Assembly: GCF_900188485.1 (NCBI RefSeq)
Contig: NZ_FZPH01000014.1
Coordinates: 124,001-188,000, forward strand
Length of the DNA stretch: 64,000 bases
Direction: 5' to 3'
From: Asanoa hainanensis
Lineage (GTDB): Bacteria > Actinomycetota > Actinomycetes > Mycobacteriales > Micromonosporaceae
Part shown: positions 1-64,000 of the stretch, in pieces
Layout: each line of letters begins with the position of its first letter
Position numbering within the stretch: the first letter of the stretch is position 1
The notes under the pieces: model-generated
What the model was told of the DNA's origin: nothing
Seen by the model: the letters and a program-made list of their open reading frames with translations, nothing else
The model's database searches: none
Program-made: the position numbers and the translations under genes

Positions 1-1344
<1,344 letters not shown>

Positions 1345-1347
1345 TCC

Positions 1348-2661
1348 TTAGGTCAAGATCGTTTTGATCACGATGGCGGTGACCGCGCCGGCCGCGACCA
1401 GCAGCAACGGGGTCGGCACGGTCTCGCCGCCCTGGTGGCGCGGTGCCACCGCGGCCATCGTCAGCCAGGGGAAGAACGGCAGCCAGGAGGTCTCGGCCCC
1501 GCCCCGGGCCAGGCCGGTGACCAAGGTGAACAGCACGCCGATGCCGGCCGCGACCAGGAAGGGCCAGCCCGGCGTATTGCGCGACTTGCGCAAACTGGCA
1601 TAGAGCGCCGGCCCGGCCGCCAACAGCAGCACGACCAGGCTGATCCCACTCCACCAGAGCACGGACCGGTGCGGTTCGACGCGTACGGCGAAATCGTGGC
1701 GGGCGTCCATCAGCCCGTCGACCCAGTTGAAGCCGAGCCGCTCCGCGACGACCACGGGGATCAGCGCGCCCAGGCCGGTGAACAGGTTCAGCGCGACCCG
1801 GCGCCGGGCGAAGTAGAGGAACGCCGCGGCCAGGCCCAGCCAGGGCGCGCCGTACGCGAACAGGGCGGCGACGCCGAGCAGCAGCCCGGTCACGCTGGCC
1901 CAGATCCCGGCGCGGATGCCGGTGCGGCGCTCGTCGGAGGCGTGCACGCCCGCCGCGATCATGGCCGCGCCGAGGACCGCGACCACACCCTCGACCCCGC
2001 CGGCCAACCAGACCGCGTACGGGGCGAGGACCAGCAGCGGCAGGTACCGGCGGGCCGCCAGATCACCGCAAACACCGCGAACCGCGAACAGCACGAGGGG
2101 TACGACGGCCGCCCCGACGGCGGTCAGCAGGAGCCCAAGACCGATACGGTCCGTGATACCGATGCGCGTCAACGCCCATAGCAGAAGGATCGGCCCCGGT
2201 GGATGGCCGCGGGCGACCACGGAAGGGATCATCCCTTCGGTGGTGTAACCCCGCAGATAGTGAAGAGGATGGTCACCCACTCGGGTGGCGTCGGCCAGAT
2301 AGTCATCGGGAACCATCAATGGGCTGGTGAGTCCGTCACGGCCGTTCACGACGGCGAGCGACACCATCCAGAGCACCGCCACGAGCCACCCGGAAAGCAG
2401 CGCGAGCGGCCATTTCATGCGCTCCCACCACCCCCGGTAGGCCGCTGCCACCACCGCGGCGGCGACGGTCGGCGCAAGCACGCTGGCCAGCGAGATCGTG
2501 AGCGCGTACGAGCCGAGGAAGGGTGCTCCGGCGGTGCCGAGGCGCGCCCCGAAACGCACCGCGAGCCACGTCGCGAGGGCGCCGACGGCGGCCAGAACGA
2601 GCCACCCGGCAAGGTCGGTTCGCTCGTCCCGATGGGCGGCTCGAGCCTCCTCAGGAGTCAC
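1348..2661 (-). CDS. multi-pass integral membrane protein, possible GT-C-like
   Basis: The 437-residue product starts at GTG (2661) and has about ten to twelve hydrophobic segments along its length, with short loops. The longest loop follows the third or fourth segment and contains ARGHPPGP, a His/Pro motif reminiscent of the extracytoplasmic loop of GT-C type glycosyltransferases. That resemblance is weak and no catalytic Asp pair is obvious, so function is left open. It is convergent with the ABC-F gene and divergent from the small HTH gene at 2801; an inverted repeat lies just upstream of its start. Confidence 0.75.
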   Translation of the reverse strand: MTPEEARAAHRDERTDLAGWLVLAAVGALATWLAVRFGARLGTAGAPFLGSYALTISLASVLAPTVAAAVVAAAYRGWWERMKWPLALLSGWLVAVLWMVSLAVVNGRDGLTSPLMVPDDYLADATRVGDHPLHYLRGYTTEGMIPSVVARGHPPGPILLLWALTRIGITDRIGLGLLLTAVGAAVVPLVLFAVRGVCGDLAARRYLPLLVLAPYAVWLAGGVEGVVAVLGAAMIAAGVHASDERRTGIRAGIWASVTGLLLGVAALFAYGAPWLGLAAAFLYFARRRVALNLFTGLGALIPVVVAERLGFNWVDGLMDARHDFAVRVEPHRSVLWWSGISLVVLLLAAGPALYASLRKSRNTPGWPFLVAAGIGVLFTLVTGLARGGAETSWLPFFPWLTMAAVAPRHQGGETVPTPLLLVAAGAVTAIVIKTILT

Positions 2662-2668
2662 GGGCCAT

Positions 2669-2697
2669 CACGGTATCGGGTTGCCGACAGTACCGTG
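2669..2697. promoter_or_regulatory. 7-bp inverted repeat upstream of membrane protein gene
   Basis: CACGGTA (2669-2675) and TACCGTG (2691-2697) are perfect inverted arms separated by 15 bp. They begin 8 bp upstream of the GTG start at 2661 in the divergent spacer. This could be an operator or a leader hairpin; no partner regulator is identified. Confidence 0.3.
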
Positions 2698-2800
2698 CGT
2701 GTCGGTTGGCGAAGAGTTGATATCTAGCGCATGATCGTCCTAGGCGGTCTAATAGGTGGGACCGCATGAAACCGCACAGTCTGGGACGTGAGGAATCAAC

Positions 2801-3028
2801 ATGGCAGCCACCGGCACAGCCACCAGCACTGAGAAGGGTCGCCGGATCGTCGGGGCCGAGCGGCAGACGCTGGCCAAAGACCTGGTCAAGCGGTACACCT
2901 CCGGTGAGAGCATCCGCGCCCTCGCGGCCTCGACCGGTCGTTCCTACGGTTTCGTCCACCGGGTCCTGACGGAGTCGGGTGTTCAGCTTCGCCAGCGCGG
3001 CGGTGCCCGCCGTCGCAAGAAGTCCTGA
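2801..3028 (+). CDS. small helix-turn-helix DNA-binding protein
   Basis: This is a 75-residue basic protein. Residues 20-62 form a helix-turn-helix of the resolvase/Hin type, with an SGESIRALAASTGRSYGFV core in which the second helix SYGFVHRVL would be the recognition helix. The C-terminus is very basic (RGGARRRKKS). Single-domain proteins of this kind are conserved as stand-alone genes in actinobacteria; their targets are mostly unknown. GTGAGG precedes the ATG by 7 bp. It is transcribed away from the membrane protein gene at 1348-2661 and is followed 46 bp later by the enoyl-CoA hydratase gene, so the two may share a transcript. Confidence 0.85.
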   Translation: MAATGTATSTEKGRRIVGAERQTLAKDLVKRYTSGESIRALAASTGRSYGFVHRVLTESGVQLRQRGGARRRKKS

Positions 3029-3074
3029 ACCCCATCCCTCCCGGTCTCCCGCAGGTCGTGGATCGTTGCCCGCG

Positions 3075-3827
3075 ATGACCACCAGCGGGGTAGAGCTCAA
3101 CCACGCCGGGCCGGTCGCGACCGTGACGTTGCGCCGGCCCGACGTGCTCAACGCGCAGACGCCGGAAACCTGGGCCGCTTTGCGCGAGATCGGCCGCTCG
3201 CTTCCCGGCGACGTGCGCGTCGTCGTGGTGCGGGGCGAGGGGCGGGCCTTTTCCTCCGGTCTTGACGTCTCCTCGGGTGGGCCCGGGTTCATCGCCGAGC
3301 TCACGTCGTTGCCGCCGTCTTCTGCGGCTGACCGGATCAAGCCCGCCCAGGAGGGCTTCACCTGGCTGCACCGGCCCGACATCGTCTCGGTGGCCGCGGT
3401 GCAGGGGCACGCGATCGGCGCGGGGTTCCAGCTCGCGCTCGCCTGTGACCTGCGGGTGCTCGCCGACGACGCCCGGCTGACCATGGCCGAGATAACGCTG
3501 GGGTTGATCCCTGACCTGGCCGGGTCGAAGCGGCTGGTGGAGCTCGTCGGGTACGCCCGGGCGTTGGAGATCTGTCTGACGGCTCGGCGGATCGGGGCGG
3601 AGGAGGCGCTGCGGCTCGGTCTGGCCACGGTGGTCGTACCCCGTGCTGATCTGGACTCTGCCGTTTCGGACTTGGTCGCCGCCGTGCTCGCCGCGCCGCG
3701 CGACGCCGTCGTGGAGATGAAGGCGCTGTTGTCCGGTGCCGCTTCGCGGACCTGGCCGGAGCAGCTCGCGGCCGAGCGCGAGGCGCAGGTGCGCCGGCTG
3801 CGCGATCTGGCCGGGCTCGCGGAGTAA
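3075..3827 (+). CDS. enoyl-CoA hydratase/isomerase family protein
   Basis: The 250-residue product is a crotonase-fold protein. It has the N-terminal substrate region RPDVLNA, the oxyanion-hole segment around FSSGLDVSSGG (residues 56-67) and the second oxyanion loop QGHAIGAGFQLALACDLRV (about residues 110-128), followed by ITLGLIPDLAGSKRL. The position that carries a catalytic Glu in hydratases lies in the AEITLGLIPDLAG stretch, where E is present before ITLG and D replaces the second acid, so it may be a hydratase or an isomerase. ATG 3075 was chosen because the crotonase fold starts immediately after it; the frame is open further upstream but the extension has no family match. Confidence 0.9.
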   Translation: MTTSGVELNHAGPVATVTLRRPDVLNAQTPETWAALREIGRSLPGDVRVVVVRGEGRAFSSGLDVSSGGPGFIAELTSLPPSSAADRIKPAQEGFTWLHRPDIVSVAAVQGHAIGAGFQLALACDLRVLADDARLTMAEITLGLIPDLAGSKRLVELVGYARALEICLTARRIGAEEALRLGLATVVVPRADLDSAVSDLVAAVLAAPRDAVVEMKALLSGAASRTWPEQLAAEREAQVRRLRDLAGLAE

Positions 3828-3916
3828 GGGCTCCCCGGGAAGATCCGGATTACCCCCAATGTTGTCGTACCCGTCGGGGAGACTGACCCCGTCAACCGAC
3901 AGCTAGGGGGCACGGG

Positions 3917-5869
3917 GTGACTCCGCCAGGCGGAATGAACGCGTGGACGATGCTGCGCGCCGAGCGCGACCGCGACTCCATCGCGACCCACAAGCTCGCC
4001 CGGGGCACGTGGCGACGGATCATGCGATTCGCCCGGCCATACCGCCTCGACATGTCCGTCTTCCTGCTGACGGTGGTGATCGGCGCGGCCATCGGCGTGG
4101 CGACACCGATCCTGGCCGGCCGGGTGGTCAACACGATCACCCGCGGCGGCTCGGGCGCGGCCGCCGAGATCGTCCGCATCGCGGTGCTGATCGCGATCCT
4201 GGCGGTGGTCGACGCGCTGCTCTCGCTCGCCCAGCGGTGGTATTCGGCGCGCATCGGCGAGGGCATCATCCTCGACCTGCGCACCCGGGTCTATGACCAC
4301 GTCCAACGGATGCCCCTGGCGTTCTTCACCCGCACGCAGACCGGCGCGCTGGTCAGCCGGCTCAACAACGACGTGCTCGGCGCGCAGCGCGCGTTCACCT
4401 CCACGCTCTCCGGCGTGGTCAGCAACACGATCCAGCTGGTGCTCACCGCGGTCGTGATGTTCACCCTCTCCTGGCAGATCACCCTGCTGTCCCTCGCGCT
4501 GCTTCCGATGTTCATCATCCCGGCCCGCCGCGTCGGGCGGAAGCTGGCCGCGATCACGAAGGAGTCATACAACCTAGACGCCAAGATGAACGCCACGATG
4601 ACCGAGCGGTTCGGCGTCTCCGGCGCGCTGCTGGTCAAGCTGTTCGGCCGGCCCGAGCTCGAGGCCCGACGGTTCGGCGAGCGGGCCGAGCGCGTCCGCG
4701 ACATCGGCATCCAACAGGCCATGTTCTCCCGCACCTTCTTCGTCGCGATGCTGCTGGTGGCCTCGCTGGCCCAGGCGCTGACCTACGGCCTGGGCGGCTA
4801 CTACGCGGTGACCGGTGCCGTCAGCGCCGGCACGGTGGTCACGCTCGCGCTGCTGCTGACCCGGCTCTACGGCCCGCTCACCGCCCTGTCCAACGTCCGG
4901 GTCGACGTGATGGGCGCGCTGGTCTCCTTCGACCGGGTCTTCGAGGTGCTCGACCTGACGCCGGCGATCACCGAACGGCCCGACGCGGTCGCCATCCCGC
5001 GCGACGCGGGCTCGGTCGAGTTCCGCGACGTCTCGTTCCGCTACCCGTCGGCGGCGGAGGTGTCGCTGGCCTCCCTCGAAGACGTCGCCGTCCTCGACCG
5101 CACGGTCTCCGACCCGGTGCTGCACGGCATCTCGTTCTCGGTGTCACCGGGCCAGATGGTCGCCCTGGTCGGCCCGTCCGGCGCAGGCAAGTCGACGACG
5201 TCGATGCTGGTGTCCCGGGTCTACGACGTGACCGGCGGCTCTGTCCTGGTCGGCGGCGTCGATGTCCGCGAAGCGACCCTCGACTCGCTCCGCGACTCGA
5301 TCGGGGTGGTCACCCAGGACGCGCACCTGTTCCACGAGACGATCGCCGAAAACCTGCGCTACGCGAAACCGGACGCCACCGACGACGACATCTGGGCGGC
5401 CCTCGAGGGCGCGCAGATCGCCGACCTGGTCCGCGACCTCCCGGACGGCCTGGAAACGATGGTCGGCGAACGCGGCTACCGCTTCTCGGGCGGCGAGAAA
5501 CAACGCATCGCCATCGCCCGCCTACTGCTCAAGGCCCCATCGGTGGTCATCCTCGACGAGGCCACAGCCCACCTCGACTCAGAGTCGGAGGCCGCCGTCC
5601 AACGCGCCCTGTCGACGGCCCTGTCGGGCCGCACGGCCCTGGTCATCGCCCACCGCCTGTCGACGGTCCGCGAGGCCGACCAGATCCTGGTCCTCGACCA
5701 CGGCCACATCGTCGAACAGGGCCGCCACGAAGACCTGGTCGCCGCTGAAGGCCTCTATTCGGAGCTGTACCGGACACAGTTCGCGGTAGCCGACTCCCCA
5801 ACCCCCTACACGGACGAAGACCCAGAGGTAATCGTCACGGCCCGAGACCCCGCCGCAGCCCGCGACTGA
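3917..5869 (+). CDS. ABC exporter, fused membrane and ATPase domains
   Basis: The 650-residue half-transporter has an N-terminal six-helix type I exporter membrane domain (about residues 35-325) and a C-terminal ATPase domain (about 360-620). The ATPase carries Walker A GPSGAGKST, Q-loop VTQDAHLFHETIAENLRYA, signature FSGGEKQRIA, Walker B VVILDEATAHLD and switch His in IAHRLST. Such proteins dimerise to export lipids, peptides or drugs; the substrate is not predictable here. GTG 3917 is preceded by AGGGGG at a good distance; ATG 3935 is a weaker alternative. It stands alone, with about 600 bp of apparently empty DNA downstream. Confidence 0.93.
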   Translation: MTPPGGMNAWTMLRAERDRDSIATHKLARGTWRRIMRFARPYRLDMSVFLLTVVIGAAIGVATPILAGRVVNTITRGGSGAAAEIVRIAVLIAILAVVDALLSLAQRWYSARIGEGIILDLRTRVYDHVQRMPLAFFTRTQTGALVSRLNNDVLGAQRAFTSTLSGVVSNTIQLVLTAVVMFTLSWQITLLSLALLPMFIIPARRVGRKLAAITKESYNLDAKMNATMTERFGVSGALLVKLFGRPELEARRFGERAERVRDIGIQQAMFSRTFFVAMLLVASLAQALTYGLGGYYAVTGAVSAGTVVTLALLLTRLYGPLTALSNVRVDVMGALVSFDRVFEVLDLTPAITERPDAVAIPRDAGSVEFRDVSFRYPSAAEVSLASLEDVAVLDRTVSDPVLHGISFSVSPGQMVALVGPSGAGKSTTSMLVSRVYDVTGGSVLVGGVDVREATLDSLRDSIGVVTQDAHLFHETIAENLRYAKPDATDDDIWAALEGAQIADLVRDLPDGLETMVGERGYRFSGGEKQRIAIARLLLKAPSVVILDEATAHLDSESEAAVQRALSTALSGRTALVIAHRLSTVREADQILVLDHGHIVEQGRHEDLVAAEGLYSELYRTQFAVADSPTPYTDEDPEVIVTARDPAAARD

Positions 5870-6474
5870 ACCCTGCCGCGGCCCAGCCGAAAACCACCCG
5901 GCGCAGCCCCGAATCCTGGGCGGGTCACGCCAAACATGGGGAACGGGACTCGATCAACCCCGACTTGGCGGTCGTGGGCGCGCCGTCGCGTTTGGCCAGC
6001 TACGCGCGCCGTATCCGCGCATTACGTCGATCACGGAAACCCGAGCGATGTCGATGTGTGGAAGGCCGCCAATGTCTCTTGGAACCCGGCGGCCATGCGT
6101 GACACGCACTTTGCATGTTTGGCGGTACCCGCGCTCGTCAGGGGAAGGGTCAGCCTCAGCGTGCAGCCAACTGCGACCGATAGTCGCCGCAATCACGAAA
6201 GTTGGTGAGTCCCGCAGACAGGAATACCGACGGTCTACTGCCCGATCAACCGACTCCACAATGGATCGACGCGCGAGAGACTTTCCCCAGTGAGCTACCA
6301 GCCCAAATCGGCTCACTCGTAGTAGTGGGATCTCCGACCAGCGCGAAGTCAGCGCTCGAAACGGTGAGCGTCCGCTTGGGCGCGCACGCTTCGGTCGCTC
6401 CTGAGAGCGACATACATCGTTGTCATTAGCGATGGCATGTCGTGGTCGGGTATCTGTTGAAGCTCGCGTGTCCT
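5870..6474. other. 605-bp gap without recognisable gene
   Basis: Open frames across this stretch, including a long minus-strand one reaching into the NB-ARC gene, have Arg/Pro/Ser-rich translations without domain character. Base composition is more mixed than in neighbouring genes. No hairpin terminator, repeat or RNA gene was recognised. Confidence 0.5.
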
Positions 6475-6636
6475 TTATCGGCGGACGGGCCGTCGCAGCC
6501 ACCGGCGGACACGGCGCACGAACAAGGGAACGGTGAGGACAAAGACGATCAAGGCGGTGGCGAACTTGAGCCCGATGGTGACCTCGGGCAACCAGCTCCA
6601 GCCGACGAGGACCGCGGAGACGATCGTGGACCACAT
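6475..6636 (-). CDS. small membrane protein (53 aa)
   Basis: This short gene starts at ATG 6636, preceded by a strong GGGAGG ribosome-binding site 6 bp away; a longer frame to 6663 would lack that site. The peptide has two hydrophobic stretches (about residues 3-16 and 23-41) and a strongly basic tail RRVRRWLRRPVRR, a typical inside-positive topology. It is transcribed divergently from the NB-ARC/TPR gene at 6778 across 141 bp. No family was recognised. The divergent pairing could be functional, because small membrane peptides can act as effectors of STAND proteins, but that is speculation. Confidence 0.6.
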   Translation of the reverse strand: MWSTIVSAVLVGWSWLPEVTIGLKFATALIVFVLTVPLFVRRVRRWLRRPVRR

Positions 6637-6777
6637 GGGTGACCTCCCAACAAGGGCGAACAACGACGTGGTCCACGGTGTGGCCGCAGGCGTCCAGCCC
6701 CGTCCAGGTCTGGATTCTGGACGGCTGCCGATCCGGCGCCGACAGTTGGTCCGGCACCGGCATGAAGGCGTGACGTG

Positions 6778-9700
6778 ATGCGTGACCAGCTGCTTCGCCT
6801 ACTCGAGCTGGCGGGTTCACCGACCAAGACCATGCTCAAGGAACACGCCGACCGGTGCGAGCACAGCGTGAGTCGGGCTGCGCTGGCCGGTGTGACGGCC
6901 GACAGCGATTCCGCGCCGCGGTGGGCCACGGTCGAGGCGTTCATCGACGCTTGCGCCAGTTACGCCAGCTCTCGCAGGCGGCCACTGCCGCTGGAGGAGG
7001 TGGACATGCTGGTGTGGCGAGCCCGCTACGACCAGGCCTATCCAGGCCAACGCAACGCGCGGGCCGTCGGCGGGCCGCGGCAGGTGGGGCTGGTGCCGGG
7101 CTTGGCGGACTGCTTCCAGCCTCGCGAGGTGCTCGAGGAGCTGGCCCACGCAACCGGCAACGGTGGCACTGCGGTGCTGACCGGCCCGGCAGGCCCGGCG
7201 GCGTCTACTCAGCTGTTGTCCGGCATGGGCGGGGTCGGCAAGACGCAGCTCGCGGTCCACCTGGCCAAGCACCTTTACGACAGCGGGCAACTGGACCTGC
7301 TGGTGTGGATCTCCGCGACGTCCCGCCAGGCGATCACCGCGAGCTACGCCCAGGCGGCGGTCGATCTGGCGCTGCGCGGGGCGGACGGCACCGACACTGA
7401 CACCGACGCCGCCCGATTCCATGCCTGGCTTAGCAGCACCGATCGTCGCTGGCTGATCGTTTTCGACGACCTCCGCGCCGCCGCTGACCTCAAAAGCCTC
7501 TGGCCACCGATCAGGCCCACCGGGCGCGCAGTGATTACCACCCAGCAGCGCAGTTCGGCGCTGGCCGCGACGGGCCGCCGTCTTGTTCCCGTCGGCGTGT
7601 TCACCGGAGCCGAATCCGTCACCTACCTACGGGCTCGGCTGACCGACCACCCGCACCTAGCCGATGACCTCGACGGGCTCGCCGATGCGCTGCACCACCT
7701 GCCGCTGGCTCTCGCGCACGCCACCGCCTACCTCATCGACGAGAATGTCGATTGCACCGAGTACCAGCGGCGGCTCACCGTACGCGGCCTGCAGTTGGAT
7801 GAGCTGGCGCCACCCGTCGACGCGCTGCCTGACGACTACACCCGCACTGTCGCCGCCACCGTGTCCCTGTCCGTGCAGGCAGCCGACCAAGTCCGGCCCG
7901 TCGGACTGGCCACCCCCGTCCTGCGCCTGGCCAGCGTGTGTGACCCTGCCGGCATCCCGGCGTCGATGTTCACCACCACCGCCGCCGCCAACTGGCTCAG
8001 GTACGCCCACACCCTCAGTGGCCAGACCGCCAATCCCGCCAGCTTGGACGCTGCGACCATCCGCTCCGGGCTGCGGGTGCTGCACCGATTCAACCTGATC
8101 ACCGACGCTGGGCCCACCATTACGGTGCACGGCTTGGTCCAGCGCGTCGTCCGCGACCACGTCATCCGCAGCGCTACCACCGCCGACGACACCGTCATTG
8201 ACGATCCTGTCGCCGATCTCGCCTGGACCGTCGCCGACGCCCTGCTCGAAGCCTGGCCCTCCGTCGAACGCGACCCCGTCCTCGGGCAAGCCTTTCGCAC
8301 CACCGCCACCGCCGTCTACCGGCACGGCGGCGACACCCTCCTTGCCCCTTACACCCACGCCGTGCTGCACCGAGCACACAACAGCCTCGGCAATGCCGGA
8401 GACCCGACCGGCGCGGCTACCGCGTACGAGCGGCTGCTGGCCGACCAGGTGCGGGTGCTCGAGCCAGACGACCCAGACACCCTTAGCACCCGCAACAACC
8501 TCGCCCACTGGCTGGGTGCGGCTGGGGACGCGGCAGGTGCGGCCGCCGCGTTCGAACAGCTCCTGGCCGACCTGGTGCGGGTGCTCGGCCCCGACGACGC
8601 CGATACCCTCACCGCGCGCAACAATCTCGCCCATTGGCGGGGTGAGGCCGGGAATCCGGCCGGTGCGGGTGCCGCGTTCGAGCAGGTACTGACCGACCGG
8701 CTACGGGTGCTCGGCCCCGACCACCCGCACACCCTCACCGCGCGCAACAACCTGGCCCGCTGGCGGGGTAAGGCCGGGGACGCGGCCGGCGCGGCGACCG
8801 CGCTCGAGCAGCTCCTGGCCGACCTGGTGCGGGTGCTCGGCCCCGACCACCCGCACACCCTCACCGCACGCAACAACCTCGCCCACTGGCGGGGTGAGGC
8901 CGGGGACGCGGCTGGTGCGGCCGCCGCGCTGGCGCAGTTGGTCGCTGACCGGCTACGGGTGCTTGGCCCCGACCACCCGGACATTCTCGCCACCCGTGCC
9001 GACCTCGCCCATTGGCGGGGTGAGGCCAGGGACGCGGCTGGTGCGGCCGCCGCGGTTGAGCAGTTGGTCGCTGACCGGATGCGGGTGCTCGGCCCCGACG
9101 ACCCCGATACCCTCACCGCGCGCAACAATCTCGCCCATTGGCGGGGTGAGGCCGGGGACCCGGCCGGTGCGGCCGCCGCGTTCGAGCAGCTGGTGGCTGA
9201 CCGGATGCGGGTGCTTGGCCCCGACCACCCCGATACCCTCACCGCACGCCACAACCTCGCCTACTGGCGAGGTGAGGCTGAAGACCCGGCCGGTGCGGCC
9301 ACCGGGCGCGAGCAGCTGCTTACCGACCAGGCGCAGGTGTTCGGGCCAGACCAAGCCGACCACCTCGCAGCGCGCAACAACCTCGCCACCCGCGCCAACT
9401 TCGCCTCCTGGCGGGGTGAGGCCGGGGACCCGGCCGGTGCGGCCGCCGCGCTCGAGCAGCTAGTGGCCGACCAGGTGCGGGTGCTCGGCCCTGACCACGC
9501 CGATACCCTCACCGCGCGCAACAACCTCGCCCACTGGCGGGGTGAGGCTGGAGACGCGGCCGGTGCGGCCACCGAGTTCGAGCATGTACTGGCCGACCTG
9601 GTGCGGGTGCTCGGCCCCAACCACCCCCACACCCTGGGCACCCGGGCCAACCTCGCCCGCTGGCGGAGTGAGGCCGGGGACGCGGCCGGTGCGGCCGCCG

Positions 9701-10218
9701 CTCTCGAGCAGCTAGTGGCCGGTCAGGCGCGGGTGCTCGGCCCCGACCACCCCGACACCCTCGCCACCCGAGGTGAACTCGCAACCTTCAGGGGGAAGGC
9801 CGGGGACGCGGCCGGTGCGGCCGCCGCAGTCGAACAACTAGCGGCTGACCGGCTGCGGGCGCTCGGCCCCCACCACCCCGATACATTCACCGCGCGCAAC
9901 GACCTCGCCTACTGGCGGGGCGAGGCTGGAGACGCGGCAGGTGCAGCCACTGCGCTCGAGCAGCTGCTGACCGACCAGGTGCAGGCGCTCGGCCGCGACC
10001 ACCCTGACACCCTTGCCACCCGCGGTGAACTCGCTACCTGGCGGGGTGAGGCTGGGGACGCGGCAGGTGCGGCCAATGGGTTCGAGCAATTGCTGACCGA
10101 CCAGGTGCGGGCGCTCGGCCGCGACCACCCAGACACACTCGCGACCCGTGCGGACCTCGCCTACTGGAGGGGCAAGCTGAGGACGCCGCCTTCCCGGTCA
10201 CCGCGCTCCAGCAGCTAG
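6778..10218 (+). CDS. NB-ARC (STAND) NTPase with 14 tandem TPRs
   Basis: The 1146-residue protein has three parts. Residues 1-90 resemble the helical, XRE-like N-terminal region common in actinobacterial NB-ARC proteins. The NTPase (about 110-420) has P-loop GMGGVGKTQ (149-157), Walker B WLIVFDD and an HHLPLALAHA motif corresponding to GLPLA. From residue 539 there are fourteen 42-residue kinesin-light-chain-type TPRs with consensus around GPDHPDTLTARNNLA. Such STAND proteins are signalling switches in regulation or phage defence. ATG 6778 has GAAGG 8 bp upstream; GTG 6775 directly precedes it. The C-terminus is abnormal: a frameshift inside repeat 15 replaces the repeat by a Ser/Arg/Pro tail. 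The P-loop is intact. Confidence 0.9.
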   Translation: MRDQLLRLLELAGSPTKTMLKEHADRCEHSVSRAALAGVTADSDSAPRWATVEAFIDACASYASSRRRPLPLEEVDMLVWRARYDQAYPGQRNARAVGGPRQVGLVPGLADCFQPREVLEELAHATGNGGTAVLTGPAGPAASTQLLSGMGGVGKTQLAVHLAKHLYDSGQLDLLVWISATSRQAITASYAQAAVDLALRGADGTDTDTDAARFHAWLSSTDRRWLIVFDDLRAAADLKSLWPPIRPTGRAVITTQQRSSALAATGRRLVPVGVFTGAESVTYLRARLTDHPHLADDLDGLADALHHLPLALAHATAYLIDENVDCTEYQRRLTVRGLQLDELAPPVDALPDDYTRTVAATVSLSVQAADQVRPVGLATPVLRLASVCDPAGIPASMFTTTAAANWLRYAHTLSGQTANPASLDAATIRSGLRVLHRFNLITDAGPTITVHGLVQRVVRDHVIRSATTADDTVIDDPVADLAWTVADALLEAWPSVERDPVLGQAFRTTATAVYRHGGDTLLAPYTHAVLHRAHNSLGNAGDPTGAATAYERLLADQVRVLEPDDPDTLSTRNNLAHWLGAAGDAAGAAAAFEQLLADLVRVLGPDDADTLTARNNLAHWRGEAGNPAGAGAAFEQVLTDRLRVLGPDHPHTLTARNNLARWRGKAGDAAGAATALEQLLADLVRVLGPDHPHTLTARNNLAHWRGEAGDAAGAAAALAQLVADRLRVLGPDHPDILATRADLAHWRGEARDAAGAAAAVEQLVADRMRVLGPDDPDTLTARNNLAHWRGEAGDPAGAAAAFEQLVADRMRVLGPDHPDTLTARHNLAYWRGEAEDPAGAATGREQLLTDQAQVFGPDQADHLAARNNLATRANFASWRGEAGDPAGAAAALEQLVADQVRVLGPDHADTLTARNNLAHWRGEAGDAAGAATEFEHVLADLVRVLGPNHPHTLGTRANLARWRSEAGDAAGAAAALEQLVAGQARVLGPDHPDTLATRGELATFRGKAGDAAGAAAAVEQLAADRLRALGPHHPDTFTARNDLAYWRGEAGDAAGAATALEQLLTDQVQALGRDHPDTLATRGELATWRGEAGDAAGAANGFEQLLTDQVRALGRDHPDTLATRADLAYWRGKLRTPPSRSPRSSS
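8392..10173 (+). repeat. fourteen 126-bp tandem repeats encoding TPRs
   Basis: Fourteen in-frame units of 126 bp each encode a 42-residue TPR. Unit 8 has an 18-bp insertion (six extra residues, TRANFA region). Neighbouring units are highly similar at the DNA level, suggesting recent amplification or gene conversion. A fifteenth, frameshifted unit follows from 10174. Confidence 0.9.
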
Positions 10219-10262
10219 TGGCCGACCAGACGCGGTGCTTGGCCCGAACCACCCCGACTTGA
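10174..10262 (+). pseudogene. frameshifted 15th TPR unit
   Basis: After GGCAAG at about 10170-10175 one G appears to be missing compared with other units (GGCAAGGCTGAGGAC elsewhere). Reading in the shifted frame restores EDAAFPVTALQQLVADQTR, a recognisable TPR start, before further decay and a stop at 10260-10262. The NB-ARC protein therefore probably once had at least one more repeat. Confidence 0.65.
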
Positions 10263-10441
10263 ACCGCCCCAGCGCACGCGATGGCGGCGGCTGAATCGCT
10301 CACGACAACGGAGCAGTCACAGCCGGTTCCCGTGGCCGATCATCCGCACCGCGCTAGGGCCTACGGCTCAACACGTTCGTGTGGGCTTTCGGTGCCACCT
10401 TGCCGGCCGCGCGGAGGCTTTCCACGTTCATGTCCAATTAG

Positions 10442-11233
10442 TCAGTCCGCGCGGCGTCCCCACGCCGAGATCAGCGGGGCGAGGGTTAGATCGAGCTCGC
10501 CGGCGTCGATGGCGGCCAGGTGTGTGTCGATCTCGGTGTCGTCGGCCAGGCCTGCGGCGAGCAGTTCGGCGCGGACCATGCGCACCGTCGCGGCCTCCAG
10601 CCGGTCGCAGGCAACGCCGCCCACGGGGAAACAGCCGGTCGCCGCGACATCCGTCAGGCCCGCCGCGCGCAACGCCTGCGGCAGCGTGCGGCCGTAGCGC
10701 AGGTCGGCGCCGCGGCGGGTCATCAGCTCTCGGACGGCGCGCCGCAGGCGGTTGGCCCGTTGCTGGGCCGGGCCGACCTCGTCGAGGCAGGCCAGTGGCT
10801 GCAGTTCGGTGTCGGCGTCCTCGACCAGCAGCCAGCCGCCGGGGCGCAGCGCCGCCACCATGTTGGTCAGCGCCCGGGCTCGGTCCGGTACGTGCACGAG
10901 CACGAGCCGCGCGTGCACGAGGTCGAACGTGCCCGGCTGCGGCGGCGGGTCGGCGACGACGTCGTGCTGGCGCACCTCGTAGCCGCCGGTCGCGTTCAAC
11001 CAGGTCGGGTTGATGTCGGTGGCGAGGACGTAACCGGTCGGTCCGACGGCGGCGGCGAGCGCCTCGGGAATGCTGGGGCCGCCGGCCCCGACGTCCCAGC
11101 ACCGCCAGCCCGGGCTCAGCCCGAGCCAGTCGGCGTGCCCACGGGTGACTCCGTCGAACAGCTCCGCGAGCCAGGTGAACCGCTCACCTGCCTCGACCCG
11201 CGCGTTGTCCAGCAGGTACCGGCGATCGCTCAT
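10442..11233 (-). CDS. class I SAM-dependent methyltransferase
   Basis: The 263-residue product has motif I DVGAGGPSIPEAL (about residues 47-59), the acidic ATDIN at the end of strand 2, QHDVV near motif II and the post-motif LRPGGWLLVEDAD. This is the UbiE/Methyltransf_25-type Rossmann fold; the acceptor is unknown. ATG 11233 starts 2 bp after the stop of the VOC-family gene on the same strand, so the two are very likely co-transcribed. Longer open frames upstream would overlap the VOC gene entirely and are rejected. Confidence 0.85.
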   Translation of the reverse strand: MSDRRYLLDNARVEAGERFTWLAELFDGVTRGHADWLGLSPGWRCWDVGAGGPSIPEALAAAVGPTGYVLATDINPTWLNATGGYEVRQHDVVADPPPQPGTFDLVHARLVLVHVPDRARALTNMVAALRPGGWLLVEDADTELQPLACLDEVGPAQQRANRLRRAVRELMTRRGADLRYGRTLPQALRAAGLTDVAATGCFPVGGVACDRLEAATVRMVRAELLAAGLADDTEIDTHLAAIDAGELDLTLAPLISAWGRRAD

Positions 11234-11235
11234 GG

Positions 11236-11607
11236 TCACATTCTTGCGCAGAACTCGTTGCCTTCCGGGTCCGCGAGGACCTGCCAGCCCTCGTGCTCGG
11301 ACACCACGGTCGCGCCCAGGCGCAGGAGGTGGGCCAGGTGGGCCTCGTCCCGGAGCCGGACGTCGACGTGCATGCGGTTCTTTCCGGTCTTCGGCTCCGG
11401 GACCTCCTGGAGGAAGAAGACCAGCGAACCGTCCGGCGAGTCGATGGCCACCGTCGGATCGGTCTCCGGGGTCAGGCCCAGGGTGGCGAGCCGCGCGATC
11501 TCGGCCTCGTCGTAGGGGCGGATCCGCCAACCGAGCGCGACCTCCCAGAACCGGGCCAGGCTTGCCGCGTGACGGCAGTCCAGCACGATCTCCACGAGGT
11601 GGCTCAC
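11236..11607 (-). CDS. VOC (glyoxalase-like) family protein
   Basis: The 123-residue single-domain protein has paired beta-alpha-beta-beta-beta units of the vicinal oxygen chelate fold: an N-terminal LVEIVLDCRHAASLARFWEVALGW and a C-terminal HVDVRL...VLADPEGNEFC. This matches the Glyoxalase_6 type that is abundant in actinomycetes as stand-alone genes of unknown substrate. Candidate metal-site residues are few, with His in RMHVDV and Glu in GNEFC. It is the upstream gene of a pair with the methyltransferase at 10442-11233. Confidence 0.85.
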   Translation of the reverse strand: MSHLVEIVLDCRHAASLARFWEVALGWRIRPYDEAEIARLATLGLTPETDPTVAIDSPDGSLVFFLQEVPEPKTGKNRMHVDVRLRDEAHLAHLLRLGATVVSEHEGWQVLADPEGNEFCARM

Positions 11608-11681
11608 CCGGCGAACGCTACTGATGCCGCTCGGACGGCGCCACCGTCGACAGGATTGCGGTGAGCGACCAAGCTGGTCGG

Positions 11682-12335
11682 ATGGAGCTCACCGCCGCCG
11701 TGTTCGCCGAGCAGGTCCAAGCCCTTCGACCGCCGGCCGGGCGCGACAGCGTGCGGATGGGTGACGTGTTCGCGCTCGCCAAGCGGTTCGGTGACCTGCC
11801 CGTCGCCGAGCTCGATCGGCTGTTGGACTCCGACGTCCATCTGGTGCGGGTCGGTGCGCTGCGGATCATGGGCAACCAGGCCGTACACCGGAAGGCTTCC
11901 GAGGCCCTGCGTGCGGAGCTGTTCGCGCTCTACCTGCGCCGGACCGACCGGATCGACACGTGGGACCTCGTCGACCTCAGCGCGCACCAGGTGGTCGGCG
12001 GCTATCTGCTCGACACGCCCCGGGACGTCCTCTACGAGCTGGCCCGCTCGCCGCGGTGGTGGGAGCGCCGCATCGCCATCTTCGCCACCCTGACCTTCGT
12101 GCGGGCCGGCGAGGTCGACGACACGTTCGCCCTCGCCGAGATCCTGGTCGACGACCCGCACGAGTTCGTGCGGACCGCGGTCGGTGGGTTGTTGCGTGAG
12201 GCCGGCAAGCACGACCGCGACCGGCTGCTGGCCTTTCTCGACCGGCACGCGCCCACCGCGCCGAGGGTGGTGCTGCGGTTCGCGATCGAGCATCTCGAAC
12301 CGCAGCAGCGCGCCCACTACCTCAGCCGGCGTTAG
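11682..12335 (+). CDS. AlkD-like DNA alkylation repair HEAT-repeat protein
   Basis: The 217-residue all-helical protein is built of HEAT-like repeats with MGDVFALAKRFGDLPVAELDRLLDSD near the N-terminus and WWERRIAIFATLTFVRAGEVDDTFALAEILVDDPHEFV around residues 125-165. This arrangement is typical of the AlkD family, which excises positively charged N3/N7-alkylpurines without base flipping. ATG 11682 is preferred over the in-frame GTG 11661 because the family match begins there. Its 3' end overlaps the convergent SnoaL-like gene by 14 bp. Confidence 0.85.
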   Translation: MELTAAVFAEQVQALRPPAGRDSVRMGDVFALAKRFGDLPVAELDRLLDSDVHLVRVGALRIMGNQAVHRKASEALRAELFALYLRRTDRIDTWDLVDLSAHQVVGGYLLDTPRDVLYELARSPRWWERRIAIFATLTFVRAGEVDDTFALAEILVDDPHEFVRTAVGGLLREAGKHDRDRLLAFLDRHAPTAPRVVLRFAIEHLEPQQRAHYLSRR

Positions 12336-12693
12336 GGACCCGGTCCAGGAAGCCCAGCACCTGGGTCAGCCGGCCGTCGTCGCCCGTGGTCGCCACGTCG
12401 AAACCCACGATCGGTGCCTCGGCGCCGGCCGGGCCCAGCTCCCACGTGAACCTCGCCTGGTTGTGGTGGCCGTCGACCGGGCCGGCCAGGCGGAACGTCA
12501 TCCCGGGGAACTGGCCCTGCACCGCGGCGACCGTCGCGTCGATCGCGGCTGGGCCCTCGGCCACCGCCAGCGGGTCGACGTAACGGCCGTCGGGCGCGAA
12601 CAGGTCGTCGATGTCCTGGCGCCGTTTGGTCGGATCGGTCTCGTTCCAGACCGCGATGTAGCGCTCCGCCAGCTCGTCGTACGTCGTTGCCAT
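12322..12693 (-). CDS. SnoaL-like / NTF2-fold protein
   Basis: The 123-residue protein has the cone-shaped NTF2-like pattern: an N-terminal helix LAERYIAVWNETDPTKRRQ, then DIDDLFAPDGRYVDP and beta strands ending in FLDRV. Family members are isomerases, hydrolases or binding proteins, and no catalytic set is obvious here. The ATG at 12693 has GAGGAGAT 4-10 bp upstream. The gene is divergent from an XRE-type regulator with a 17-bp palindrome between them, so it is the probable regulated target. Confidence 0.8.
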   Translation of the reverse strand: MATTYDELAERYIAVWNETDPTKRRQDIDDLFAPDGRYVDPLAVAEGPAAIDATVAAVQGQFPGMTFRLAGPVDGHHNQARFTWELGPAGAEAPIVGFDVATTGDDGRLTQVLGFLDRVPNAG

Positions 12694-12758
12694 CGAAATC
12701 TCCTCTTCGTCGGTGCCGTTCTGGAGGAGATGGTTGCCGGGGCGGCGGTGCCGTGTCG

Positions 12759-12775
12759 ATTACCTCGGAGGTAAT
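12759..12775. promoter_or_regulatory. perfect palindromic operator candidate
   Basis: ATTACCT-CGG-AGGTAAT is a perfect 7-bp-arm palindrome in the 118-bp spacer between the divergent SnoaL-like gene (start 12693) and the XRE regulator (start 12812). Position and AT-rich arms in a GC-rich context fit an operator of the adjacent regulator. Confidence 0.55.
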
Positions 12776-12811
12776 GGTCCGGGCGCGCGCACGGTCGTTA
12801 ACGTCGGTGGT

Positions 12812-13591
12812 GTGACGACCGTGACCAGGCCGCGGCGGCCCGTCGGCGAGCTGCTGCGGGAGTGGCGCCAGAGCCGCCGGATGAGCCAGCTCGACCTGTC
12901 GATCGAGACGGGCATCTCGACCCGGCACCTGAGCTTCGTGGAGACCGGGCGCTCGCGGCCGAGCCCGGAGCTGATCCTGCGCCTGGCGGAACAGCTCGAC
13001 ATCCCGCTGGCGGACCGCAACACGATCCTGCTCGCCGGCGGCCACGCGCCCGCGTACCCCCGGCATGAGCTCGACGACCCGGAACTGGCTCCGGTACGGG
13101 CGGCGGTGCGCCAGATTCTCGACGGACACAGCCCGTACCCGGCGGCGCTCGTCGACCAGCACTGGCACCTGGTCGAGGCCAATCCGGCGATCGCGCTGTT
13201 CACCGAGGGCGCGGCGCCGCACCTGCTGACGCCGCCGGTCAACGTGTTGCGGCTCATCCTCCACCCCGACGGCATGGCACCGCGCATCCGCAACCTGCCG
13301 GAGTGGCGCGCGCACCTGCTGGTCCGGTTGCGGCAACAGGCGACGACGACCAACGACGACGCCTTGTACGAGCTGCTGGAGGAGTTGCGCGGCTATCCGG
13401 GCGGCACGGCGACCACGGGACCGGCCGCGGGCATCGTGGTTCCCTTGCGCTACCGCGACCTGTCCTTCTTCAGCACCACCACCCTGTTCGGCACGCCGCT
13501 GGACGTCACCGTCGCGGGCCTGGCCGTCGAGGCCTTCTTCCCGGCGGACCCGACCACCGCCGAAGCCCTCCGCGCCCTAAGCCACCCGTAG
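12812..13591 (+). CDS. XRE-family transcriptional regulator with MmyB-like ligand domain
   Basis: The 259-residue product has an N-terminal Cro/C1 helix-turn-helix (about residues 14-68, with SRRMSQLDLSIETGISTRHLSFVETGRSRPS) followed by an MmyB-like PAS-fold sensor (about 90-255; HWHLVEANPAIALF is characteristic). In actinomycetes these regulators bind fatty-acid-like ligands and commonly control a divergent gene. GTG 12812 was chosen because the HTH starts about 12 residues later. Its neighbour is the SnoaL-like gene with the palindrome between. The 3' end overlaps the convergent hydrolase gene by 15 bp. Confidence 0.92.
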   Translation: MTTVTRPRRPVGELLREWRQSRRMSQLDLSIETGISTRHLSFVETGRSRPSPELILRLAEQLDIPLADRNTILLAGGHAPAYPRHELDDPELAPVRAAVRQILDGHSPYPAALVDQHWHLVEANPAIALFTEGAAPHLLTPPVNVLRLILHPDGMAPRIRNLPEWRAHLLVRLRQQATTTNDDALYELLEELRGYPGGTATTGPAAGIVVPLRYRDLSFFSTTTLFGTPLDVTVAGLAVEAFFPADPTTAEALRALSHP

Positions 13592-14413
13592 GGCGGCGAC
13601 CGCGTCGGCGATCGCCTCCGGGTGCTGGCTCTGCAGGAAGCCGTGCGACGCACCCGGCACGACGCGGTGCTCGCCGCGCGGCACGGCCGCGGCCATCGCG
13701 CGGTGCATGGCGTCGATGCCCGCGTGGGCGCGGGTCACCAGGTCCGCGTTTGCGAACTGTTCCCAGACCGGGTTGCGGGCACCGGCGGTCAACACCAGCA
13801 GGGGTACGTCCGGCGGCGCGCCCCCGGCCCGTACCTCCTCGTAGATCTCGGTGTCGAAGTTGCGGGTCTCGTCGATCGCGGTCCGCCAGTGTGTGAGGTG
13901 GTAGTCGACCAGTGCCTCCCGCTCGTCGTCGGGCCAGGCGGCGTAGAGCTGCGCGTACTGGCCGCGGGCGGCGGCCACCTGCGCGTCGGTCAGGTCCGGC
14001 AGGTCGGTGGTCTGCCGCTTGATCTCGGCATCCAGGTCGCGGGCCTCGGCGGGAAGGAAGTCGAAGATGTCCTCGTGGCCCGGGTCGATCAGCAGCAGGC
14101 CGGCGACCTCGGTGGGGAAGAGCTGCGCGTAGCGGCGGGCGTAGAACGCGCCCAGGGAGTGCCCGGCCAGGATCACCGGGCCGCTGATGCCCTTGCCGAT
14201 GAGCGCCGTGTGCAGTTCCTCGGCGACGGCCGTGGCGCTGCGGGGGAGCGCGACCTGCTCGCTCCAGCCGGTGCCCGCCCGGTCGTAGATCACCGCCGGC
14301 GCGCTCAACCGCTGAGCCGCCCGGAAGTCGAGGCCGACGAGCCCGGCGCCGGGCAGGAAGACGACGGTCGGCCCGGAGCCGCGCGGATCGTGGTCGAGCC
14401 AGAGGTTGGTCAT
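13577..14413 (-). CDS. alpha/beta hydrolase
   Basis: The 278-residue hydrolase has the oxyanion region FLPGAG, nucleophile elbow GHSLG (Ser about residue 87) and a C-terminal His in GASHGFLQ (about residue 259); the acid lies in the DLVTRAH or preceding TAGARNP segment. There is no signal peptide, so it is cytoplasmic; the substrate is unknown. The ATG at 14413 is only 6 bp from a good -10 box, suggesting a leaderless mRNA. It is divergent from an ArsR-like regulator that probably controls it. Confidence 0.88.
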   Translation of the reverse strand: MTNLWLDHDPRGSGPTVVFLPGAGLVGLDFRAAQRLSAPAVIYDRAGTGWSEQVALPRSATAVAEELHTALIGKGISGPVILAGHSLGAFYARRYAQLFPTEVAGLLLIDPGHEDIFDFLPAEARDLDAEIKRQTTDLPDLTDAQVAAARGQYAQLYAAWPDDEREALVDYHLTHWRTAIDETRNFDTEIYEEVRAGGAPPDVPLLVLTAGARNPVWEQFANADLVTRAHAGIDAMHRAMAAAVPRGEHRVVPGASHGFLQSQHPEAIADAVAALRVA

Positions 14414-14419
14414 GCGCCT

Positions 14420-14460
14420 AATGTTCGCACGATTGCGAACAGTGTCAAGTGTGAGACAAT
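14420..14460. promoter_or_regulatory. divergent leaderless promoters sharing an operator
   Basis: On the minus strand TTGACA (14448-14443), a 17-bp spacer and AACATT (14425-14420) precede the hydrolase ATG at 14413. On the plus strand TTGCGA (14433-14438), 16 bp and GACAAT (14455-14460) precede the regulator ATG at 14467. Both -10 boxes end 6 bp before the start codons, as in leaderless transcripts. The inverted repeat GTTCGCA-CGAT-TGCGAAC (14423-14440) fills the minus-strand spacer and overlaps the plus-strand -35 box. Confidence 0.6.
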
Positions 14461-14466
14461 TCGCTG

Positions 14467-14997
14467 ATGGACACCGTCGAGCTGCTCGTGCACCCGGTCC
14501 GGTTGCGGATCGTGCACGCCCTGTCCGGCGGGCGGGTGGTGACCACGGCCCAGCTCGTCGATCGGATGCCCGACGTCTCCAAGGCGACGGTCTACCGGCA
14601 CGTCGCGGTGCTGGCCGACGCCGGCATCATCGAGGTCGCGGGCGAGCATCGGGTACGCGGCTTCGTCGAGCGCAGCTACCGGCTCCACCGGGAGCGGGCC
14701 ACGATCCCGCCCGACCGGGCGGCGGCGGCGACCCCCGCCGAGCTGCGACAGGCCTTCGCCGCCGCGATGGCGACCCTGATCGCGGAGTTCGACGGCTACC
14801 TCGACACGGCCGATGCCGACCCGGCCGCCGACCTGGTCGGCTTCCGGCAGCACGCGATCTGGCTGTCCGACGCGGAACGGGCCGACCTGGTCGAAGCGAT
14901 GCGGGCGGCCCTGGCGCCCCGCGTCGGCAACCCACCGGCCGACGGCCGCCGCCCCCACCTGCTCAGCCCGATCCTGTTCCCGATCTCCGGCGACTAG
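14467..14997 (+). CDS. ArsR-like winged-helix transcriptional regulator
   Basis: The 176-residue protein has an N-terminal winged helix (residues 1-75): HPVRLRIVHAL, then TTAQLVDRMPDVSKATVYRHVAVLADAGIIEV with a recognition helix around SKATVYRHV. The C-terminal half is a helical region resembling the ligand or dimerisation part of YdfL/HTH_20-type regulators. It is divergent from the hydrolase gene at 13577-14413, and the 7-bp-arm inverted repeat between them is the likely binding site, so it should repress both genes. Confidence 0.87.
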   Translation: MDTVELLVHPVRLRIVHALSGGRVVTTAQLVDRMPDVSKATVYRHVAVLADAGIIEVAGEHRVRGFVERSYRLHRERATIPPDRAAAATPAELRQAFAAAMATLIAEFDGYLDTADADPAADLVGFRQHAIWLSDAERADLVEAMRAALAPRVGNPPADGRRPHLLSPILFPISGD

Positions 14998-15038
14998 CCC
15001 GCGTTGTGGCCCGCGACGGGGTGCGGCAGGATCCAGAC

Positions 15039-15800
15039 ATGGACCTTGGGCTCGCCGATCGCGTGTACGTGCTGACCGGCGGCACCCGAGGCCTTGGCCT
15101 CGCGACCGCGCGGTGCCTGGTGGCCGACGGAGCCAGGGTGGTCGTCTCCTCCCGGCATCCGGACCATGTCGAGGAGGCGGTCGCGGAGCTCGGCGGCCCC
15201 GACAAGGCGCGCGGCGTGGTGGCCGACCTGGCCCACGACGACTGCGCTGACCACCTGGTCGCGCTGGCCCACGACGCCTTCGGCCGGCTCGACGGCGCGC
15301 TGCTCTCCGTTGGCGGTCCGCCGGCCGGCACCGCCCTGGGCGCCTCCGACGGTCAGTGGCGTGAGTCGTTCGAGACGGTGTTCCTGGGTGCCGTGCGCAC
15401 CGCGCGGGTGGTCGCCGCCGCCCTGCGACCCGGTGGCGCCATCGCGCTGGTGCTGTCCTCGTCGGCCCGCACGCCGATCACCAACCTCGGCATCTCCAAC
15501 GGCTTCCGCCCGGGCCTGGTCGGGGTGGCCAAGGACATGGCCGACGAGCTCGGCCCGCGCGGCGTACGTGTGGTCAGCCTGCTGCCCGGCCGGTTCCTGA
15601 CGGACCGCACCCGGGCCAACTACGGCGACCCCGCCGACCCGACCCGCCCCCGCGAGGGCGCCGGCGATGACGTGCCCCTGCGCCGGATCGGCGACGCCGC
15701 CGAGTTCGGTCGGGCCGCCGCCTTCGTGCTGTCACCGGCAGCGTCCTATGTGACCGGTTCGTCGATCGCCATCGACGGTGGCCTGATCCGCGCCCTGTGA
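15039..15800 (+). CDS. SDR-family protein lacking canonical catalytic Tyr and Lys
   Basis: The 253-residue Rossmann protein has the cofactor motif TGGTRGLG (residues 13-20), VVSSRHPD for cofactor choice, SVGGPP in place of NNAG and a C-terminal SYVTGSSIAIDGGL typical of short-chain dehydrogenases. The active site is unusual. A Ser triplet (LVLSSSA) is present, but aligning GLVGVAK with the usual region puts Ser and Arg where YxxxK should be (SNGFRPGL). This matches the divergent BKR_like_SDR_like group. Its reaction, if any, is unknown. It overlaps the Mug glycosylase start by 4 bp (GTGA). Confidence 0.85.
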   Translation: MDLGLADRVYVLTGGTRGLGLATARCLVADGARVVVSSRHPDHVEEAVAELGGPDKARGVVADLAHDDCADHLVALAHDAFGRLDGALLSVGGPPAGTALGASDGQWRESFETVFLGAVRTARVVAAALRPGGAIALVLSSSARTPITNLGISNGFRPGLVGVAKDMADELGPRGVRVVSLLPGRFLTDRTRANYGDPADPTRPREGAGDDVPLRRIGDAAEFGRAAAFVLSPAASYVTGSSIAIDGGLIRAL

Positions 15801-16372
15801 AGCCCGACCGCCCCGAGCGCCCCAACCGCCCCACCAAGGCCGACCTGGCCGCCGCGGTGCACCTGACCCTGCCGGACGTGATCGCGCCCGAGCTGCGGGT
15901 GCTGTTCTGCGGCATCAACCCGGGGCTGTACTCGGCCGCGACCGGCCACCACTTCGCCCGCCCGGGCAACCGCTTCTGGCCGGCCCTGCACCGCGCGGGC
16001 TTCACGGACCACCAACTCGACCCGGCGGAGCAACTGTCCCTTCTGGACGCCGGCCTCGGCATCACGAACATCGTCGACCGCGCCAGTGCCCGCGCCGACG
16101 AGCTCACCCCTGCCGAGCTCGTGGCCGGGGGAGTGGCGCTCGCGGCCAAGGCCGAACAGTGGCGCCCGCACTGGATCGCGATCCTCGGCGTGACGGCCTA
16201 CCGGGCGGCCTTTCGCCGCCCGAAGGCGAAGATCGGCCCTCAGGACGACCCCGCCGGCCCGTCCCGCGTCTGGATCCTGCCCAACCCGAGCGGCCTCAAC
16301 GCCCACTTCCAGATCGCCGACCTGGCCCGCGAGTTCGCCCACCTTCGCGCGGCCAGCGAACAACAACATTGA
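15797..16372 (+). CDS. mug: G/U mismatch-specific uracil-DNA glycosylase (Mug/TDG)
   Basis: The 191-residue product has the Mug/TDG motif GINPGLYSA (about residues 39-47), with the Asn used in water activation, and the second motif LPNPSGLNAHF (about 158-168) that inserts into the DNA helix. It would remove uracil or thymine from G:U/G:T mismatches, which matters in a GC-rich genome with frequent cytosine deamination. The GTG start overlaps the stop of the SDR gene, so translation is coupled. It is convergent with the zinc-ribbon gene 7 bp downstream. Confidence 0.92.
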   Translation: MKPDRPERPNRPTKADLAAAVHLTLPDVIAPELRVLFCGINPGLYSAATGHHFARPGNRFWPALHRAGFTDHQLDPAEQLSLLDAGLGITNIVDRASARADELTPAELVAGGVALAAKAEQWRPHWIAILGVTAYRAAFRRPKAKIGPQDDPAGPSRVWILPNPSGLNAHFQIADLAREFAHLRAASEQQH

Positions 16373-16379
16373 CGCCAGG

Positions 16380-16670
16380 TCAGTCCGCGCGGTGGCGGGC
16401 CAGGCGTTCGCGGACCAGTTGGCCGAACAGGCCTGCCGGTTGGCCGCACGAGGTGCACGTGAAGGTCTCGTCCACGAGGCCTGTGTCGCACGAGCCGCAG
16501 CGGCCGTGGTCGCGTGGGTCGTGGTAGGAGCGCAGTGCCTCGGCCAACGCCTCGGCAGCCGCCGGGCTCAGGCTCACCGCGACCGTGAGTGGCGGGCCGG
16601 AGGCCGGGGCCAGCGCATCGATCCGCGCGGCGAACTCCTCGAGCACGGCCTGCACGTCTGAAGGAACCAC
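16380..16670 (-). CDS. zinc-ribbon protein (96 aa), last gene of the MNIO/ABC operon
   Basis: This is a 96-residue protein with a predicted N-terminal amphipathic helix and a C-terminal zinc ribbon made of two CxxC pairs, CGSC (about residues 58-61) and CTSC (about 71-74). No family was recognised. It starts 3 bp after the stop of the upstream permease gene, making it the last gene of the operon that begins at 21747. A role as chaperone, adaptor or regulator for the Cys-rich system is possible but unsupported. Confidence 0.7.
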   Translation of the reverse strand: MVPSDVQAVLEEFAARIDALAPASGPPLTVAVSLSPAAAEALAEALRSYHDPRDHGRCGSCDTGLVDETFTCTSCGQPAGLFGQLVRERLARHRAD

Positions 16671-16673
16671 AGC

Positions 16674-18077
16674 TCACCTCACCAAAACCTGGACGGCTAC
16701 CAGCACGAAAAGCACGTCCGGGCCGCGGACGACCTGGCGGATCAGGTCGACCGGGACCACGCCCATCGGGGTCTCGGCGACCGAGCCGCCGTAGACCATC
16801 GGGCCTCGGGTCGCCGCGCGGTAGACCGTGGCGGCAACGCCGGCCACGAGCAGCACGGCCAGCCAGAGTGGTCCCGCGCCGACCGCCGGCACTGTCGCGA
16901 GCCACCACAGGGTCGCGGCCAGCGCGGGTACGACCAGGTGGATCAGCTTCAGCGACGCGTCGCTGCCGCCCATCGCGCGTCGCAGGCCGGCCGAGCGGGA
17001 GATGCCGCGCAGGCCGCCGGCGAAACGGTCCGCCGCCAGGTACGCCGCGATCACCTGGACCGCGCCGGCCACCGCTGGCAGCGCGATCGCTACGGCGTAC
17101 ACCGCGAGCACCAGGACCGCCCACCAGGCCAGCGCGGCTCGGGTGCGCGCGACCCGGCGGAGGTCCGCCTGCAGCAGCACCCACCACCGCGGGCCGGGGA
17201 GGAAACGGCGGCTGCGGACCCGGCCGACCGCGCGCCAGCGCTGGTTCTCCACCACCGCCGCCAGCATCGACGGGTCGAGCAGCAGGATCGCCGACGACGC
17301 CGCCGAGGCGAAGCGGGCGCCGGTCGACAGCGAGGCCCGGTCGATCCGGGGGAGGGCCCGGACCGCCAGGACCAACAGCACCACCGCCGGGAGTACGCCG
17401 GCCAGCGCGACCGCGGGCAACAAGGACGTCCCGGGGGTGGCGGGCGACCGGTCCCACAGCCCGTGCGCCAGCACCACGGCCAGGACCAGCAGGCCACCGA
17501 CGCCGGACAGCACCGCTGCGGGCCAACGACGAGCGACACCGGCCTGCACGGCCGCCGCACCAGCCGTGAACGCGGTCCCCCAGGCGAGCCCGGCCAGGCC
17601 CGCCCAGACGTAACCGCCGGACCGCCCGACGGCCGCGGCCGCCGCGCCCAGCAGCGCCGCACCGAACGAACCCGCCAGCACCAGCCCGGCGAATCGCGGC
17701 GCGAGCAGCGCCCGCCGGGACAGCGGCGTGCTGGCCAGCCAGCTCTGCACGGCCGGGCCGATCTGGAGCGGGCCGACCGCGGTCAGGCCCTGCCAGACGA
17801 AGCCGGCCAGGGCGATCCCGGCGCCGACGCCGATCCAGTAGCGGGCGCCCGGGTCGGCCGGCGCCGCGGCCACCTGGCGGTGCAGGAAGTCGCCGGCCGA
17901 GTCGATGGCCGCCCAGCCGTAGATCGCGATCAGGAAACCGATCATGTAGAGGTCGGTGAGCAGGTCGCCGATCGACCGGTCGCGGTGTTTGCGGCGCGCC
18001 CGGCGCAGCCGCGCCTTCAGCTCGCCGGACGGTGGTGGCGCCGCCCCGGGCGGGGGCACCAGGGCAGTCGTCGTCAC
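16674..18077 (-). CDS. multi-pass membrane protein, ABC permease (DUF6297-like)
   Basis: The 467-residue product has a charged N-terminus and about ten to twelve transmembrane segments. It resembles the actinobacterial DUF6297 family, large permease-like proteins encoded next to ABC ATPases. GTG 18077 overlaps the stop of the ATPase gene (GTGA), and this coupling is the main evidence that the two form one transporter. Its neighbours are the MNIO enzyme and the Gly/Cys-tailed membrane proteins, so it may move a modified product or maintain their membrane environment. Confidence 0.8.
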   Translation of the reverse strand: MTTTALVPPPGAAPPPSGELKARLRRARRKHRDRSIGDLLTDLYMIGFLIAIYGWAAIDSAGDFLHRQVAAAPADPGARYWIGVGAGIALAGFVWQGLTAVGPLQIGPAVQSWLASTPLSRRALLAPRFAGLVLAGSFGAALLGAAAAAVGRSGGYVWAGLAGLAWGTAFTAGAAAVQAGVARRWPAAVLSGVGGLLVLAVVLAHGLWDRSPATPGTSLLPAVALAGVLPAVVLLVLAVRALPRIDRASLSTGARFASAASSAILLLDPSMLAAVVENQRWRAVGRVRSRRFLPGPRWWVLLQADLRRVARTRAALAWWAVLVLAVYAVAIALPAVAGAVQVIAAYLAADRFAGGLRGISRSAGLRRAMGGSDASLKLIHLVVPALAATLWWLATVPAVGAGPLWLAVLLVAGVAATVYRAATRGPMVYGGSVAETPMGVVPVDLIRQVVRGPDVLFVLVAVQVLVR

Positions 18078-18691
18078 CCGCCGATGCCGATCCGGACGTC
18101 GGCGACCGCGTCGATCAGCTCCGCGTCGTGCGACGCCATCAGCACCGCCGTGCCGGCCGCCTTCTCGCGCCGGAGGCGGTCGGTCAGCCAGGCCCGGCCG
18201 GCGACGTCGAGGCGCTGCTCGGGCTCGTCCAGTATCAGCACCTTGCGCGGCCGGACCAGGCACGACGCCAGCGCGAGGCGGCGCCGCTGGCCGCTGGACA
18301 GGGTGATCGGCAACTGGTCGCGGGCCCGCTCCAGGCCGAGCTCGACCAGCACTTCGTCGACCGGGTCGCCGCCGTCGCCGTGCGCGTACGCGAGCAGGGC
18401 CAAATGCTCATAAACGGACAGATCAGGGAAGAAGTCGATGTCGTCCAGGGCCGCGGCCATGATCGAACGGGCCCACGCGTCCGTCTCGTAGATCCGCTTC
18501 GCGCCGATCCGGACCACGCCCTCGTCCGGCCGGTCGGCGCCGATCACGCAGCGCAGCAGCGTCGTCTTGCCGGAGCCGTTGGCGCCCAGCACGACACCGA
18601 CCTGACCCGGCGCGACGGCGAAGCTCACCGCGTCGAGCACCACGAGGTTGCCGAACCGACGGGTCAGCCCTTCGACCGTAAGCGCGTCCAC
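18074..18691 (-). CDS. ABC transporter ATP-binding protein
   Basis: The 205-residue ATPase has Walker A GANGSGKTT (about residues 33-41), signature LSSGQRRRLALAS and Walker B VLILDEPEQRLD followed by the switch His in MASHDAE. It lacks a membrane domain and pairs with the permease whose start overlaps its stop. Its own start (GTG 18691) lies 28 bp inside the upstream 146-residue gene, so it belongs to the same operon. The compact size is typical of CcmA/BcrA-type ATPases. Confidence 0.92.
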   Translation of the reverse strand: MDALTVEGLTRRFGNLVVLDAVSFAVAPGQVGVVLGANGSGKTTLLRCVIGADRPDEGVVRIGAKRIYETDAWARSIMAAALDDIDFFPDLSVYEHLALLAYAHGDGGDPVDEVLVELGLERARDQLPITLSSGQRRRLALASCLVRPRKVLILDEPEQRLDVAGRAWLTDRLRREKAAGTAVLMASHDAELIDAVADVRIGIGG

Positions 18692-19104
18692 AGCCGTCCA
18701 CTCTCCCAGAGTGGATCAAATCGCCGGCGCCGGGCCCATCCGGACAGCCGCCCGCGCGCGACCGGGGCGCTCTGGCCGTCGTACCGCCAGGCCGCTTCCC
18801 GAGCGGCGAGCTCCGCCGCGGCCGTGCCCGTCAGCGGGGCCAGCGACCGGGCCAGGTCCCACCCGTCACGCAGCGAGCCGTTGGTCGGCCGCCGCGCCGC
18901 CCAGGCGGCGAACACCGCCTGCCACTGGTCACCCTGGGCCGCCGCGAGCATCGGCCACGCCCGCGCGACGTCGCCGGCCCGCTTGCGCAGCAGGGCGTCC
19001 CGGGCCACCCCGACGAGCCGAGGGTCGAATCCCGGCGGTACGGGCGCGCCCGAGGCCAGTGTGGCGACCAGCGCCGCCTGGCGGGCCGCGAGGTCGCCGG
19101 TCAC
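18664..19104 (-). CDS. MNIO partner protein (146 aa, unknown family)
   Basis: This is an alpha-helical protein of 146 residues without cysteines or membrane segments. GTG 19104 overlaps the stop of the DUF692 gene (GTGA). Characterised DUF692/MNIO enzymes often need a co-transcribed partner (TglI, MbnC, BufC) that presents the substrate peptide. The FDPRLVGVARDALLRKRAGDVARAWPML region recalls the N-terminal helices of such partners, but similarity is too weak for a name, and the assignment rests on position. Confidence 0.65.
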   Translation of the reverse strand: MTGDLAARQAALVATLASGAPVPPGFDPRLVGVARDALLRKRAGDVARAWPMLAAAQGDQWQAVFAAWAARRPTNGSLRDGWDLARSLAPLTGTAAAELAAREAAWRYDGQSAPVARGRLSGWARRRRFDPLWESGRLWTRLRSKG

Positions 19105-19916
19105 GTGACCGCCGGGTAGCCGGACGCGGCCGCGATCGCGTCGAGCTCGGCGCGCAGGGTGTCGGCGGCGGGGTACGCGCCGTCGCGCTCCAGCAGCAGC
19201 GCCGGTGGCCGTCGGCGGGCGCACAGCTCGGCTACCAGCTCCAGCACCGGCTCGGGCACCGCGTGGGTGTGCGTGTCGTGGTAGATCCCACCGGCCTCGG
19301 CGCCACCGGCGACGTGGCAGTAGGCGATCCGGTCCAACGGCAGGGCGTCCAGCAGGGCGAGCGGGTCGGTGCCCCGGTTGCGGGCGTTCGCGTAGACGTT
19401 GGCGATGTCGAGCAGCAGCAGCGCCTCGGTGCGGTCCAGGATCTCGGTCAGGAACTGCGCCTCGGTCAGCTCGTCGTCGGGCCAGTCGAAGATCGCCGCG
19501 ATCGGCTCCAGGGCGATCGGGACGGGCAGTTCGGCCCGCGTACGCGCGACGTTGGCGACCACCGCGTCGACCGCCTCGCGGCTCCGGGGCAGCGGCAGGA
19601 GGTGACCGGCCTCGACCCCGCCCGCGCGTACGAACGCGATGTGCTCACTGACCAGCGGAGCGTCGAGCCGCTCGGCGACCGCGGCCAGGTGGGTGACCCG
19701 GGCCGGGTCGACCGGCTCGGCGCCGCCGAGGGAGAGCTTGACCCCGTGCGGCACCACGGCGACGCCCTTGGCCCGCAGATCCGCCAGCCCCTGCGGCACC
19801 GGCCCGTGGTCGTGCACCGACTCGGCGACGACCTCGACGAACCGCAGGCCGGGCAGCTCGGCGACGAACCCGGCGATCTCGGGCCGCCAGCCGATCCCCA
19901 CGCCGTAGTCGGTCAC
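19101..19916 (-). CDS. DUF692 / MNIO family multinuclear iron oxidase
   Basis: The 271-residue product is a TIM-barrel DUF692 protein. Likely metal ligands are visible in order: His57 (PHGVK), SEH at about 90-92, Glu in IALEPIAA, Asp in LLDIANVYANARN, His in YCHVAGG, the DTHTHAVPE segment and Glu in LLERDG. Characterised members (MbnB, TglH, bufferin enzymes) are multinuclear non-heme iron enzymes that oxidatively rearrange Cys, Asp or other side chains in ribosomal peptides. GTG 19916 overlaps the stop of the preceding Gly/Cys-tailed membrane protein. The Cys in those tails are the obvious candidate substrates. Confidence 0.9.
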   Translation of the reverse strand: MTDYGVGIGWRPEIAGFVAELPGLRFVEVVAESVHDHGPVPQGLADLRAKGVAVVPHGVKLSLGGAEPVDPARVTHLAAVAERLDAPLVSEHIAFVRAGGVEAGHLLPLPRSREAVDAVVANVARTRAELPVPIALEPIAAIFDWPDDELTEAQFLTEILDRTEALLLLDIANVYANARNRGTDPLALLDALPLDRIAYCHVAGGAEAGGIYHDTHTHAVPEPVLELVAELCARRRPPALLLERDGAYPAADTLRAELDAIAAASGYPAVT

Positions 19917-20836
19917 GACCCGCCACCTCCGCCGCCGCAACCCCCGCCACCGCCACCGCCGCAGCCTCCGCCGCCGCCACCACCGCAGCCTGACGAGCCA
20001 CCGCAGCCTGACGAGCCGAAGTCGTGGCTGGCGAAGCCGCTGCCGACCGCGCCGGTCGGGCCGATCAACGTCTCGACCCGCATCTGGTGCACCTCGACGT
20101 CGTCGGCGAACGCCGCGTCGACCTGGTACAGCGAGGACGCGCCGAACAGCGCGATGCCCATGGCCGCGGTCTTGGCGTCGTACGTCGGATAGCTCGGGGT
20201 GTGGTCCGGCGCGAGGTGGCTGTGCCGGGACCGGAGCTCCCGCAACGCCTGCCGGCCGGCCCTGGTCGTGGCGGGCAGCTCGCGCAGGCTCCAGACCAGC
20301 CAGGTGAGCAGGACCGCGCTGATCAGCACCAGCCAGAGCACCGGCCGGTCGTGCCGCAGGCCGATCTGGATGCGTGCGCCGCCGTACGCGAGGACCGGCA
20401 CGACCAGGAGGGCGGCGAGCCGCACCTGCCGCCGGTCCCGCCGGGTCGGAATGAGCCCCGCGCGCTCCAGGCTGCGCCGCACCTTGCCGAGCGAGCGCGC
20501 CACCCACGGGTCGTGGCCCAGGTCACGCACGTGCCGGTGCATGCCGGCGGCGCCGTAGACCGCCTTGTCCAACGAAGGAGCACCCCTCCGCAGCGGACCG
20601 GTCTGGGCCAGCGTGCGGTCCGGTCGGGTGCCGATCGCGCCGGCCCGGCGCAGGCCGCCAACGGTCGCGATCAGCGCGAGCTTGGGGCCGCCGTTGAGGT
20701 AGGCCACCTCGTGCGGGCGGAGCCGATCGTGGTGTGGCTCGTCGACCGGCCCGCGGGCGACCCAGTAGCGCACGAAGGCGGTCAGGCCGACGTCCGCCGC
20801 GCCGAGGGCAAGGTAGAGCGCGACGTAGGCGTTCAT
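19913..20836 (-). CDS. TIGR04222-type membrane protein 2 with Gly/Cys tail
   Basis: The 307-residue protein has an N-terminal membrane segment (about residues 4-25), a conserved region with HEVAYLNGG and a second double-hydrophobic stretch (about 138-180). A Gly/Cys tail ends the protein, with four Cys spaced by runs of two to seven Gly. This matches the TIGR04222 family (membrane domain followed by extremely biased tail), often found beside DUF692. The ATG at 20836 overlaps the stop of the paralogue. The tail would face the side opposite the cytoplasmic loop if two or three segments are used; topology is uncertain. Confidence 0.85.
   Translation of the reverse strand: MNAYVALYLALGAADVGLTAFVRYWVARGPVDEPHHDRLRPHEVAYLNGGPKLALIATVGGLRRAGAIGTRPDRTLAQTGPLRRGAPSLDKAVYGAAGMHRHVRDLGHDPWVARSLGKVRRSLERAGLIPTRRDRRQVRLAALLVVPVLAYGGARIQIGLRHDRPVLWLVLISAVLLTWLVWSLRELPATTRAGRQALRELRSRHSHLAPDHTPSYPTYDAKTAAMGIALFGASSLYQVDAAFADDVEVHQMRVETLIGPTGAVGSGFASHDFGSSGCGGSSGCGGGGGGGCGGGGGGGCGGGGGGS
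19916..20023 (-). repeat. low-complexity Gly/Cys tail coding repeat 2
   Basis: The last 36 codons encode almost only Gly with Cys at tail positions 7, 13, 21 and 29. The two long Gly runs are equal (seven residues each). The DNA is a near-repetitive GGC/GGT tract. Confidence 0.85.
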
Positions 20837-21747
20837 CCGCCGCACCCACCGCCGCCGCCGCAGCCGCCTCCGCCACCCCCGCAGGAGCTGCCGCTCCCGC
20901 ACGAGCTGCTGGAACCGCAGGACGAGCCGACGTCGCTCGACGGTCCGCCGCTGGTCGCCCGGTTGATGTCGGCCTCGGCGGCGAACGCCGGGTCGAGCAG
21001 GAACAGCGTGGACGCGCCGAACAGGGCGACGCCCATCGCCGCCGCGCCCGCGCCGTAGGTCGCGTAGCTCGGTGCCTGCCCGGGCGCCAGGTGGTGGTGG
21101 GTTCCACGAAGACCGGTGAGGGCCCGCTTGCCCGCCTTGGTGCGCTGCGGCGCGCGGGTCAGGCTGACCAGCATCCAGATGCCGGACACGATGACGAGCA
21201 GGATGAGGAAACCGACCGGACGGTCGTTGGCGAGGCCGTCGGAGATCCGCGCGACACCGAGCAGGACCACCGGCAGCAGCACCAGGGCGGCCAGTCGCGA
21301 CGCCCGGCGCTGTCCACGGGTCGGCAGCAGCCCGGCGTTCTCGAGACTGCCCCGGATGTCGTCGAGCGCGCTCGAGACCCACGGGTCGGTGGTCAGTTGC
21401 CGGGTCCGCAGCCGCTTGCCGGCCGCGTTGTAGACCGCGGTGTCCAGCGGTGTCGAGCCGGCCGGCAGCGGGCCGGTCGGCACGAGCGTGCGGTCGGGGT
21501 TGGCCCCGATCGCGCCACCACGACGCAGGCCACCCAGCGCCGTGTACGCGGCCAGCAGCGCCCCGCCGTTGAGGAAGGCGGCCTGCTCCGGGTGCAGGCT
21601 CGGGAAGCCCGGACCGGCCGGCCCTCGCGAGAGCACCGAGCGGATGATCGCCGTGGCGATGATGGCGGCGACCACCAGCGCGACGTAGATCCCGAGGAAG
21701 GTGGGGCCGGCAATGCCCCAGGTGTCGCCGGACGCGGCCAGTGTCAT
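20833..21747 (-). CDS. TIGR04222-type membrane protein 1 with Ser/Gly/Cys tail
   Basis: The 304-residue paralogue of the next gene has a first membrane segment at about residues 14-36, the shared HPEQAAFLNGG and DPWVSSALDDIRGSLENAGLLPTR regions, a double-hydrophobic segment (about 145-185) and a tail with five Cys. Its tail begins Ser-rich (SSCG, SSSSCGSG) and ends Gly-rich. ATG 21747 is chosen because a G-rich ribosome-binding tract precedes it and the membrane segment follows; the frame is open to 21822 but that extension is not helical. It is the first gene of the seven-gene operon. Confidence 0.83.
   Translation of the reverse strand: MTLAASGDTWGIAGPTFLGIYVALVVAAIIATAIIRSVLSRGPAGPGFPSLHPEQAAFLNGGALLAAYTALGGLRRGGAIGANPDRTLVPTGPLPAGSTPLDTAVYNAAGKRLRTRQLTTDPWVSSALDDIRGSLENAGLLPTRGQRRASRLAALVLLPVVLLGVARISDGLANDRPVGFLILLVIVSGIWMLVSLTRAPQRTKAGKRALTGLRGTHHHLAPGQAPSYATYGAGAAAMGVALFGASTLFLLDPAFAAEADINRATSGGPSSDVGSSCGSSSSCGSGSSCGGGGGGCGGGGGCGG
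20836..20928 (-). repeat. low-complexity Ser/Gly/Cys tail coding repeat 1
   Basis: The last 31 codons encode Ser/Gly with Cys at tail positions 4, 10, 16, 23 and 29, a spacing of about six to seven residues. This spacing is shared with the paralogue although the linker residues differ (Ser versus Gly). Confidence 0.85.
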
Positions 21748-21851
21748 CGCGGGCCCCCCGATGTCGCAGGACGTTTGTGCCCATTGTGGAGTCGCCACGC
21801 CACCGTGCATAAGACCGCGCACGGGCGGTTGAGGTAACGGCGAAGTAACTG

Positions 21852-22430
21852 CTAGGCGGTCGCGCGGCGAACGGCTTCTTCGACCAGATCGAGCACCTTG
21901 CCGAGGTCGCCGGCCGGGCGGCCCATCGCCAGGTGCAGGACCAGGCCGTCGTACGCGAGCTCCAGGAACTGGGCCAGCACGTCGAGGTCGACGTCGTCGC
22001 GGAGCACGCCGGCGGCGCGCTGGCGGGCCAGCCGGTCGCGGGTGGCCTCGGCGATCGCGGCCGAATGCACCGCCCAGCGCTTGGCGAACTCCGGGTCGGT
22101 GCGCAGCCGCCGGGAGACCTCGAGCTGGCTGCCGAGCCAGCCGGTGGTGTCCGGCGAGGCCGCCTGGTCGAGCAGGTCGCGCATCACCTGGACGAGGCCG
22201 TTGCGGGCGACGGTGGCGACCATCGCGGCCGCGTCGTCCTCGGCGACGGCGAGGAACAGGGAGTCCTTGTCACGGAAATGGTGGAAGATCGCACCCCGGG
22301 ACAGCCCGGTTTCCTCTTCGAGCCGGCGGACCGTGGCACCCTCGTAGCCGTAGCGCGCGAAAGCCGCACGCGCCGCGGCCAGGATCTCGTGGCGGCGGGC
22401 GTCGAGCTGGTTCTGGCTCACGCGGGGCAC
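21852..22430 (-). CDS. acnR: TetR-family regulator, AcnR-like
   Basis: The 192-residue protein has an N-terminal TetR helix-turn-helix (about residues 10-56) with YEGATVRRLEEETGLSRGAIF followed by HHFRDKDSLFLAVA. It closely resembles Corynebacterium AcnR, the aconitase repressor, including the NGLVQVMRDLLD stretch and the KVLDLVEEAVRR ending. In corynebacteria acnR sits beside acn; here aconitase is 15 kb away at 37693-40467. A near-identical palindromic element precedes both genes, which supports the name. ATG 22430 begins just before the HTH. Confidence 0.75.
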   Translation of the reverse strand: MPRVSQNQLDARRHEILAAARAAFARYGYEGATVRRLEEETGLSRGAIFHHFRDKDSLFLAVAEDDAAAMVATVARNGLVQVMRDLLDQAASPDTTGWLGSQLEVSRRLRTDPEFAKRWAVHSAAIAEATRDRLARQRAAGVLRDDVDLDVLAQFLELAYDGLVLHLAMGRPAGDLGKVLDLVEEAVRRATA

Positions 22431-22466
22431 GTGTCGATCGTGTCAGGTGGCCCCCGGCGATGCAAT

Positions 22467-22478
22467 CCGTACGTACGG
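22467..22478. promoter_or_regulatory. palindrome upstream of AcnR-like gene
   Basis: CCGTACGTACGG is a perfect 12-bp palindrome 37-48 bp upstream of the regulator start at 22430. Ten of twelve bases recur in the aconitase promoter (40558-40569). Both copies are followed by a CTTGCG-type sequence on the matching strand, which extends the similarity beyond the palindrome. Confidence 0.55.
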
Positions 22479-22492
22479 CTTGCGTGTCACGG

Positions 22493-23287
22493 TCACGGTC
22501 GCGGCCCGACCAGCAGCGCCTGGGCACCCTGCCCCACCGCGCCGCGGTCGTCGTAGAGAAGCGTCGTCGCCAGCCCGGTGCCGCCCTCGGACAGGGTCGT
22601 GCGGGCCCGCACGCAGATCCACTCGCCGACCGGCGGCCGGTGCAGGTGCAGCGTCAGGTCGGTGTTGATGAACCACCACGTGGCCATGTCGAGCACCCGG
22701 CTGAGCCCGTTGCCGGAGTCGGCGACCGCGACCAGCCGTTGCATGGGCGACATCGGCTCACCGGCGACCAGCGGCACCCTCGGTCGGGCCCAGACCAGCG
22801 CCGGCCCCGGCTTCTCGAAGTGCCCGGAGATGAACCGCCACTCGACCGCGCCGAGATAGCCGGTCTGCCAGGCCGGGTCGCCGAAGATGCTCGCCGCGGC
22901 CGGCCGCATCGGCGCCGGCTCGGTGCGCGGCTGGGCCTGGCGGGGCAGGTCGAGGGGAGTGCGCCGGATCCGCCAGCCCCGCGCGGTGAGCACGGTCCGG
23001 CCGCCGGCCGCGGCCGACGCCTCGACCAGCTCGACCGACCGGCCGGGCCGGACGACGGACGCCGTGACGGTCAGCTCCTCGACCGGCACGGCGCCGAGGA
23101 TGTCGACGGTCAGCCGGGCCAGGTGGGGCTCGCCGGACAGGGTGCTGGGCAGCGCTTCGACGGCCCGGGCCAACAACGCCGACGGCGGGCCGGCGTGCTG
23201 CAGGCCGGCACCCCACGGCCCTTGGGTGAGCGCGGTCGACTCGAACCGGGACGGGTCGCCGGTCGGCCAGTAGAAGGCGTCCTCCAC
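22493..23287 (-). CDS. acyl-CoA thioesterase family protein (TesB-like double hotdog)
   Basis: The 264-residue protein has two hotdog-fold halves: an N-terminal one around QGPWGAGLQHAGPPSALLARAVE (residues 21-43) and a C-terminal one around DMATWWFINTDLTLHLHRPPVGEW (about 207-230). This matches the acyl-CoA thioesterase-like superfamily common in actinomycetes, acting on an unknown CoA ester. GTG 23287 is 29 bp from the divergent amidohydrolase start, with a GAGAAT -10-like box just upstream, suggesting leaderless expression. It ends 62 bp before the TetR gene on the same strand. Confidence 0.85.
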   Translation of the reverse strand: MEDAFYWPTGDPSRFESTALTQGPWGAGLQHAGPPSALLARAVEALPSTLSGEPHLARLTVDILGAVPVEELTVTASVVRPGRSVELVEASAAAGGRTVLTARGWRIRRTPLDLPRQAQPRTEPAPMRPAAASIFGDPAWQTGYLGAVEWRFISGHFEKPGPALVWARPRVPLVAGEPMSPMQRLVAVADSGNGLSRVLDMATWWFINTDLTLHLHRPPVGEWICVRARTTLSEGGTGLATTLLYDDRGAVGQGAQALLVGPRP

Positions 23288-23316
23288 AAGAACGATTCTC
23301 GTCGTACGATGCCGCC
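23288..23316. promoter_or_regulatory. 29-bp divergent spacer with interleaved -10 boxes
   Basis: The plus strand carries TACGAT (23305-23310), 6 bp before the GTG at 23317. The minus strand carries GAGAAT about 7 bp before the GTG at 23287. Both layouts fit leaderless transcripts whose -35 regions extend into the opposite gene. Confidence 0.4.
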
Positions 23317-24168
23317 GTGGACACCCCGCCGGCGACCGAGTTGACCGTCGCCGCGGTCCAGGCGACACCGGTGCCCGGGGACGTCGCCCACAACGCCGCG
23401 GTCGCCGCCCGGCTCGTCGGGCAGGCCGCCGACGCCGGCGCCCGGCTGGTCGTCCTGCCGGAGCTCTTCCTGTGCGCGTACCACCCGCCGACCTTGCACG
23501 AAGACCCGGTGGCGACCGACCTGCCGGCGGCGGCCACGGGGGAGATCGACGACGGCCGGCTCGACGCGTTGCGGTCAGCGGCGCGTGACAGCGGCAGCGT
23601 GGTCGTCGTGGGCGCCTCCGTCCGGCACGCGGACGGCCGGCGCACCTGCTCGGCCGTCGTGGTCGACCGTGTTGGTGACGCTGTCGCCGCGTACGACAAG
23701 CAACTGCTCTGGGGTCCCGAGGAGAACGCGCTGTTCACCCCCGGCACGACCGGCGCCACGCTGCTGGTCGACGACTGGCGGTTGGGTCTGGGCATCTGTT
23801 ACGACGGCTGTTTCCCCGAGCACGGCCGGGCGGCCGCCGACGACGGCGCGCACGGCTACCTCGCGCCGAGTGGCTACGTGGTCGGCTCGGCGCACCGGCG
23901 CGACGTCTACTACGCCGCCCGCGCGCTCGACAACACGATGTACGTCGTCTTCGCCAACTCCGTGGGTGGGGACGCCGACTGGTCGTTCAACGGCGGCGCG
24001 GCCGTCTACGACCCGGAGGGCCGGCCGGTGGGCCGCGCTCCCGATGAAGGGGAATCGGTCGTCGTCGCGACCCTCGACCCCACCGAGCTGGCCCGGGTCC
24101 GGGCCGCTCACACGATGCTGCGTGACCGCCGTGAGCTGGGCGGACGCCGCATCCTCACGGCCCGCTGA
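23317..24168 (+). CDS. carbon-nitrogen hydrolase (nitrilase superfamily)
   Basis: The 283-residue protein has the Glu-Lys-Cys catalytic triad of the nitrilase superfamily: Glu in VVLPELFL (about residue 50), Lys in YDKQLLWGPEE (about 128) and Cys in GICYDGCFPE (about 165). The bulk of the domain up to PEGRPVGRAP is typical of aliphatic amidase or carbamoylase-like branches; the specific amide is unknown. The start GTG 23317 sits 6 bp after a TACGAT box, so the mRNA is probably leaderless. It is divergent from the thioesterase gene. Confidence 0.9.
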   Translation: MDTPPATELTVAAVQATPVPGDVAHNAAVAARLVGQAADAGARLVVLPELFLCAYHPPTLHEDPVATDLPAAATGEIDDGRLDALRSAARDSGSVVVVGASVRHADGRRTCSAVVVDRVGDAVAAYDKQLLWGPEENALFTPGTTGATLLVDDWRLGLGICYDGCFPEHGRAAADDGAHGYLAPSGYVVGSAHRRDVYYAARALDNTMYVVFANSVGGDADWSFNGGAAVYDPEGRPVGRAPDEGESVVVATLDPTELARVRAAHTMLRDRRELGGRRILTAR

Positions 24169-24200
24169 GCCGCGTTTCCGACACCTGTGACCGGCACCAC

Positions 24201-24251
24201 TTGACATCCCGGGTTCGTCGGTTGCATGGTTAGTTACATGAGTAATGAACC
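24201..24251 (+). promoter_or_regulatory. promoter and autoregulatory operator of GntR-ABC operon
   Basis: A consensus TTGACA (24201-24206) is followed after 18 bp by the weak -10 CATGGT (24225-24230). An imperfect inverted repeat, GGTTAGTTAC (24228-24237) and GTAATGAACC (24242-24251), matches at eight of ten arm positions and covers the -10 and presumed start site. This is the layout expected for autorepression by a YtrA-type GntR regulator. Confidence 0.55.
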
Positions 24252-24259
24252 GACGAGCC

Positions 24260-24619
24260 ATGGATGACGACCGGCCGATCTTCGTCCAGATCGCGGAGCT
24301 GATCGAGAACTCGATCATCGACGGGACGCTCGCGGAGGAGACCCAGGTGCCGTCCACCAACGAACTGGCGGCGTTCCACCGGATCAATCCGGCGACCGCC
24401 GCCAAGGGAATCAACCGCCTGGTCGATGACGGAATCCTCTACAAACGCCGGGGGATCGGAATGTTCGTGGCAACGGGGGCCCGCGAAACGCTCCGGGAGC
24501 GTCGCCGGCTCGACTTCGCAACGCAGTACGTGCGCCCGCTCGTCGACGAGGCCCGCAAGTTGGGCATCGGCACCGAGGAGCTCAAGAAACTGATCGAGAC
24601 GTGGGAGGAACAGCGGTGA
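24260..24619 (+). CDS. GntR-family (YtrA subfamily) regulator
   Basis: The 119-residue protein has an N-terminal winged helix (about residues 4-72): PIFVQIAELIENSIIDG, VPSTNELAAFHRINPATAAKGINRLVDDGILYKRRGIGMFV. A short two-helix C-terminus follows, with no large effector domain, which is the YtrA subfamily. These repress adjacent ABC-transporter operons, as here. ATG 24260 is chosen as the family start; in-frame ATG 24245 lies within the operator repeat and is an alternative. The ABC ATPase gene starts 70 bp downstream. Confidence 0.9.
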   Translation: MDDDRPIFVQIAELIENSIIDGTLAEETQVPSTNELAAFHRINPATAAKGINRLVDDGILYKRRGIGMFVATGARETLRERRRLDFATQYVRPLVDEARKLGIGTEELKKLIETWEEQR

Positions 24620-24689
24620 GCGAGCGAAGCGAGCGCAGGCAACTCAGCCGTCTGCGGTCTTGTCCCGCCGACCGAAGGGAGGTGGCGGC

Positions 24690-25568
24690 ATGACCGTCGT
24701 GGCGGCTAGCGGCCTGACGAAGCGGTACCGGGACGTGACCGCACTCGACGACGTCAGCTTCACGCTCGAGGAGAACGCGATCTACGGCCTGCTCGGCCGC
24801 AACGGCGCGGGCAAGACCACGCTGATGCAGCTGATCACCGGCCAGACGGGCGCCACGTCCGGCTCGTTGGAGCTCTTCGGGGAGCACCCGTACGAGAACG
24901 AACGTGCGCTCATGAAGGTCGTGTTCATCAAGGAGAGCCAGAAGTACCCGACGGCGTACAAGGTGAAGCACGTGCTCAGCCTGGCCCGTCACCTGTTCCC
25001 CAACTGGGACGAGGACTTCGCGCAGTCCCTTGTGGACGACTTCAACCTGCCCCGCAAGCGCGACGTGCGCAAGCTCTCCCGAGGCATGACCTCCGCGCTG
25101 GGCGTCACCATCGGCCTGGCGGCGCGGGCACCGCTGACCTTCTTCGACGAGCCGTACCTGGGCCTCGATGCCGTGGCCCGCCAGCTCTTCTACGACCGGC
25201 TGCTGGCGGACTACGCCGAGCACCCGCGCACCGTCGTGCTCTCCACGCACCTGATCGACGAGGTCGCCGACCTCATCGAGCAGGTGCTGCTGCTCGACCG
25301 GGGCAAGTTGGTGCTCGACGCCGACACCGACGAGCTGCGCGGCGAGGTGATGGACGCGACCGGTCCGGCCGAGGCGATCGACGAGTTCGCCACGGGCCGC
25401 CAGGTCCTGCACCGCGAGCAGCTCGGCGGGGTGGTCCGGGTGACCCTGCGGGGCTCGTTCGACAACGCGGAGCGGATGCGGGCCAAGAAGCTGAGCATCG
25501 ACCTGCAGCCGGTGTCGCTCCAGCAGGCGGTCGTGCGCCTGACCATGGAAAGGAAGACCGACCGATGA
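24690..25568 (+). CDS. ABC transporter ATP-binding protein
   Basis: The 292-residue ATPase has Walker A GRNGAGKTT (about residues 35-43), a degenerate signature LSRGMTSALG in place of LSGGQ, Walker B APLTFFDEPYLGLD and switch His in LSTHLIDE. It has a C-terminal extension (about 215-292) of unknown role, as in BcrA/YtrB-like proteins. A strong GGGAGG lies before ATG 24690. Its stop overlaps the permease start (ATGA). Control by the upstream YtrA-type repressor suggests a cell-envelope stress or antibiotic-response exporter. Confidence 0.92.
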   Translation: MTVVAASGLTKRYRDVTALDDVSFTLEENAIYGLLGRNGAGKTTLMQLITGQTGATSGSLELFGEHPYENERALMKVVFIKESQKYPTAYKVKHVLSLARHLFPNWDEDFAQSLVDDFNLPRKRDVRKLSRGMTSALGVTIGLAARAPLTFFDEPYLGLDAVARQLFYDRLLADYAEHPRTVVLSTHLIDEVADLIEQVLLLDRGKLVLDADTDELRGEVMDATGPAEAIDEFATGRQVLHREQLGGVVRVTLRGSFDNAERMRAKKLSIDLQPVSLQQAVVRLTMERKTDR

Positions 25569-26260
25569 ACCGCATCGTCGACGTCGCCCGGATGCACACC
25601 GTCGCCTGGGTGAACCAGCTCCTCTGGCCGTGGGGCATCATGACCGCCTCGCTGCTGATCAACATCCTGATCTTCGCCTCGATCGACGAGGCGTCGCCCG
25701 GCAAGACCAGCACCGGCGGCCTGTCCAGCCTCTACGTGGTCTCGGCGATCATCGCGGGCGTCTCGATCAGCCAGGTGTTCCCGTTCGCGCTCGGCATGGG
25801 CGTCACGCGGCGCACCTTCTACCTGGCCACCACGCTGGTCAACCTGACACAGGCGCTGCTCTACGGCGTGCTGCTCTATCTGCTCAACCTGATCGAGGGC
25901 GGCACCGGCGGGTTCGGCATCGGCTTGCACTTCTTCCGGATCCCGTACATCGATGTCTCCAATGGACTGTTGCAGATCCTGGTCTACGCGGTGCCGTTCC
26001 TGTTCCTGAACTTCCTCTGCATCTTCGCGGCGGTCTGGTACGTGCGCTTCGGCACCAACGGCCTGTTCGCCACCCTCGCCGCGACGATCGTGGTGTTCGG
26101 CCTGCTCGCCGCGCTGGTCACCTGGCAGGGCTGGTGGGGCGACGTCTGGCACTGGCTGAGCACCCAACACCAGATCAGCCTGCTGGTGGGCTGGCCCGCT
26201 CTGGTGGCCGGGCTGGCCGCCCTCGGGGGGATGGCGGCGATCCGAAGGGCCAACGCCTGA
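25565..26260 (+). CDS. ABC transporter membrane protein
   Basis: The 231-residue protein has six hydrophobic segments, at about residues 20-40, 58-80, 95-115, 135-160, 168-190 and 203-222. It overlaps the ATPase stop by 4 bp, so the two form one ABC-2-like transporter of the YtrBCD kind. No substrate is predictable. A long GC hairpin 14 bp downstream ends the operon. Confidence 0.87.
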   Translation: MNRIVDVARMHTVAWVNQLLWPWGIMTASLLINILIFASIDEASPGKTSTGGLSSLYVVSAIIAGVSISQVFPFALGMGVTRRTFYLATTLVNLTQALLYGVLLYLLNLIEGGTGGFGIGLHFFRIPYIDVSNGLLQILVYAVPFLFLNFLCIFAAVWYVRFGTNGLFATLAATIVVFGLLAALVTWQGWWGDVWHWLSTQHQISLLVGWPALVAGLAALGGMAAIRRANA

Positions 26261-26274
26261 AGGGTCTCCCACCA

Positions 26275-26313
26275 GGCGATCGCCGGTCCGCACCACGCGG
26301 GCCGGCGATCGCC
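26275..26313 (+). terminator. hairpin terminator after GntR-ABC operon
   Basis: Two 17-bp arms form a nearly perfect stem; the only deviation is one G-U pair near the loop, and the loop is five bases. Arms start GGCGATCGCCGG and end CCGGCGATCGCC. There is no U tract, as is usual for actinomycete terminators. Confidence 0.75.
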
Positions 26314-26382
26314 GTGTCCGGCCCAAGATTGTTTACATTGCTGGGGTTTTGAGGGATCGGCCTCGTCCCGTACTGTGCGCGA

Positions 26383-27027
26383 GTGCCCCTCATGTTCCTC
26401 GACCTGGACAACACCGTTCTGGACCGGACCGGCGCCTTCCGCGGCTGGGCCGAACGCTTCCTGGACGGGATCGGGGCCCCGTCACCTGACCTCGACTGGC
26501 TGATGTCGGTCGACGCCGACGGGCTGACCGACCGGTGGGACGTCGCCGACGCGATCCGCGACCGCTACCGGCTGACCACCTCGTCGGTGGACCTGGTCGA
26601 CGAGATGCGCGAGGGCGTGGTCGCCAACAGCCGGCTCGACCCGTTGGTCGCGTGCGCGCTGCGGATCGCCGACGACGCCGGCTGGGTGCCGGTGGTCGTG
26701 ACCAACGGCGCCACCCGACAGGAAGACACCACAATCCGGCGTACGGGCCTCGACCGCTACGTGGCCGACTGGGTGATCTCCGAGGAGGTCGGGGTCAGCA
26801 AACCCAACCCCAGGATCTTCACCCTGGCGGCGGAACGGGTACGCATGCGGCTCAGCGGAGCCTGGGTGGTCGGCGACAGCCCGGAGACCGACATCGGCGC
26901 CGCCGCCGAGATGGGCCTGCCCAGCGTCTGGCTGCACCGCGGCCGCCGCTGGATGGAGTCGCGCTTCGAGCCGACCGCCACGGCCGGCGGGTTCCTGCCA
27001 GCGATGGCCGCCGTCCTCGCCGGATAA
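26383..27027 (+). CDS. HAD-superfamily hydrolase
   Basis: The 214-residue protein has motif I DLDNTVLD (residues 5-12) with the nucleophile Asp, motif II VVTNGAT, motif III Lys in VSKPNPRIF and motif IV GDSPETDI. A helical cap of class I type lies between motifs I and II. These are phosphatases of small metabolites. GTG 26383 or ATG 26392 could be the start; both precede motif I directly. Confidence 0.9.
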   Translation: MPLMFLDLDNTVLDRTGAFRGWAERFLDGIGAPSPDLDWLMSVDADGLTDRWDVADAIRDRYRLTTSSVDLVDEMREGVVANSRLDPLVACALRIADDAGWVPVVVTNGATRQEDTTIRRTGLDRYVADWVISEEVGVSKPNPRIFTLAAERVRMRLSGAWVVGDSPETDIGAAAEMGLPSVWLHRGRRWMESRFEPTATAGGFLPAMAAVLAG

Positions 27028-27037
27028 TTCACTTGCG

Positions 27038-27058
27038 CTCCCGGCGTGGTGCCGGGAG
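27038..27058 (+). terminator. hairpin terminator after HAD gene
   Basis: CTCCCGGC and GCCGGGAG form a perfect 8-bp stem with a 5-base loop, 10 bp after the HAD stop codon. Confidence 0.65.
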
Positions 27059-27206
27059 ACTCGCGATCTAGTTGGACCAGGAACCAGACCTGGCCGCGCC
27101 GTGACGTGCGCTGCCCGGTCGTCGAGTCGGAAGGGGTGAGTTCTGTGGCTGTCGTTGTCGCGAACTTTTCGCTGCCCTCTTCCTTCTTGACTCAGGAGTT
27201 CCTCCG

Positions 27207-28136
27207 TTGCGTGAGCACGAGTTCGAGCCGGCCCCTCGCGGCCGTTCTGGCAAACGTCGTTTCGACGACGACGATCCGCAGTTCCTGAAGCGCGCGCGTC
27301 ACCAGACGCCCGTCGCCTTCGACACCAACGCCGACACCGACACCCCTTCGACTGGCGACGCCTGGTCGACATGGGACGACGCCGTGCACGGCCCGCTGCC
27401 CCGCCCCTCGTGGGTAGTTACGGACCTGGCCGCTGTCGACGTCGAACTAGGCATTCTCAAGACCGGCAAGGAAGCCGACGTCTTCCTGGTCCGGCGCGGT
27501 ATCCCGGACACCGACCGCAGCTGCCTGCTCGCGGCCAAGCGCTACCGGGAGCCGGAACACCGGATGTTCCACCGCGACGCCGGCTACCTCGAAGGGCGCC
27601 GGATGCGGCGCTCCCGGGAGAACCGCGCGATGGCCGGCCGCACGGCGTTCGGCCGGCAGCTGATCGCGGGCCAGTGGGCGGCGGCGGAGTTCGACGCGCT
27701 GTCCCGTCTCTGGGAGGTCGCCACGTCGTACGGCGCGATCTCCGTCCCGTACCCGATCCAGCTCCGCGGCACCGAGCTGATGCTGGAGTTCATCGGCGAC
27801 GCCGAGGAGGGATTGGCCGCGCCGCGCCTGGCGCAGCTACGCCCGTCACCGGTCGAGACGAAGGCGCTCTGGGACCAGCTGATGGACGCGCTGACGGTGC
27901 TGGCCCGCGCGGGCCTGGCACACGGCGACCTGTCGCCGTACAACCTGCTGGTCCATGCCGACCGCCTCGTGGTGATCGATCTGCCCCAGGTGGTCGACGT
28001 GGTCGCGAACCCGAACGGGCCGGCCCTGCTGGCCCGCGACGTCAAGAACGTCACGACCTGGTTCGCGGCGCGCGGCCTGGTACACGACCCGAACGAGGTC
28101 ACCCGCCGCCTGCTCGACGAGGCCGGCGTCCGTTGA
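27207..28136 (+). CDS. RIO1-like serine protein kinase
   Basis: The 309-residue protein has a disordered, acidic/basic N-terminus (1-70) followed by a RIO kinase domain: nucleotide loop KTGKEADVFLV (about residues 86-96), Lys in AAKRYR, catalytic HGDLSPYNLLV (about 234-244) and metal-binding VIDLPQ. RIO proteins act in ribosome maturation in archaea and eukaryotes; bacterial roles are poorly known. The TTG start at 27207 has CAGGAG upstream; in-frame alternatives are lacking. A strong hairpin follows the stop. Confidence 0.87.
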   Translation: MREHEFEPAPRGRSGKRRFDDDDPQFLKRARHQTPVAFDTNADTDTPSTGDAWSTWDDAVHGPLPRPSWVVTDLAAVDVELGILKTGKEADVFLVRRGIPDTDRSCLLAAKRYREPEHRMFHRDAGYLEGRRMRRSRENRAMAGRTAFGRQLIAGQWAAAEFDALSRLWEVATSYGAISVPYPIQLRGTELMLEFIGDAEEGLAAPRLAQLRPSPVETKALWDQLMDALTVLARAGLAHGDLSPYNLLVHADRLVVIDLPQVVDVVANPNGPALLARDVKNVTTWFAARGLVHDPNEVTRRLLDEAGVR

Positions 28137-28151
28137 CCCCCGATGGTGGCC

Positions 28152-28183
28152 GGGCCGCTTCCCGCACGCCGGGGAAGCGGCCC
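28152..28183 (+). terminator. hairpin terminator after RIO kinase gene
   Basis: GGGCCGCTTCCC and GGGAAGCGGCCC form a perfect 12-bp stem with an 8-base loop, 15 bp after the stop codon. Confidence 0.75.
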
Positions 28184-28257
28184 GCCCCGCGCCCACCCCG
28201 ATCGGGTCGCCAAGAACCGACGGAGCCCGCCCGACGCCGCTCTGAAAGGCCGCACCG

Positions 28258-28995
28258 GTGAACCGCGAGAAGGCTTCCCAGATCGCCCATGCCCACCACC
28301 CGATCAAGGCGCCGCTCGACGACGGGTCGGTGCGCCGGCTTTTGGGGCACGCCCTGCCGCGCGGGGACGAGCGGGTGCTCGACCTCGGGTGCGGCACCGG
28401 CGAGTGGCTCCTGCGTGCCCTCGAAGCCGGGCCCGGCGTACGCGCGGATGGTGTCGACATCTCGGCCGACGCTCTCGACCATGCCCGGCGGGCCGCGACC
28501 GACCGTGGCGTCCAGGAACGGCTCGACGTCCATCTCGGCAAGGCGGAGGACTTCGCCCCCGGGCGGACGTTCGACGTCGTGCTCAGCGTCGGCGCCGCGC
28601 ACGCGTTCGGTGGTCTGCTGCCGACGCTCGCGGCGGCGCGTGCTCACCTGGCACCCGGTGGTCGCGTCGTGATCGGCGACGGGTTCTGGGATCGCCCGCC
28701 CTCCCCGGAGGCTGTGGAGATGCTCGGTGACTTCGCCGACCTGGCGACCACGATGGACCTCGTCGCCGAAGCCGGCTGGACACCCGTCCATGGGCACGTC
28801 AGCAGCCGCGGCGAACTCGACGACTACGAATGGGCCTGCTGGGGCACGCTGGCCGACTGGGCGCTGGACCATCCGGACGACCCCGACAGCGCCGACGCGC
28901 TCGCCCTGGCGGGCATCCGTCGAACCGAATGGCTGCGGACCTACCGTGACACGTGGGGATTCCTGACTCTGGTCCTTCGGCGGACGGTCGACTGA
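28258..28995 (+). CDS. class I SAM-dependent methyltransferase
   Basis: The 245-residue protein has motif I VLDLGCGTGEWLL (residues 40-52), DGVDIS after strand 2, FDVVLSVGAAHAF and the motif III-like LAPGGRVVIGDGFW. It is a UbiE/Methyltransf_25 type enzyme with a C-terminal helical region containing several Trp. The acceptor is unknown. GTG 28258 was chosen as the first start after the upstream terminator. It stands alone between the RIO kinase and the cyclase gene. Confidence 0.87.
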   Translation: MNREKASQIAHAHHPIKAPLDDGSVRRLLGHALPRGDERVLDLGCGTGEWLLRALEAGPGVRADGVDISADALDHARRAATDRGVQERLDVHLGKAEDFAPGRTFDVVLSVGAAHAFGGLLPTLAAARAHLAPGGRVVIGDGFWDRPPSPEAVEMLGDFADLATTMDLVAEAGWTPVHGHVSSRGELDDYEWACWGTLADWALDHPDDPDSADALALAGIRRTEWLRTYRDTWGFLTLVLRRTVD

Positions 28996-29053
28996 CGGCG
29001 CGTGGTGGCAGGATGTCGCCCAGGACCGGAACGATCATCTAAGGACGTGTGTC

Positions 29054-29827
29054 ATGACATCTGTCGTAGATCTGGTCGCCGCACTGGGATCCGGCTCGAT
29101 CCGGGTCGTCGACCTCACCAACCCGTTGTCGTCGAGCACGCCGACGTTGCGCCTGCCGGAGCCGTTCGCGAACCTGGTCGACTTCAGTCTCGAGCAGGTC
29201 AGCGCGTACGACACCCCGGGGCCGTTCTGGAAGCACCACAACATCCGGACTGGTGAGCACATCGGTACGCACCTCGACGCGCCCGTGCACTGGATCAGTG
29301 GCCGGGAGGGGCACGACGTCTCGCAGATCCCGCCCGCGCGGCTCGTCGGTCCGGCGGCCGTCATGGACTTCACCGCCGAGGCGTCGGCCGACCCCGACTT
29401 CCTGCTCGAGGTGCACCACATCGAGGCGTGGATCGCCGAGCACGGCGAGCTCGCCCCCGGCACGTGGCTGCTCTACCGGACCGGCTGGGATCGCTACGCG
29501 CACTCCCAGGAGCAGTTCATCAACGCCGACGAGAACGGCTCGCACACGCCCGGCATCACGGCGGCCTGCGCCGAGTGGCTCGCGAAGACGCCCATCTCGG
29601 GGTTCGGTGTCGAGACGGTCGGCATCGACGCGGGCAACGCGGGCGGGCTCGAACCGCCGTTCCCGGCGCACTTCCACCTGTTGGGCAACGACAAGTACGG
29701 CATCACCTCGCTGCAGAACCTCGCGCAGCTTCCGCCGACCGGCGCGCTGATCGTCGTCGCCCCGCTGCCCATCGTCGGCGGCACCGGCAGCCCGACCCGC
29801 GTGCTGGCGCTCGTGGACGGCCAGTAG
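29054..29827 (+). CDS. cyclase / kynurenine formamidase-like metal hydrolase
   Basis: The 257-residue protein carries the cyclase-family motif HIGTHLDAPVHW (about residues 71-82), whose His/Asp ligands bind divalent metal, and GVETVGIDAGNAG later. Family members include kynurenine formamidase, isatin hydrolase and polyketide-cyclase-like enzymes. The start ATG has AAGGA upstream. Its stop TAG overlaps the GTG of the TPP-dependent enzyme by one base, so the two form a bicistron and probably act on consecutive metabolites. Confidence 0.88.
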   Translation: MTSVVDLVAALGSGSIRVVDLTNPLSSSTPTLRLPEPFANLVDFSLEQVSAYDTPGPFWKHHNIRTGEHIGTHLDAPVHWISGREGHDVSQIPPARLVGPAAVMDFTAEASADPDFLLEVHHIEAWIAEHGELAPGTWLLYRTGWDRYAHSQEQFINADENGSHTPGITAACAEWLAKTPISGFGVETVGIDAGNAGGLEPPFPAHFHLLGNDKYGITSLQNLAQLPPTGALIVVAPLPIVGGTGSPTRVLALVDGQ

Positions 29828-31452
29828 TGCCCACCGTCGCCGACGTGGTCGGCCGCACGCTGGCCACGCTCGGCGTCGGGCACTGCTTCGGCGTGGTCGG
29901 CAGCGGCAACTTCCACGTGACGAATGCCTTGCGGGCCAACGGTGTCCCGTTCACGGCCACCCGGCACGAGGGCGGCGCGGCGACGATGGCCGACGCGTAC
30001 GCCCGGATGTCCGGTCAGGTCGCGCTCCTGTCCGTGCACCAGGGTTGCGGGCTGACCAACGCGGCCACGGGCATTTGTGAGGCGGCGAAGAGCCGCACGC
30101 CGCTGGTGGTGCTGGCCGCGGAGGCCGGCGGCGCCACGTCGAACTTCGCCATGGACCAGATGGGGTACGCCCGGAGCCTCGGCGCCGTCGCCGCGCGTGT
30201 CCATAGTGGTGAGTCGGCGGTGGAGGACACGGTCCTGGCGTGGCGGACGGCGCGAGACGAGCGGCGGACGGTGGTGCTGAACCTGCCGTTGTCGGTGCAG
30301 TCCCTCCCGGCGTCCGCGGTCGAGGTCGGGCCGGATCCACGTCCAGCGCCCGTTGCTCCGTCTTTGGCGGACGTGGCCGCGCTGGCCGCTTTGTTCCGGC
30401 AGGCCCGGCGGCCCGTCATCGTGGCCGGCCGGGGTGCCCGCGAGGCCGGACCGGCGCTGCGGCGGCTCGGAGCGGCCACCGGCTCGCTGCTGGCCACCTC
30501 GGCGGTGGCGAACGGGCTGTTCCACGACGACCCGTACGCCCTCGGCATCTCCGGCGGTTTCGCCTCTCCCACGGTGGCCCGGCTGATCTCGGAGGCCGAC
30601 CTGATCGTCGGGTTCGGGTGCGCGCTCAACATGTGGACGATGCGGCACGGTCGCCTGATCGGGGCCGACGCGAAGGTGGTGCAGGTCGACGTCGACGCGG
30701 CCGCGCTCGGCACGCACCGGCCGATCGACCTGGGCGTGGTCGGCGACAGCGGCGCCACGGCCGCGGCGGTGCTGGAGTCGTTCGGGGACGCCACGCCCGG
30801 TTACCGTCTTTCGTCGGTGGCCGACGACATCGCCTCCCGCGGCCGATGGAACGACGAGCCGACCGACGACCTGTCGACCGGCGACCGCATCGACCCGCGG
30901 GTGCTGAGCCGGTCGCTGGACACGATGCTCCCGGCCGCCCGCGTCGTCTCGATCGACTCGGGGAACTTCATGGGCTACCCGAGCGCGTACCTCGGCGTGC
31001 CCGACGAGTTCGGTTTCTGTTTCACGCAGGCCTTCCAGTCGATCGGGCTGGGCTTGGCCACGGCGATCGGCGCCGCCCTGGCCCGCCCCGACCGGCTCCC
31101 GGTCCTCGCGGCCGGCGACGGCGGCTTCCTGATGTCGGTCGCGGAGCTGGAGACCGCGGTGCGCCTGGGCATCCCGCTGCTGTGCGTGGTCTACAACGAC
31201 GCGGCCTACGGTGCCGAGGTGCACCACTTCGGCTCGGACACCGACCTCGGCACGGTGACCTTCCCGGACACGGACATAGCGGCGCTGGCGACCGGCTTCG
31301 GAGCGCGGGGCCTGACCGTCCGGAGCGCCGCCGACCTGAGCGGCGTCACCGACTGGCTCGAATCGGCACCGACGGGCCCGCTCGTGGTCGACGCCAAAAT
31401 CGTGTCGGACGGCGGCTCGTGGTGGCTCGCGGAGGCCTTCAAGGGCCATTGA
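29827..31452 (+). CDS. thiamine pyrophosphate-dependent enzyme (acetolactate synthase-like)
   Basis: The 541-residue protein has the three-domain TPP fold. The PYR domain contains TRHEGGAATMADAYAR with catalytic Glu (about residue 47), the central domain has RRPVIVAGRGAR (about 193-204), and the PP domain has GDGGFLMSVAELETAVRLG ending in the NDAAYG Asn ligand. It belongs to the acetolactate synthase/benzoylformate decarboxylase superfamily; the substrate is not assigned. Co-translation with the cyclase suggests an amide or lactone hydrolysis product as substrate, which is inference. Confidence 0.9.
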   Translation: MPTVADVVGRTLATLGVGHCFGVVGSGNFHVTNALRANGVPFTATRHEGGAATMADAYARMSGQVALLSVHQGCGLTNAATGICEAAKSRTPLVVLAAEAGGATSNFAMDQMGYARSLGAVAARVHSGESAVEDTVLAWRTARDERRTVVLNLPLSVQSLPASAVEVGPDPRPAPVAPSLADVAALAALFRQARRPVIVAGRGAREAGPALRRLGAATGSLLATSAVANGLFHDDPYALGISGGFASPTVARLISEADLIVGFGCALNMWTMRHGRLIGADAKVVQVDVDAAALGTHRPIDLGVVGDSGATAAAVLESFGDATPGYRLSSVADDIASRGRWNDEPTDDLSTGDRIDPRVLSRSLDTMLPAARVVSIDSGNFMGYPSAYLGVPDEFGFCFTQAFQSIGLGLATAIGAALARPDRLPVLAAGDGGFLMSVAELETAVRLGIPLLCVVYNDAAYGAEVHHFGSDTDLGTVTFPDTDIAALATGFGARGLTVRSAADLSGVTDWLESAPTGPLVVDAKIVSDGGSWWLAEAFKGH

Positions 31453-31546
31453 CGGCCTGCTCTCCTACGGCCGGTTGTTGACCTGGCGAGCTTCACTGGA
31501 GTCCGACGGACAGGACCGTCGACGGGTCGGCCTCGCGGGAGTGACG

Positions 31547-32125
31547 ATGCAGGAGTTCGCTGCCTTGATCGGTGTCGTCGTAGGTGGCCTGTTGACCTTT
31601 ACTTTGACGAACCTCGGTGAACGCGCGCGCTGGCGTCGAGATCAACGAGTTCGTTGGGACGCGGCGCGGCTGCAGTCGTACACGGAGTACTGCAACGCGG
31701 TGAAGCGGATGGTGCACATCTCCACCGGCATGGCCAAGACACGAGGTCTGCAGCATTCATCTGATGCGGTGCCGCTCGCCCGCGGGCGGGTCGAGCTCGC
31801 GGCAGCGGCCGGTGAGCGGACCGCCCGCTGGGAGTCCGTGCTGCTCCTGGGGACCCCGGCCACCATCGACGCGGCCCGGGCATGGCATCAAAGCGTGTGG
31901 CAGCTCGAGTTCTATGCGCGCGGCGTTCTCACCGGCCAGGAGGGATGGGCGGCCGCGCTCGCCGAATACGAACGAGAGCGCGCGGTGTTCTATCGCCACG
32001 CTCGAAAAGATCTCGGCCTCGAAGGTGACGCGTCCACATCATCTTGGCCGCCGGCGTGGTACGAGCGCCTCGATGCGGCACAGCAGCTGGCAGTGCGGTC
32101 GTCGACGGACGCGAACGAGAAATAG
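31547..32125 (+). CDS. membrane-anchored protein of unknown function
   Basis: The 192-residue protein has one N-terminal transmembrane helix (about residues 3-24: LIGVVVGGLLTFTLTNL) followed by a basic helical region and an alpha-helical cytoplasmic part. Stand-alone proteins of this shape are common in actinomycetes without assigned roles. ATG 31547 has GGGAG at 5 bp; the frame is open to 31475 but lacks such a site. It ends 13 bp before a convergent TPR gene. Confidence 0.7.
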   Translation: MQEFAALIGVVVGGLLTFTLTNLGERARWRRDQRVRWDAARLQSYTEYCNAVKRMVHISTGMAKTRGLQHSSDAVPLARGRVELAAAAGERTARWESVLLLGTPATIDAARAWHQSVWQLEFYARGVLTGQEGWAAALAEYERERAVFYRHARKDLGLEGDASTSSWPPAWYERLDAAQQLAVRSSTDANEK

Positions 32126-32138
32126 CGCTGCGGCGCTC

Positions 32139-33053
32139 CTAGGTGCGGTTGGCGTAGCCGAGGAGGGTCTGGCGGTAGTCGTCGGGCACCTGTGGGGCCA
32201 ACTCGGTGAACGCTTCCAGATCGGCGGCCGATCCCGTCGAGCGGGCCCGGTACGCGGCGGCGGCCGCGCGCATCGTGACGTCGTCCGGTTCCAACTCCTC
32301 GCCGCGCGTGGCCAGGGCGGCGGCCTCGGCGAAGTCGCCCTCCTCGGCCGCCAGGTCGGCGAGGTCGAGGTGCAGCGACCAGTTGGTCGGATCGAGGGCC
32401 AGGGCACGCCGGAACGCGGCCGCGGTTTCCGGGCGGTTGCCGAGGTGCCGCCACGTGCCGGCGCGGACGACCTCGGTGAACGCCAACCGCCGCACGGCGT
32501 CGGCCCGGTCGCACAGCGCGAACGAGGCGTCGGTCCGGTCGCAGGCTCGCAGCAGAATGGCCATGCGGGCCATCGCGTCCGGGTCCGGGTCGCGGCCGCA
32601 GACCACGTCGATCGCCGTCAGCCATGGGGTCAGGTTCGCGCGTACCGCGTCGGTCCGTAGGTCCCGGTCGTGGTCCCGGATGCGCATCGTGCCCTCGGCG
32701 AACGCCGCCGCGGACACCGTGCCGAGGAACCGCTCGTCTCCGAACCAGGGTGCGTCCGCCCACGGGATCTCCGGCTGGAAGCCGGTGACCGAGCCCAGCG
32801 ATATCGCCGCTTCGTCCATGTCACCGTCCACGAAGGACAGGTAGGCCCGGGCCACCACGGGTCCGACCGTCGTCGCCGCGGCGACGACCGCCGAGACCTC
32901 GTCGGGCAGCGCTCGCCTGAGGTCCTCCAGCGCCGACCACGGCTCGGCGGTGCATGGGTCGGCGGCCACCGCTCGCACCAGGTAGGTCACCGCGGCCTTG
33001 GGCGAGCCCCCGCAATGAGCCAGCACCTTCGCGATCGCCAGCGTTCCTGTCAT
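32139..33053 (-). CDS. TPR-containing protein
   Basis: The 304-residue protein is all-helical with TPR-like pairs, clearest near the C-terminus: WRHLGNRPETAAAFRRALALDPTNWSLHLDLADLAAEEGDFAEAAALATRGEELEPDD. The N-terminal part has another unit (GGSPKAAVTYLVRAVAADPCTAEPWSAL). No enzymatic domain is present, so it is probably a scaffold. It starts 20 bp after the membrane protein gene on the same strand. Confidence 0.75.
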   Translation of the reverse strand: MTGTLAIAKVLAHCGGSPKAAVTYLVRAVAADPCTAEPWSALEDLRRALPDEVSAVVAAATTVGPVVARAYLSFVDGDMDEAAISLGSVTGFQPEIPWADAPWFGDERFLGTVSAAAFAEGTMRIRDHDRDLRTDAVRANLTPWLTAIDVVCGRDPDPDAMARMAILLRACDRTDASFALCDRADAVRRLAFTEVVRAGTWRHLGNRPETAAAFRRALALDPTNWSLHLDLADLAAEEGDFAEAAALATRGEELEPDDVTMRAAAAAYRARSTGSAADLEAFTELAPQVPDDYRQTLLGYANRT

Positions 33054-33073
33054 CGACACGACCGAGACTGTAG

Positions 33074-33763
33074 CTAAGGCCGCCGTGTGCTCCGGGGGAA
33101 GTGCGCCGCGCCGAGGAACAAGCCGAAGATGACCAGGTTCAGGATCCATCGGGGATCGTCGAGGTGGAGCTGCTCCAGGTGCTGGGCGCGCTCGGCCGCG
33201 GTCAGCGGGGTGGTCGAGTGTTCCGCCGCGGCGAAGTCCAGGCGTCCGGAGGCGAAGACCAGGTAGGTCCAGACGCGATGCAGGAGGTACAGCGCGGACG
33301 CGGCCAGGATGAGGGTTCGGCGGATTCCGGTGCGCCAGCCGAGCACCAGCAGGCCCGGCACGACGAGCAGCTCGGTGGGTACGTTCGCCGCGATCGCGAC
33401 CGGGATGCTGGGCATGAACATGGCCACGAGTGTCTCGCCGGTGAGCGAGGAGCTGTCCATCGCTCCGTTGAGCACCAGCAGGCCGGCGAAACCGCCGAAC
33501 GCGAACAGGGCCATGGCGATTGTCCCGAGCACCACCAGCCCGTCTTCGAGCCGCGCGGCGAGCATGGCGGTGCGGCTGAGCCGGCGGGCCAGGAGGGCGA
33601 TGCCGACGCCCCAGGCGGCGCCGACGAGGAATGCCACGGGTGCGGGCAGGAACTCGGCCAGCGATAGACCCTCGACGACGGTGGTGAAGGTCGCGGCCAA
33701 GGCGATCGGGAGCGGGCCGGCGGCGCGCGCCGGCAGGACGGTGGTGGGTGCGGTGGTCGTCAC
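33074..33763 (-). CDS. polytopic membrane protein of unknown function
   Basis: The 229-residue protein has six to seven hydrophobic segments, an early acidic position VVEGLSLAEFLP and an amphipathic region near residues 180-205 (TAAERAQHLEQLHLDDPRW). No family was recognised. GTG 33763 is the only plausible start. It lies between a LuxR-type regulator gene 64 bp upstream and the TPR gene 20 bp downstream on the same strand, so the three may be co-regulated. Confidence 0.7.
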   Translation of the reverse strand: MTTTAPTTVLPARAAGPLPIALAATFTTVVEGLSLAEFLPAPVAFLVGAAWGVGIALLARRLSRTAMLAARLEDGLVVLGTIAMALFAFGGFAGLLVLNGAMDSSSLTGETLVAMFMPSIPVAIAANVPTELLVVPGLLVLGWRTGIRRTLILAASALYLLHRVWTYLVFASGRLDFAAAEHSTTPLTAAERAQHLEQLHLDDPRWILNLVIFGLFLGAAHFPRSTRRP

Positions 33764-33827
33764 GAGGCGCCACGCTAGGCACCGTCGCGCGGCGCTGGCG
33801 TCTGCCGAATGGCAGGTTTAGTGGGGT

Positions 33828-34352
33828 TTAATCGTCGCCCACCAGCAGCCCGGCCTCCCGCGCGTGGGCGACCGCCTGCAACCGGGTCGAGGCGTCGAGC
33901 TTCTGGAAGATGTGGTTGAGGTGGGCCTTGACGGTCCCGGGCGCCACGAACAGCGCCGCGGCGATCTCGCGGTTGGACCGCCCGGCCGCGAGCTGGGCCA
34001 GCACCTCGCGCTCGCGCGGGCTGAGCGGCTCGACCGGCACCCGAGTGAGGCCGGACGGTGCGACCACGACGGGGACCGGAGCGGGTCGCGTGGCGGGCGT
34101 CGGGAGAGCGGCGGCAGCCGGTGCGCGGCGGAACCCACCGGCGACCGCGACCGCGACGACGAGGACGGCCAGCCCGAACACGAGGATGGCCCACCACTGG
34201 TCGACGCCCCGCTCGATCAGCGCGAACGCCAGCCCGACCACCACCATCATCCAGACGAAACATCCGGCCAGAGCCGCACCCACCACGATCCGGCGACGAA
34301 CCCGGGGGAGCCGCAGGAAGCCGACGAGCGTGGCGATGGCGGGGGCGGACAT
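33828..34352 (-). CDS. membrane-bound LuxR-type transcriptional regulator
   Basis: The 174-residue protein has two transmembrane helices (about residues 22-43 and 52-72), a Pro/Ala/Val-rich linker and a C-terminal LuxR/GerE helix-turn-helix (about 108-165: LSPREREVLAQLAAGRSNREIAAALFVAPGTVKAHLNHIF). There is no receiver domain, so it looks like a one-component membrane-tethered regulator. Likely targets are the downstream membrane protein and TPR genes, by position only. Confidence 0.87.
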   Translation of the reverse strand: MSAPAIATLVGFLRLPRVRRRIVVGAALAGCFVWMMVVVGLAFALIERGVDQWWAILVFGLAVLVVAVAVAGGFRRAPAAAALPTPATRPAPVPVVVAPSGLTRVPVEPLSPREREVLAQLAAGRSNREIAAALFVAPGTVKAHLNHIFQKLDASTRLQAVAHAREAGLLVGDD

Positions 34353-34702
34353 CCCAGCAGCCTAATGCCCGACGGTGCCGGCGTGCCTCGTCGACGGCAG
34401 ATGCGGCCGAGGGATCGCTCGCGTCAGCCGGGTTGCGGCTGCCCGACGAGGCAGACTGGCGCCATTTAGGAATATCATTTACTCGCGAACAGCACTCGTT
34501 TACAGGCTAATGCGGCCACCAACGGGAAACGATCGGCCGATGGTGGGACCAACGGCCCTCTCGTCTACTTGAGCAGGCAACTCCTGTCTTGATTAGCGGC
34601 TGATCCGATCATCAACGCACCTTCTGGAATTCGCGGGAGGTGCTGATTAAGGACGTAGCGATGGCTTTCAACCAGCTCGAAGAAATGCACTGAGGTGATT
34701 CG
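34353..34702. other. 350-bp intergenic region without recognisable gene
   Basis: The central part (about 34460-34640) is distinctly AT-richer than its surroundings, which fits a promoter region for the divergent genes at 34352 and 34703. Short frames next to 34703 encode fewer than 25 residues and are not convincing. No clear hairpin was found. Confidence 0.5.
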
Positions 34703-35161
34703 GTGCCATTCGGGCTCAGCCGGCGGGCGGGATGGCTGGCGCTAGCGGGAGTGTTTCTGCTGACCGGGCTCGCCGTCGCGGGTTGGACCGTGTTTCGAGA
34801 CTCCGAAAAGCCTCCGGCCGCAGCCTCGAACACCGCCACCGGCACGCCCAGCGCCCAACCCCTCGACAGCCCGCGCGCCGCCGCGTTGTCCGAGCAGTTG
34901 ACCTCCGGTGACGAGGCGCGAATTCGCGCGGTGCTGGCCATGCCGTCCGGGCAGGCGCTGGAACCGGCCGCTGCCGAGCAGCTGGCCTCATTGGGCTCGA
35001 TCAGCTTCGACCTCGCCACCTTCACCTATCTCGACGGCCGGACGGCGCAGGTCCAGGGCACGGTGGCAACTCCACCCGCCGCCACGAGCCCGCGCTGGAC
35101 CTTCACGCTGCTGCACGTCGGCGACGAGTGGAAGCTGGTGGACGGGAGGCCGAACGCATGA
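34703..35161 (+). CDS. membrane-anchored extracytoplasmic protein of unknown function
   Basis: The 152-residue protein has an N-terminal transmembrane anchor (about residues 8-29) after a short basic segment, an Ala/Pro/Thr linker and a small C-terminal domain ending SPRWTFTLLHVGDEWKLVDGRPNA, typical of DUF4878-like NTF2-fold stalk domains. GTG 34703 has GAGGTG 9 bp upstream. Its stop overlaps the secreted hydrolase start (ATGA), so the two are made together and may interact outside the cell. Confidence 0.75.
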   Translation: MPFGLSRRAGWLALAGVFLLTGLAVAGWTVFRDSEKPPAAASNTATGTPSAQPLDSPRAAALSEQLTSGDEARIRAVLAMPSGQALEPAAAEQLASLGSISFDLATFTYLDGRTAQVQGTVATPPAATSPRWTFTLLHVGDEWKLVDGRPNA

Positions 35162-36819
35162 GGCTCCCCGGAGCGCTGACCGCGCTGCTGCTGGCCGCGG
35201 GCCTGCTGACCGTCCCCTCCGCCGCAGCCCGGGCCGCCGGCTGCAGCGGCAACTCCACCAAACCGTCCGCGAACCAGTCCGCCGGTCGGAGGCCCGTCAT
35301 CTTCGTCCACGGCTGGACGGCTGACGGCAACGCGTTGACAGGCACCGGGAAGGCGTTGGCGGAGCGCACCGGCAAGCGCATCCAGCCCTTCTACTTCGAC
35401 TACGGCACCAACAGCACGACCTGGGCGGCGCACGTGCTGGTCGCGGGCTGCCTGGCGGACTACATCGCCGCGGTGTCCGATGCGTTCGCGAAGAAGCGCG
35501 GTGGCGACCGCAAGGTTGTTCTCGTCGGCCATTCGATGGGTGGGCTCGCGTCGCTCTACGCCGCCCGGGATGTCAAGACCACGGACCGGATCGGTGGGCT
35601 GGTCACCTTCGACACCCCGTATCTCGGCAGTCCGTTCGGCAATACCAGGGTGGCGGAGATCTTGCAGCGGAGCGTTGGCGGCAAGCTCATTCCGCCGATC
35701 GGCTCCGACGCCCAGGTCTGCCTGGGGCAGCACCGGGACGGCGCGGGGCCGGCCAAGGGCTGCGCCGGCGTGCTGCCCCCGTTCCTGCCGGTGGCGGCGG
35801 GAGTGACCACCATCGCCGGTGACATCACCGTCAAACGCACGTTCGGCCCCTTCCACGTGTACGACGTCCCGCTCAGCAGCGACGGCATCGTGTCCGTGGA
35901 CAGCCAGCACGGCTACCTCCAGATGCGGCGGAAGGCGGACTGGCCGAAGGGCCAGAAGATCCGCCTCAGGAACGCCACGTGTACGACCACCAACGACTCG
36001 ATGATCCGGACGCTTACCGCCGCCGGCGGGGGCGGTGCCATCGGCGCGACGCTGGAAATCATCGCCGAGCTGAAGGTGGACGAGAACGCCCTGGACGGGC
36101 TGCTGGCGGACCGGCTCACGCCGGCGTTGGTGGTCTACCTGGGCGTGGCCGCGATGACGGCCGAGTGCAGCCATACCAAGGTCACCAGCCACGGCGGGGC
36201 GTTGGACCAGGCGGCCGAGGCGCTGAAGGAGTACCTCGACCTGCTCGACCCGGGCACGACGGTCCGCGACCTGAAACCGGTGACCTCCGCCGGCCGGGTG
36301 GCCCCCGGTTGGACCGCGGTGGACGCGCCGGATGCCGGCGGGTTGGACTGCAGCTTCAACAGCGCCAGCCCGTCGGCCCGGAAGGGCGACATCTACTACT
36401 GCAGCCCGAGCGCGGCCGCGGCGGACGCCTGCTGGGTGGAGGCCGGCGGCGACTCGATGCTCTGCCTGCAGGACCCGATGGGCCGCACCGTCGCCCGGCT
36501 GTGGATGGAAGGCTCGGTCGGCGCGATGCAGCCGAGCGGCCCGGCCAGATACAGCGGCACCCCGTTGCCGATCCGACTGGATCTCGACTCCGGCACGCGG
36601 TGCCGGCTACGGAACGGCGGGAGTTGGGACGCGCAGGAGAGCGACCCGGACCTCGCGGGCTTCTACCGCTGCGACAACGGCGAGGCGGTGTGGGCGAAGC
36701 AGAACAGCCCCGGCATCGACCGGTCGAGCAAGACCTGGACGGTCCGCACCGGCAAAGCGACCGGCGGGCTGACGAAGCGCAAGGTCCGGACCGCCTACTA
36801 CGTGGCGACCGCGGATTGA
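35158..36819 (+). CDS. secreted lipase/esterase (alpha/beta hydrolase)
   Basis: The 553-residue protein has a Sec signal peptide (residues 1-27, ending AARAAG), then a lipase domain with VIFVHGWTADG (about 47-57) as oxyanion region and nucleophile elbow GHSMGGLAS (Ser about residue 128). His in SQHGYL is a possible catalytic His. The region from about residue 395 is Cys-rich (CSFN, YYCSPS, ACWVEAGG, MLCLQD, CRLRN, YRCDNG), suggesting a disulfide-stabilised C-terminal module seen as recurrent secreted domains in actinomycetes. Substrate is unknown. It is co-translated with the preceding anchored protein. Confidence 0.87.
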   Translation: MRLPGALTALLLAAGLLTVPSAAARAAGCSGNSTKPSANQSAGRRPVIFVHGWTADGNALTGTGKALAERTGKRIQPFYFDYGTNSTTWAAHVLVAGCLADYIAAVSDAFAKKRGGDRKVVLVGHSMGGLASLYAARDVKTTDRIGGLVTFDTPYLGSPFGNTRVAEILQRSVGGKLIPPIGSDAQVCLGQHRDGAGPAKGCAGVLPPFLPVAAGVTTIAGDITVKRTFGPFHVYDVPLSSDGIVSVDSQHGYLQMRRKADWPKGQKIRLRNATCTTTNDSMIRTLTAAGGGGAIGATLEIIAELKVDENALDGLLADRLTPALVVYLGVAAMTAECSHTKVTSHGGALDQAAEALKEYLDLLDPGTTVRDLKPVTSAGRVAPGWTAVDAPDAGGLDCSFNSASPSARKGDIYYCSPSAAAADACWVEAGGDSMLCLQDPMGRTVARLWMEGSVGAMQPSGPARYSGTPLPIRLDLDSGTRCRLRNGGSWDAQESDPDLAGFYRCDNGEAVWAKQNSPGIDRSSKTWTVRTGKATGGLTKRKVRTAYYVATAD

Positions 36820-36877
36820 CGGCGAGGCTCGTCGAAATCGGCGCCTGCCCGTTCGACCTATGGGTATGAAGGACACC

Positions 36878-37390
36878 ATGACCTCGCCGAGCACGACTCG
36901 CAACCTCGACCGGTACGGCCATCCCGCGCTGCCGTGGAGCCGCCCACGTGACGCGCTCGTGAGCGAGACGCCCACGGCCGACCTGACGTTCTTCGTCGCC
37001 ACGGTCCGGCCCGACGGCCGGCCGCACTCCGCCGGCGTCGGGGCGGTGTGGGTGGACGACGCGCTCTATTTCACCAGTGGCCCCGGCACCCGCAAGTCAC
37101 GCAACCTCGCCGAGAACCCGACCTGCAGCGTGTCGGTCCGGCTGACCGGCATCGACCTGACGCTGGAGGGTACGGCCGAGCGGGTCACCGACCCCGAGAC
37201 CGTCGCCCGCCTGGCCGAGGTCTACAACAGCGGCGGCTGGCCGGCAGAGGCCGACGGTGACGTGTTCACGGCCCCGTTCAGCGCCCCCAGCGCCGGCCCA
37301 CCGCCCTGGCACCTCTACCGCCTCGCGTTGCGCCGCGCGGTCGGCGTGGCAACTGCCGAACCGCACGGCGCGACGAGCTGGGAGTTCTAG
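36878..37390 (+). CDS. pyridoxamine 5'-phosphate oxidase-like flavin protein
   Basis: The 170-residue protein is a split-barrel flavin-binding domain: TFFVATVRPDGRPHSAGVGAVWVDDALYFTSGPGTRKSRNLAENP is the classical PPOX-family core (about residues 29-73). Members reduce F420- or FMN-linked substrates or degrade haem; this subtype is unassigned. ATG 36878 has GAAGGA 4 bp upstream; ATG 36860 in frame is an alternative. It stops directly against a convergent gene. Confidence 0.88.
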   Translation: MTSPSTTRNLDRYGHPALPWSRPRDALVSETPTADLTFFVATVRPDGRPHSAGVGAVWVDDALYFTSGPGTRKSRNLAENPTCSVSVRLTGIDLTLEGTAERVTDPETVARLAEVYNSGGWPAEADGDVFTAPFSAPSAGPPPWHLYRLALRRAVGVATAEPHGATSWEF

Positions 37391-37636
37391 TTACTGGAGG
37401 TAGCCCTCGACCTCGGAGACCGGCTCCGCGTTGATCGAGTCCGGGTCGGCGCCCGCCGCGCGGGCGGCCCGGCGCCGGCGGAGCAGGTCCCAGCACTGGT
37501 CGAGGGACTCTTCGAGCTGGCGCAGCCGGGTGCGCTCGTCGTCCGAGGAGATCTGGCCGGATTGCACCTGGGTGCGGAGTTGGTGTTCCTCCTGGACCAG
37601 GTCGTTGATCCGGGTCAGCACGGTCTTGTCGTCCAT
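37391..37636 (-). CDS. DUF2630 family protein
   Basis: The 81-residue protein is a helical hairpin with heptad character (residues 5-55: VLTRINDLVQEEHQLR, RTRLRQLEESLDQCWDLLRRRRAARAAG) and an acidic C-terminal tail. This is the pattern of DUF2630, a small conserved actinobacterial family of unknown function. Its stop abuts the convergent PPOX gene and a shared hairpin region lies before the aconitase gene. Confidence 0.85.
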   Translation of the reverse strand: MDDKTVLTRINDLVQEEHQLRTQVQSGQISSDDERTRLRQLEESLDQCWDLLRRRRAARAAGADPDSINAEPVSEVEGYLQ

Positions 37637-37657
37637 GCATCGAGCCTTGCACAGAGA

Positions 37658-37684
37658 AGGGCCCCCTGCGGTGCAGGGGGCCCT
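37658..37684 (-). terminator. hairpin terminator of aconitase gene
   Basis: AGGGCCCCCTGC and GCAGGGGGCCCT form a perfect 12-bp stem with a 3-base loop. It lies 8 bp after the aconitase stop on the minus strand and 21 bp upstream of the DUF2630 start. Confidence 0.8.
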
Positions 37685-37692
37685 ATGACAAA

Positions 37693-40467
37693 TCAGCTCT
37701 CCAGCATCTTGCGCAACACGAACTGCAGGATGCCACCGTGCCGGTAGTAATCGGCCTCCCCAGGCGTGTCGATGCGCACAACCGCGTCGAACGAGACGCC
37801 CGTGTCGGTCGTCACCGCGACCGTGCGCGGGGTCGACCCGTCGTTGAGCGCCTCGACGCCCGTGAACGAGAAGGTCTCCGTGCCGGTCAGGCCCAGCGAC
37901 TCGGCCGTCTGGCCCGCCGGGTACTGCAGCGGGAGCACGCCCATGCCGATCAGGTTCGAACGGTGGATCCGCTCGTACGACTCGGCGATCACCGCACGCA
38001 CGCCCAGGAGCATCGTGCCCTTGGCGGCCCAGTCGCGCGACGAGCCCGACCCGTACTCCTTGCCGGCCAGCACGACCAACGGAATCGAAGCCGCCGCGTA
38101 CGCCTCGGAAGCCTCGTAGATCGTCGTCTGTGAACCATCGAGGTGGTTGACCGTCACGCCACCCTCGACGCCCGGCACGAGCTGGTTACGCAGCCGGATG
38201 TTGGCGAAGGTGCCGCGGATCATCACCTCGTGGTTGCCGCGCCGCGACCCGTACGAGTTGAACTCGTGCTTGGCCACCCCGTGCGAAGCCAGGTACTTGC
38301 CCGCCGGCGAGTCGACCTTGATCGCGCCGGCCGGCGAGATGTGGTCCGTCGTCACCGAGTCGCCGAGCTTGGCCAGCACCCGCGCACCGGAGATGTCCGA
38401 GACCGGCTGCGGTTCGCGGGCCATGCCCTCGAAGTACGGGGGCTTCCGCACGTACGTGGACGAGGCGTCCCAGGAGAACGTGTCACCGCTCGGCGTCGGC
38501 AGGCTCTGCCACGCCTCGTCACCGGCGAACACGTCGGCGTAGTCCCGCGTGAACATCTCGCTCGCGATGGCCCGGCCGATGACCTCTTCGATCTCGGCCG
38601 CCGACGGCCAGATGTCGCGCAGGTAGACCTGCTCGCCGTCGGCACCGACGCCGATCGGCTCGTTGACCAGGTCGATGTCCATGCTGCCGGCGAGCGCGTA
38701 CGCGACCACCAGCGGCGGCGACGCCAGGTAGTTCATCTTGACGTCGGGGTTGATCCGGCCCTCGAAGTTGCGGTTGCCGGACAGCACCGAGACCACCGAC
38801 AGGTCGTGCTCGGACACAGCCGCCGAGATCGTCTCGGGCAGCGGGCCGGAGTTGCCGATGCACGTCGTGCAGCCGTAGCCGACGAGGTGGAAACCGAGCT
38901 TCTCCAGGTACGGCGTGAGGCCGGCGCGCTCGTAGTAGTCCATGACGACCTTGGAGCCCGGCGCCAGCGTGGTCTTGACCCACGGCTTGCGGTTGAGGCC
39001 CTTGTCGACCGCGTTGCGGGCCAGCAGCGCCGCGCCGATCATCACCTGCGGGTTGGACGTGTTCGTGCAGGAGGTGATCGCGGCGATAACGACCGCGCCG
39101 TGGTCGAGCTCGAACTCGGTGCCGTCGTCACCGACGACCTTGACCGGCTTCGAGCTGCGGCCGTTGGCACCGCGCGCCGCCGACTCGTAGTCAGCCGGCT
39201 GGTCGGCCGGGTCGTCGTGGTCGTTGGCCGGCGGGTCGCTGGCCGGGAACGACTCCTCGGACGCCTCGTCGGCCGGGCCGCTCGTCGACACGTAGTCGGT
39301 GAGCACCGAGCGGAAGATCGGCTTGGCGCTGCCCAGCGGCACCCGGTCCTGCGGGCGCTTCGGGCCGGCCAGCGACGGCTCGATCGTGGCGAGATCCAGT
39401 TCGAGGCGCTCCGAGTACGCGGGCTCGCGCTCCGGGTCGTGCCAGAGGCCCTGCTCCTTGGCGTACGCCTCGACGAGCGCGACCTGCTGCGCGTCGCGAC
39501 CGGTCAGCTCGAGGTAGTTGATCGTCTCGGAGTCGATCGGGAAGATCGCGATGGTCGAGCCGTACTCCGGGCTCATGTTGCCGATCGTCGCCCGGTTGGC
39601 CAGCGGCACCGCGGAGACGCCCGGGCCGTAGAACTCGACGAACTTGCCGACGACGCCGTGCTTGCGCAGCATCTCGGTGATCGTCAGGACCAGGTCGGTC
39701 GCGGTCGTGCCGGCCGGCATCTCGCCGGAGAGCTTGAAGCCGACGACCCGCGGGATCAGCATGGAGACCGGCTGGCCGAGCATCGCGGCCTCGGCCTCGA
39801 TGCCACCCACGCCCCAGCCGACGACGCCGAGGCCGTTGACCATCGTGGTGTGCGAGTCGGTGCCGACGACCGTGTCCGGGTACGCCTGACCGTTGCGCTC
39901 CATGATCGTACGAGCCAGGTATTCGATGTTGACCTGGTGCACGATGCCGGTGCCCGGCGGGACGACCTTGAACTCGTTGAACGCGGTCTGGCCCCAGCGC
40001 AGGAACTGGTAGCGCTCGCGGTTGCGCTGGTATTCGAGCTCCACGTTGCGCGCGAACGCGTCCTCGCGGCCGAACAGGTCGGCGATCACCGAGTGGTCGA
40101 TGACCAGCTCGGCCGGCGCCAACGGGTTGACCTTGGTCGCGTCGCCGCCGAGCTCCTTGACCGCCTCGCGCATGGTGGCCAGGTCGACCACGCAGGGCAC
40201 GCCGGTGAAGTCCTGCATCAGCACCCGGGCGGGGGTGAACTGGATCTCGACGCTCGGGTCGGAGCTCTCGTCCCAGCCGGCCAGCGCCCGGATGTGGTCG
40301 GCGGTGATGTTGGCGCCGTCCTCGGTCCGGAGCAGGTTCTCCAGCAGGATCTTGAGGCTGTAGGGCAACCGCTCGTGCCCGTCGACCGTCGTGATCTTGA
40401 AAATTTCGTAGCTCGCGTCGTTGACGCGCAGCTGGCTCTTCGCACCGAAGGTGTCGAGGCTCGCCAC
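37693..40467 (-). CDS. acnA: aconitate hydratase A
   Basis: The 924-residue enzyme isomerises citrate and isocitrate in the TCA cycle. The cluster-ligand Cys are seen in SCTNTS (about residue 470) and [10 protein letters not shown] (about 534-543). Other signatures are [14 protein letters not shown] near residue 200 and [13 protein letters not shown] in the C-terminal swivel domain. A 40-residue acidic insert (around [20 protein letters not shown]) is typical of actinobacterial aconitases. GTG 40467 has AAGGAG upstream. Expression is probably repressed by the AcnR-like regulator at 21852 through an element over its promoter. Confidence 0.97.
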
Positions 40468-40556
40468 GTCTTACTCCTTCTCCGCCTGTTTCGCATCAGT
40501 CTTTCGCAGCAGGCTGCGCTCGCCGGGCTTAGGTTCGGCTAACCGCACGCAAGTAA

Positions 40557-40585
40557 ACCGTACGTCCGTCTTGTTTTGTGGTCAA
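40557..40585 (-). promoter_or_regulatory. aconitase promoter with overlapping AcnR-type operator
   Basis: Reading the minus strand, TTGACC (40585-40580), a 17-bp spacer and TACGGT (40562-40557) form a good promoter about 90 bp upstream of the aconitase start. The plus-strand sequence CCGTACGTCCGT (40558-40569) overlaps the -10 box and is ten-twelfths identical to the palindrome before the AcnR-like gene. Confidence 0.6.
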
Positions 40586-40594
40586 CCCGGGGTC

Positions 40595-40966
40595 ATGCTG
40601 ATCCGCATGATCCATCACGTGCAGATCGCGTGCCCCAGGGGCACCGAAGATGTCCTGCGTTCGTTCTACTCCGGTCTGCTCGGTCTCGCCGAGAAGCCGA
40701 AGCCCGCCGCGCTGGCCGGTCGGGGTGGTTGCTGGTTCGTCGGCCACGACGGGATCGAGCTGCACCTGGGCGTGGAGGAGCCGTTCGTACCCGCGCGAAA
40801 GGCCCATCCTGGGTTGATCTGGCGGGATCTGGACTCGTTGGCTGCGCGTTTGACCGCCGTTGGGCACGAGGTGACGTGGGCCAACGACGAGTTGCCCGGC
40901 TTTCGCCGGTTCCACGCGTTCGACCCGCACGGCAACCGCCTGGAGTTCCTCGAACCCACCGCGTGA
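40595..40966 (+). CDS. VOC (glyoxalase/dioxygenase-like) family protein
   Basis: The 123-residue protein has the two-module VOC fold: MIHHVQIACPRG and FYSGLLGLAEKPKP in the first half, then LHLGVEEPFVPARKAHPGLIW and AFDPHGNRLEFLEP at the end. His in HHVQ and the final Glu (LEFLEP) are the usual metal-ligand positions. Its substrate is unknown. It is divergent from aconitase, and the aconitase promoter sits within 10 bp of its start. ATG 40607 in frame is an alternative start. Confidence 0.85.
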   Translation: MLIRMIHHVQIACPRGTEDVLRSFYSGLLGLAEKPKPAALAGRGGCWFVGHDGIELHLGVEEPFVPARKAHPGLIWRDLDSLAARLTAVGHEVTWANDELPGFRRFHAFDPHGNRLEFLEPTA

Positions 40967-41001
40967 ACGGCGCGTGTCCGGCCGGTGCTAAGGTGCGGCG
41001 C

Positions 41002-41490
41002 GTGACCGACGTGCACCTTCAGCCGCAGCCCCGCATCGACGTCCTGGTGACGGACTTCGAGACGGAAGAGCGCGTCCTGCGCACCGACTACGCGGGCGTG
41101 GCCTACCTCGGCGACGAGCCCGACGAAGAGACCGGTCTGATGGGCGGCGCGTACGCCAAGCGCGCGGTCGACACGCGGCTCTTCCTGCCGGACACCCACT
41201 GGTACGACGCCGACCAGCTGGAGAGCGTCGAGGTGCAGGTCACGGCCGGCGTGCTGCAGGTCGCCCCGACGGAGCGCGGCACGCAGGGCCTGCTCGGCGG
41301 GCTGTCGGCACCCGAGGTCGAGTTCTACGAGCACCCGGGTGACGACGAGGGCGTCGGCGTCTGCCTGTGGATCCGTGGCGAGATCCTGTCCAACGTCGCG
41401 CTGTCGTACCGGGTGACCCTGGTCTGTGACCCGAGCGCCGTGCAGCGCAAGGGCGCGAGCGAGCTCGAGGAGCTGCCGGCGGTCAGCTGA
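41002..41490 (+). CDS. conserved protein of unknown function (162 aa)
   Basis: The soluble 162-residue protein is rich in beta-strand character and acidic residues, without membrane segments or motifs. It may have an Ig-like or beta-sandwich fold (LESVEVQVTAGVLQVAPTER, VCLWIRGEILSNVALSYRVTLVCD). GTG 41002 follows AAGGTG at 6 bp; an upstream in-frame GTG at 40963 would overlap the VOC stop. Its 3' end overlaps a convergent small gene by 8 bp. No family was recognised. Confidence 0.7.
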   Translation: MTDVHLQPQPRIDVLVTDFETEERVLRTDYAGVAYLGDEPDEETGLMGGAYAKRAVDTRLFLPDTHWYDADQLESVEVQVTAGVLQVAPTERGTQGLLGGLSAPEVEFYEHPGDDEGVGVCLWIRGEILSNVALSYRVTLVCDPSAVQRKGASELEELPAVS

Positions 41491-41632
41491 CCGCCTTAGC
41501 TTTCTCTCTCAACTTCGTCTTGATCTCGTCCGGCGTGTAGTTCCGGCGCTTACGCTCGGCCCGCGCCACCACCACCCCGGTCGCGGCCACTCCGACCAGC
41601 CCGGCAACGCCCAGCACCTTCCACCATCGCAT
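41483..41632 (-). CDS. small membrane protein (49 aa)
   Basis: The 49-residue product has one N-terminal transmembrane helix (about residues 5-22) followed by a basic stretch ERKRRNYTPDEIKTKLREKAKAVS, a cytosolic amphipathic helix. Such single-pass basic peptides recur in Micromonosporaceae between housekeeping genes. The ATG at 41632 is divergent from the YiiX-like gene with an 18-bp gap. No function is proposed. Confidence 0.6.
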   Translation of the reverse strand: MRWWKVLGVAGLVGVAATGVVVARAERKRRNYTPDEIKTKLREKAKAVS

Positions 41633-41650
41633 TCCACATAGGGTAGAGGC

Positions 41651-42307
41651 ATGGCCATCACCCTGGACGCGGCGGTCGAGCTGACCCGGACCGGCGATGT
41701 GTGGCTCTTCCGCGGCAGCTCCGTGCCGGACCGGGCGATCCGGCTGGCCACCAACAGCCCGGTCAACCACGTCGGCATGTCGGTGGTGATCGAAGACCTG
41801 CCGGCCCTGATGTGGCACGCGGAACTGGGTCGCTCGCTGCGGGACCACTGGACGGGCACCTTCCAGCGCGGCGTGCAGCTGCACAACCTGCGCGACGCGG
41901 TGCTGGTCTGGGCCCGTCGCTACGGCCAGCGGGCCTGGTTGCGGCAACTCCAGACGCCGGTGTCGGCGGAGATGGAAAATGCGGTGCTGCGCACGATCGC
42001 CCGCCTGGACGGCACGCCGTTCCCGTCGACGGCCAGGCTGGCGTGGCGCTGGGCCCGGGGCCGGGTGCCGGACCTGCGTACCGGGTTCTTCGCCGGCGAC
42101 GCCCAGGCGGCCGGTTCGCCGCCCGACGCCCGGCTGGAGACGGCCTACTGCGCGGAGGTGGTCGCGGTGACATACGAGGCGATGGGCCTGCTACCGGCGG
42201 GCCGACGCCCCAACTGGTACGACCCGGGCCGCTTCTGGAGCGGCGACGAGCTGCTGCTGGAGGGCGGCGGCCAACTCGGCGAGGAGATCGCCGTGGAGAT
42301 CACGTAG
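41651..42307 (+). CDS. permuted papain-like (YiiX/NlpC-P60-type) hydrolase
   Basis: The 218-residue protein shows a circularly permuted NlpC/P60-like arrangement with an early His in SPVNHVGMSVV (about residue 40) and a late Cys in TAYCAEVVAVTYEAMG (about 165-180), plus Tyr/Trp-rich segments. The order His before Cys is the YaeF/YiiX permutation. Members cleave amide or acyl bonds in lipids or peptides. There is no signal peptide. It precedes the S33 peptidase gene by 10 bp and may be co-transcribed. Confidence 0.75.
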   Translation: MAITLDAAVELTRTGDVWLFRGSSVPDRAIRLATNSPVNHVGMSVVIEDLPALMWHAELGRSLRDHWTGTFQRGVQLHNLRDAVLVWARRYGQRAWLRQLQTPVSAEMENAVLRTIARLDGTPFPSTARLAWRWARGRVPDLRTGFFAGDAQAAGSPPDARLETAYCAEVVAVTYEAMGLLPAGRRPNWYDPGRFWSGDELLLEGGGQLGEEIAVEIT

Positions 42308-42317
42308 CTTGGGTCAG

Positions 42318-43580
42318 GTGACGCGCATTCCCGGCCTGGTGCTGACCGACCACACGTTTACGGTCCCCCTGGACCATGCTGCTCCTTCCGGCGAGACGAT
42401 CTCGGTCTTCGCGCGCGAGGTGGTGGCCACCGACCGCGCCGGCGACGACCTGCCGTGGTTGCTCTTCCTGCAGGGCGGCCCGGGAGCGAAGTCGCCGCGG
42501 CCGTCCGGCCCTTCCGGAAGCTGGCTGGGCCAGGCGCTGAAGACCCACCGGGTGCTGTTGCTGGACCAGCGGGGCACGGGCCGGAGCACCCCGCTGAGCG
42601 GGCGCACGGTGCGCGACATGAGCGCCGCTTCTCTGGCGGCCTACATCCGGTTCTTCCGCGCGGACAGCATCGTCCGGGACGCGGAGCTGATCCGCCGCTC
42701 GTTGTTGGGCGACTCTCGGTGGGAGACCCTCGGCCAGAGCTACGGCGGCTTCGTCACCATGACCTACCTGAGTTTGGCGCCGGAGGGCCTGCGGTCGTGC
42801 TACGTGACGGGCGGGCTGCCCGGCCTGTCCGCGACGGCGGACGACGTCTACGCCTGCACGTACCCGCGGGTGGCGGCGAAGAACGCGGCGTACTACGCGC
42901 GCTATCCCTCCGATGTGGCCGCGGTGTCGCGAATTGCCGACCACCTGGCGTCGACGCCGGTCCTGCTGCCGGACGGGGACCGTCTGACGGTCAACCGCTT
43001 CCGCGTCCTGGGCAACGCCTTCGGCATGGGAGACGGCTACGAACGCCTGCACTGGCTACTGGACGACGCGTGGCACGGCTCTGATCTCTCGGACCTGTTC
43101 CTGCACGAGGTGATGACTCGCACGGGCTTCATCGACTCGCCGTTGTTCGCGTTGCAGGAATACTGCTACGGCCAATCAGGCCGCCCGACGCGCTGGGCAG
43201 CCGAACGCGCGATCCAGGAGCGGCCGGAGTTCGCCACAGACGCGACCCCGCTCCTCTTCACGGGCGAGATGATGTACCCCTGGATGTTCCAGGACATCGC
43301 CGCGCTCCGCCCGTTCGCCGGCGCCGCGGACCTGCTGGCCGAGGCGGACGACTGGCCAGACCTCTACGACCCGACCCGCCTGTCGTCGAACGAGGTCCCG
43401 GTGGCGGCGGTCGTCTACTTCGACGACATGTACGTGGACGCGGACCTGTCGTTGGCAACAGCCGCCGCCGTGGGCAACACCCGAGCGTGGGTGACAAACG
43501 AATACGAGCACGACGGCGGAGCGGTCTCCCGGGGCAAGGTCCTATCCCGCCTCATGGACATGGCCGCCGGCCGCATCTAA
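42318..43580 (+). CDS. proline iminopeptidase-like alpha/beta hydrolase (peptidase S33)
   Basis: The 420-residue hydrolase has the oxyanion HGGPG-like LFLQGGPGAKSP (about residues 46-57), DQRGTGRSTP (about 81-90) and nucleophile elbow GQSYGGF (Ser about residue 142), all typical of the S33/proline iminopeptidase family, with the Asp in TYVD-like and His in YEHDGGAVS near the end. It would release N-terminal prolyl residues from small peptides. GTG 42318 directly precedes the VTRIPG start of the family; TTG 42309 is also possible. Confidence 0.88.
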   Translation: MTRIPGLVLTDHTFTVPLDHAAPSGETISVFAREVVATDRAGDDLPWLLFLQGGPGAKSPRPSGPSGSWLGQALKTHRVLLLDQRGTGRSTPLSGRTVRDMSAASLAAYIRFFRADSIVRDAELIRRSLLGDSRWETLGQSYGGFVTMTYLSLAPEGLRSCYVTGGLPGLSATADDVYACTYPRVAAKNAAYYARYPSDVAAVSRIADHLASTPVLLPDGDRLTVNRFRVLGNAFGMGDGYERLHWLLDDAWHGSDLSDLFLHEVMTRTGFIDSPLFALQEYCYGQSGRPTRWAAERAIQERPEFATDATPLLFTGEMMYPWMFQDIAALRPFAGAADLLAEADDWPDLYDPTRLSSNEVPVAAVVYFDDMYVDADLSLATAAAVGNTRAWVTNEYEHDGGAVSRGKVLSRLMDMAAGRI

Positions 43581-43599
43581 TGAGCCCAGATCATCGAGA

Positions 43600-43711
43600 G
43601 CTGCCCGTCCAGTGGCGCGCGCGACGCCGTCTCGGGAGGCTCGGCCTTCAACGCCGAACCCCTAGGCAGCGCGGATCATGTCCGCAGGCCGTCCCCGAGA
43701 CGGAGGACGGC
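43600..43711 (+). other. structured intergenic region with interleaved stems
   Basis: Several inverted repeats fall in this 112-bp stretch after the S33 gene: GCTGCC (43600-43605) with GGCAGC (43665-43670); CCGTCTCGGG (43627-43636) with CCCGAGACGG (43694-43703); a TCGGC/GCCGA hairpin with 7-base loop (43641-43657); and GCCGTCC (43688-43694) with GGACGGC (43705-43711). The first two pairs interleave, so they would make a pseudoknot or be alternatives. It could be the S33 terminator, or an RNA element upstream of the DUF262 gene. Confidence 0.35.
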
Positions 43712-43715
43712 TGAT

Positions 43716-43746
43716 TTGGACGAAGCCGTTCAGCTGCGCATATAGT
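43716..43746 (+). promoter_or_regulatory. possible promoter of DUF262-HEPN module
   Basis: TTGGAC (43716-43721), a 19-bp spacer and TATAGT (43741-43746) resemble a weak promoter about 100 bp upstream of the DUF262 start. The spacer is longer than optimal. Confidence 0.25.
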
Positions 43747-43848
43747 CGCTGACCAGCGCGTCAGACGGCCGGAAACAGTCCACCCGTCACTGTCCACGGA
43801 GAACTTCCCACACTAGGCTCGGCTTACGCGCCGGCCCCGAGGATGCCA

Positions 43849-44994
43849 ATGTCAGACAAGCAACAGAACGACGTCGAACTTCGAGTTATCGCGAACGAAG
43901 AGTTTGCAGATGAGGGTGTAGTTGGCGGAGACGATCAAGATACTCCGATTCCGGAGTTAGAGCCGATGTCGTACTTTGGTACAGATTTCGATGTCCACGG
44001 TCTTGTCCGTCGCTTAAATGTTAGTGACATCGTTGTTCCAAATTTCGACCCGGCGATCGATTCTGAGTCAGACTTGTCGGGCTTCCAGCGAAACTTTGTC
44101 TGGAAGAAGCCTCAAATGGACCGATTCATCGAATCACTGCTGCTCGGTTTCCCTGTTCCGGGGATCTTTTTGGTACAACAAGCAAATAAACAGCTGCTCG
44201 TGCTCGACGGGCAGCAGCGGCTACGGACCCTGCAGCGTTTCTACGCTGGGAAGATCAATCCAAAGGTGGATTTCAAGCTTGAGAACGTTACAGATAATCT
44301 AAAAGATCTTACGTACTCGACGCTTGAAGACGAGCAGCGACGCTTGCTCGATAACACCTTCATTCACGCCACTGTAGTCAAGTACAACGCACAGTTGGGG
44401 GGAGATGAAAGTGTCTACTCCCTGTTTGAGCGCCTTAACACGGGTGGCACCAATCTTTACCCGCAGGAAATCCGCGTAGCCTTGTTTCATGGCTCCCTTG
44501 TAGAGCTGCTAAGGGAACTCAACTCGCACCCGTCATGGCGAGAGATCTATGGGCCGGTGTCCGAGCGCTTGAAGGACCAAGAGCTCATCTTGCGCTTTCT
44601 GGCGTTTCATGAGGAGGAGGGAAGCTATCGGAGGCCCTTGAAGGTATTTCTGAATACATTCCTTTCCAACCACCGCAACCTTGAAAACCTTGACGTCAAC
44701 AAGTTGCGTCGGGTATTCGAGTCAACCTGCGACGCCTTGGCCCGCACGCTTGGTCGAAAGGCCTTGCGGCCGGAGAACCAGATCAACGCGGCGTTCGCAG
44801 ACGCGGTTCTCATTGGTATGAGCTCCCGGATTAGCAGAGGTCCTGTTAATGATGAGACGGGCGCCGTTGGGGTCAGGGAGCGGCTCCTTCAGAATTACGA
44901 GTTTGTAAGCGCAATAGCTCGTGCAACCGCGGACGAAGATCGCGTCCAGCGTCGACTTCGCCTCGCTAAGGATGCCTTTGAAGAGATCACATGA
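43849..44994 (+). CDS. DUF262 (ParB/GmrSD_N-like) protein
   Basis: The 381-residue protein starts at ATG 43849 with CGAGG 6 bp upstream; ATG 43843 is in frame but too close to that site. It has FQRNFVWKKPQMDRFIESLLLGFPVPGIFL (about residues 79-108) and VLDGQQRLRTLQRF (118-131), where the DGQQR motif marks the DUF262 domain of GmrSD-type proteins, and FERLNTGG later. No DUF1524 HNH domain follows. DUF262 proteins have NTP-dependent nuclease or sensor roles in phage defence. Composition is near 50 percent GC, unlike its neighbours. It overlaps the HEPN gene start (ATGA). Confidence 0.87.
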   Translation: MSDKQQNDVELRVIANEEFADEGVVGGDDQDTPIPELEPMSYFGTDFDVHGLVRRLNVSDIVVPNFDPAIDSESDLSGFQRNFVWKKPQMDRFIESLLLGFPVPGIFLVQQANKQLLVLDGQQRLRTLQRFYAGKINPKVDFKLENVTDNLKDLTYSTLEDEQRRLLDNTFIHATVVKYNAQLGGDESVYSLFERLNTGGTNLYPQEIRVALFHGSLVELLRELNSHPSWREIYGPVSERLKDQELILRFLAFHEEEGSYRRPLKVFLNTFLSNHRNLENLDVNKLRRVFESTCDALARTLGRKALRPENQINAAFADAVLIGMSSRISRGPVNDETGAVGVRERLLQNYEFVSAIARATADEDRVQRRLRLAKDAFEEIT

Positions 44995-45518
44995 GATCTC
45001 GACCAATCCACTCGACTGGTGCGCGGTCTGAGGTTGATCGCCTCAAGAAGGAGCTCGAGGAACTGTACATCAGGGCGGACCCGCGTTCCGTTGATGATCC
45101 AGAGTTGGCCGCAGATCTCGGTCAATACCTGTGTTTGCGGGTATCGGGTTATCTTGAACAAGCGGTCGCCGTAATTCTCAGAGACTACTGTTCGAAGAAT
45201 TCGTGGGGTTTCGCTCAGCAGTTTGCCCACTCCTGGATCGACCGTATGCCGAATCTTAACGCTGATGCCCTAACGAAAATGGTTCGAAGATTCAACGGGG
45301 TTTGGGCTGAAAGGCTTGACGGCTTTCTTGCTGAGGAGGAAAGGCGAACAAGCCTAAACTCGCTCGTTGGCATTCGCAACGGCGTTGCTCATGGTAAGCA
45401 GCAGGGGCTATCACGCAAGCGAGCTTGGGAATACTTCGAAGTCGTCGAGGCGATTGTTGAGTGGCTCCTTGTTTGCTTTTCTGAACAAGCCACTAAGGTT
45501 CCCGTACAGCGGACCTAG
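44991..45518 (+). CDS. HEPN-domain protein (RiboL-PSP-HEPN-like)
   Basis: The 175-residue helical protein carries the HEPN signature RNGVAH (Arg129, His134: R-x4-H) in GIRNGVAHGK, with GFAQQFAHSWIDRM and SGYLEQAVAVILRDYC as flanking helices. The layout matches the MAE_28990/RiboL-PSP-HEPN group. HEPN domains with an intact RxxxxH are usually metal-independent RNases serving as toxins. Translation is coupled to the DUF262 gene, and the pair shares low GC content. It is a candidate toxin with DUF262 as sensor or antitoxin. Confidence 0.83.
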   Translation: MRSRPIHSTGARSEVDRLKKELEELYIRADPRSVDDPELAADLGQYLCLRVSGYLEQAVAVILRDYCSKNSWGFAQQFAHSWIDRMPNLNADALTKMVRRFNGVWAERLDGFLAEEERRTSLNSLVGIRNGVAHGKQQGLSRKRAWEYFEVVEAIVEWLLVCFSEQATKVPVQRT

Positions 45519-45569
45519 CAAAATCACCGCTATCAACGACGTTCGAGCACGCCCAGGAAACGCCCACCA

Positions 45570-46116
45570 CGTACAGCGGCACTGTTGGGAAGCGGTTCGA
45601 CCTCAGCTGCGGTGATCGACAGAATCTCAAGATGATGGTTTCAGAGACTGGTGGATCTTCTGGGCACTTCTCCTGATTCTATCCCGTTTGATCAATCCGC
45701 ACGCGCTGGTGTTTCTTCTGGACGCAACTGCGATGCTGTGCGACCCAACTGATCCGATGGCCACCGCCACATGGCTTGCGCACTTCGTGAGCCAGTTAGA
45801 TCAGCGCTCGTCCAACGCTTCTCGAGGTCATCACCGCCTGAGGTCCGTCACTATCGCGCTCAACAAGGCTGGCCTAGTCGATTATGATCGAGTCCGGTCG
45901 GTCGGTAAACGGCGCCGGGCGATCTTCGATCAACACTTCCGCACCGCGCGGCCGTTGGCTAGTAGAGGCGTTCTACCGAAACTGCTGACTGGTAGAGGGC
46001 CCTGCTCAAACCAAGTGGGTGGACTCGACCCTCTCCGATATGGCGCGGAAACCTATGCCGATAGCAAACACCGCGCCAGTGGGACTGGACCAAGCGATCT
46101 GCCGAGGGGCCGCTGA
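45570..46116 (+). pseudogene. possible decayed GTPase-like gene
   Basis: A frame from 45688 (TTG) encodes about 142 residues beginning MINPHALVFLLDATAM and containing RSVTIALNKAGLVDYDR, which resemble the G3-to-G4 part of a GTPase (compare LLD...TKAD). The presumed upstream part is in another frame around VGKRFDLSCGD (45574 onwards), and the C-terminal half is unlike any domain. This suggests frameshifts in an old double-GTPase-type gene. Evidence is weak and it could be chance. Confidence 0.3.
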
Positions 46117-46225
46117 CGTATGGGCGAGCTGACGAGTGGCCTTCCACGTTAGCGGTCCAGTATGCGGGGCTGAACGGTTGGATCAATCGCGCTTTATGGT
46201 CCGACCCGGGCGGTCAGGCGCTGGC
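46117..46225. other. intergenic DNA between decayed fragment and serpin gene
   Basis: Mixed-composition DNA that completes the 707-bp interval from the HEPN stop (45518) to the serpin stop (46226). No promoter, repeat or RNA gene was recognised. Confidence 0.4.
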
Positions 46226-47443
46226 CTATGACAGGGCCTCACCGGGCTCGGACACCCATGCCGAAAAAACGGGTAGGCCCAGCCAGGCCGAGCCTTCGGA
46301 GGTGTTTGGTTGCCAGCCGTCCTGCCACGGGCGGTCTGCTACCGCTACCACCGCGTACGGGCGGTCGAAGCGCACCTCGGCCGTCCGGCGCAAGCCGTCC
46401 TGGGGGATAGGGAACCCGACCGCCACCGCCATCGACGACACGGCCGCTGCCTCGAAGCCGACCCGGCTGTACCGCGCCATCGCCGACTGGGCCGCCGAGT
46501 GCCTCGCGCCAGGCGTCCCGAGGGCCCGCTTCGCGCCCGTGGCCGCGGCCGGGATGCCTAGTTCCGGGCGGTCCAGGTCGTGCTTGCTCTCTGCCGACCA
46601 GGCCGGCAGCACCACCCGGTGCACCTCTTCGCGGCCACCACCAGCAGCCGTCTGGACCGGCTCCTCAGTAAGAGTCCACGCCGGACCTTCGCCCAGTGGC
46701 AGGTCGAACAGCGACCGCCGATCGAGCGAGCCCCGCGTCGCCGCCGCGACCGCGATCTCGTAAGCGGCGCCCAGCACCGAGACCGCCTCAGCCCCCGACG
46801 GCCCGATCACCGACGTCACGCGCAATCCCTCCGCCGCGTACGCCGTGTGCACCGCGACATCCCCCAACGCCGGCACCCGGACGATGAACGCCTCGTGCCC
46901 GCGACCAGGCATCTCCAGCACCTGAGAGACCGCACCGCGCCATGGGCTGGCAGCGCCCAGCCGGGACGACGGCGCCAGCGTGAATGGCTGAACCCAGGAG
47001 ACCTTCGTGGCCAGCGCCGTGGCCAACAGCAGCACAGTGTCCGGCGTGAGGGTCAGCGGCATCTTCTTGATCAGGCCGAGGGTGTGCTCGTCGGCCCACG
47101 CGTCGGCCAGCGACTGTGACGGCATCGGGCCCGTCGTGACCGTCGTCGGGAGCGCCGCCAGCCAAGCGTCCGTCGCCGAAGTCGGTGGCCCCGCCAGCCA
47201 CAGTGCCGCCGCAGACAGGACCGCCGGGTGCGGGTCGTCCAGCAGGGCGGACGCCACCGCCTGGGCGCTGGCCAGGTCGACGCCGAGCGCCTCCTCGAGC
47301 TCGGCGGACCCGACCGGCGCGCACAGCGCGGCCAGCAGCCACGCGCCGAGGGGCGAAGCCACGTGGTGGGTAGCGCCCGCCGGCCCGTGCAGCAAGGACG
47401 CATACCGCGCCAAAGGTGCACGCAGGTCGACGGCGGTAGTCAT
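46226..47443 (-). CDS. serpin family protein
   Basis: The 405-residue protein has serpin landmarks: LADAWADEHTLGLIKKMPLTLTPDTVLLLATALATKVSWVQPF (about residues 112-153), matching the W...T.G.I.......T.L.L..A..F.G.W..PF block, and a C-terminal hinge GFEAAAVSSMAVAV followed by VRFDRPYAVVAVADRP. The Ala-rich hinge with small residues is that of inhibitory serpins, whose reactive loop inserts on cleavage. There is no signal peptide visible after ATG 47443 (MTTAVDLRAPLA), so it may act inside the cell on a protease. Serpins are sporadic in bacteria and may be acquired. Confidence 0.8.
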   Translation of the reverse strand: MTTAVDLRAPLARYASLLHGPAGATHHVASPLGAWLLAALCAPVGSAELEEALGVDLASAQAVASALLDDPHPAVLSAAALWLAGPPTSATDAWLAALPTTVTTGPMPSQSLADAWADEHTLGLIKKMPLTLTPDTVLLLATALATKVSWVQPFTLAPSSRLGAASPWRGAVSQVLEMPGRGHEAFIVRVPALGDVAVHTAYAAEGLRVTSVIGPSGAEAVSVLGAAYEIAVAAATRGSLDRRSLFDLPLGEGPAWTLTEEPVQTAAGGGREEVHRVVLPAWSAESKHDLDRPELGIPAAATGAKRALGTPGARHSAAQSAMARYSRVGFEAAAVSSMAVAVGFPIPQDGLRRTAEVRFDRPYAVVAVADRPWQDGWQPNTSEGSAWLGLPVFSAWVSEPGEALS

Positions 47444-47505
47444 GCGACCCACTCTGCCAGCCGCACCGGGTTTGCGCTGACACGCCAGCGGCAACTACCA
47501 CAGCC

Positions 47506-47895
47506 GTGAACGCCAAGACCGACCTTGACGTCCTGTCCGACTTCTTCGACCGGTACGGGTCCGCGTTGACCGCCGGCGACGTACCCGCCATCGCCGGCTG
47601 TTACGCCCTCCCGGGCAGCGTCGTCGCCGACGCGTACACGTTCACCTTCTCCTCGCCTGCCTCGGTGGCGCTGTCCTTCATCGGCGCGGCGCCCGACTAC
47701 CAGGACCGGCAGCTCATCGCCGCCCACGCCAAGATCGACGACGTGCAGCGGATCAGCCACGCGCTCGCGCTCGTCACCGTCGAATGGGAGTTTCTCGACA
47801 GCGGCGGTCAGTGCGTGCCCGGCGAGCGCTACGTGTACCTGATCCGGACCACCGACGAAGGGCCGGCCATCTGCACCGTCATCCACGCCGCCTGA
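47506..47895 (+). CDS. NTF2-like (SnoaL-type) protein
   Basis: The 129-residue protein has the NTF2-like pattern: an N-terminal helix LSDFFDRYGSALTAGDVPAIAGCYALPGSVVAD and strands ending ERYVYLIRTTDEGPAICTVIHAA. No catalytic residues stand out. GTG 47506 is divergent from the serpin gene across 62 bp. It precedes the pullulanase gene by 39 bp. Confidence 0.8.
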   Translation: MNAKTDLDVLSDFFDRYGSALTAGDVPAIAGCYALPGSVVADAYTFTFSSPASVALSFIGAAPDYQDRQLIAAHAKIDDVQRISHALALVTVEWEFLDSGGQCVPGERYVYLIRTTDEGPAICTVIHAA

Positions 47896-47934
47896 GAGGG
47901 CGGTGATGCGAGACGGTGATGAGAGGATCCTCGG

Positions 47935-50547
47935 ATGGATCTGACCCGGCAGCGGGCCCACTGGATCGACCGGTCCACGGTCGTCTGGCGTTTCGAGGGG
48001 CCTGTCGGCGACCGCCGCTGTGACCTGGTCTTCTCGCCCGACGCCGCGCTGGAGATCATCGACGGGGCCCTGACCGGGCCGCACGAGACGCTGTCGCTGC
48101 GGCCGAAACCGTCCGGGCTCAGCACCGCGCAACGCCAGAAATGGCCGCACCTCGCCGACCACGCCGCTTTCACGGTCGAGGCCGACGAGGACACGATCAA
48201 GTACGCGTTGCGCGGCCAGGTCGCCGTCACCGCCCGCGACGACGGCGGCTGGCTGCTGGTGGTCACCGGCGCCCAACTCCCCGGAGTCCTCGACGATCTG
48301 TACGCGGACGCCGTACACGCCGATCTCGGTTGCCGTTTCCACGACGACGGCGGCGTGACGATCTCGGTCTGGGCCCCGACCGCGCGGACCGTCGCCCTTG
48401 AGTGGGACGACGACGGCGAGACCCAGCCCATGTGGCGCGACGACCACACCGGCGTCTGGCGGGTCGACGGCGACTGGGGCTGGACGGGGCGCCGCTACCG
48501 GTTCCGGGTCGAGGTCTTCCACCCGGCGACCCAGCGGATCGAGACGATGAGCGTCACCGACCCGTACTCGGTCGCCCTCACCGCCAACTCCACCCACAGC
48601 GTCGTGGCGAACCTGCTCGACCCGCTGCTGATCCCGGCCGACTGGGCGACGCTGCGCAAGCCGCCCGCGGTCGCGCCGGCCCGCGCCCAGGTGCACGAGG
48701 TCTCCGTGCGGGACTTCTCGATCTACGACCGGAGCGTGCCGGAGCAGCGGCGGGGCACGTTCGCGGCGTTCGGCACACCCAATAGCGCCGGAATGCGGCA
48801 TTTGCGAAAGCTGGCCGACGCCGGAGTGACGCATTTGCACCTTCTGCCGGCATTCGACTTCGCGACGGTGCCGGAGCGCCGCGAGGAGCAGGCCACGCCG
48901 GAGACGGATCTCGCCGCGCTGCCCTCCGACTCAAAGGCTCAGCAGGCGGCGATCGCCAAGATCAGGGACAAGGACGGCTACAACTGGGGGTACGACCCGC
49001 TGCACTACTCCGTACCCGAGGGCAGTTATGCCACCGACCCCGACGGCCCGGGCCGGACCACCGAGTTCCGCGAGATGGTCGCCGCCCTCAACGGTGCGGG
49101 CCTGCGGGTGGTGATGGACGTGGTCTACAACCACACCGTCGCCGGCGGGGTCAACCCGCACGCGGTGCTCGACCGGATCGTCCCGGGCTACTACCACCGC
49201 CTGCTCGCCGACGGCCGGGTAGCGGACTCGACCTGCTGCGCCAACACCGCGCCGGAGCACACGATGATGGGCAAGCTGGTGGTCGACTCGGTGCTGCGCT
49301 GGGCGGTCGACTACAAGGTCGACGGCTTCCGGTTCGACCTGATGGCCCACCACCCGAAGGCCAACATCGAGGCGGTCCGCACCGCGCTGGACCGGCTCAC
49401 CCCCCAGCGCGACGGCGTCGACGGCCGGGCGATCCTGATCTACGGCGAGGGTTGGGACTTCGGCGAGGTGGCCGGCAACCAGCGCTTCACCCAGGCCAGC
49501 CAGCACCAGCTCGCGGGCACGGGCATCGGCACCTTCAACGACCGGTTGCGCGACGCGGTCCGCGGGGGACAGGCTTTCGAGACCAATCCAAGATCGCAGG
49601 GATACGCGTCGGGCCTCTTTACGGATTCCAACGAGGACGCGGTCAACGGCCCGCCGGAGCAGCAGCGGGCCCTGCTGCGCCACCAGCAGGACCTGATCAA
49701 GATCGGGCTGACCGGCAACCTGGCGTCTTACTGCTTCGTGGCGGCCAGCGGCGCGATCGTGTCCGGCGGCGACTACCTCTACAACGGCTCGCCGGCCGGC
49801 TACTGCGCGGCGCCGGGGGAGTGCGTGACCTATGTGGACGCGCACGACAACGAGATCCTCTACGACACGCTGGCGTTCAAGCTGCCGACGACCATCACGC
49901 CCATCGACCGCGCGCGGATGCAGCTGCTGGCCCTGTCGTTCACGGTGCTGGGCCAGGGCATGGGCTTCGTAGCGGCGGGCTCGGAACGCCTGCGCTCGAA
50001 GTCCCTGGACCGCAACTCATTCGACTCGGGCGACTGGTTCAACGCGATCCGCTGGGACCCGGCGGAGGGCAACGGCTTCGGCCTGGGCCTGCCACCGTCG
50101 TGGGACAACCAGGACAAGTGGCCGTGGGCCGCCCCACTGCTGGCGAACCCGTCGCTGGTCCCGCCAGCGGAGGTGGTGGAGTGGACGGTAGAGCGCTACC
50201 TGGAGCTCCTCCGAATCCGCCGCGACTCACCCCTGTTCGGCCTGGACACGGCGGTCGAGGTGCAGGACCGGGTCTCGTTCCCGCTGTCCGGCCCAGGCGA
50301 GACACCCGGCGTGATCACCATGCGGCTGAGCGGCGTGGGAGAGCTGGTGGTGGTCTTCAACGCGGCGCCAGCGACAGTGACGCAGAAACTGCCCGACCTG
50401 CGGGGCGGCGACTTCGTGCTGCACCCGCACCAACGGGCGGGCGACGACCCGGTCCTGGCCAGCGCGGCCTTCGACCCGGCGACGGGCATCTTCACGATCC
50501 CCGCCCGTTCGGTCGTGGTGTTCACCGGCTCGGCGCGGCGGCGGTAG
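47935..50547 (+). CDS. pulA: pullulanase-type alpha-1,6-glucosidase
   Basis: The 870-residue enzyme hydrolyses alpha-1,6 branches in glycogen or starch. A carbohydrate-binding N-terminal region (CBM48-like, GVTISVWAPTARTVALEWDDDG at about residues 140-161) precedes the GH13 barrel: YNWGYDPLHYSVPEGSYA, VVMDVVYNHT, catalytic Asp468 in GFRFDLM, Glu505 in GEGWDF and the YVDAHDNEILYD stretch. There is no signal peptide, so it acts on intracellular glycogen. Its 3' end is duplicated 1.7 kb downstream, which marks an insertion. Confidence 0.94.
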   Translation: MDLTRQRAHWIDRSTVVWRFEGPVGDRRCDLVFSPDAALEIIDGALTGPHETLSLRPKPSGLSTAQRQKWPHLADHAAFTVEADEDTIKYALRGQVAVTARDDGGWLLVVTGAQLPGVLDDLYADAVHADLGCRFHDDGGVTISVWAPTARTVALEWDDDGETQPMWRDDHTGVWRVDGDWGWTGRRYRFRVEVFHPATQRIETMSVTDPYSVALTANSTHSVVANLLDPLLIPADWATLRKPPAVAPARAQVHEVSVRDFSIYDRSVPEQRRGTFAAFGTPNSAGMRHLRKLADAGVTHLHLLPAFDFATVPERREEQATPETDLAALPSDSKAQQAAIAKIRDKDGYNWGYDPLHYSVPEGSYATDPDGPGRTTEFREMVAALNGAGLRVVMDVVYNHTVAGGVNPHAVLDRIVPGYYHRLLADGRVADSTCCANTAPEHTMMGKLVVDSVLRWAVDYKVDGFRFDLMAHHPKANIEAVRTALDRLTPQRDGVDGRAILIYGEGWDFGEVAGNQRFTQASQHQLAGTGIGTFNDRLRDAVRGGQAFETNPRSQGYASGLFTDSNEDAVNGPPEQQRALLRHQQDLIKIGLTGNLASYCFVAASGAIVSGGDYLYNGSPAGYCAAPGECVTYVDAHDNEILYDTLAFKLPTTITPIDRARMQLLALSFTVLGQGMGFVAAGSERLRSKSLDRNSFDSGDWFNAIRWDPAEGNGFGLGLPPSWDNQDKWPWAAPLLANPSLVPPAEVVEWTVERYLELLRIRRDSPLFGLDTAVEVQDRVSFPLSGPGETPGVITMRLSGVGELVVVFNAAPATVTQKLPDLRGGDFVLHPHQRAGDDPVLASAAFDPATGIFTIPARSVVVFTGSARRR

Positions 50548-50548
50548 G
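50521..50548. repeat. direct repeat copy 1 (pulA 3' end, att-like)
   Basis: This 28-bp sequence beginning TTCACCGGCTCGGCG and ending GCGGTAGG contains the last eight codons and the stop of pulA. It recurs at 52216-52243 with one mismatch (G to C at repeat position 17). The two copies flank a single nuclease gene. Confidence 0.8.
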
Positions 50549-50969
50549 GACCCGCCGTCCTAAGACCCCGCTTGGCATGTACGCAAGATCGAACGCATAC
50601 ACCACCAACTTTTCGGTTCGGGCCCGAAGCGCAGGCTGCGGCAACGCGACCTTCTCGCGGTCCGGAAACCGTGGCTCTGGTGAGGTCTGGACAATGTGCA
50701 GCAGCGCGACGAGCATGCTCGAAGGAGCCGTGTCGCCGCCGAACTATGTGGGGTGGAACGCCGTCCGATCAGAAATTTGGTGGGCTCCTCGATCGAGTCG
50801 ATGTATCGGATGCGGGATGAGGTCCCCAAATAGTGGCGGGATATCGCGCGTTGGTGGTTGGCCGCAGTCAGTTCAGATCGCGGTCGCAGGCGTTCCAAGC
50901 AGATGGTTTACCTCGCCGCGCGGCCTGTGCGCGACCTCCGGTTCAAACTTGGCCCTCGCAGAGGCCGAT
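50549..50969. other. 421-bp leader of the pulA-tail island, possible gene remnant
   Basis: Composition is visibly lower in GC than pulA. A minus-strand frame (50522-50716) reads LLHIVQTSPEPRFPDREKV and LVVYAFDLAYMPSGVL, which look protein-like, and a neighbouring minus frame (50717-50898) has RIRYIDSIEEPTKFLIGRR. They may be the frameshifted remains of one gene. No promoter was assigned to the nuclease gene. Confidence 0.35.
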
Positions 50970-52109
50970 ATGATCGCAGACAGCAGAATCGAGACGGGAA
51001 TCCTAACCGCACTGGCGGCACTGGGCGGCAAGGCCCGGCGGAAGGAAGTCCTGGATCTAATCGAACTCCGGCTCGGGCTCCTGCTGCACGGCGACGACAC
51101 GCGGCGACGACCCAGTGGAAGCGACGTCGTCTGGAAGAACCGGGCGTCGTTTGTCCGCATGGCCTTGGTAGGCCAAGGATTTCTTGAACCGATGGCTTCC
51201 TCTGGGCGGGGCTTCTGGGCCCTTACCCCCGAAGGCAAGATCAGGGCATCCAGTCTTGCATCGGACGTGGTCTTCTGCCCTGCCTTTCGCTCCATTTCCG
51301 TCGATGTCGCGAAGCGGATGCGTGACGGACGGTCAGTCGGCTTGGTGCCAGGTGAGACGACGTTCACGGACAACGTCCTTCTTCGTCTCGCGGTTACCTT
51401 CCGGGGAAGCATCCATATCCACCGCTTCAACACGAAGCAGGAGGCCGACAACGGCGCGGACTGGGAGTGGTGGATCCGGGGACATGACGGATACGTCGGA
51501 TTCCGGGTGCAGGCGAAGCGTGTTGATCCACGCTCCGCGAGAGTGGCGCTCGATCAACCGGCCGCGGATAGTCTGCGTTCCCGTTTCCCGCGTCAAATCG
51601 ATGCCTTTCGAGAACGCTGCCTGCGCGACGGCATCGCAGGAATCTACTGTGTGTACAACGATGGGCTGTCGGTGCCGAGTCGCGGTCAGCTAGGTTCCTG
51701 TCCGCACGGACTGGATGACCCCGACCTGTGGGGCTGCGCGATTGTCTTGGCTGATACAGCGACGAGGCTTGCCAACGAACGGATCTTCGACGCGGCGACC
51801 GTACTCGGCGCCGCGACGCCGTGGCACCGGCTTGTGTGTCGGGACCCGCTGGCGACGCTTACTGAAGGTGTGCTCGAAGCGTTTGGACGCATGTGGACGG
51901 CTGAGCTCGCGAATCGACGCGGCCTGAACGAGCGCTATGGCGACCAGGTGGAGCATTTCGACGAACTGGAGTTGGACCTGGGACCTGCGCCCGCCACAGA
52001 ACCACCGGACGAGGTTTTGTTGGCCTTTGACCAACGCGACGGAGTTATCGAGCGTCCTTGGTCGGAGGAGCTGGCCGGCATCGTCCTCATCGACGCCACT
52101 GGGCAGTGA
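50970..52109 (+). CDS. Mrr_N-like winged helix plus DUF6615-like nuclease
   Basis: The 379-residue protein has two parts. Residues 5-92 form an Mrr N-terminal winged helix (IETGILTALAALGG, WKNRASFVRMALVGQGFL, GFWALTPEGK), normally used to sense DNA in restriction enzymes. From about residue 112 a DUF6615-like PD-(D/E)XK domain has Glu129 (GETTFTDN), Asp164 (GADWEWW) and Q181-A-K183 (RVQAKR), a credible metal-binding set. No methyltransferase is nearby. ATG 50970 starts at the domain; the long upstream frame is not used. It lies between direct repeats at the pulA 3' end and is likely mobile. Confidence 0.8.
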   Translation: MIADSRIETGILTALAALGGKARRKEVLDLIELRLGLLLHGDDTRRRPSGSDVVWKNRASFVRMALVGQGFLEPMASSGRGFWALTPEGKIRASSLASDVVFCPAFRSISVDVAKRMRDGRSVGLVPGETTFTDNVLLRLAVTFRGSIHIHRFNTKQEADNGADWEWWIRGHDGYVGFRVQAKRVDPRSARVALDQPAADSLRSRFPRQIDAFRERCLRDGIAGIYCVYNDGLSVPSRGQLGSCPHGLDDPDLWGCAIVLADTATRLANERIFDAATVLGAATPWHRLVCRDPLATLTEGVLEAFGRMWTAELANRRGLNERYGDQVEHFDELELDLGPAPATEPPDEVLLAFDQRDGVIERPWSEELAGIVLIDATGQ

Positions 52110-52215
52110 CGTGTGCCCGAGTCAGACCCACGGAGTTCGTCTCCGACCGCCACAGCCGTCCAACGAGCCAAACCTCGCCTTAGGCACTCTGGCCGGAGCA
52201 GATTGGTGGTGGTTC

Positions 52216-52243
52216 TTCACCGGCTCGGCGCCGCGGCGGTAGG
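52216..52243. repeat. direct repeat copy 2 (att-like)
   Basis: Second copy of the 28-bp pulA-tail sequence, 27 of 28 bases identical. It re-creates the TAGG after the last codons but is not linked to a coding frame. The ancestral pulA 3' flank, including a terminator, follows. Confidence 0.8.
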
Positions 52244-52274
52244 TGGACCTCCGTGAGGGACCAATCGCGGCATT

Positions 52275-52306
52275 CGGCACGGACCCTGAAGCCAGGGTCC
52301 GTGCCG
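52275..52306. terminator. bidirectional hairpin terminator, ancestral pulA terminator
   Basis: CGGCACGGACCCT and AGGGTCCGTGCCG form a perfect 13-bp stem with a 6-base loop. It lies 23 bp before the convergent DUF2207-like gene stop and 32 bp after repeat copy 2, where the pulA terminator would be if the island were removed. Confidence 0.8.
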
Positions 52307-52328
52307 CAGTCCCGGCAGATCGGGGGCG

Positions 52329-54215
52329 TCAGAGGTGGGTGGCGATCTGGCCCAGGAGCCACGGCAGGTGGGGGGCCGCCGCCCGGCCGCCCTTGTGGAG
52401 GACCAGGACCACGACCGCGTCGGCCTTGCGGATGGCGCCGCCTTGGTCGGTCATGAAGGCCTCGTCGCGGATGCCCGGGACCGGGGTGCCGCGCTTCGCC
52501 GCTGCCCAGAACATCTTCGCCAACGGGCCGCGCTGCAGCTGGATCATCGCGACCGGTTTGCCGTCCGACGTCTCGTACAACGCGTTGATCGGGCCTATCG
52601 CGCGGATCTGGATCGGTGCGCCTACCGCCCGGGCCATGTCCTCGACGGTCAGCACGTCGGCCGCCGCCTGCGTGCGCACCGCGACCGGGAGCGGCCTCTT
52701 CCGCTCGCCCAACGCCTCCAGGACCAGGTTGTCGGTGTTGTCCGTGGTGTCGAAGCCCCGGTGCAGCGAGCGCCCGCCGCCTTCCTTCAGCACCGTCAGG
52801 GCGACCACCCGGCGGCTCCAGCGGCGCACTCCGACGCGGACCACGTCGCCGGGTGACGATCGCGACCACCAGTCCGACGGCAGGCCCCAGGCCGTCGTGC
52901 GGTCCGCGGTGCCGTCGTCGACCGCGAGGTAGTGCAGGTACGGCACGGACGGGCTGTCCTCGCCCTGCGACGCCGAGCGCCAGGTCTCGATCCAGAGCAC
53001 CTCACCGGTGATCTCCACCGGGGTGTTGTGGTCAACCGCCGCGCGGACGATGCGGTAGAGGCCCCAGCCGATCAACAGCGTGGCCAGCAGCGCCGTGGTC
53101 AGGCGGGTCGGTGACGCGACGGCCGAGATGTCCGCGCCGCCCCACGAAGTGTCGAACGCGCCGGCCTGGTCCGGCGTCACGTCCGGGAAGCTGCGGCTGA
53201 CCAGGGCGGCCACGAAGCCCAGGGCCAGCCGGATCAGGCCGCCCTTGACCAGTTGGCCGGTGGTCATGCCGTACCGGGACAGCATCCGGGGGTAGCGCAC
53301 CTTGACCCGGCGCCAATGATCGCCGTACGAGGACCAGACGAGGTACTTCGAGCCCATCCCCAGGTCCAGCGCGGCGGTCGCGGCGTGGGCGACGTGGACG
53401 GCGGCCCCGTACCCGAGGTAGCGGTCCCAGACCATCACCGCGGCCGGCGGCAGGTCGCCGAACGCGTCGTGGCCGGCCAGCCAGTCCCGGACGCCCAGCC
53501 AGCGGGCCGCGACCTGGCGGCCCAGCGGGGTGGATCGCTCGCCCCGGTAGCGGCCGGCGATCAGGCCGCAGGTGGACGTCACGACGAGGAGGGAGAAGAA
53601 CATGGCGACGTAGCCGCCGCCCTTGTCCTCGGGCGCCGCGTTGCGCTCGATCTGCAGGAGGAGCGCGAACCCGATCGCGAGCGCCGGCACCACCCCGGCC
53701 AGCGACAGCAGCGAGATCTGGGCCTTGCTGATCCGGCGTCGGGACAGGCCGAGCCGGCGGGCGTGCGCGACGACCTCGGCGTCGAACCGCCGGCGCCAAC
53801 CGCGCGCCTGCGATGCGTCCCGGAACGTCAGCGCCGTCAGCGGCACCACACCGCCGACCGCCGCCGCCCGGATCCGGGACAGGAGCCGCTCCTCGAAGGG
53901 CAGCAGCGGCGGGCCGGACGGCGGGCGCGACGGCAGGTGGATCGTGCTGTGCACCGGGTCGTCCCCGGGCTGGCGGATCTCGTAGTAGCGGCGGCCGGCC
54001 AGGTCGAGCAGGGTCGCCTCCGCGGCGTCCTCGTCCGGCCGGGTCCACCGGTTGGCGAGCAGGTTGACCACGGCCGGCGGCTCCGGGCCGAGGTCCATGG
54101 TGGCCGGCGCCGGTGACGGCGCGAACGACCGGGTGATCAGCAGGATCAGGCCGAACAGCCCGACCCAGGCCGCCGTCGCCAGGACCGCGACGGCAATCGC
54201 GATGGTGAGGGACAT
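52329..54215 (-). CDS. DUF2207-like membrane protein
   Basis: The 628-residue protein has a single N-terminal transmembrane helix (about residues 4-30), an extracytoplasmic or soluble part with PVHSTIHLPSRPPSGPP, a double-hydrophobic stretch (about 168-215), another near 335-360 and 395-415, and a large C-terminal region without motifs. This fits the DUF2207 group, which accompanies LemA. Start ATG 54215 directly follows the LemA stop. Envelope function is likely but not known. Confidence 0.75.
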   Translation of the reverse strand: MSLTIAIAVAVLATAAWVGLFGLILLITRSFAPSPAPATMDLGPEPPAVVNLLANRWTRPDEDAAEATLLDLAGRRYYEIRQPGDDPVHSTIHLPSRPPSGPPLLPFEERLLSRIRAAAVGGVVPLTALTFRDASQARGWRRRFDAEVVAHARRLGLSRRRISKAQISLLSLAGVVPALAIGFALLLQIERNAAPEDKGGGYVAMFFSLLVVTSTCGLIAGRYRGERSTPLGRQVAARWLGVRDWLAGHDAFGDLPPAAVMVWDRYLGYGAAVHVAHAATAALDLGMGSKYLVWSSYGDHWRRVKVRYPRMLSRYGMTTGQLVKGGLIRLALGFVAALVSRSFPDVTPDQAGAFDTSWGGADISAVASPTRLTTALLATLLIGWGLYRIVRAAVDHNTPVEITGEVLWIETWRSASQGEDSPSVPYLHYLAVDDGTADRTTAWGLPSDWWSRSSPGDVVRVGVRRWSRRVVALTVLKEGGGRSLHRGFDTTDNTDNLVLEALGERKRPLPVAVRTQAAADVLTVEDMARAVGAPIQIRAIGPINALYETSDGKPVAMIQLQRGPLAKMFWAAAKRGTPVPGIRDEAFMTDQGGAIRKADAVVVLVLHKGGRAAAPHLPWLLGQIATHL

Positions 54216-54794
54216 TCAGAAACGGACCTGGACCGGAGCCTGCTCGGCGCCCGACGCCTGGAAGTAGGCCGGCGGCCTGATCCCGGTGACACCCGCGACG
54301 ACCAGGCTCGGGAACGAGTGGGCGGTGTTGTCGAGGGACTGGACGGCCGTGTTGTAGAACTGCCGGGCGTACGCGATCTTGTCCTCGGTGTTGGCGAGCT
54401 CGTTCTGGAGGGCGAGGAAGTTCTGGTTCGCCTTGAGATCCGGGTACGCCTCGGCTAGCGCGAACAGCCGGCCGAGCGTCTGGGTCAGCACACCCTCGGC
54501 GGCGGCGCGGTGCTCGACCGACGGATCGGCACCGGCGGCCATCGCACCGGCCCGGGCGGCGACCACGGCGTCGAGCGTGGCGCGCTCGTGTCCGGCGTAC
54601 CCCTTGACGGTTTCGACCAGGTTCGGCACCAGGTCGTGCCGGCGCTTGAGCTGCACGTCGATCTGCGCCCAGGACGCGCGGACCTGGTTGCGCTGGCGGA
54701 TCAGCACGTTGAACGTGCGGATCGCCCAGAACGCGACCAGGACGACGAGGACGGCGACCACGATGGTCGCGATGAGCAGCGGACTGAGGTTCAT
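54216..54794 (-). CDS. lemA: LemA family protein
   Basis: The 192-residue protein has an N-terminal transmembrane helix (about residues 6-27) with FNVLIRQRNQVRASWAQIDVQLKRRHDLVPNLVETVKGYAGHE right after it, the hallmark of LemA, and FAEAYPDLKANQNF-type residues (about 113-126) followed by FYNTAVQSLDN. LemA proteins are envelope-associated helical bundles of unclear function. The stop directly precedes the DUF2207-like start, so they are co-translated. Confidence 0.93.
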   Translation of the reverse strand: MNLSPLLIATIVVAVLVVLVAFWAIRTFNVLIRQRNQVRASWAQIDVQLKRRHDLVPNLVETVKGYAGHERATLDAVVAARAGAMAAGADPSVEHRAAAEGVLTQTLGRLFALAEAYPDLKANQNFLALQNELANTEDKIAYARQFYNTAVQSLDNTAHSFPSLVVAGVTGIRPPAYFQASGAEQAPVQVRF

Positions 54795-54854
54795 GGCGCA
54801 TGGTGAACCGGATTCGATGAACGACAGGCAAACGTGTCAGGGACCGGACAGAAT

Positions 54855-55322
54855 TCAGGCGCGCCGCGCCCCGGCCGGCCAGATCACGGTCACCGGCAGG
54901 CCGTTGGCGCGGGCGGTGCGGACCACGTTGGCGGTGCTGCTGACCACGTCGGACGGTGCGCCGTCCCAGACCGCGACGAGGTGGTCGACGCGGCGCAGGA
55001 GCTCGTCGCTGGCGGCGAAGTAGGCCTCCGGGCCGGACGTCGCGAACGGCAGGTAGTCGACGCGGACGGCCTTGCCGAGCAGGTCGTCGAAGGACTTCAC
55101 GTCGCTGACCACGGTGCGGTAGTCGGCGGCCGGGAGGACCACCTCGTACGTGCCGCCGAGCGCGGCCACCGCGCGGGCGAAGAGCTGGTCGGCGCCGTCG
55201 GCGAGGCAGGTCACGCCGTGCACGGGACCGTGCGCCGCGAGGGTCGCGGTGAGCGCCGCGTACACCAGCTCGGCAGTGCCCTCGGCGAGCCGCACGTGTC
55301 CAGTGACACCGATGCGCGGCAT
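54855..55322 (-). CDS. SLOG-domain protein (nucleotide-derivative binding)
   Basis: The 155-residue Rossmann-like protein has GVTGHVRL at the N-terminus (residues 5-12), CLADGADQLFARAVAALGG (about 39-57), DELLRRVDHLVAVWDG (about 108-123) and SSTANVVRTARANGLPVTVIWP. This set matches the SLOG (YspA/LOG/DprA) superfamily, proteins that bind or process nucleotides in signalling and in conflict systems. The start ATG 55322 lies 9 bp after the stop of the TrkA_N-RyR gene, so the two are co-transcribed and may act together. Confidence 0.83.
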   Translation of the reverse strand: MPRIGVTGHVRLAEGTAELVYAALTATLAAHGPVHGVTCLADGADQLFARAVAALGGTYEVVLPAADYRTVVSDVKSFDDLLGKAVRVDYLPFATSGPEAYFAASDELLRRVDHLVAVWDGAPSDVVSSTANVVRTARANGLPVTVIWPAGARRA

Positions 55323-55331
55323 GCCCGTCTC

Positions 55332-57059
55332 CTAGGGGGTGCGGAGCCGGACGATGCGGAAGCCGGCATCCGCGAGAATAGCCGGCAACTGCCTTATCTC
55401 GTCGAGATTGCGGGTACGCATCTCGTCGCGCAGCGCCGGCCAGGCCGCCATCGCCGGGTGCAGTTTGTGCTCGTCGTCGCGTTCGGCGGCGAAGCGCCAG
55501 CCCTGGCCGACCCGGTCCTGGCGCCAGCGTTCGTGCTCCATCACCGCCAGCCGCTCGACCTCCGCGTCGGCCAGCACGTGCTCGCGCCCCGGCCCGACCC
55601 GCGGCGACAGCGTGCAGCCGATCGCGCGCAGCTTGCGGCCGATGTCCTCGGCCTGGGCCCGGTTGGTCAGCCGCAGCCGGTCGGGCAGGTCGTCCCACGG
55701 CACCAGGGCGGGCCCGCTGGCGCCGCGGCCGGTCAGGTCCAGCACGTAGCGCTCGTGGATCACCCGGGCCAGCCGCTCGACCAGGTCGTCGCCGATCAGC
55801 GCGGGGTCGCAGGCCGCGTGCACGACGCCGAACAGCCGCAGCGTGCCGGACAGCTCGTCGAGCACCCGGTCGCCGCCGTCGAACGCCTCCCGGAGGCTGG
55901 CCAGCCGGTCGAGCCGGACGACCACCGAGCCGGGCTCGCCGGGCCAGACCTGCTCGGCGGTGAGGGCGGCCTTGAGCGCCTGCTGCTCGTCGTCGTAGCA
56001 GATGAACACGCGGTCCGGGACCGGCCCGTCCGACGGCGTGGCGAGCAGCCGTTCGAGGTCGTAGTCGTGCGGCGTGATCTTGCAGACCCGGGTCAGGAAC
56101 GGGTACCGCTCGGTCAGGTGGGTCACCGCCGCCCCCGCGGTCGGGTCGACGATCTCGATCGGCAGTGGCTCGGCGGCGGGGTCCCGGATGCGCCATTGTC
56201 GGGCGAGCTCCACGAGGACCGCGCGGCCGAACGCGGTGGCGCCGAGGATCGCGATCGTCGGCGGTCGCGCGCCCGGCAGCGTCAGCGGCTCGCGCGCCAC
56301 CAGGTGCCGGGCGGCCAGGTCGTCGATGTTGAAGAAGTCGAGCCGCCTGCCCCGCCTGGTCGGTGCGCTCAGCAGCCGGGCCTGCAGCGCGGCGCACACC
56401 TCCGGGTCGGCGACCTGCGCGTACACGGCGAGGGCCGACCCGTTGCGGCGCGGCCGGGCCGCCGCCAGGGCGATCGCGGTGTTGGCGGCGCTGTCGTCGG
56501 TGCAGGCGTAGACGGCGCGGGCGCGCCCGACGCTGGCCGCGCGCAGGATGTCGGGGTCGCGGGCGGCGCCGGCGACCCGGGGCGCCGGACCGGCCTCGGT
56601 CGCCTTGCTGGGCACGGTGACCACCTGGTCGCCGGCCTGCCGCAGCCGCCGGGCCAGCGTGGTGGCCACCAGGGTGTCGCCCACGACGATCACGTGCCCC
56701 CGCGCGGTGCGGGCCCGCAGCTTCCGGATCTCGGAGGCGAAGAGCAACCGGCTGGCCTCGATCAGCGCGTACGCGGTGACGGTCGGCGCGGCGAACCGGG
56801 CGAAGTCGAGAATTGCCGGGAACGGCCCGCCGGCGTCGAGCGGGGGAGAGCCGAGCACGAACAGCTGGAGGGCGTAATAGAGGATGTCGAGCGGCTGGCC
56901 GCTGTAGCCGAGGTCGGGGTTCTCACGGAGATATTGCTCGAGCCCGATCAGCCCGCAGCCGAACGAGATGACGGCGAGGATCGCGAACGCCAGCCACAGC
57001 ACCGGAGCGACCGGGGTCCGGGGCAGATCACCGAACCCCCCACCGCTCCGGCCCGCCAT
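55332..57059 (-). CDS. membrane protein with TrkA_N Rossmann domains and C-terminal RyR domain
   Basis: The 575-residue protein has two or three N-terminal membrane segments (about residues 16-110), then a RCK/TrkA_N-like Rossmann domain with GHVIVVGDTLVATTLARRLRQAGDQVV (about 124-150) and a second with TIAILGATAFGRAVLVELARQW (about 267-288). The C-terminus (about 500-572) is a RyR-type domain: AVMEHERWRQDRVGQGWRFA and DDEHKLHPAM, as in prokaryotic RyR modules linked to nucleotide signalling. A selectivity filter was not identified with confidence, so channel function is unproven. ATG 57059 was chosen. It is co-transcribed with the SLOG gene. Confidence 0.8.
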   Translation of the reverse strand: MAGRSGGGFGDLPRTPVAPVLWLAFAILAVISFGCGLIGLEQYLRENPDLGYSGQPLDILYYALQLFVLGSPPLDAGGPFPAILDFARFAAPTVTAYALIEASRLLFASEIRKLRARTARGHVIVVGDTLVATTLARRLRQAGDQVVTVPSKATEAGPAPRVAGAARDPDILRAASVGRARAVYACTDDSAANTAIALAAARPRRNGSALAVYAQVADPEVCAALQARLLSAPTRRGRRLDFFNIDDLAARHLVAREPLTLPGARPPTIAILGATAFGRAVLVELARQWRIRDPAAEPLPIEIVDPTAGAAVTHLTERYPFLTRVCKITPHDYDLERLLATPSDGPVPDRVFICYDDEQQALKAALTAEQVWPGEPGSVVVRLDRLASLREAFDGGDRVLDELSGTLRLFGVVHAACDPALIGDDLVERLARVIHERYVLDLTGRGASGPALVPWDDLPDRLRLTNRAQAEDIGRKLRAIGCTLSPRVGPGREHVLADAEVERLAVMEHERWRQDRVGQGWRFAAERDDEHKLHPAMAAWPALRDEMRTRNLDEIRQLPAILADAGFRIVRLRTP

Positions 57060-57117
57060 TCGCTCATGTTATCCGTCGATATGGCGGGCCGAACTGTCCA
57101 CTTCGTGCACTAGCAGG

Positions 57118-59061
57118 TCAGGCCACCATCGAGCCGACCACCGGCTTGGTGAGCAGGGCCGACTGGTTGCGGGTGATGCCCGGGTCGAGCGTGCGCGCCA
57201 CGAAGATGGCGTGCCAGATGCAGAAGATCAGGACCGTCCAGACCTTGCGGGAGTTGTCGACCTCGCCCTTCTTGTGCTCGTCGAGCAGGCGCAGGGCGTA
57301 GTTCAGGTCGATCAGCTCGCCGGCGGCCGAGTTGGCGATGATCCAGCGGGCCCACTCGTACATCTCGCCGGCCAGCCAGACGCGGGTCGGGGTCGGGAAG
57401 CCGAGCTTCTTGCGGTTGACGATCGCCGGGGGTACGACGCCCTGGAGGGCCTGGCGCATCGCCCACTTGGTGGCGTCGGAGCGCGGGGGGAGCTTGAGCT
57501 CGACCGGGATCCGGGACGCCACGTCGAAGACCTCGCGGTCCAGGAACGGCACCCGGACCTCCAGCGAGTGCGCCATCGAGATCCGGTCGGCCTTGACCAG
57601 GATGTCGCCGCGCAGCCAGGTGTAGAGGTCGATGTACTGCATCTTCGTCACGTCGTCGAGGTCGGGGACCTCCGCGTAGATCGGCGCGGTGACGTCGGTG
57701 TAGCGCACCGCCGGGTCGTACCGCCGCAGGAGGCCCTGCTTCTCCTCCTCGGTGAACATCCGCGCGTTGCCGTAGTAGCGCTCCTCCAGCGGCGTCGTGC
57801 CGCGCTCCAGGAAGCTCTTGCCCTTCACGCCCTGCGGGATGACCTTGGAGACGGCCCGGAGGCCCTTCTGCATCTGGTCGGGCAGGCCGTTGACCGCCGA
57901 CAGCGACAGCGGCTCGCGGTAGATCGTGTAGCCGCCGAAGAACTCGTCGGCGCCCTCGCCGGACAGCACCACGGTGACGTGCTCGGCGGCCTTCTGGGCC
58001 ACGAAGTAGAGCGGCACCAGCGCCGGGTCGGCCACCGGGTCGTCCAGGTGCCAGATGATCCGCGGGAGCGCGTCCATCATGTCCTGCGGGCCGATCTTGG
58101 TCGGGATCGTGGTGACCTCGAGGTGCCGCGCCGACTCCTGGGCGACCTCGATCTCCGAGTAGCCCGGGACGTCGTACCCGACGGTGAAGGTCAGGATGTT
58201 GGGGTTGAACTGCCGTGCGAGCGCGACCACCGCCGTGCTGTCGATGCCGCTGGACAGGAACGAGCCGACCGGCACGTCGGACCGCATGTGCAGCCGCACG
58301 CTCTCGCGCAGGGTCTCGCGGATCTCGGCGAACAGCCGCTCCTGGTCGGGCACCGGCGCCGGGTTGAAGACCGGGCGGTACCAGCGCCGGACCTCGATCG
58401 GGTAGCCGGGCGTCCAGCTCAGGCACTCGCCGGAGCCGATCCGGGAGATGCCCTGGTGCAGGGTGCCGGGCTCGGGCACGTACTGCAGCGTCAGGTAGTG
58501 CGACAGGTTGGCGGTGTCGACACCGGCGTCGCCGGCGTGGGCGGCGGGCGCGAACGGCAGCAGCGCCTTCTTCTCCGACGCGAGGTAGACGCCGTCGACG
58601 GTCTGAAGGTAGTGCAGCGGCTTGATGCCGAAGTAGTCGCGGGCGCCGAACGCCCGGCGCTCCTGGCGGTCCCAGATGACGAAGGCGAACATCCCGCGCA
58701 GGCGGGTGAGCACCTTCTCGCCCCAGAAGTGGTAGCCGGCGGCGATCACCTCACCGTCACCCTGCGTGGCGAACGTGGCGCCGTAGTCGCGGGCCAGCTC
58801 CTCCCGCAGCTCGATGTAGTTGTAGATCTCGCCGTTGAAGGTCAGCAGGTAGCGCCCGCCCGCGTAGGGGAGCGGCTCGTGGCTGAACGCCACGTCGATG
58901 ATCGAGAGCCGCTTGTGGGCGAAGACCGCGTCGTTGCCGATCACCTCCACCCCGGTCTCGTCGGGACCACGGTGGTGAAGGCTCTCCAACGCTCCGGCGA
59001 TCGCGTCCGCGTGGGCGCCGGCCGCGCCGTGCGCGCTGAAGAAGGCCAGGATTCCGCACAT
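57118..59061 (-). CDS. asnB: glutamine-hydrolysing asparagine synthetase
   Basis: The 647-residue enzyme makes asparagine from aspartate, glutamine and ATP. MCGILAFFS gives the catalytic Cys2 after Met removal. Glutaminase landmarks are RLSIID, FNGEIYNY and GDGEV. The synthetase domain has the PP-loop SSGIDSTAVVAL (about residues 255-266) and GEGADEFFGGY (about 366-376). ATG 59061 is fixed by the MCG start. It is divergent from the aminopeptidase gene at 59174. Duplicate asnB genes may serve cell-wall or natural-product amidation; nothing in its neighbours shows this. Confidence 0.95.
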   Translation of the reverse strand: MCGILAFFSAHGAAGAHADAIAGALESLHHRGPDETGVEVIGNDAVFAHKRLSIIDVAFSHEPLPYAGGRYLLTFNGEIYNYIELREELARDYGATFATQGDGEVIAAGYHFWGEKVLTRLRGMFAFVIWDRQERRAFGARDYFGIKPLHYLQTVDGVYLASEKKALLPFAPAAHAGDAGVDTANLSHYLTLQYVPEPGTLHQGISRIGSGECLSWTPGYPIEVRRWYRPVFNPAPVPDQERLFAEIRETLRESVRLHMRSDVPVGSFLSSGIDSTAVVALARQFNPNILTFTVGYDVPGYSEIEVAQESARHLEVTTIPTKIGPQDMMDALPRIIWHLDDPVADPALVPLYFVAQKAAEHVTVVLSGEGADEFFGGYTIYREPLSLSAVNGLPDQMQKGLRAVSKVIPQGVKGKSFLERGTTPLEERYYGNARMFTEEEKQGLLRRYDPAVRYTDVTAPIYAEVPDLDDVTKMQYIDLYTWLRGDILVKADRISMAHSLEVRVPFLDREVFDVASRIPVELKLPPRSDATKWAMRQALQGVVPPAIVNRKKLGFPTPTRVWLAGEMYEWARWIIANSAAGELIDLNYALRLLDEHKKGEVDNSRKVWTVLIFCIWHAIFVARTLDPGITRNQSALLTKPVVGSMVA

Positions 59062-59173
59062 GGCGGCCATCTTTTCACGGGTCGCCCGACGCCCGGCCGC
59101 CTCCCATCGGATTCGGGTGGCGTGGCGAGGTAGCGTCTCCTCCGGGAACGCGATCGATGGGGAGGCGTCTGCG

Positions 59174-60685
59174 GTGTTTGGTGACGAAACAACCGAGCCG
59201 GTGATGAGTGAGAGCACCGCGAAGGTCGAGGCCCACGACCCGGCGTTCCCGCCGAAGTTCCTGGAGTTCATGCGCACCGGCTGGGCGGAGGACTCGCTCG
59301 CGGTGCAGCCGTCGCCAGCGGTTTCGCGTTATGCCGCCCGCCGCGAGGCGATCTCCGCGCGGTTCCCCGGTGAGACGTTGATCATCCCCACGGGCCGCGA
59401 GAAGACCCGGGCCAACGACACGGACTACCCGTTCCGGGCCGGCAGCGACTTCGCGTACCTGACCGGTGACCTCGACCCGGACAGCGTGCTCGTCCTGCAC
59501 CCGGTCGGCGACGGCCACGACGCGGTGCTCTACACGAAGCCCCGCAACTCGCGCGAGACGGACGACTTCTTCCGCAGCCGCGACGGTGAGCTGTGGGTGG
59601 GCCGGCGGGCGACGCTGACGGAGAAGTCGGCCGCGCTCGGTGTCGACACCACCGTGCTGACGGATCTCGAGCGCGTGCTGGGCGACTGCGCCCCGCGGCG
59701 CACCCGGGTGCTGCGGGGCTTCGACCCGGAGGTCGACGCGGCGGTGCGGCCCTGGACCGAACGGGACGAGAAGGATCAAAAAGCGCGAGACGGGCGTACG
59801 CGCGACCAGGAGCTGGCGACCGCGATCTCCGAGCTGAAGCTGGTCAAGGACCCGTGGGAGATCGAGCAGCTCCAGGAGGCGATCGACTCGACGGTCCGGG
59901 GCTTCGAGGACGTCGCCCGGATCCTGCCGGCCGACCGCGGTGTGCGCGAGCGCCTGATCGAGGGCGTGTTCGGAGTGCGGGCCCGCTACGAGGGCAACGA
60001 TGTCGGCTACAGCTCGATCGTCGGGGCCGGCCGGCACGCCACGACCCTGCACTGGATCACCAACTCGGGCGTGACGACGCCGGGCGAGCTGCTCCTGATG
60101 GACATGGGCGTCGAGGCGCGGAGCCTGTACACGGCGGACGTGACCCGGACGGTCCCGGTCTCGGGCCGCTTCACCCCGTTGCAGCGCGACGTGTACGACA
60201 TCGTCCACCGCTCGCAGCAGGCCGGCATCGACCTGATCAAGCCGGGCGTGAAGTTCGAGGACATCCACCTGACCTGCATGCGGGTGCTGGCCGAGGGCCT
60301 GGCCGACCTGGGCGTGCTCCCGGTCAGCGTCGACGAGGCGATGTCGCCGGAGTCGACGGTCTACCGCCGCTGGACGCTGCACAGCTTCGGCCACATGCTG
60401 GGCATCGACGTGCACGACTGCTCGAACGCGCGGAAGGAAAACTACCGCGACGGGGTGGTGGGCGAGAACTACGTGCTGACGGTCGAGCCGGGCCTCTACT
60501 TCCAGGCGGAGGACGAGCTGGTGCCGGCGGAGCTCCGCGGCATCGGCGTCCGCATCGAGGACGACGTCCTGGTGACGGCGACAGGCAGCCGGGTGATGTC
60601 GGCGGGCCTCCCGCGCACGTCAGCGGCGGTCGAAGAATGGCTCGACACCCAGCGCGCCGCGGGCCCCCGCCTACCGGGCGCGTGA
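59174..60685 (+). CDS. pepP: Xaa-Pro aminopeptidase (peptidase M24B)
   Basis: The 503-residue enzyme has an N-terminal creatinase-like domain and a C-terminal pita-bread domain with metal ligands: Asp in DMGVEARSLYTAD (two Asp), His in TLHSFGHMLGIDVHD, Glu in TVEPGLYF and the final RIEDDVLVT Glu. It removes N-terminal residues before Pro. GTG 59174 has GGGGAGG 9-15 bp upstream; ATG 59204 in frame is an alternative. It is divergent from asnB. Confidence 0.93.
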   Translation: MFGDETTEPVMSESTAKVEAHDPAFPPKFLEFMRTGWAEDSLAVQPSPAVSRYAARREAISARFPGETLIIPTGREKTRANDTDYPFRAGSDFAYLTGDLDPDSVLVLHPVGDGHDAVLYTKPRNSRETDDFFRSRDGELWVGRRATLTEKSAALGVDTTVLTDLERVLGDCAPRRTRVLRGFDPEVDAAVRPWTERDEKDQKARDGRTRDQELATAISELKLVKDPWEIEQLQEAIDSTVRGFEDVARILPADRGVRERLIEGVFGVRARYEGNDVGYSSIVGAGRHATTLHWITNSGVTTPGELLLMDMGVEARSLYTADVTRTVPVSGRFTPLQRDVYDIVHRSQQAGIDLIKPGVKFEDIHLTCMRVLAEGLADLGVLPVSVDEAMSPESTVYRRWTLHSFGHMLGIDVHDCSNARKENYRDGVVGENYVLTVEPGLYFQAEDELVPAELRGIGVRIEDDVLVTATGSRVMSAGLPRTSAAVEEWLDTQRAAGPRLPGA

Positions 60686-60799
60686 CATGCCCTATTTACC
60701 CGATCGTTCGCATGGCGGTCTATGTCTGCAATCAGGACGTGGCCTGCAAGCTGGACACTGCCGATTTCCGGTGCCGGTAGCGTAAAGTCGTAATGGTGG

Positions 60800-60817
60800 A
60801 TCGGCGATGTGGCCGAT
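60800..60817 (+). promoter_or_regulatory. hairpin in leader of Fxs precursor gene
   Basis: ATCGGC (60800-60805) and GCCGAT (60812-60817) form a perfect 6-bp inverted repeat, with further TCGGC copies nearby (about 60831 and 60842). It lies 43 bp before the precursor ATG and could be an operator or translational control element. Confidence 0.3.
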
Positions 60818-60859
60818 TGCCAGGCTGAGTCGGCTAGATCGGCACCGGAGGCCAGCGGC

Positions 60860-61057
60860 ATGACACTCGCAGGAAGCCAGCAGACCCCTGACCCCGTGCG
60901 GCAGCCGGGCCTTGTCGATGTCACCGACGTCCAACTCGCGGATTTGTTGGGCGCGGAGGAATCCGCATTCGCCGAGACGTTCCGTCGGTTTGTCGCCGAG
61001 GCCACCGACCAGAATCGCAGCGTATTCGCCGCGTTCCAGAGCGCTCTTGGGGAATGA
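60860..61057 (+). CDS. fxsA: FxsA-like RiPP precursor peptide
   Basis: The 65-residue peptide has a polar leader with VTDVQLADLLGAEESAFAE and the C-terminal core SVFAAFQSALGE. FQS is the F-x-S motif at which FxsB enzymes join Phe and Ser through a three-residue cyclophane. In classical precursors FxSxx is C-terminal; here GE follows FQSAL, shifting the motif by two residues. GGAGG is 8 bp before ATG 60860; an in-frame start at 60809 adds an unrelated sequence. Its stop overlaps the radical SAM start (ATGA), so translation is coupled. Confidence 0.75.
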   Translation: MTLAGSQQTPDPVRQPGLVDVTDVQLADLLGAEESAFAETFRRFVAEATDQNRSVFAAFQSALGE

Positions 61058-62229
61058 ACTCGGAATGGCCCAAGAACGCAGCAGGGATGTTCGACGAGTT
61101 CTGGGCGCGGGGCTGGCGACCGACCGCCTTTCGTGAGTTCGTGCTCAAGATCCACCAGCGGTGCAACCTGGCCTGCGACTACTGCTACGTCTACCACCTG
61201 GCCGACCAGTCCTGGCGCACGCGGCCGCATCAGATGCCGTCGCGGGTCTGGCGGCAGGCGGTGGCCCGCATCGCCGAACACGTGTCCGCGCACGGGCTCG
61301 ACCCGGTGCACGTGGTGCTGCACGGCGGCGAGCCCTTGCTGGCCGGGGTCGACACCATCCGGGAGATCGTCGAGGACCTGCGCGCCACCGTGCCGTGCGG
61401 GGTGCGCGTCAGCCTGCAGACCAACGGTGTGCTGCTGACCGAGCCGACCCTCGCGGTGTTGCACGACCTCGGCGTTCGGGTCGCCGTCAGCGTCGACGGC
61501 GACGAGCGGACGCACGACCTGCACCGGCAGGGGCCGGACGGCCGGGGGAGCCACGCCGCGGCGGTCCGGGCGCTCGCCCTGCTGCGCGACGACCGTTACC
61601 GCACCGCGTACGCGGGACTGCTGTGCACGGTCGACGTGCGATCCGATCCCGTCGCGGCGTACGAGGCCCTGATCGCCTACGAGCCGCCGGTGATCGACTT
61701 CCTGCTGCCACACGCCAACTGGGCGAGCCCGCCCGGCGCGCCGCACGCTGACTGGTTGATCGCCGCGTTCGACCGTTGGTACGACGCACCCCGACGGGAG
61801 ACCGTGGTGCGCCTGTTCGAGTCCGTGGTGCTGCTCCAGCTCGGCGGGCAGGGCCGGTCGGAGCAGGTCGGGCTCGGCCCGGCGGCGCTGGTCGTCGTCG
61901 AGAGCGACGGGGCGGTCGAGCAGGTGGACGCGCTGAAGTCGGCCTACGAGGGCGCCGCGGCGACCGGCCTGCACGTCGAGACCGACCCGTTCGACGCCGC
62001 GCTGCGCCACCCGGGCGTCGTCGCCCGGCAGATCGGGACGGCCGCGCTCTCGCCGGACTGCCAGCGGTGCCGACTCGTACGGGTGTGCGGCGGCGGCCAT
62101 TACGCCCATCGCTACCGGCCAGGAGCCGGCTTCCGGAACCCGTCGGTCTACTGCGCCGACCTGATTCGGTTCATCGACCACGTGGGCGCGCGGGTGCGAA
62201 AGGACGTCGAGCGGGTGACGCGCGGATGA
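61054..62229 (+). CDS. fxsB: FxsB-family radical SAM/SPASM cyclophane synthase
   Basis: The 391-residue enzyme has the radical SAM Cys motif CNLACDYC (Cys37, 41, 44), GGEP (91-94) and TNGVLL later. The C-terminal SPASM/twitch-type region contains CQRCRLVRVCGGGHYAHRY and a final Cys in VYCADLIRF, ligands for auxiliary clusters. FxsB-type maturases crosslink Phe to Ser in F-x-S motifs. The ATG overlaps the precursor stop, and its stop overlaps the HExxH gene start (ATGA). There is one frame throughout and no frameshift. Confidence 0.93.
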   Translation: MNSEWPKNAAGMFDEFWARGWRPTAFREFVLKIHQRCNLACDYCYVYHLADQSWRTRPHQMPSRVWRQAVARIAEHVSAHGLDPVHVVLHGGEPLLAGVDTIREIVEDLRATVPCGVRVSLQTNGVLLTEPTLAVLHDLGVRVAVSVDGDERTHDLHRQGPDGRGSHAAAVRALALLRDDRYRTAYAGLLCTVDVRSDPVAAYEALIAYEPPVIDFLLPHANWASPPGAPHADWLIAAFDRWYDAPRRETVVRLFESVVLLQLGGQGRSEQVGLGPAALVVVESDGAVEQVDALKSAYEGAAATGLHVETDPFDAALRHPGVVARQIGTAALSPDCQRCRLVRVCGGGHYAHRYRPGAGFRNPSVYCADLIRFIDHVGARVRKDVERVTRG

Positions 62230-63506
62230 GAACCCATCGACTGGCCGAAGCGGACCTCGACGCCCTCGCCACCGGGCTGGGCGGCCCCGCCCTCGTCGGC
62301 GACCTGCTGCTGGGCCAACGGAGCCGCCGGCTCCTGCTCCTGAAGCTGATCACGGAACGGTCGCCCGGGCTGACCGCCGAGCATCGGCACGCGCTCGCCG
62401 TGCTCGGTGAGGCGGACCGGCACGACCCCCGCTCGGTGGCGGCCCTGGTCGACACACCGATGTTCGGGAGCTGGTGCGGCTCGACCCTGGGCCTGATCGC
62501 CGGCGGGGCGGAGCCGTGGACGGTCGAGCGGCAGCTTGACCGGATCGTGCCGTACGCCGCGGTGGCGGCCCACCGTGCGGGCATCGCGGCCGAGCTGCTG
62601 GGTCGGGTCCATTCCGGCACGGTGCTGTTGCCGACCCTCGGCCTGATGCGGTTGGCGACCGGGCACCAGGCCCAGGTGAAGTTCGTCAGCGGGTCCGACG
62701 GCATCTGGGTCGACGGGCGCGAGGCCGCGCTCCACACGCCGGGCTGGCAACCGCTGCGCGTGCTGCGGGCGCCCGGTCCGCCCGCGGTCGCGGTGCCGAT
62801 CGACGACCTCGATCCGGGCCGCGACAGCTACCACATCGAGGCCAGCCCGCGGCTCACCAGCCCGACGGTCGCCCGTTGGCAGCAGGCGTTCGCGGCCACC
62901 TGGCAACTCGTCGCGCGGCACCTGCCCGAACGGGCGGCGGAGCTGAGTGTCGCGTTGCGGACGGTCGTACCGTTGCGCAAACCCGACCTCCAGGCGGCCC
63001 GCAGCGCGACCGCGCGGGAGGCCGTCGGGGCCGTCGGGTTGGATCTCCCGCTGTCCCACGCCGAGTTCGCGACGACGCTGGTCCACGAGATCCAGCATTC
63101 GAAGCTCACCGCGGTGATGGACATCGAGCCGTTGTGCGCGTACTCCGGTGAGGCGACCTGGTTCGCACCGTGGCGCACCGACCCTCGGCCCCTGGCGGGC
63201 CTGCTGCAGGGCATCTACGCCTTCCTCGGCGTCGCGGACACCTGGCGTGCCCTCTACACCGGTTCGGACGGGTTCCCCGAGGCGCCGAAGCAGTTCGCCC
63301 GGGCGCGGGCAGACGTGACCGCGGCCGTCGAAGGGATCGGCCCGACGGACGAGCTGACACCAGCGGGACGCCGGTTCGTGGCGGGGATGGCGGCCGCCGT
63401 CGACCGGCTGGGCTCGGTCAGCGTGCCCCGGTCACTCGTGGCCGAGGCCGAAACGCGTGTCGCCGCCAAGCGCGTGGCTTGGCGGCGACATCGCGGGCTG
63501 GACTAG
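62226..63506 (+). CDS. HExxH-motif RiPP modification enzyme (peptide beta-hydroxylase-like)
   Basis: The 426-residue protein has HEIQH (287-291) as candidate metal ligands, within LVHEIQHSKLTAV, and an N-terminal domain without recognised motifs. It matches the HEXXH-motif family of FxsA/FxsB loci, later described as alpha-ketoglutarate-HExxH-type peptide beta-hydroxylases. The second His is part of the motif; an additional acidic or His ligand is expected in the region after it (GEATWFAPW is a candidate, by inference). Start ATG 62226 overlaps the fxsB stop. Convergent overlap of 4 bp with the TPR gene. Confidence 0.85.
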   Translation: MRTHRLAEADLDALATGLGGPALVGDLLLGQRSRRLLLLKLITERSPGLTAEHRHALAVLGEADRHDPRSVAALVDTPMFGSWCGSTLGLIAGGAEPWTVERQLDRIVPYAAVAAHRAGIAAELLGRVHSGTVLLPTLGLMRLATGHQAQVKFVSGSDGIWVDGREAALHTPGWQPLRVLRAPGPPAVAVPIDDLDPGRDSYHIEASPRLTSPTVARWQQAFAATWQLVARHLPERAAELSVALRTVVPLRKPDLQAARSATAREAVGAVGLDLPLSHAEFATTLVHEIQHSKLTAVMDIEPLCAYSGEATWFAPWRTDPRPLAGLLQGIYAFLGVADTWRALYTGSDGFPEAPKQFARARADVTAAVEGIGPTDELTPAGRRFVAGMAAAVDRLGSVSVPRSLVAEAETRVAAKRVAWRRHRGLD

Positions 63507-64000
63507 ACCGGTGGTGGCTCGATGTCGCAGTTGATGCGGCGGCCGTCCATGGCCAACAGGGTGTCGGGATGGGCCGGGCCGATGTTGGGCATGCGGCGCA
63601 TCTTGTCGATCGTGTCGGCGCGCAGGGTCTCGCCTTCGGCGCGCTCGCCGGTCGCGATCAGGTCGACCGCGTGGTTGACGGCACAGGCCAGCGTGTATGG
63701 GTGGTCCTCACCACGCACCTCGCGGGAGTGCTGCAACGTCCGTGCCGACAGCTCGCAGGCCGCGGCGTTCTCGTTGAGCGCGTCGAGGTCGCTGGCCAGG
63801 TTGGTCGCGCAGCACAGCGTGTAGGGGTGCTTCTCGCCGAGCTGGCGGCTCAGCCCTTCGAAGGCCTCCTCGTTGAGCTTCCGCGCTTCGCGGACGCGGC
63901 CGGCCTGGCGCAGCACGATCGCGTGGTTGGCACAGCACACGTAGTAGAACGGGTGCTCCGGAAGGCGCTCGCGGTAGACCTCGAGCGTCTCCTGGCCGAT
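63503..64000 (-). CDS. fxsT: TPR protein, FxsT-like, 5'-truncated by window edge
   Basis: The frame is open to the window edge, so at least 165 residues are the C-terminus of a larger protein. It consists of 42-residue kinesin-light-chain-type TPRs (CANHAIVLRQAGRVREARKLNEEAFEGL; GEKHPYTLCCATNLASDL; GEDHPYTLACAVNHAVDL) and ends GRRINCDIEPPPV. This arrangement and position fit FxsT of FxSxx-COOH systems, whose N-terminus usually has NTPase or TIR modules, not seen here. It is convergent with the HExxH gene. Confidence 0.7.
   Translation of the reverse strand: MGQETLEVYRERLPEHPFYYVCCANHAIVLRQAGRVREARKLNEEAFEGLSRQLGEKHPYTLCCATNLASDLDALNENAAACELSARTLQHSREVRGEDHPYTLACAVNHAVDLIATGERAEGETLRADTIDKMRRMPNIGPAHPDTLLAMDGRRINCDIEPPPV

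Follow-up and report, generated by a model that had tools for sequence, protein, structure and literature searches.

A conserved unit of Cys-tailed TIGR04222 membrane proteins, an MNIO enzyme and a probable partner in Asanoa hainanensis

Within the window, a 64,000-nucleotide stretch of DNA from the soil actinomycete Asanoa hainanensis, we identified a conserved core unit that consists of TIGR04222 membrane protein(s), an MNIO (DUF692) enzyme and a 146-residue protein, and beside it an ABC transporter pair that looks like an add-on of a single genus. The reading that we favour, and hold to be rather probable, is that these three families are the working unit, that the Cys of the TIGR04222 tail are oxidised and bind metal, and that the ABC pair was acquired and is not needed. 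The initial annotation had joined all seven genes into one system; the grouping of the Cys-tailed membrane proteins with the MNIO and its small partner is upheld, and the ABC transporter falls outside it.

The seven open reading frames all lie on the minus strand at 16380-21747, in the overlapping arrangement first described (Table 1). The two TIGR04222 genes overlap by 4 nt, TIGR04222-2 and MNIO by 7 nt (4 nt counted from the next GTG), MNIO and the 146-residue gene by 4 nt, the latter and the ATPase gene by 28 nt, and ATPase and permease by 4 nt, with a 3-nt gap between the permease and zinc-ribbon genes. The TIGR04222 model matched the two proteins with 157.2 and 133.6 bits over model positions 1-228 of 229 (curated cut-off 43), and the Pfam cut-offs were 25 for MNIO, 29.8 for DUF6297 and 25 for ABC_tran. 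The product of the zinc-ribbon gene, whose CxxC...CxxC pattern was read off the sequence, gave a weak DUF6295 match (20.5 bits, below the cut-off of 25). This gene order is common to the window and five other Asanoa genomes, two of them with a broken gene; in the Asanoa locus L071 the zinc-ribbon gene is spread over two frames. Since the order recurs in Asanoa and at least one CGG-ended tail occurs in 48 of the 51 loci with linked TIGR04222 genes, the layout is not due to chance.

Table 1 Features of the locus, in positions of the window.
Feature	Position	Strand	Score or remark
TIGR04222-1 membrane protein, 304 aa, putative substrate	20833..21747	-	TIGR04222 157 bits
TIGR04222-1 Gly/Ser/Cys tail, residues 263-304, 5 Cys, CGG end	20836..20961	-	
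TIGR04222-2 membrane protein, 307 aa, second putative substrate	19913..20836	-	TIGR04222 134 bits
TIGR04222-2 Gly/Ser/Cys tail, 4 Cys	19916..20023	-	
MNIO (DUF692, PF05114) enzyme, 272 aa	19101..19919	-	271.6 bits
146-aa probable MNIO partner, PME-type 2-like	18664..19104	-	
ABC ATPase, genus-specific addition, outside core	18074..18691	-	ABC_tran 92 bits
DUF6297 permease, genus-specific addition, outside core	16674..18077	-	PF19814 212 bits
Zinc-ribbon-like protein, probably outside MNIO unit	16380..16670	-	
AcnR-like TetR regulator	21852..22430	-	phmmer vs AcnR 4ac6, E 2.7e-52
Palindrome CAAGCCGTACGTACGGATTG, possible AcnR operator	22463..22482	.	32 nt before acnR-like gene

The linkage of the core was followed through 151 genomes, with all counts ignoring relatedness. 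The rows counted were 127 for TIGR04222 (at least 43 bits), 84 for MNIO and 55 for DUF6297; two second-fragment MNIO rows were left out, and for DUF6297 we set aside additional fragments, a row under the cut-off and a weak second match. TIGR04222 was found within 3 kb of MNIO in 70 of the 84 MNIO matches. Four loci from the remaining 14 were inspected: one has the partner, and three, which are divergent, do not. In a sample of 398 genomes of the phylum, partly shared with the 151 and holding many close relatives, MNIO was present in 29 of 30 genomes with TIGR04222 over the cut-off, against 36 of 398 overall. We picked 41 MNIO loci from the linked ones for closer comparison; because they were chosen for linkage, TIGR04222 in 41/41 is no independent count. 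In three of three MNIO-less genomes (L217-L219, chosen by the palindrome), none of the three core genes lies between acnR and SDR.

MNIO enzymes act on peptides. The enzyme encoded here aligns to 3bww, TglH and MbnB, and H58, H93, E138, D171, N174, H202, D215, H217, E244 and D246 are invariant in 40/40 aligned orthologues; the same ten residues, among which we take the iron ligands to be, are also kept in 19 of 22 further sequences, namely those without a gap there. Judged by motif, D246 appears to match the catalytic base D249 of FonB (section 14 of PMC13097082), a likeness to bufferins and captophorins that joins the shared MNIO family and the presumed ligands. Unlike the enzymes of those systems, the one in the window stays below the NCBIfam equivalog cut-offs for BufB (186 of 310 bits) and HvfB (158 of 360 bits), and Gly, not Phe, follows the catalytic Asp.

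The 146-residue protein is the probable MNIO partner, of a PME-type 2-like kind. By tblastn it is encoded at 40 of the 41 linked loci, with a weak phmmer match at the remaining one (L098), and its gene stands directly downstream on the same strand in 37 of 40 loci with a called MNIO gene. It was also present in 18/18 MNIO loci drawn from the phylum sample, a choice from the 36 MNIO-bearing genomes. A Pfam search of the window protein gave no match, DUF2063 appeared below threshold in 4 of 36 family members (best E 0.0025), and the DUF2063-RRE of the PME-type 1 partners of bufferins and captophorins was not recognised. The predicted model is helical (pLDDT 86.4), and its best Foldseek match among 350,542 PDB chains was MbnC (7dz9_C, probability 0.51, E 0.98, not significant). 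Together with the alignment of the enzyme to MbnB and TglH, this recalls the MbnBC (methanobactin) and TglHI systems, from which the locus differs in two ways: it has a 300-aa membrane protein as putative substrate, and an alignment profile of the partner family, searched against PDB sequences, matched no MNIO partner (MbnC, TglI).

The Cys of the two tails are spaced near-regularly, as initially noted, at 6,6,7,6 in TIGR04222-1 and 6,8,8 in TIGR04222-2. The tails consist of 56% Gly, 20% Ser and 11% Cys; Arg, Ala and Val are scarce despite lying one base away from Gly codons. Gly directly follows 200 of 236 tail Cys, the Cys-Gly dyad that FonB prefers (PMC13097082) and a further likeness to bufferins and captophorins. 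We also considered release of the tail by signal peptidase at a DPxFA motif and rejected it: among 98 proteins examined, 74 carry the motif and only 52 of these have Ala or Gly at -3, the others having Glu, Asp, Arg, Lys, Leu or other residues, so that cleavage there is not conserved. A GOLPH3-like fold for TIGR04222 was likewise dropped, the best PDB match reaching only E 1.6.

The AF2 model of TIGR04222-1 has three transmembrane helices (pLDDT 84.6), with the tail below pLDDT 50 over most of its length, and mean K+R counts are 15.1 on the domain side and 6.2 on the side after TM3 (N-terminal 0.14, TM2-TM3 loop 0.88). From the three helices and this charge pattern we infer that the Cys tail would be cytosolic, contrary to the published 'periplasmic' placement; the charge rule by itself leaves the side undecided because the tail has few charges. 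Antoine et al. 2025 placed the tail outside the membrane on the basis of AF2 models (PMC12452194). In such a four-helix arrangement, the segment before the tail would span the membrane and the modified tail would lie outside, as in bufferins. This is the strongest competitor, though we hold it to be the less probable placement. The segment is indeed apolar, with zero Lys or Arg in 34 of 42 sequences, and residues 229-258 are mildly hydrophobic (median KD19 1.46; at least 1.6 in 22 of 62 linked proteins), which leaves some probability for a fourth helix and an outside tail. However, our AF2 model breaks residues 229-262 into short helices (233-243, 246-251 and 253-258). In each of three groups compared, the segment has a lower median hydrophobicity than any of the three transmembrane helices, and in relatives that lack the tail it contains charged residues. 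Furthermore, no export signal was recognised in the MNIO enzyme, so an outside tail would need to be modified before crossing. The location of the tail is a checkable disagreement with the published placement.

A different explanation takes the tail for a low-complexity Cys/Gly domain that stays unmodified and serves in metal or redox binding, and has the MNIO acting on another substrate, one that is not annotated. To our knowledge, no product is known, and the literature searched held no demonstrated tail modification or metal binding for any TIGR04222 protein. We compared two sets: 66 proteins that came from 51 of the 70 linked genomes, and 32 from 36 unlinked regions, of which 5 yielded no protein (the unlinked match G025:C9 was left out). 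Proteins scoring below 35 were excluded, and L108, at a contig start, is possibly linked across the contig break. At least two Cys among the last 45 residues were found in 61 of 66 MNIO-linked TIGR04222 proteins but only 14 of 32 unlinked ones (Fisher p 3e-7, with no correction for relatedness), and in 0 of 3 unlinked proteins from genomes without an MNIO match; 5 of the 66 linked proteins lack a Cys tail. The 14 unlinked Cys tails favour the unmodified domain, or mean that adjacency to MNIO is dispensable or that modification occurs in trans. Against it, tail Cys track MNIO linkage, and when the four genes to either side of MNIO were surveyed at 40 loci, counting called genes of 40 codons or more, no other Cys-rich family except the Asanoa zinc-ribbon recurred in more than two loci. 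We consider this explanation unlikely.

The transporter had been called dedicated, with linkage of the ABC and zinc-ribbon genes to the unit expected in other genomes. Placed no more than 20 kb from MNIO, DUF6297 was found in 6/6 Asanoa genomes and in 0 of 29 other genomes having both; for the ABC genes, this is the outcome that the initial annotation had named as refuting its proposal. A close ATPase orthologue (E 1e-60) occurs in 15 of 101 genomes and is MNIO-adjacent only in the six Asanoa, and related stand-alone ABC pairs, with ATPases 59-79% identical, are also found in genomes without an MNIO match (G025, G027, G042, G111). In the Asanoa locus L068, an insertion of ~11 kb splits the ATPase gene, and the reading frames of TIGR04222, MNIO and partner are unbroken. 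No peptidase (C39) domain appears among the Pfam matches of either ATPase or permease, so the pair, linked to the precursor in Asanoa only, lacks the marks of a dedicated RiPP exporter. The term DUF6297 was not found in the literature searched.

The zinc-ribbon gene is probably outside the MNIO unit as well. Outside Asanoa there were 29 matches with E ~1e-6 or better. Using the same 20-kb limit, a single one of these (G038) is near MNIO, and DUF6297 is near none; the gene is convergent with mug in two of four non-Asanoa loci inspected (L221 and L223; not L222 or L224). A zinc-ribbon homologue following the stand-alone ABC permeases (L047-L060) was sought and rejected, the lone CxxC...CxxC frame (L058) being dissimilar. 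That all seven genes form one dedicated system, with the transporter serving to export the modified tail, to extract it or to deal with its metal, is therefore very improbable in spite of the 28-nt overlap and the order shared by all six Asanoa genomes examined, given the missing pairing elsewhere, the related pairs in MNIO-less genomes, the split ATPase gene beside an open core and the lack of a peptidase domain.

The initial annotation did not include the gene that precedes the unit by 104 nt, also on the minus strand; by sequence, its product is orthologous to the aconitase repressor AcnR. Of 30 MNIO loci from Micromonosporaceae, 28 have an acnR orthologue upstream of the unit, against 0 of 11 loci outside that family, so the linkage may reflect inherited position and not function. 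The palindrome CAAGCCGTACGTACGGATTG is a possible AcnR operator that resembles, but is not identical to, the consensus CAGNACnnncGTACTG of Corynebacterium glutamicum AcnR (PMC2723105), to which the regulator here compares by its phmmer match and by acnA in the acnR neighbourhood of L221. The core CCGTACGTACGG was found in 17 of 27 upstream regions. With at most 3 mismatches the window holds 2 sites (4 strand matches; 0.01 matches expected), and with at most 1 mismatch the palindrome occurs in 33 of 61 genomes (reversed control 0), also near genes other than acnR and in MNIO-less genomes. No palindrome between acnR and TIGR04222 was common to two of 27 loci. Because acnR (present in L217-L219 too) and its site occur in MNIO-less genomes, we rejected AcnR as a dedicated MNIO regulator.

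The arrangement had been presented as undescribed, but Antoine et al. 2025 already treat TIGR04222 proteins as putative MNIO substrates. In their account the Cys/Ser/Gly tails go together with MNIOs and with short partners of PME-type 2, shown from Micromonospora and Saccharothrix (PMC12452194); the same three families and proposed substrate are seen here, with the tail outside there and cytosolic in our model. The main text of PMC12452194 does not use the words 'ABC transporter', 'permease', 'TetR' or 'regulator'. To what that text describes, we add the AcnR linkage, the absence of the block at the acnR site, the tail and MNIO counts, the cytosolic model and the genus-only ABC pair.

In the mechanism that we propose, MNIO and its partner work as a pair in the cytosol and probably oxidise Cys residues of the Gly/Ser/Cys tail that the TIGR04222 membrane protein carries. 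By analogy with bufferins and captophorins, the product would most likely be Cu-binding groups such as 5-thiooxazole, leaving a membrane-tethered metal-binding tail; the precursor differs from theirs in being a membrane protein without a recognisable Sec signal peptide. In Micromonosporaceae, the unit follows acnR in the same orientation. The two may share a transcript under AcnR control, in which case expression of the unit may respond to the citrate or iron state. In Asanoa, the ABC pair acquired beside it is probably co-transcribed and would not be needed. More speculatively, and with doubt about the whole, a metal-binding tail modified by MNIO might never leave the cytosolic face and be under tuning by the aconitase repressor. 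It would then be a RiPP tethered to the membrane that serves to buffer or sense Cu or Fe inside the cell and, unlike bufferins, has no export step.

That MNIO enzymes act on a membrane protein is an existing proposal (PMC12452194). The locus offers a compact three-gene test case for it, with a transporter separable from the core, and aconitase/iron control may be its physiological setting.

The seven close-packed minus-strand genes described in the initial annotation were confirmed from the ORFs and their spacing. Five of the products could be placed by family searches, the CxxC protein reached only a sub-threshold match, and the 146-residue protein (146-aa) matched no family.

Features of the locus in the Asanoa hainanensis window
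Feature	Location	Strand or setting	Basis
Two TIGR04222 proteins	window	-	TIGR04222 family search, 157 and 134 bits
MNIO enzyme	window	-	PF05114, 272 bits
ABC ATPase and DUF6297 permease	window	-	family search; DUF6297, 212 bits
Small CxxC (zinc-ribbon) protein	window	-	DUF6295 match, sub-threshold
Palindrome CAAGCCGTACGTACGGATTG	22463-22482	before acnR-like gene	candidate site

Our near-relative sample comprised 151 genomes, that of the window and those of 150 relatives. Of these, 89 gave TIGR04222 matches (above the cut-off in 77), 74 had an MNIO match and 55 a DUF6297 match. TIGR04222 lay within 3 kb of 70 of the 84 MNIO matches, and some of the other 14 stood at contig starts. Among 41 linked loci (TIGR04222 near MNIO; 40 picked from the linked ones, plus the window), tblastn found the 146-aa protein in 40, the exception being L098, where the phmmer match was weak. 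Its gene lay directly downstream of MNIO on the same strand in 37 of the 40 loci where an MNIO gene was called, and the protein was present at all 18 of the MNIO loci that we picked from a phylum-wide sample of 398 genomes. At four MNIO matches without nearby TIGR04222, it was present in L146 and absent from L143-L145. In these last three, all from Asanoa genomes, the MNIO is an additional, divergent one (35-41% identical) that has no TIGR04222 match closer than 3 kb. In the phylum-wide sample, 29 of the 30 genomes with TIGR04222 over the cut-off contained MNIO, whose overall frequency was 36/398. Since acnR and SDR adjoin with none of the three core genes between them in three MNIO-less genomes (L217-L219), the data suggest that the core genes were gained or lost as a block.

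The MNIO enzyme aligns to 3bww, TglH and MbnB. Ten residues (H58, H93, E138, D171, N174, H202, D215, H217, E244 and D246) were invariant in 40/40 orthologues and kept in 19 of 22 further sequences, the other three being gapped there; they include the presumed iron ligands. Matched by motif to FonB (PMC13097082), D246 appears to be the counterpart of the catalytic base, and G247 occupies the position of the selectivity residue Phe250. The 146-aa protein resembles the short PME-type 2 partners. Its family gave a sub-threshold DUF2063 match in 4 of 36 members, its predicted model is helical, and MbnC was the best of 350,542 PDB chains for that model, but with an E-value of 0.98; a family profile search of PDB sequences found no MNIO partner.

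The dedicated transporter, claimed as the novelty of the locus, did not hold up outside the genus Asanoa in the genomes searched. Of the 35 genomes that have DUF6297 as well as a linked MNIO-TIGR04222 pair, six, all Asanoa, have the permease within 20 kb of MNIO. None of the 29 non-Asanoa genomes does; four of these have it on the MNIO contig at a distance of 72-88 kb. Close ATPase orthologues were found in 15/101 genomes; none of the nine non-Asanoa ones adjoins an MNIO, and four of those nine genomes have no MNIO match. In G002, an insertion of about 11 kb (L068, 4359-15428) lies inside the ABC ATPase gene; by reading, it carries an ATPase-like gene and a large one of serine-recombinase type, and the longest exact repeat shared by its two edges (300 bases each) has 10 bases. 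A second ABC ATPase ORF, unrelated to the seven-gene set, was read behind a short GntR-like ORF (window 24245-25568) and was called near the locus in 4/5 other Asanoa loci, L068 stopping short of the region.

We also read the zinc-ribbon protein as lying outside the MNIO unit. It matched in 47/101 genomes at E 0.01, and 22 of its 29 non-Asanoa matches at E ~1e-6 or better were in MNIO-bearing genomes, with one of the 29 (G038) within 20 kb of MNIO and none within 20 kb of DUF6297. The mug gene is convergent with it in the window, L221 and L223, and is not near it in L222 and L224. In G005 a frameshift or sequencing error divides the zinc-ribbon gene between two reading frames (L071, 10326-10633).

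At least two Cys occurred in the last 45 residues of 61/66 linked TIGR04222 proteins versus 14/32 unlinked ones, the latter including 0/3 from genomes without an MNIO match; in linked proteins, 200/236 tail Cys were followed by Gly. The AF2 model of TIGR04222-1 (pLDDT 84.6), for which Foldseek found no similar PDB fold, contains helices 14-40, 157-173 and 179-197, taken as transmembrane, and short helices in segment 229-262. The segment before the tail has a median hydrophobicity below that of all three transmembrane helices. Judged by positive charges, the domain is predicted to be cytosolic, and therefore the tail too, unless this segment crosses the membrane. This model is at odds with the tail location outside the membrane given in the available text of Antoine et al. 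(PMC12452194).

TIGR04222-1 is preceded, at 104 nt, by a gene for an AcnR orthologue (match to 4ac6 at E 2.7e-52). acnR lies upstream on the same strand in 28/30 Micromonosporaceae loci (window and L067-L095; exceptions L090 and L092), about 1 kb away with one more called ORF between in L089, and in 0/11 loci from other families. The palindrome core is common to 17/27 loci, and L221 has acnA in the same neighbourhood. As acnR and the palindrome also occur in genomes without MNIO, AcnR is housekeeping, and the place of the core unit behind it reflects either function or descent. An AcnR-like palindrome with one mismatch also precedes a methyltransferase-like gene, a possible second AcnR target, in four genomes, two of them Asanoa (L213 3485, L214 3525, L215 3539, L216 3521), with a divergent aldo/keto reductase-like gene called in 3/4.

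Most likely, the MNIO-partner pair would oxidise tail Cys of the membrane-anchored TIGR04222 protein, perhaps to thiooxazoles binding copper. This kind of system is already known (PMC12452194, whose main text mentions neither TetR nor a regulator); AcnR was not found among the matches listed in a literature search. The present analysis adds the AcnR setting, the absence of the core genes as a block, the tail and MNIO counts, and the cytosolic-tail model.
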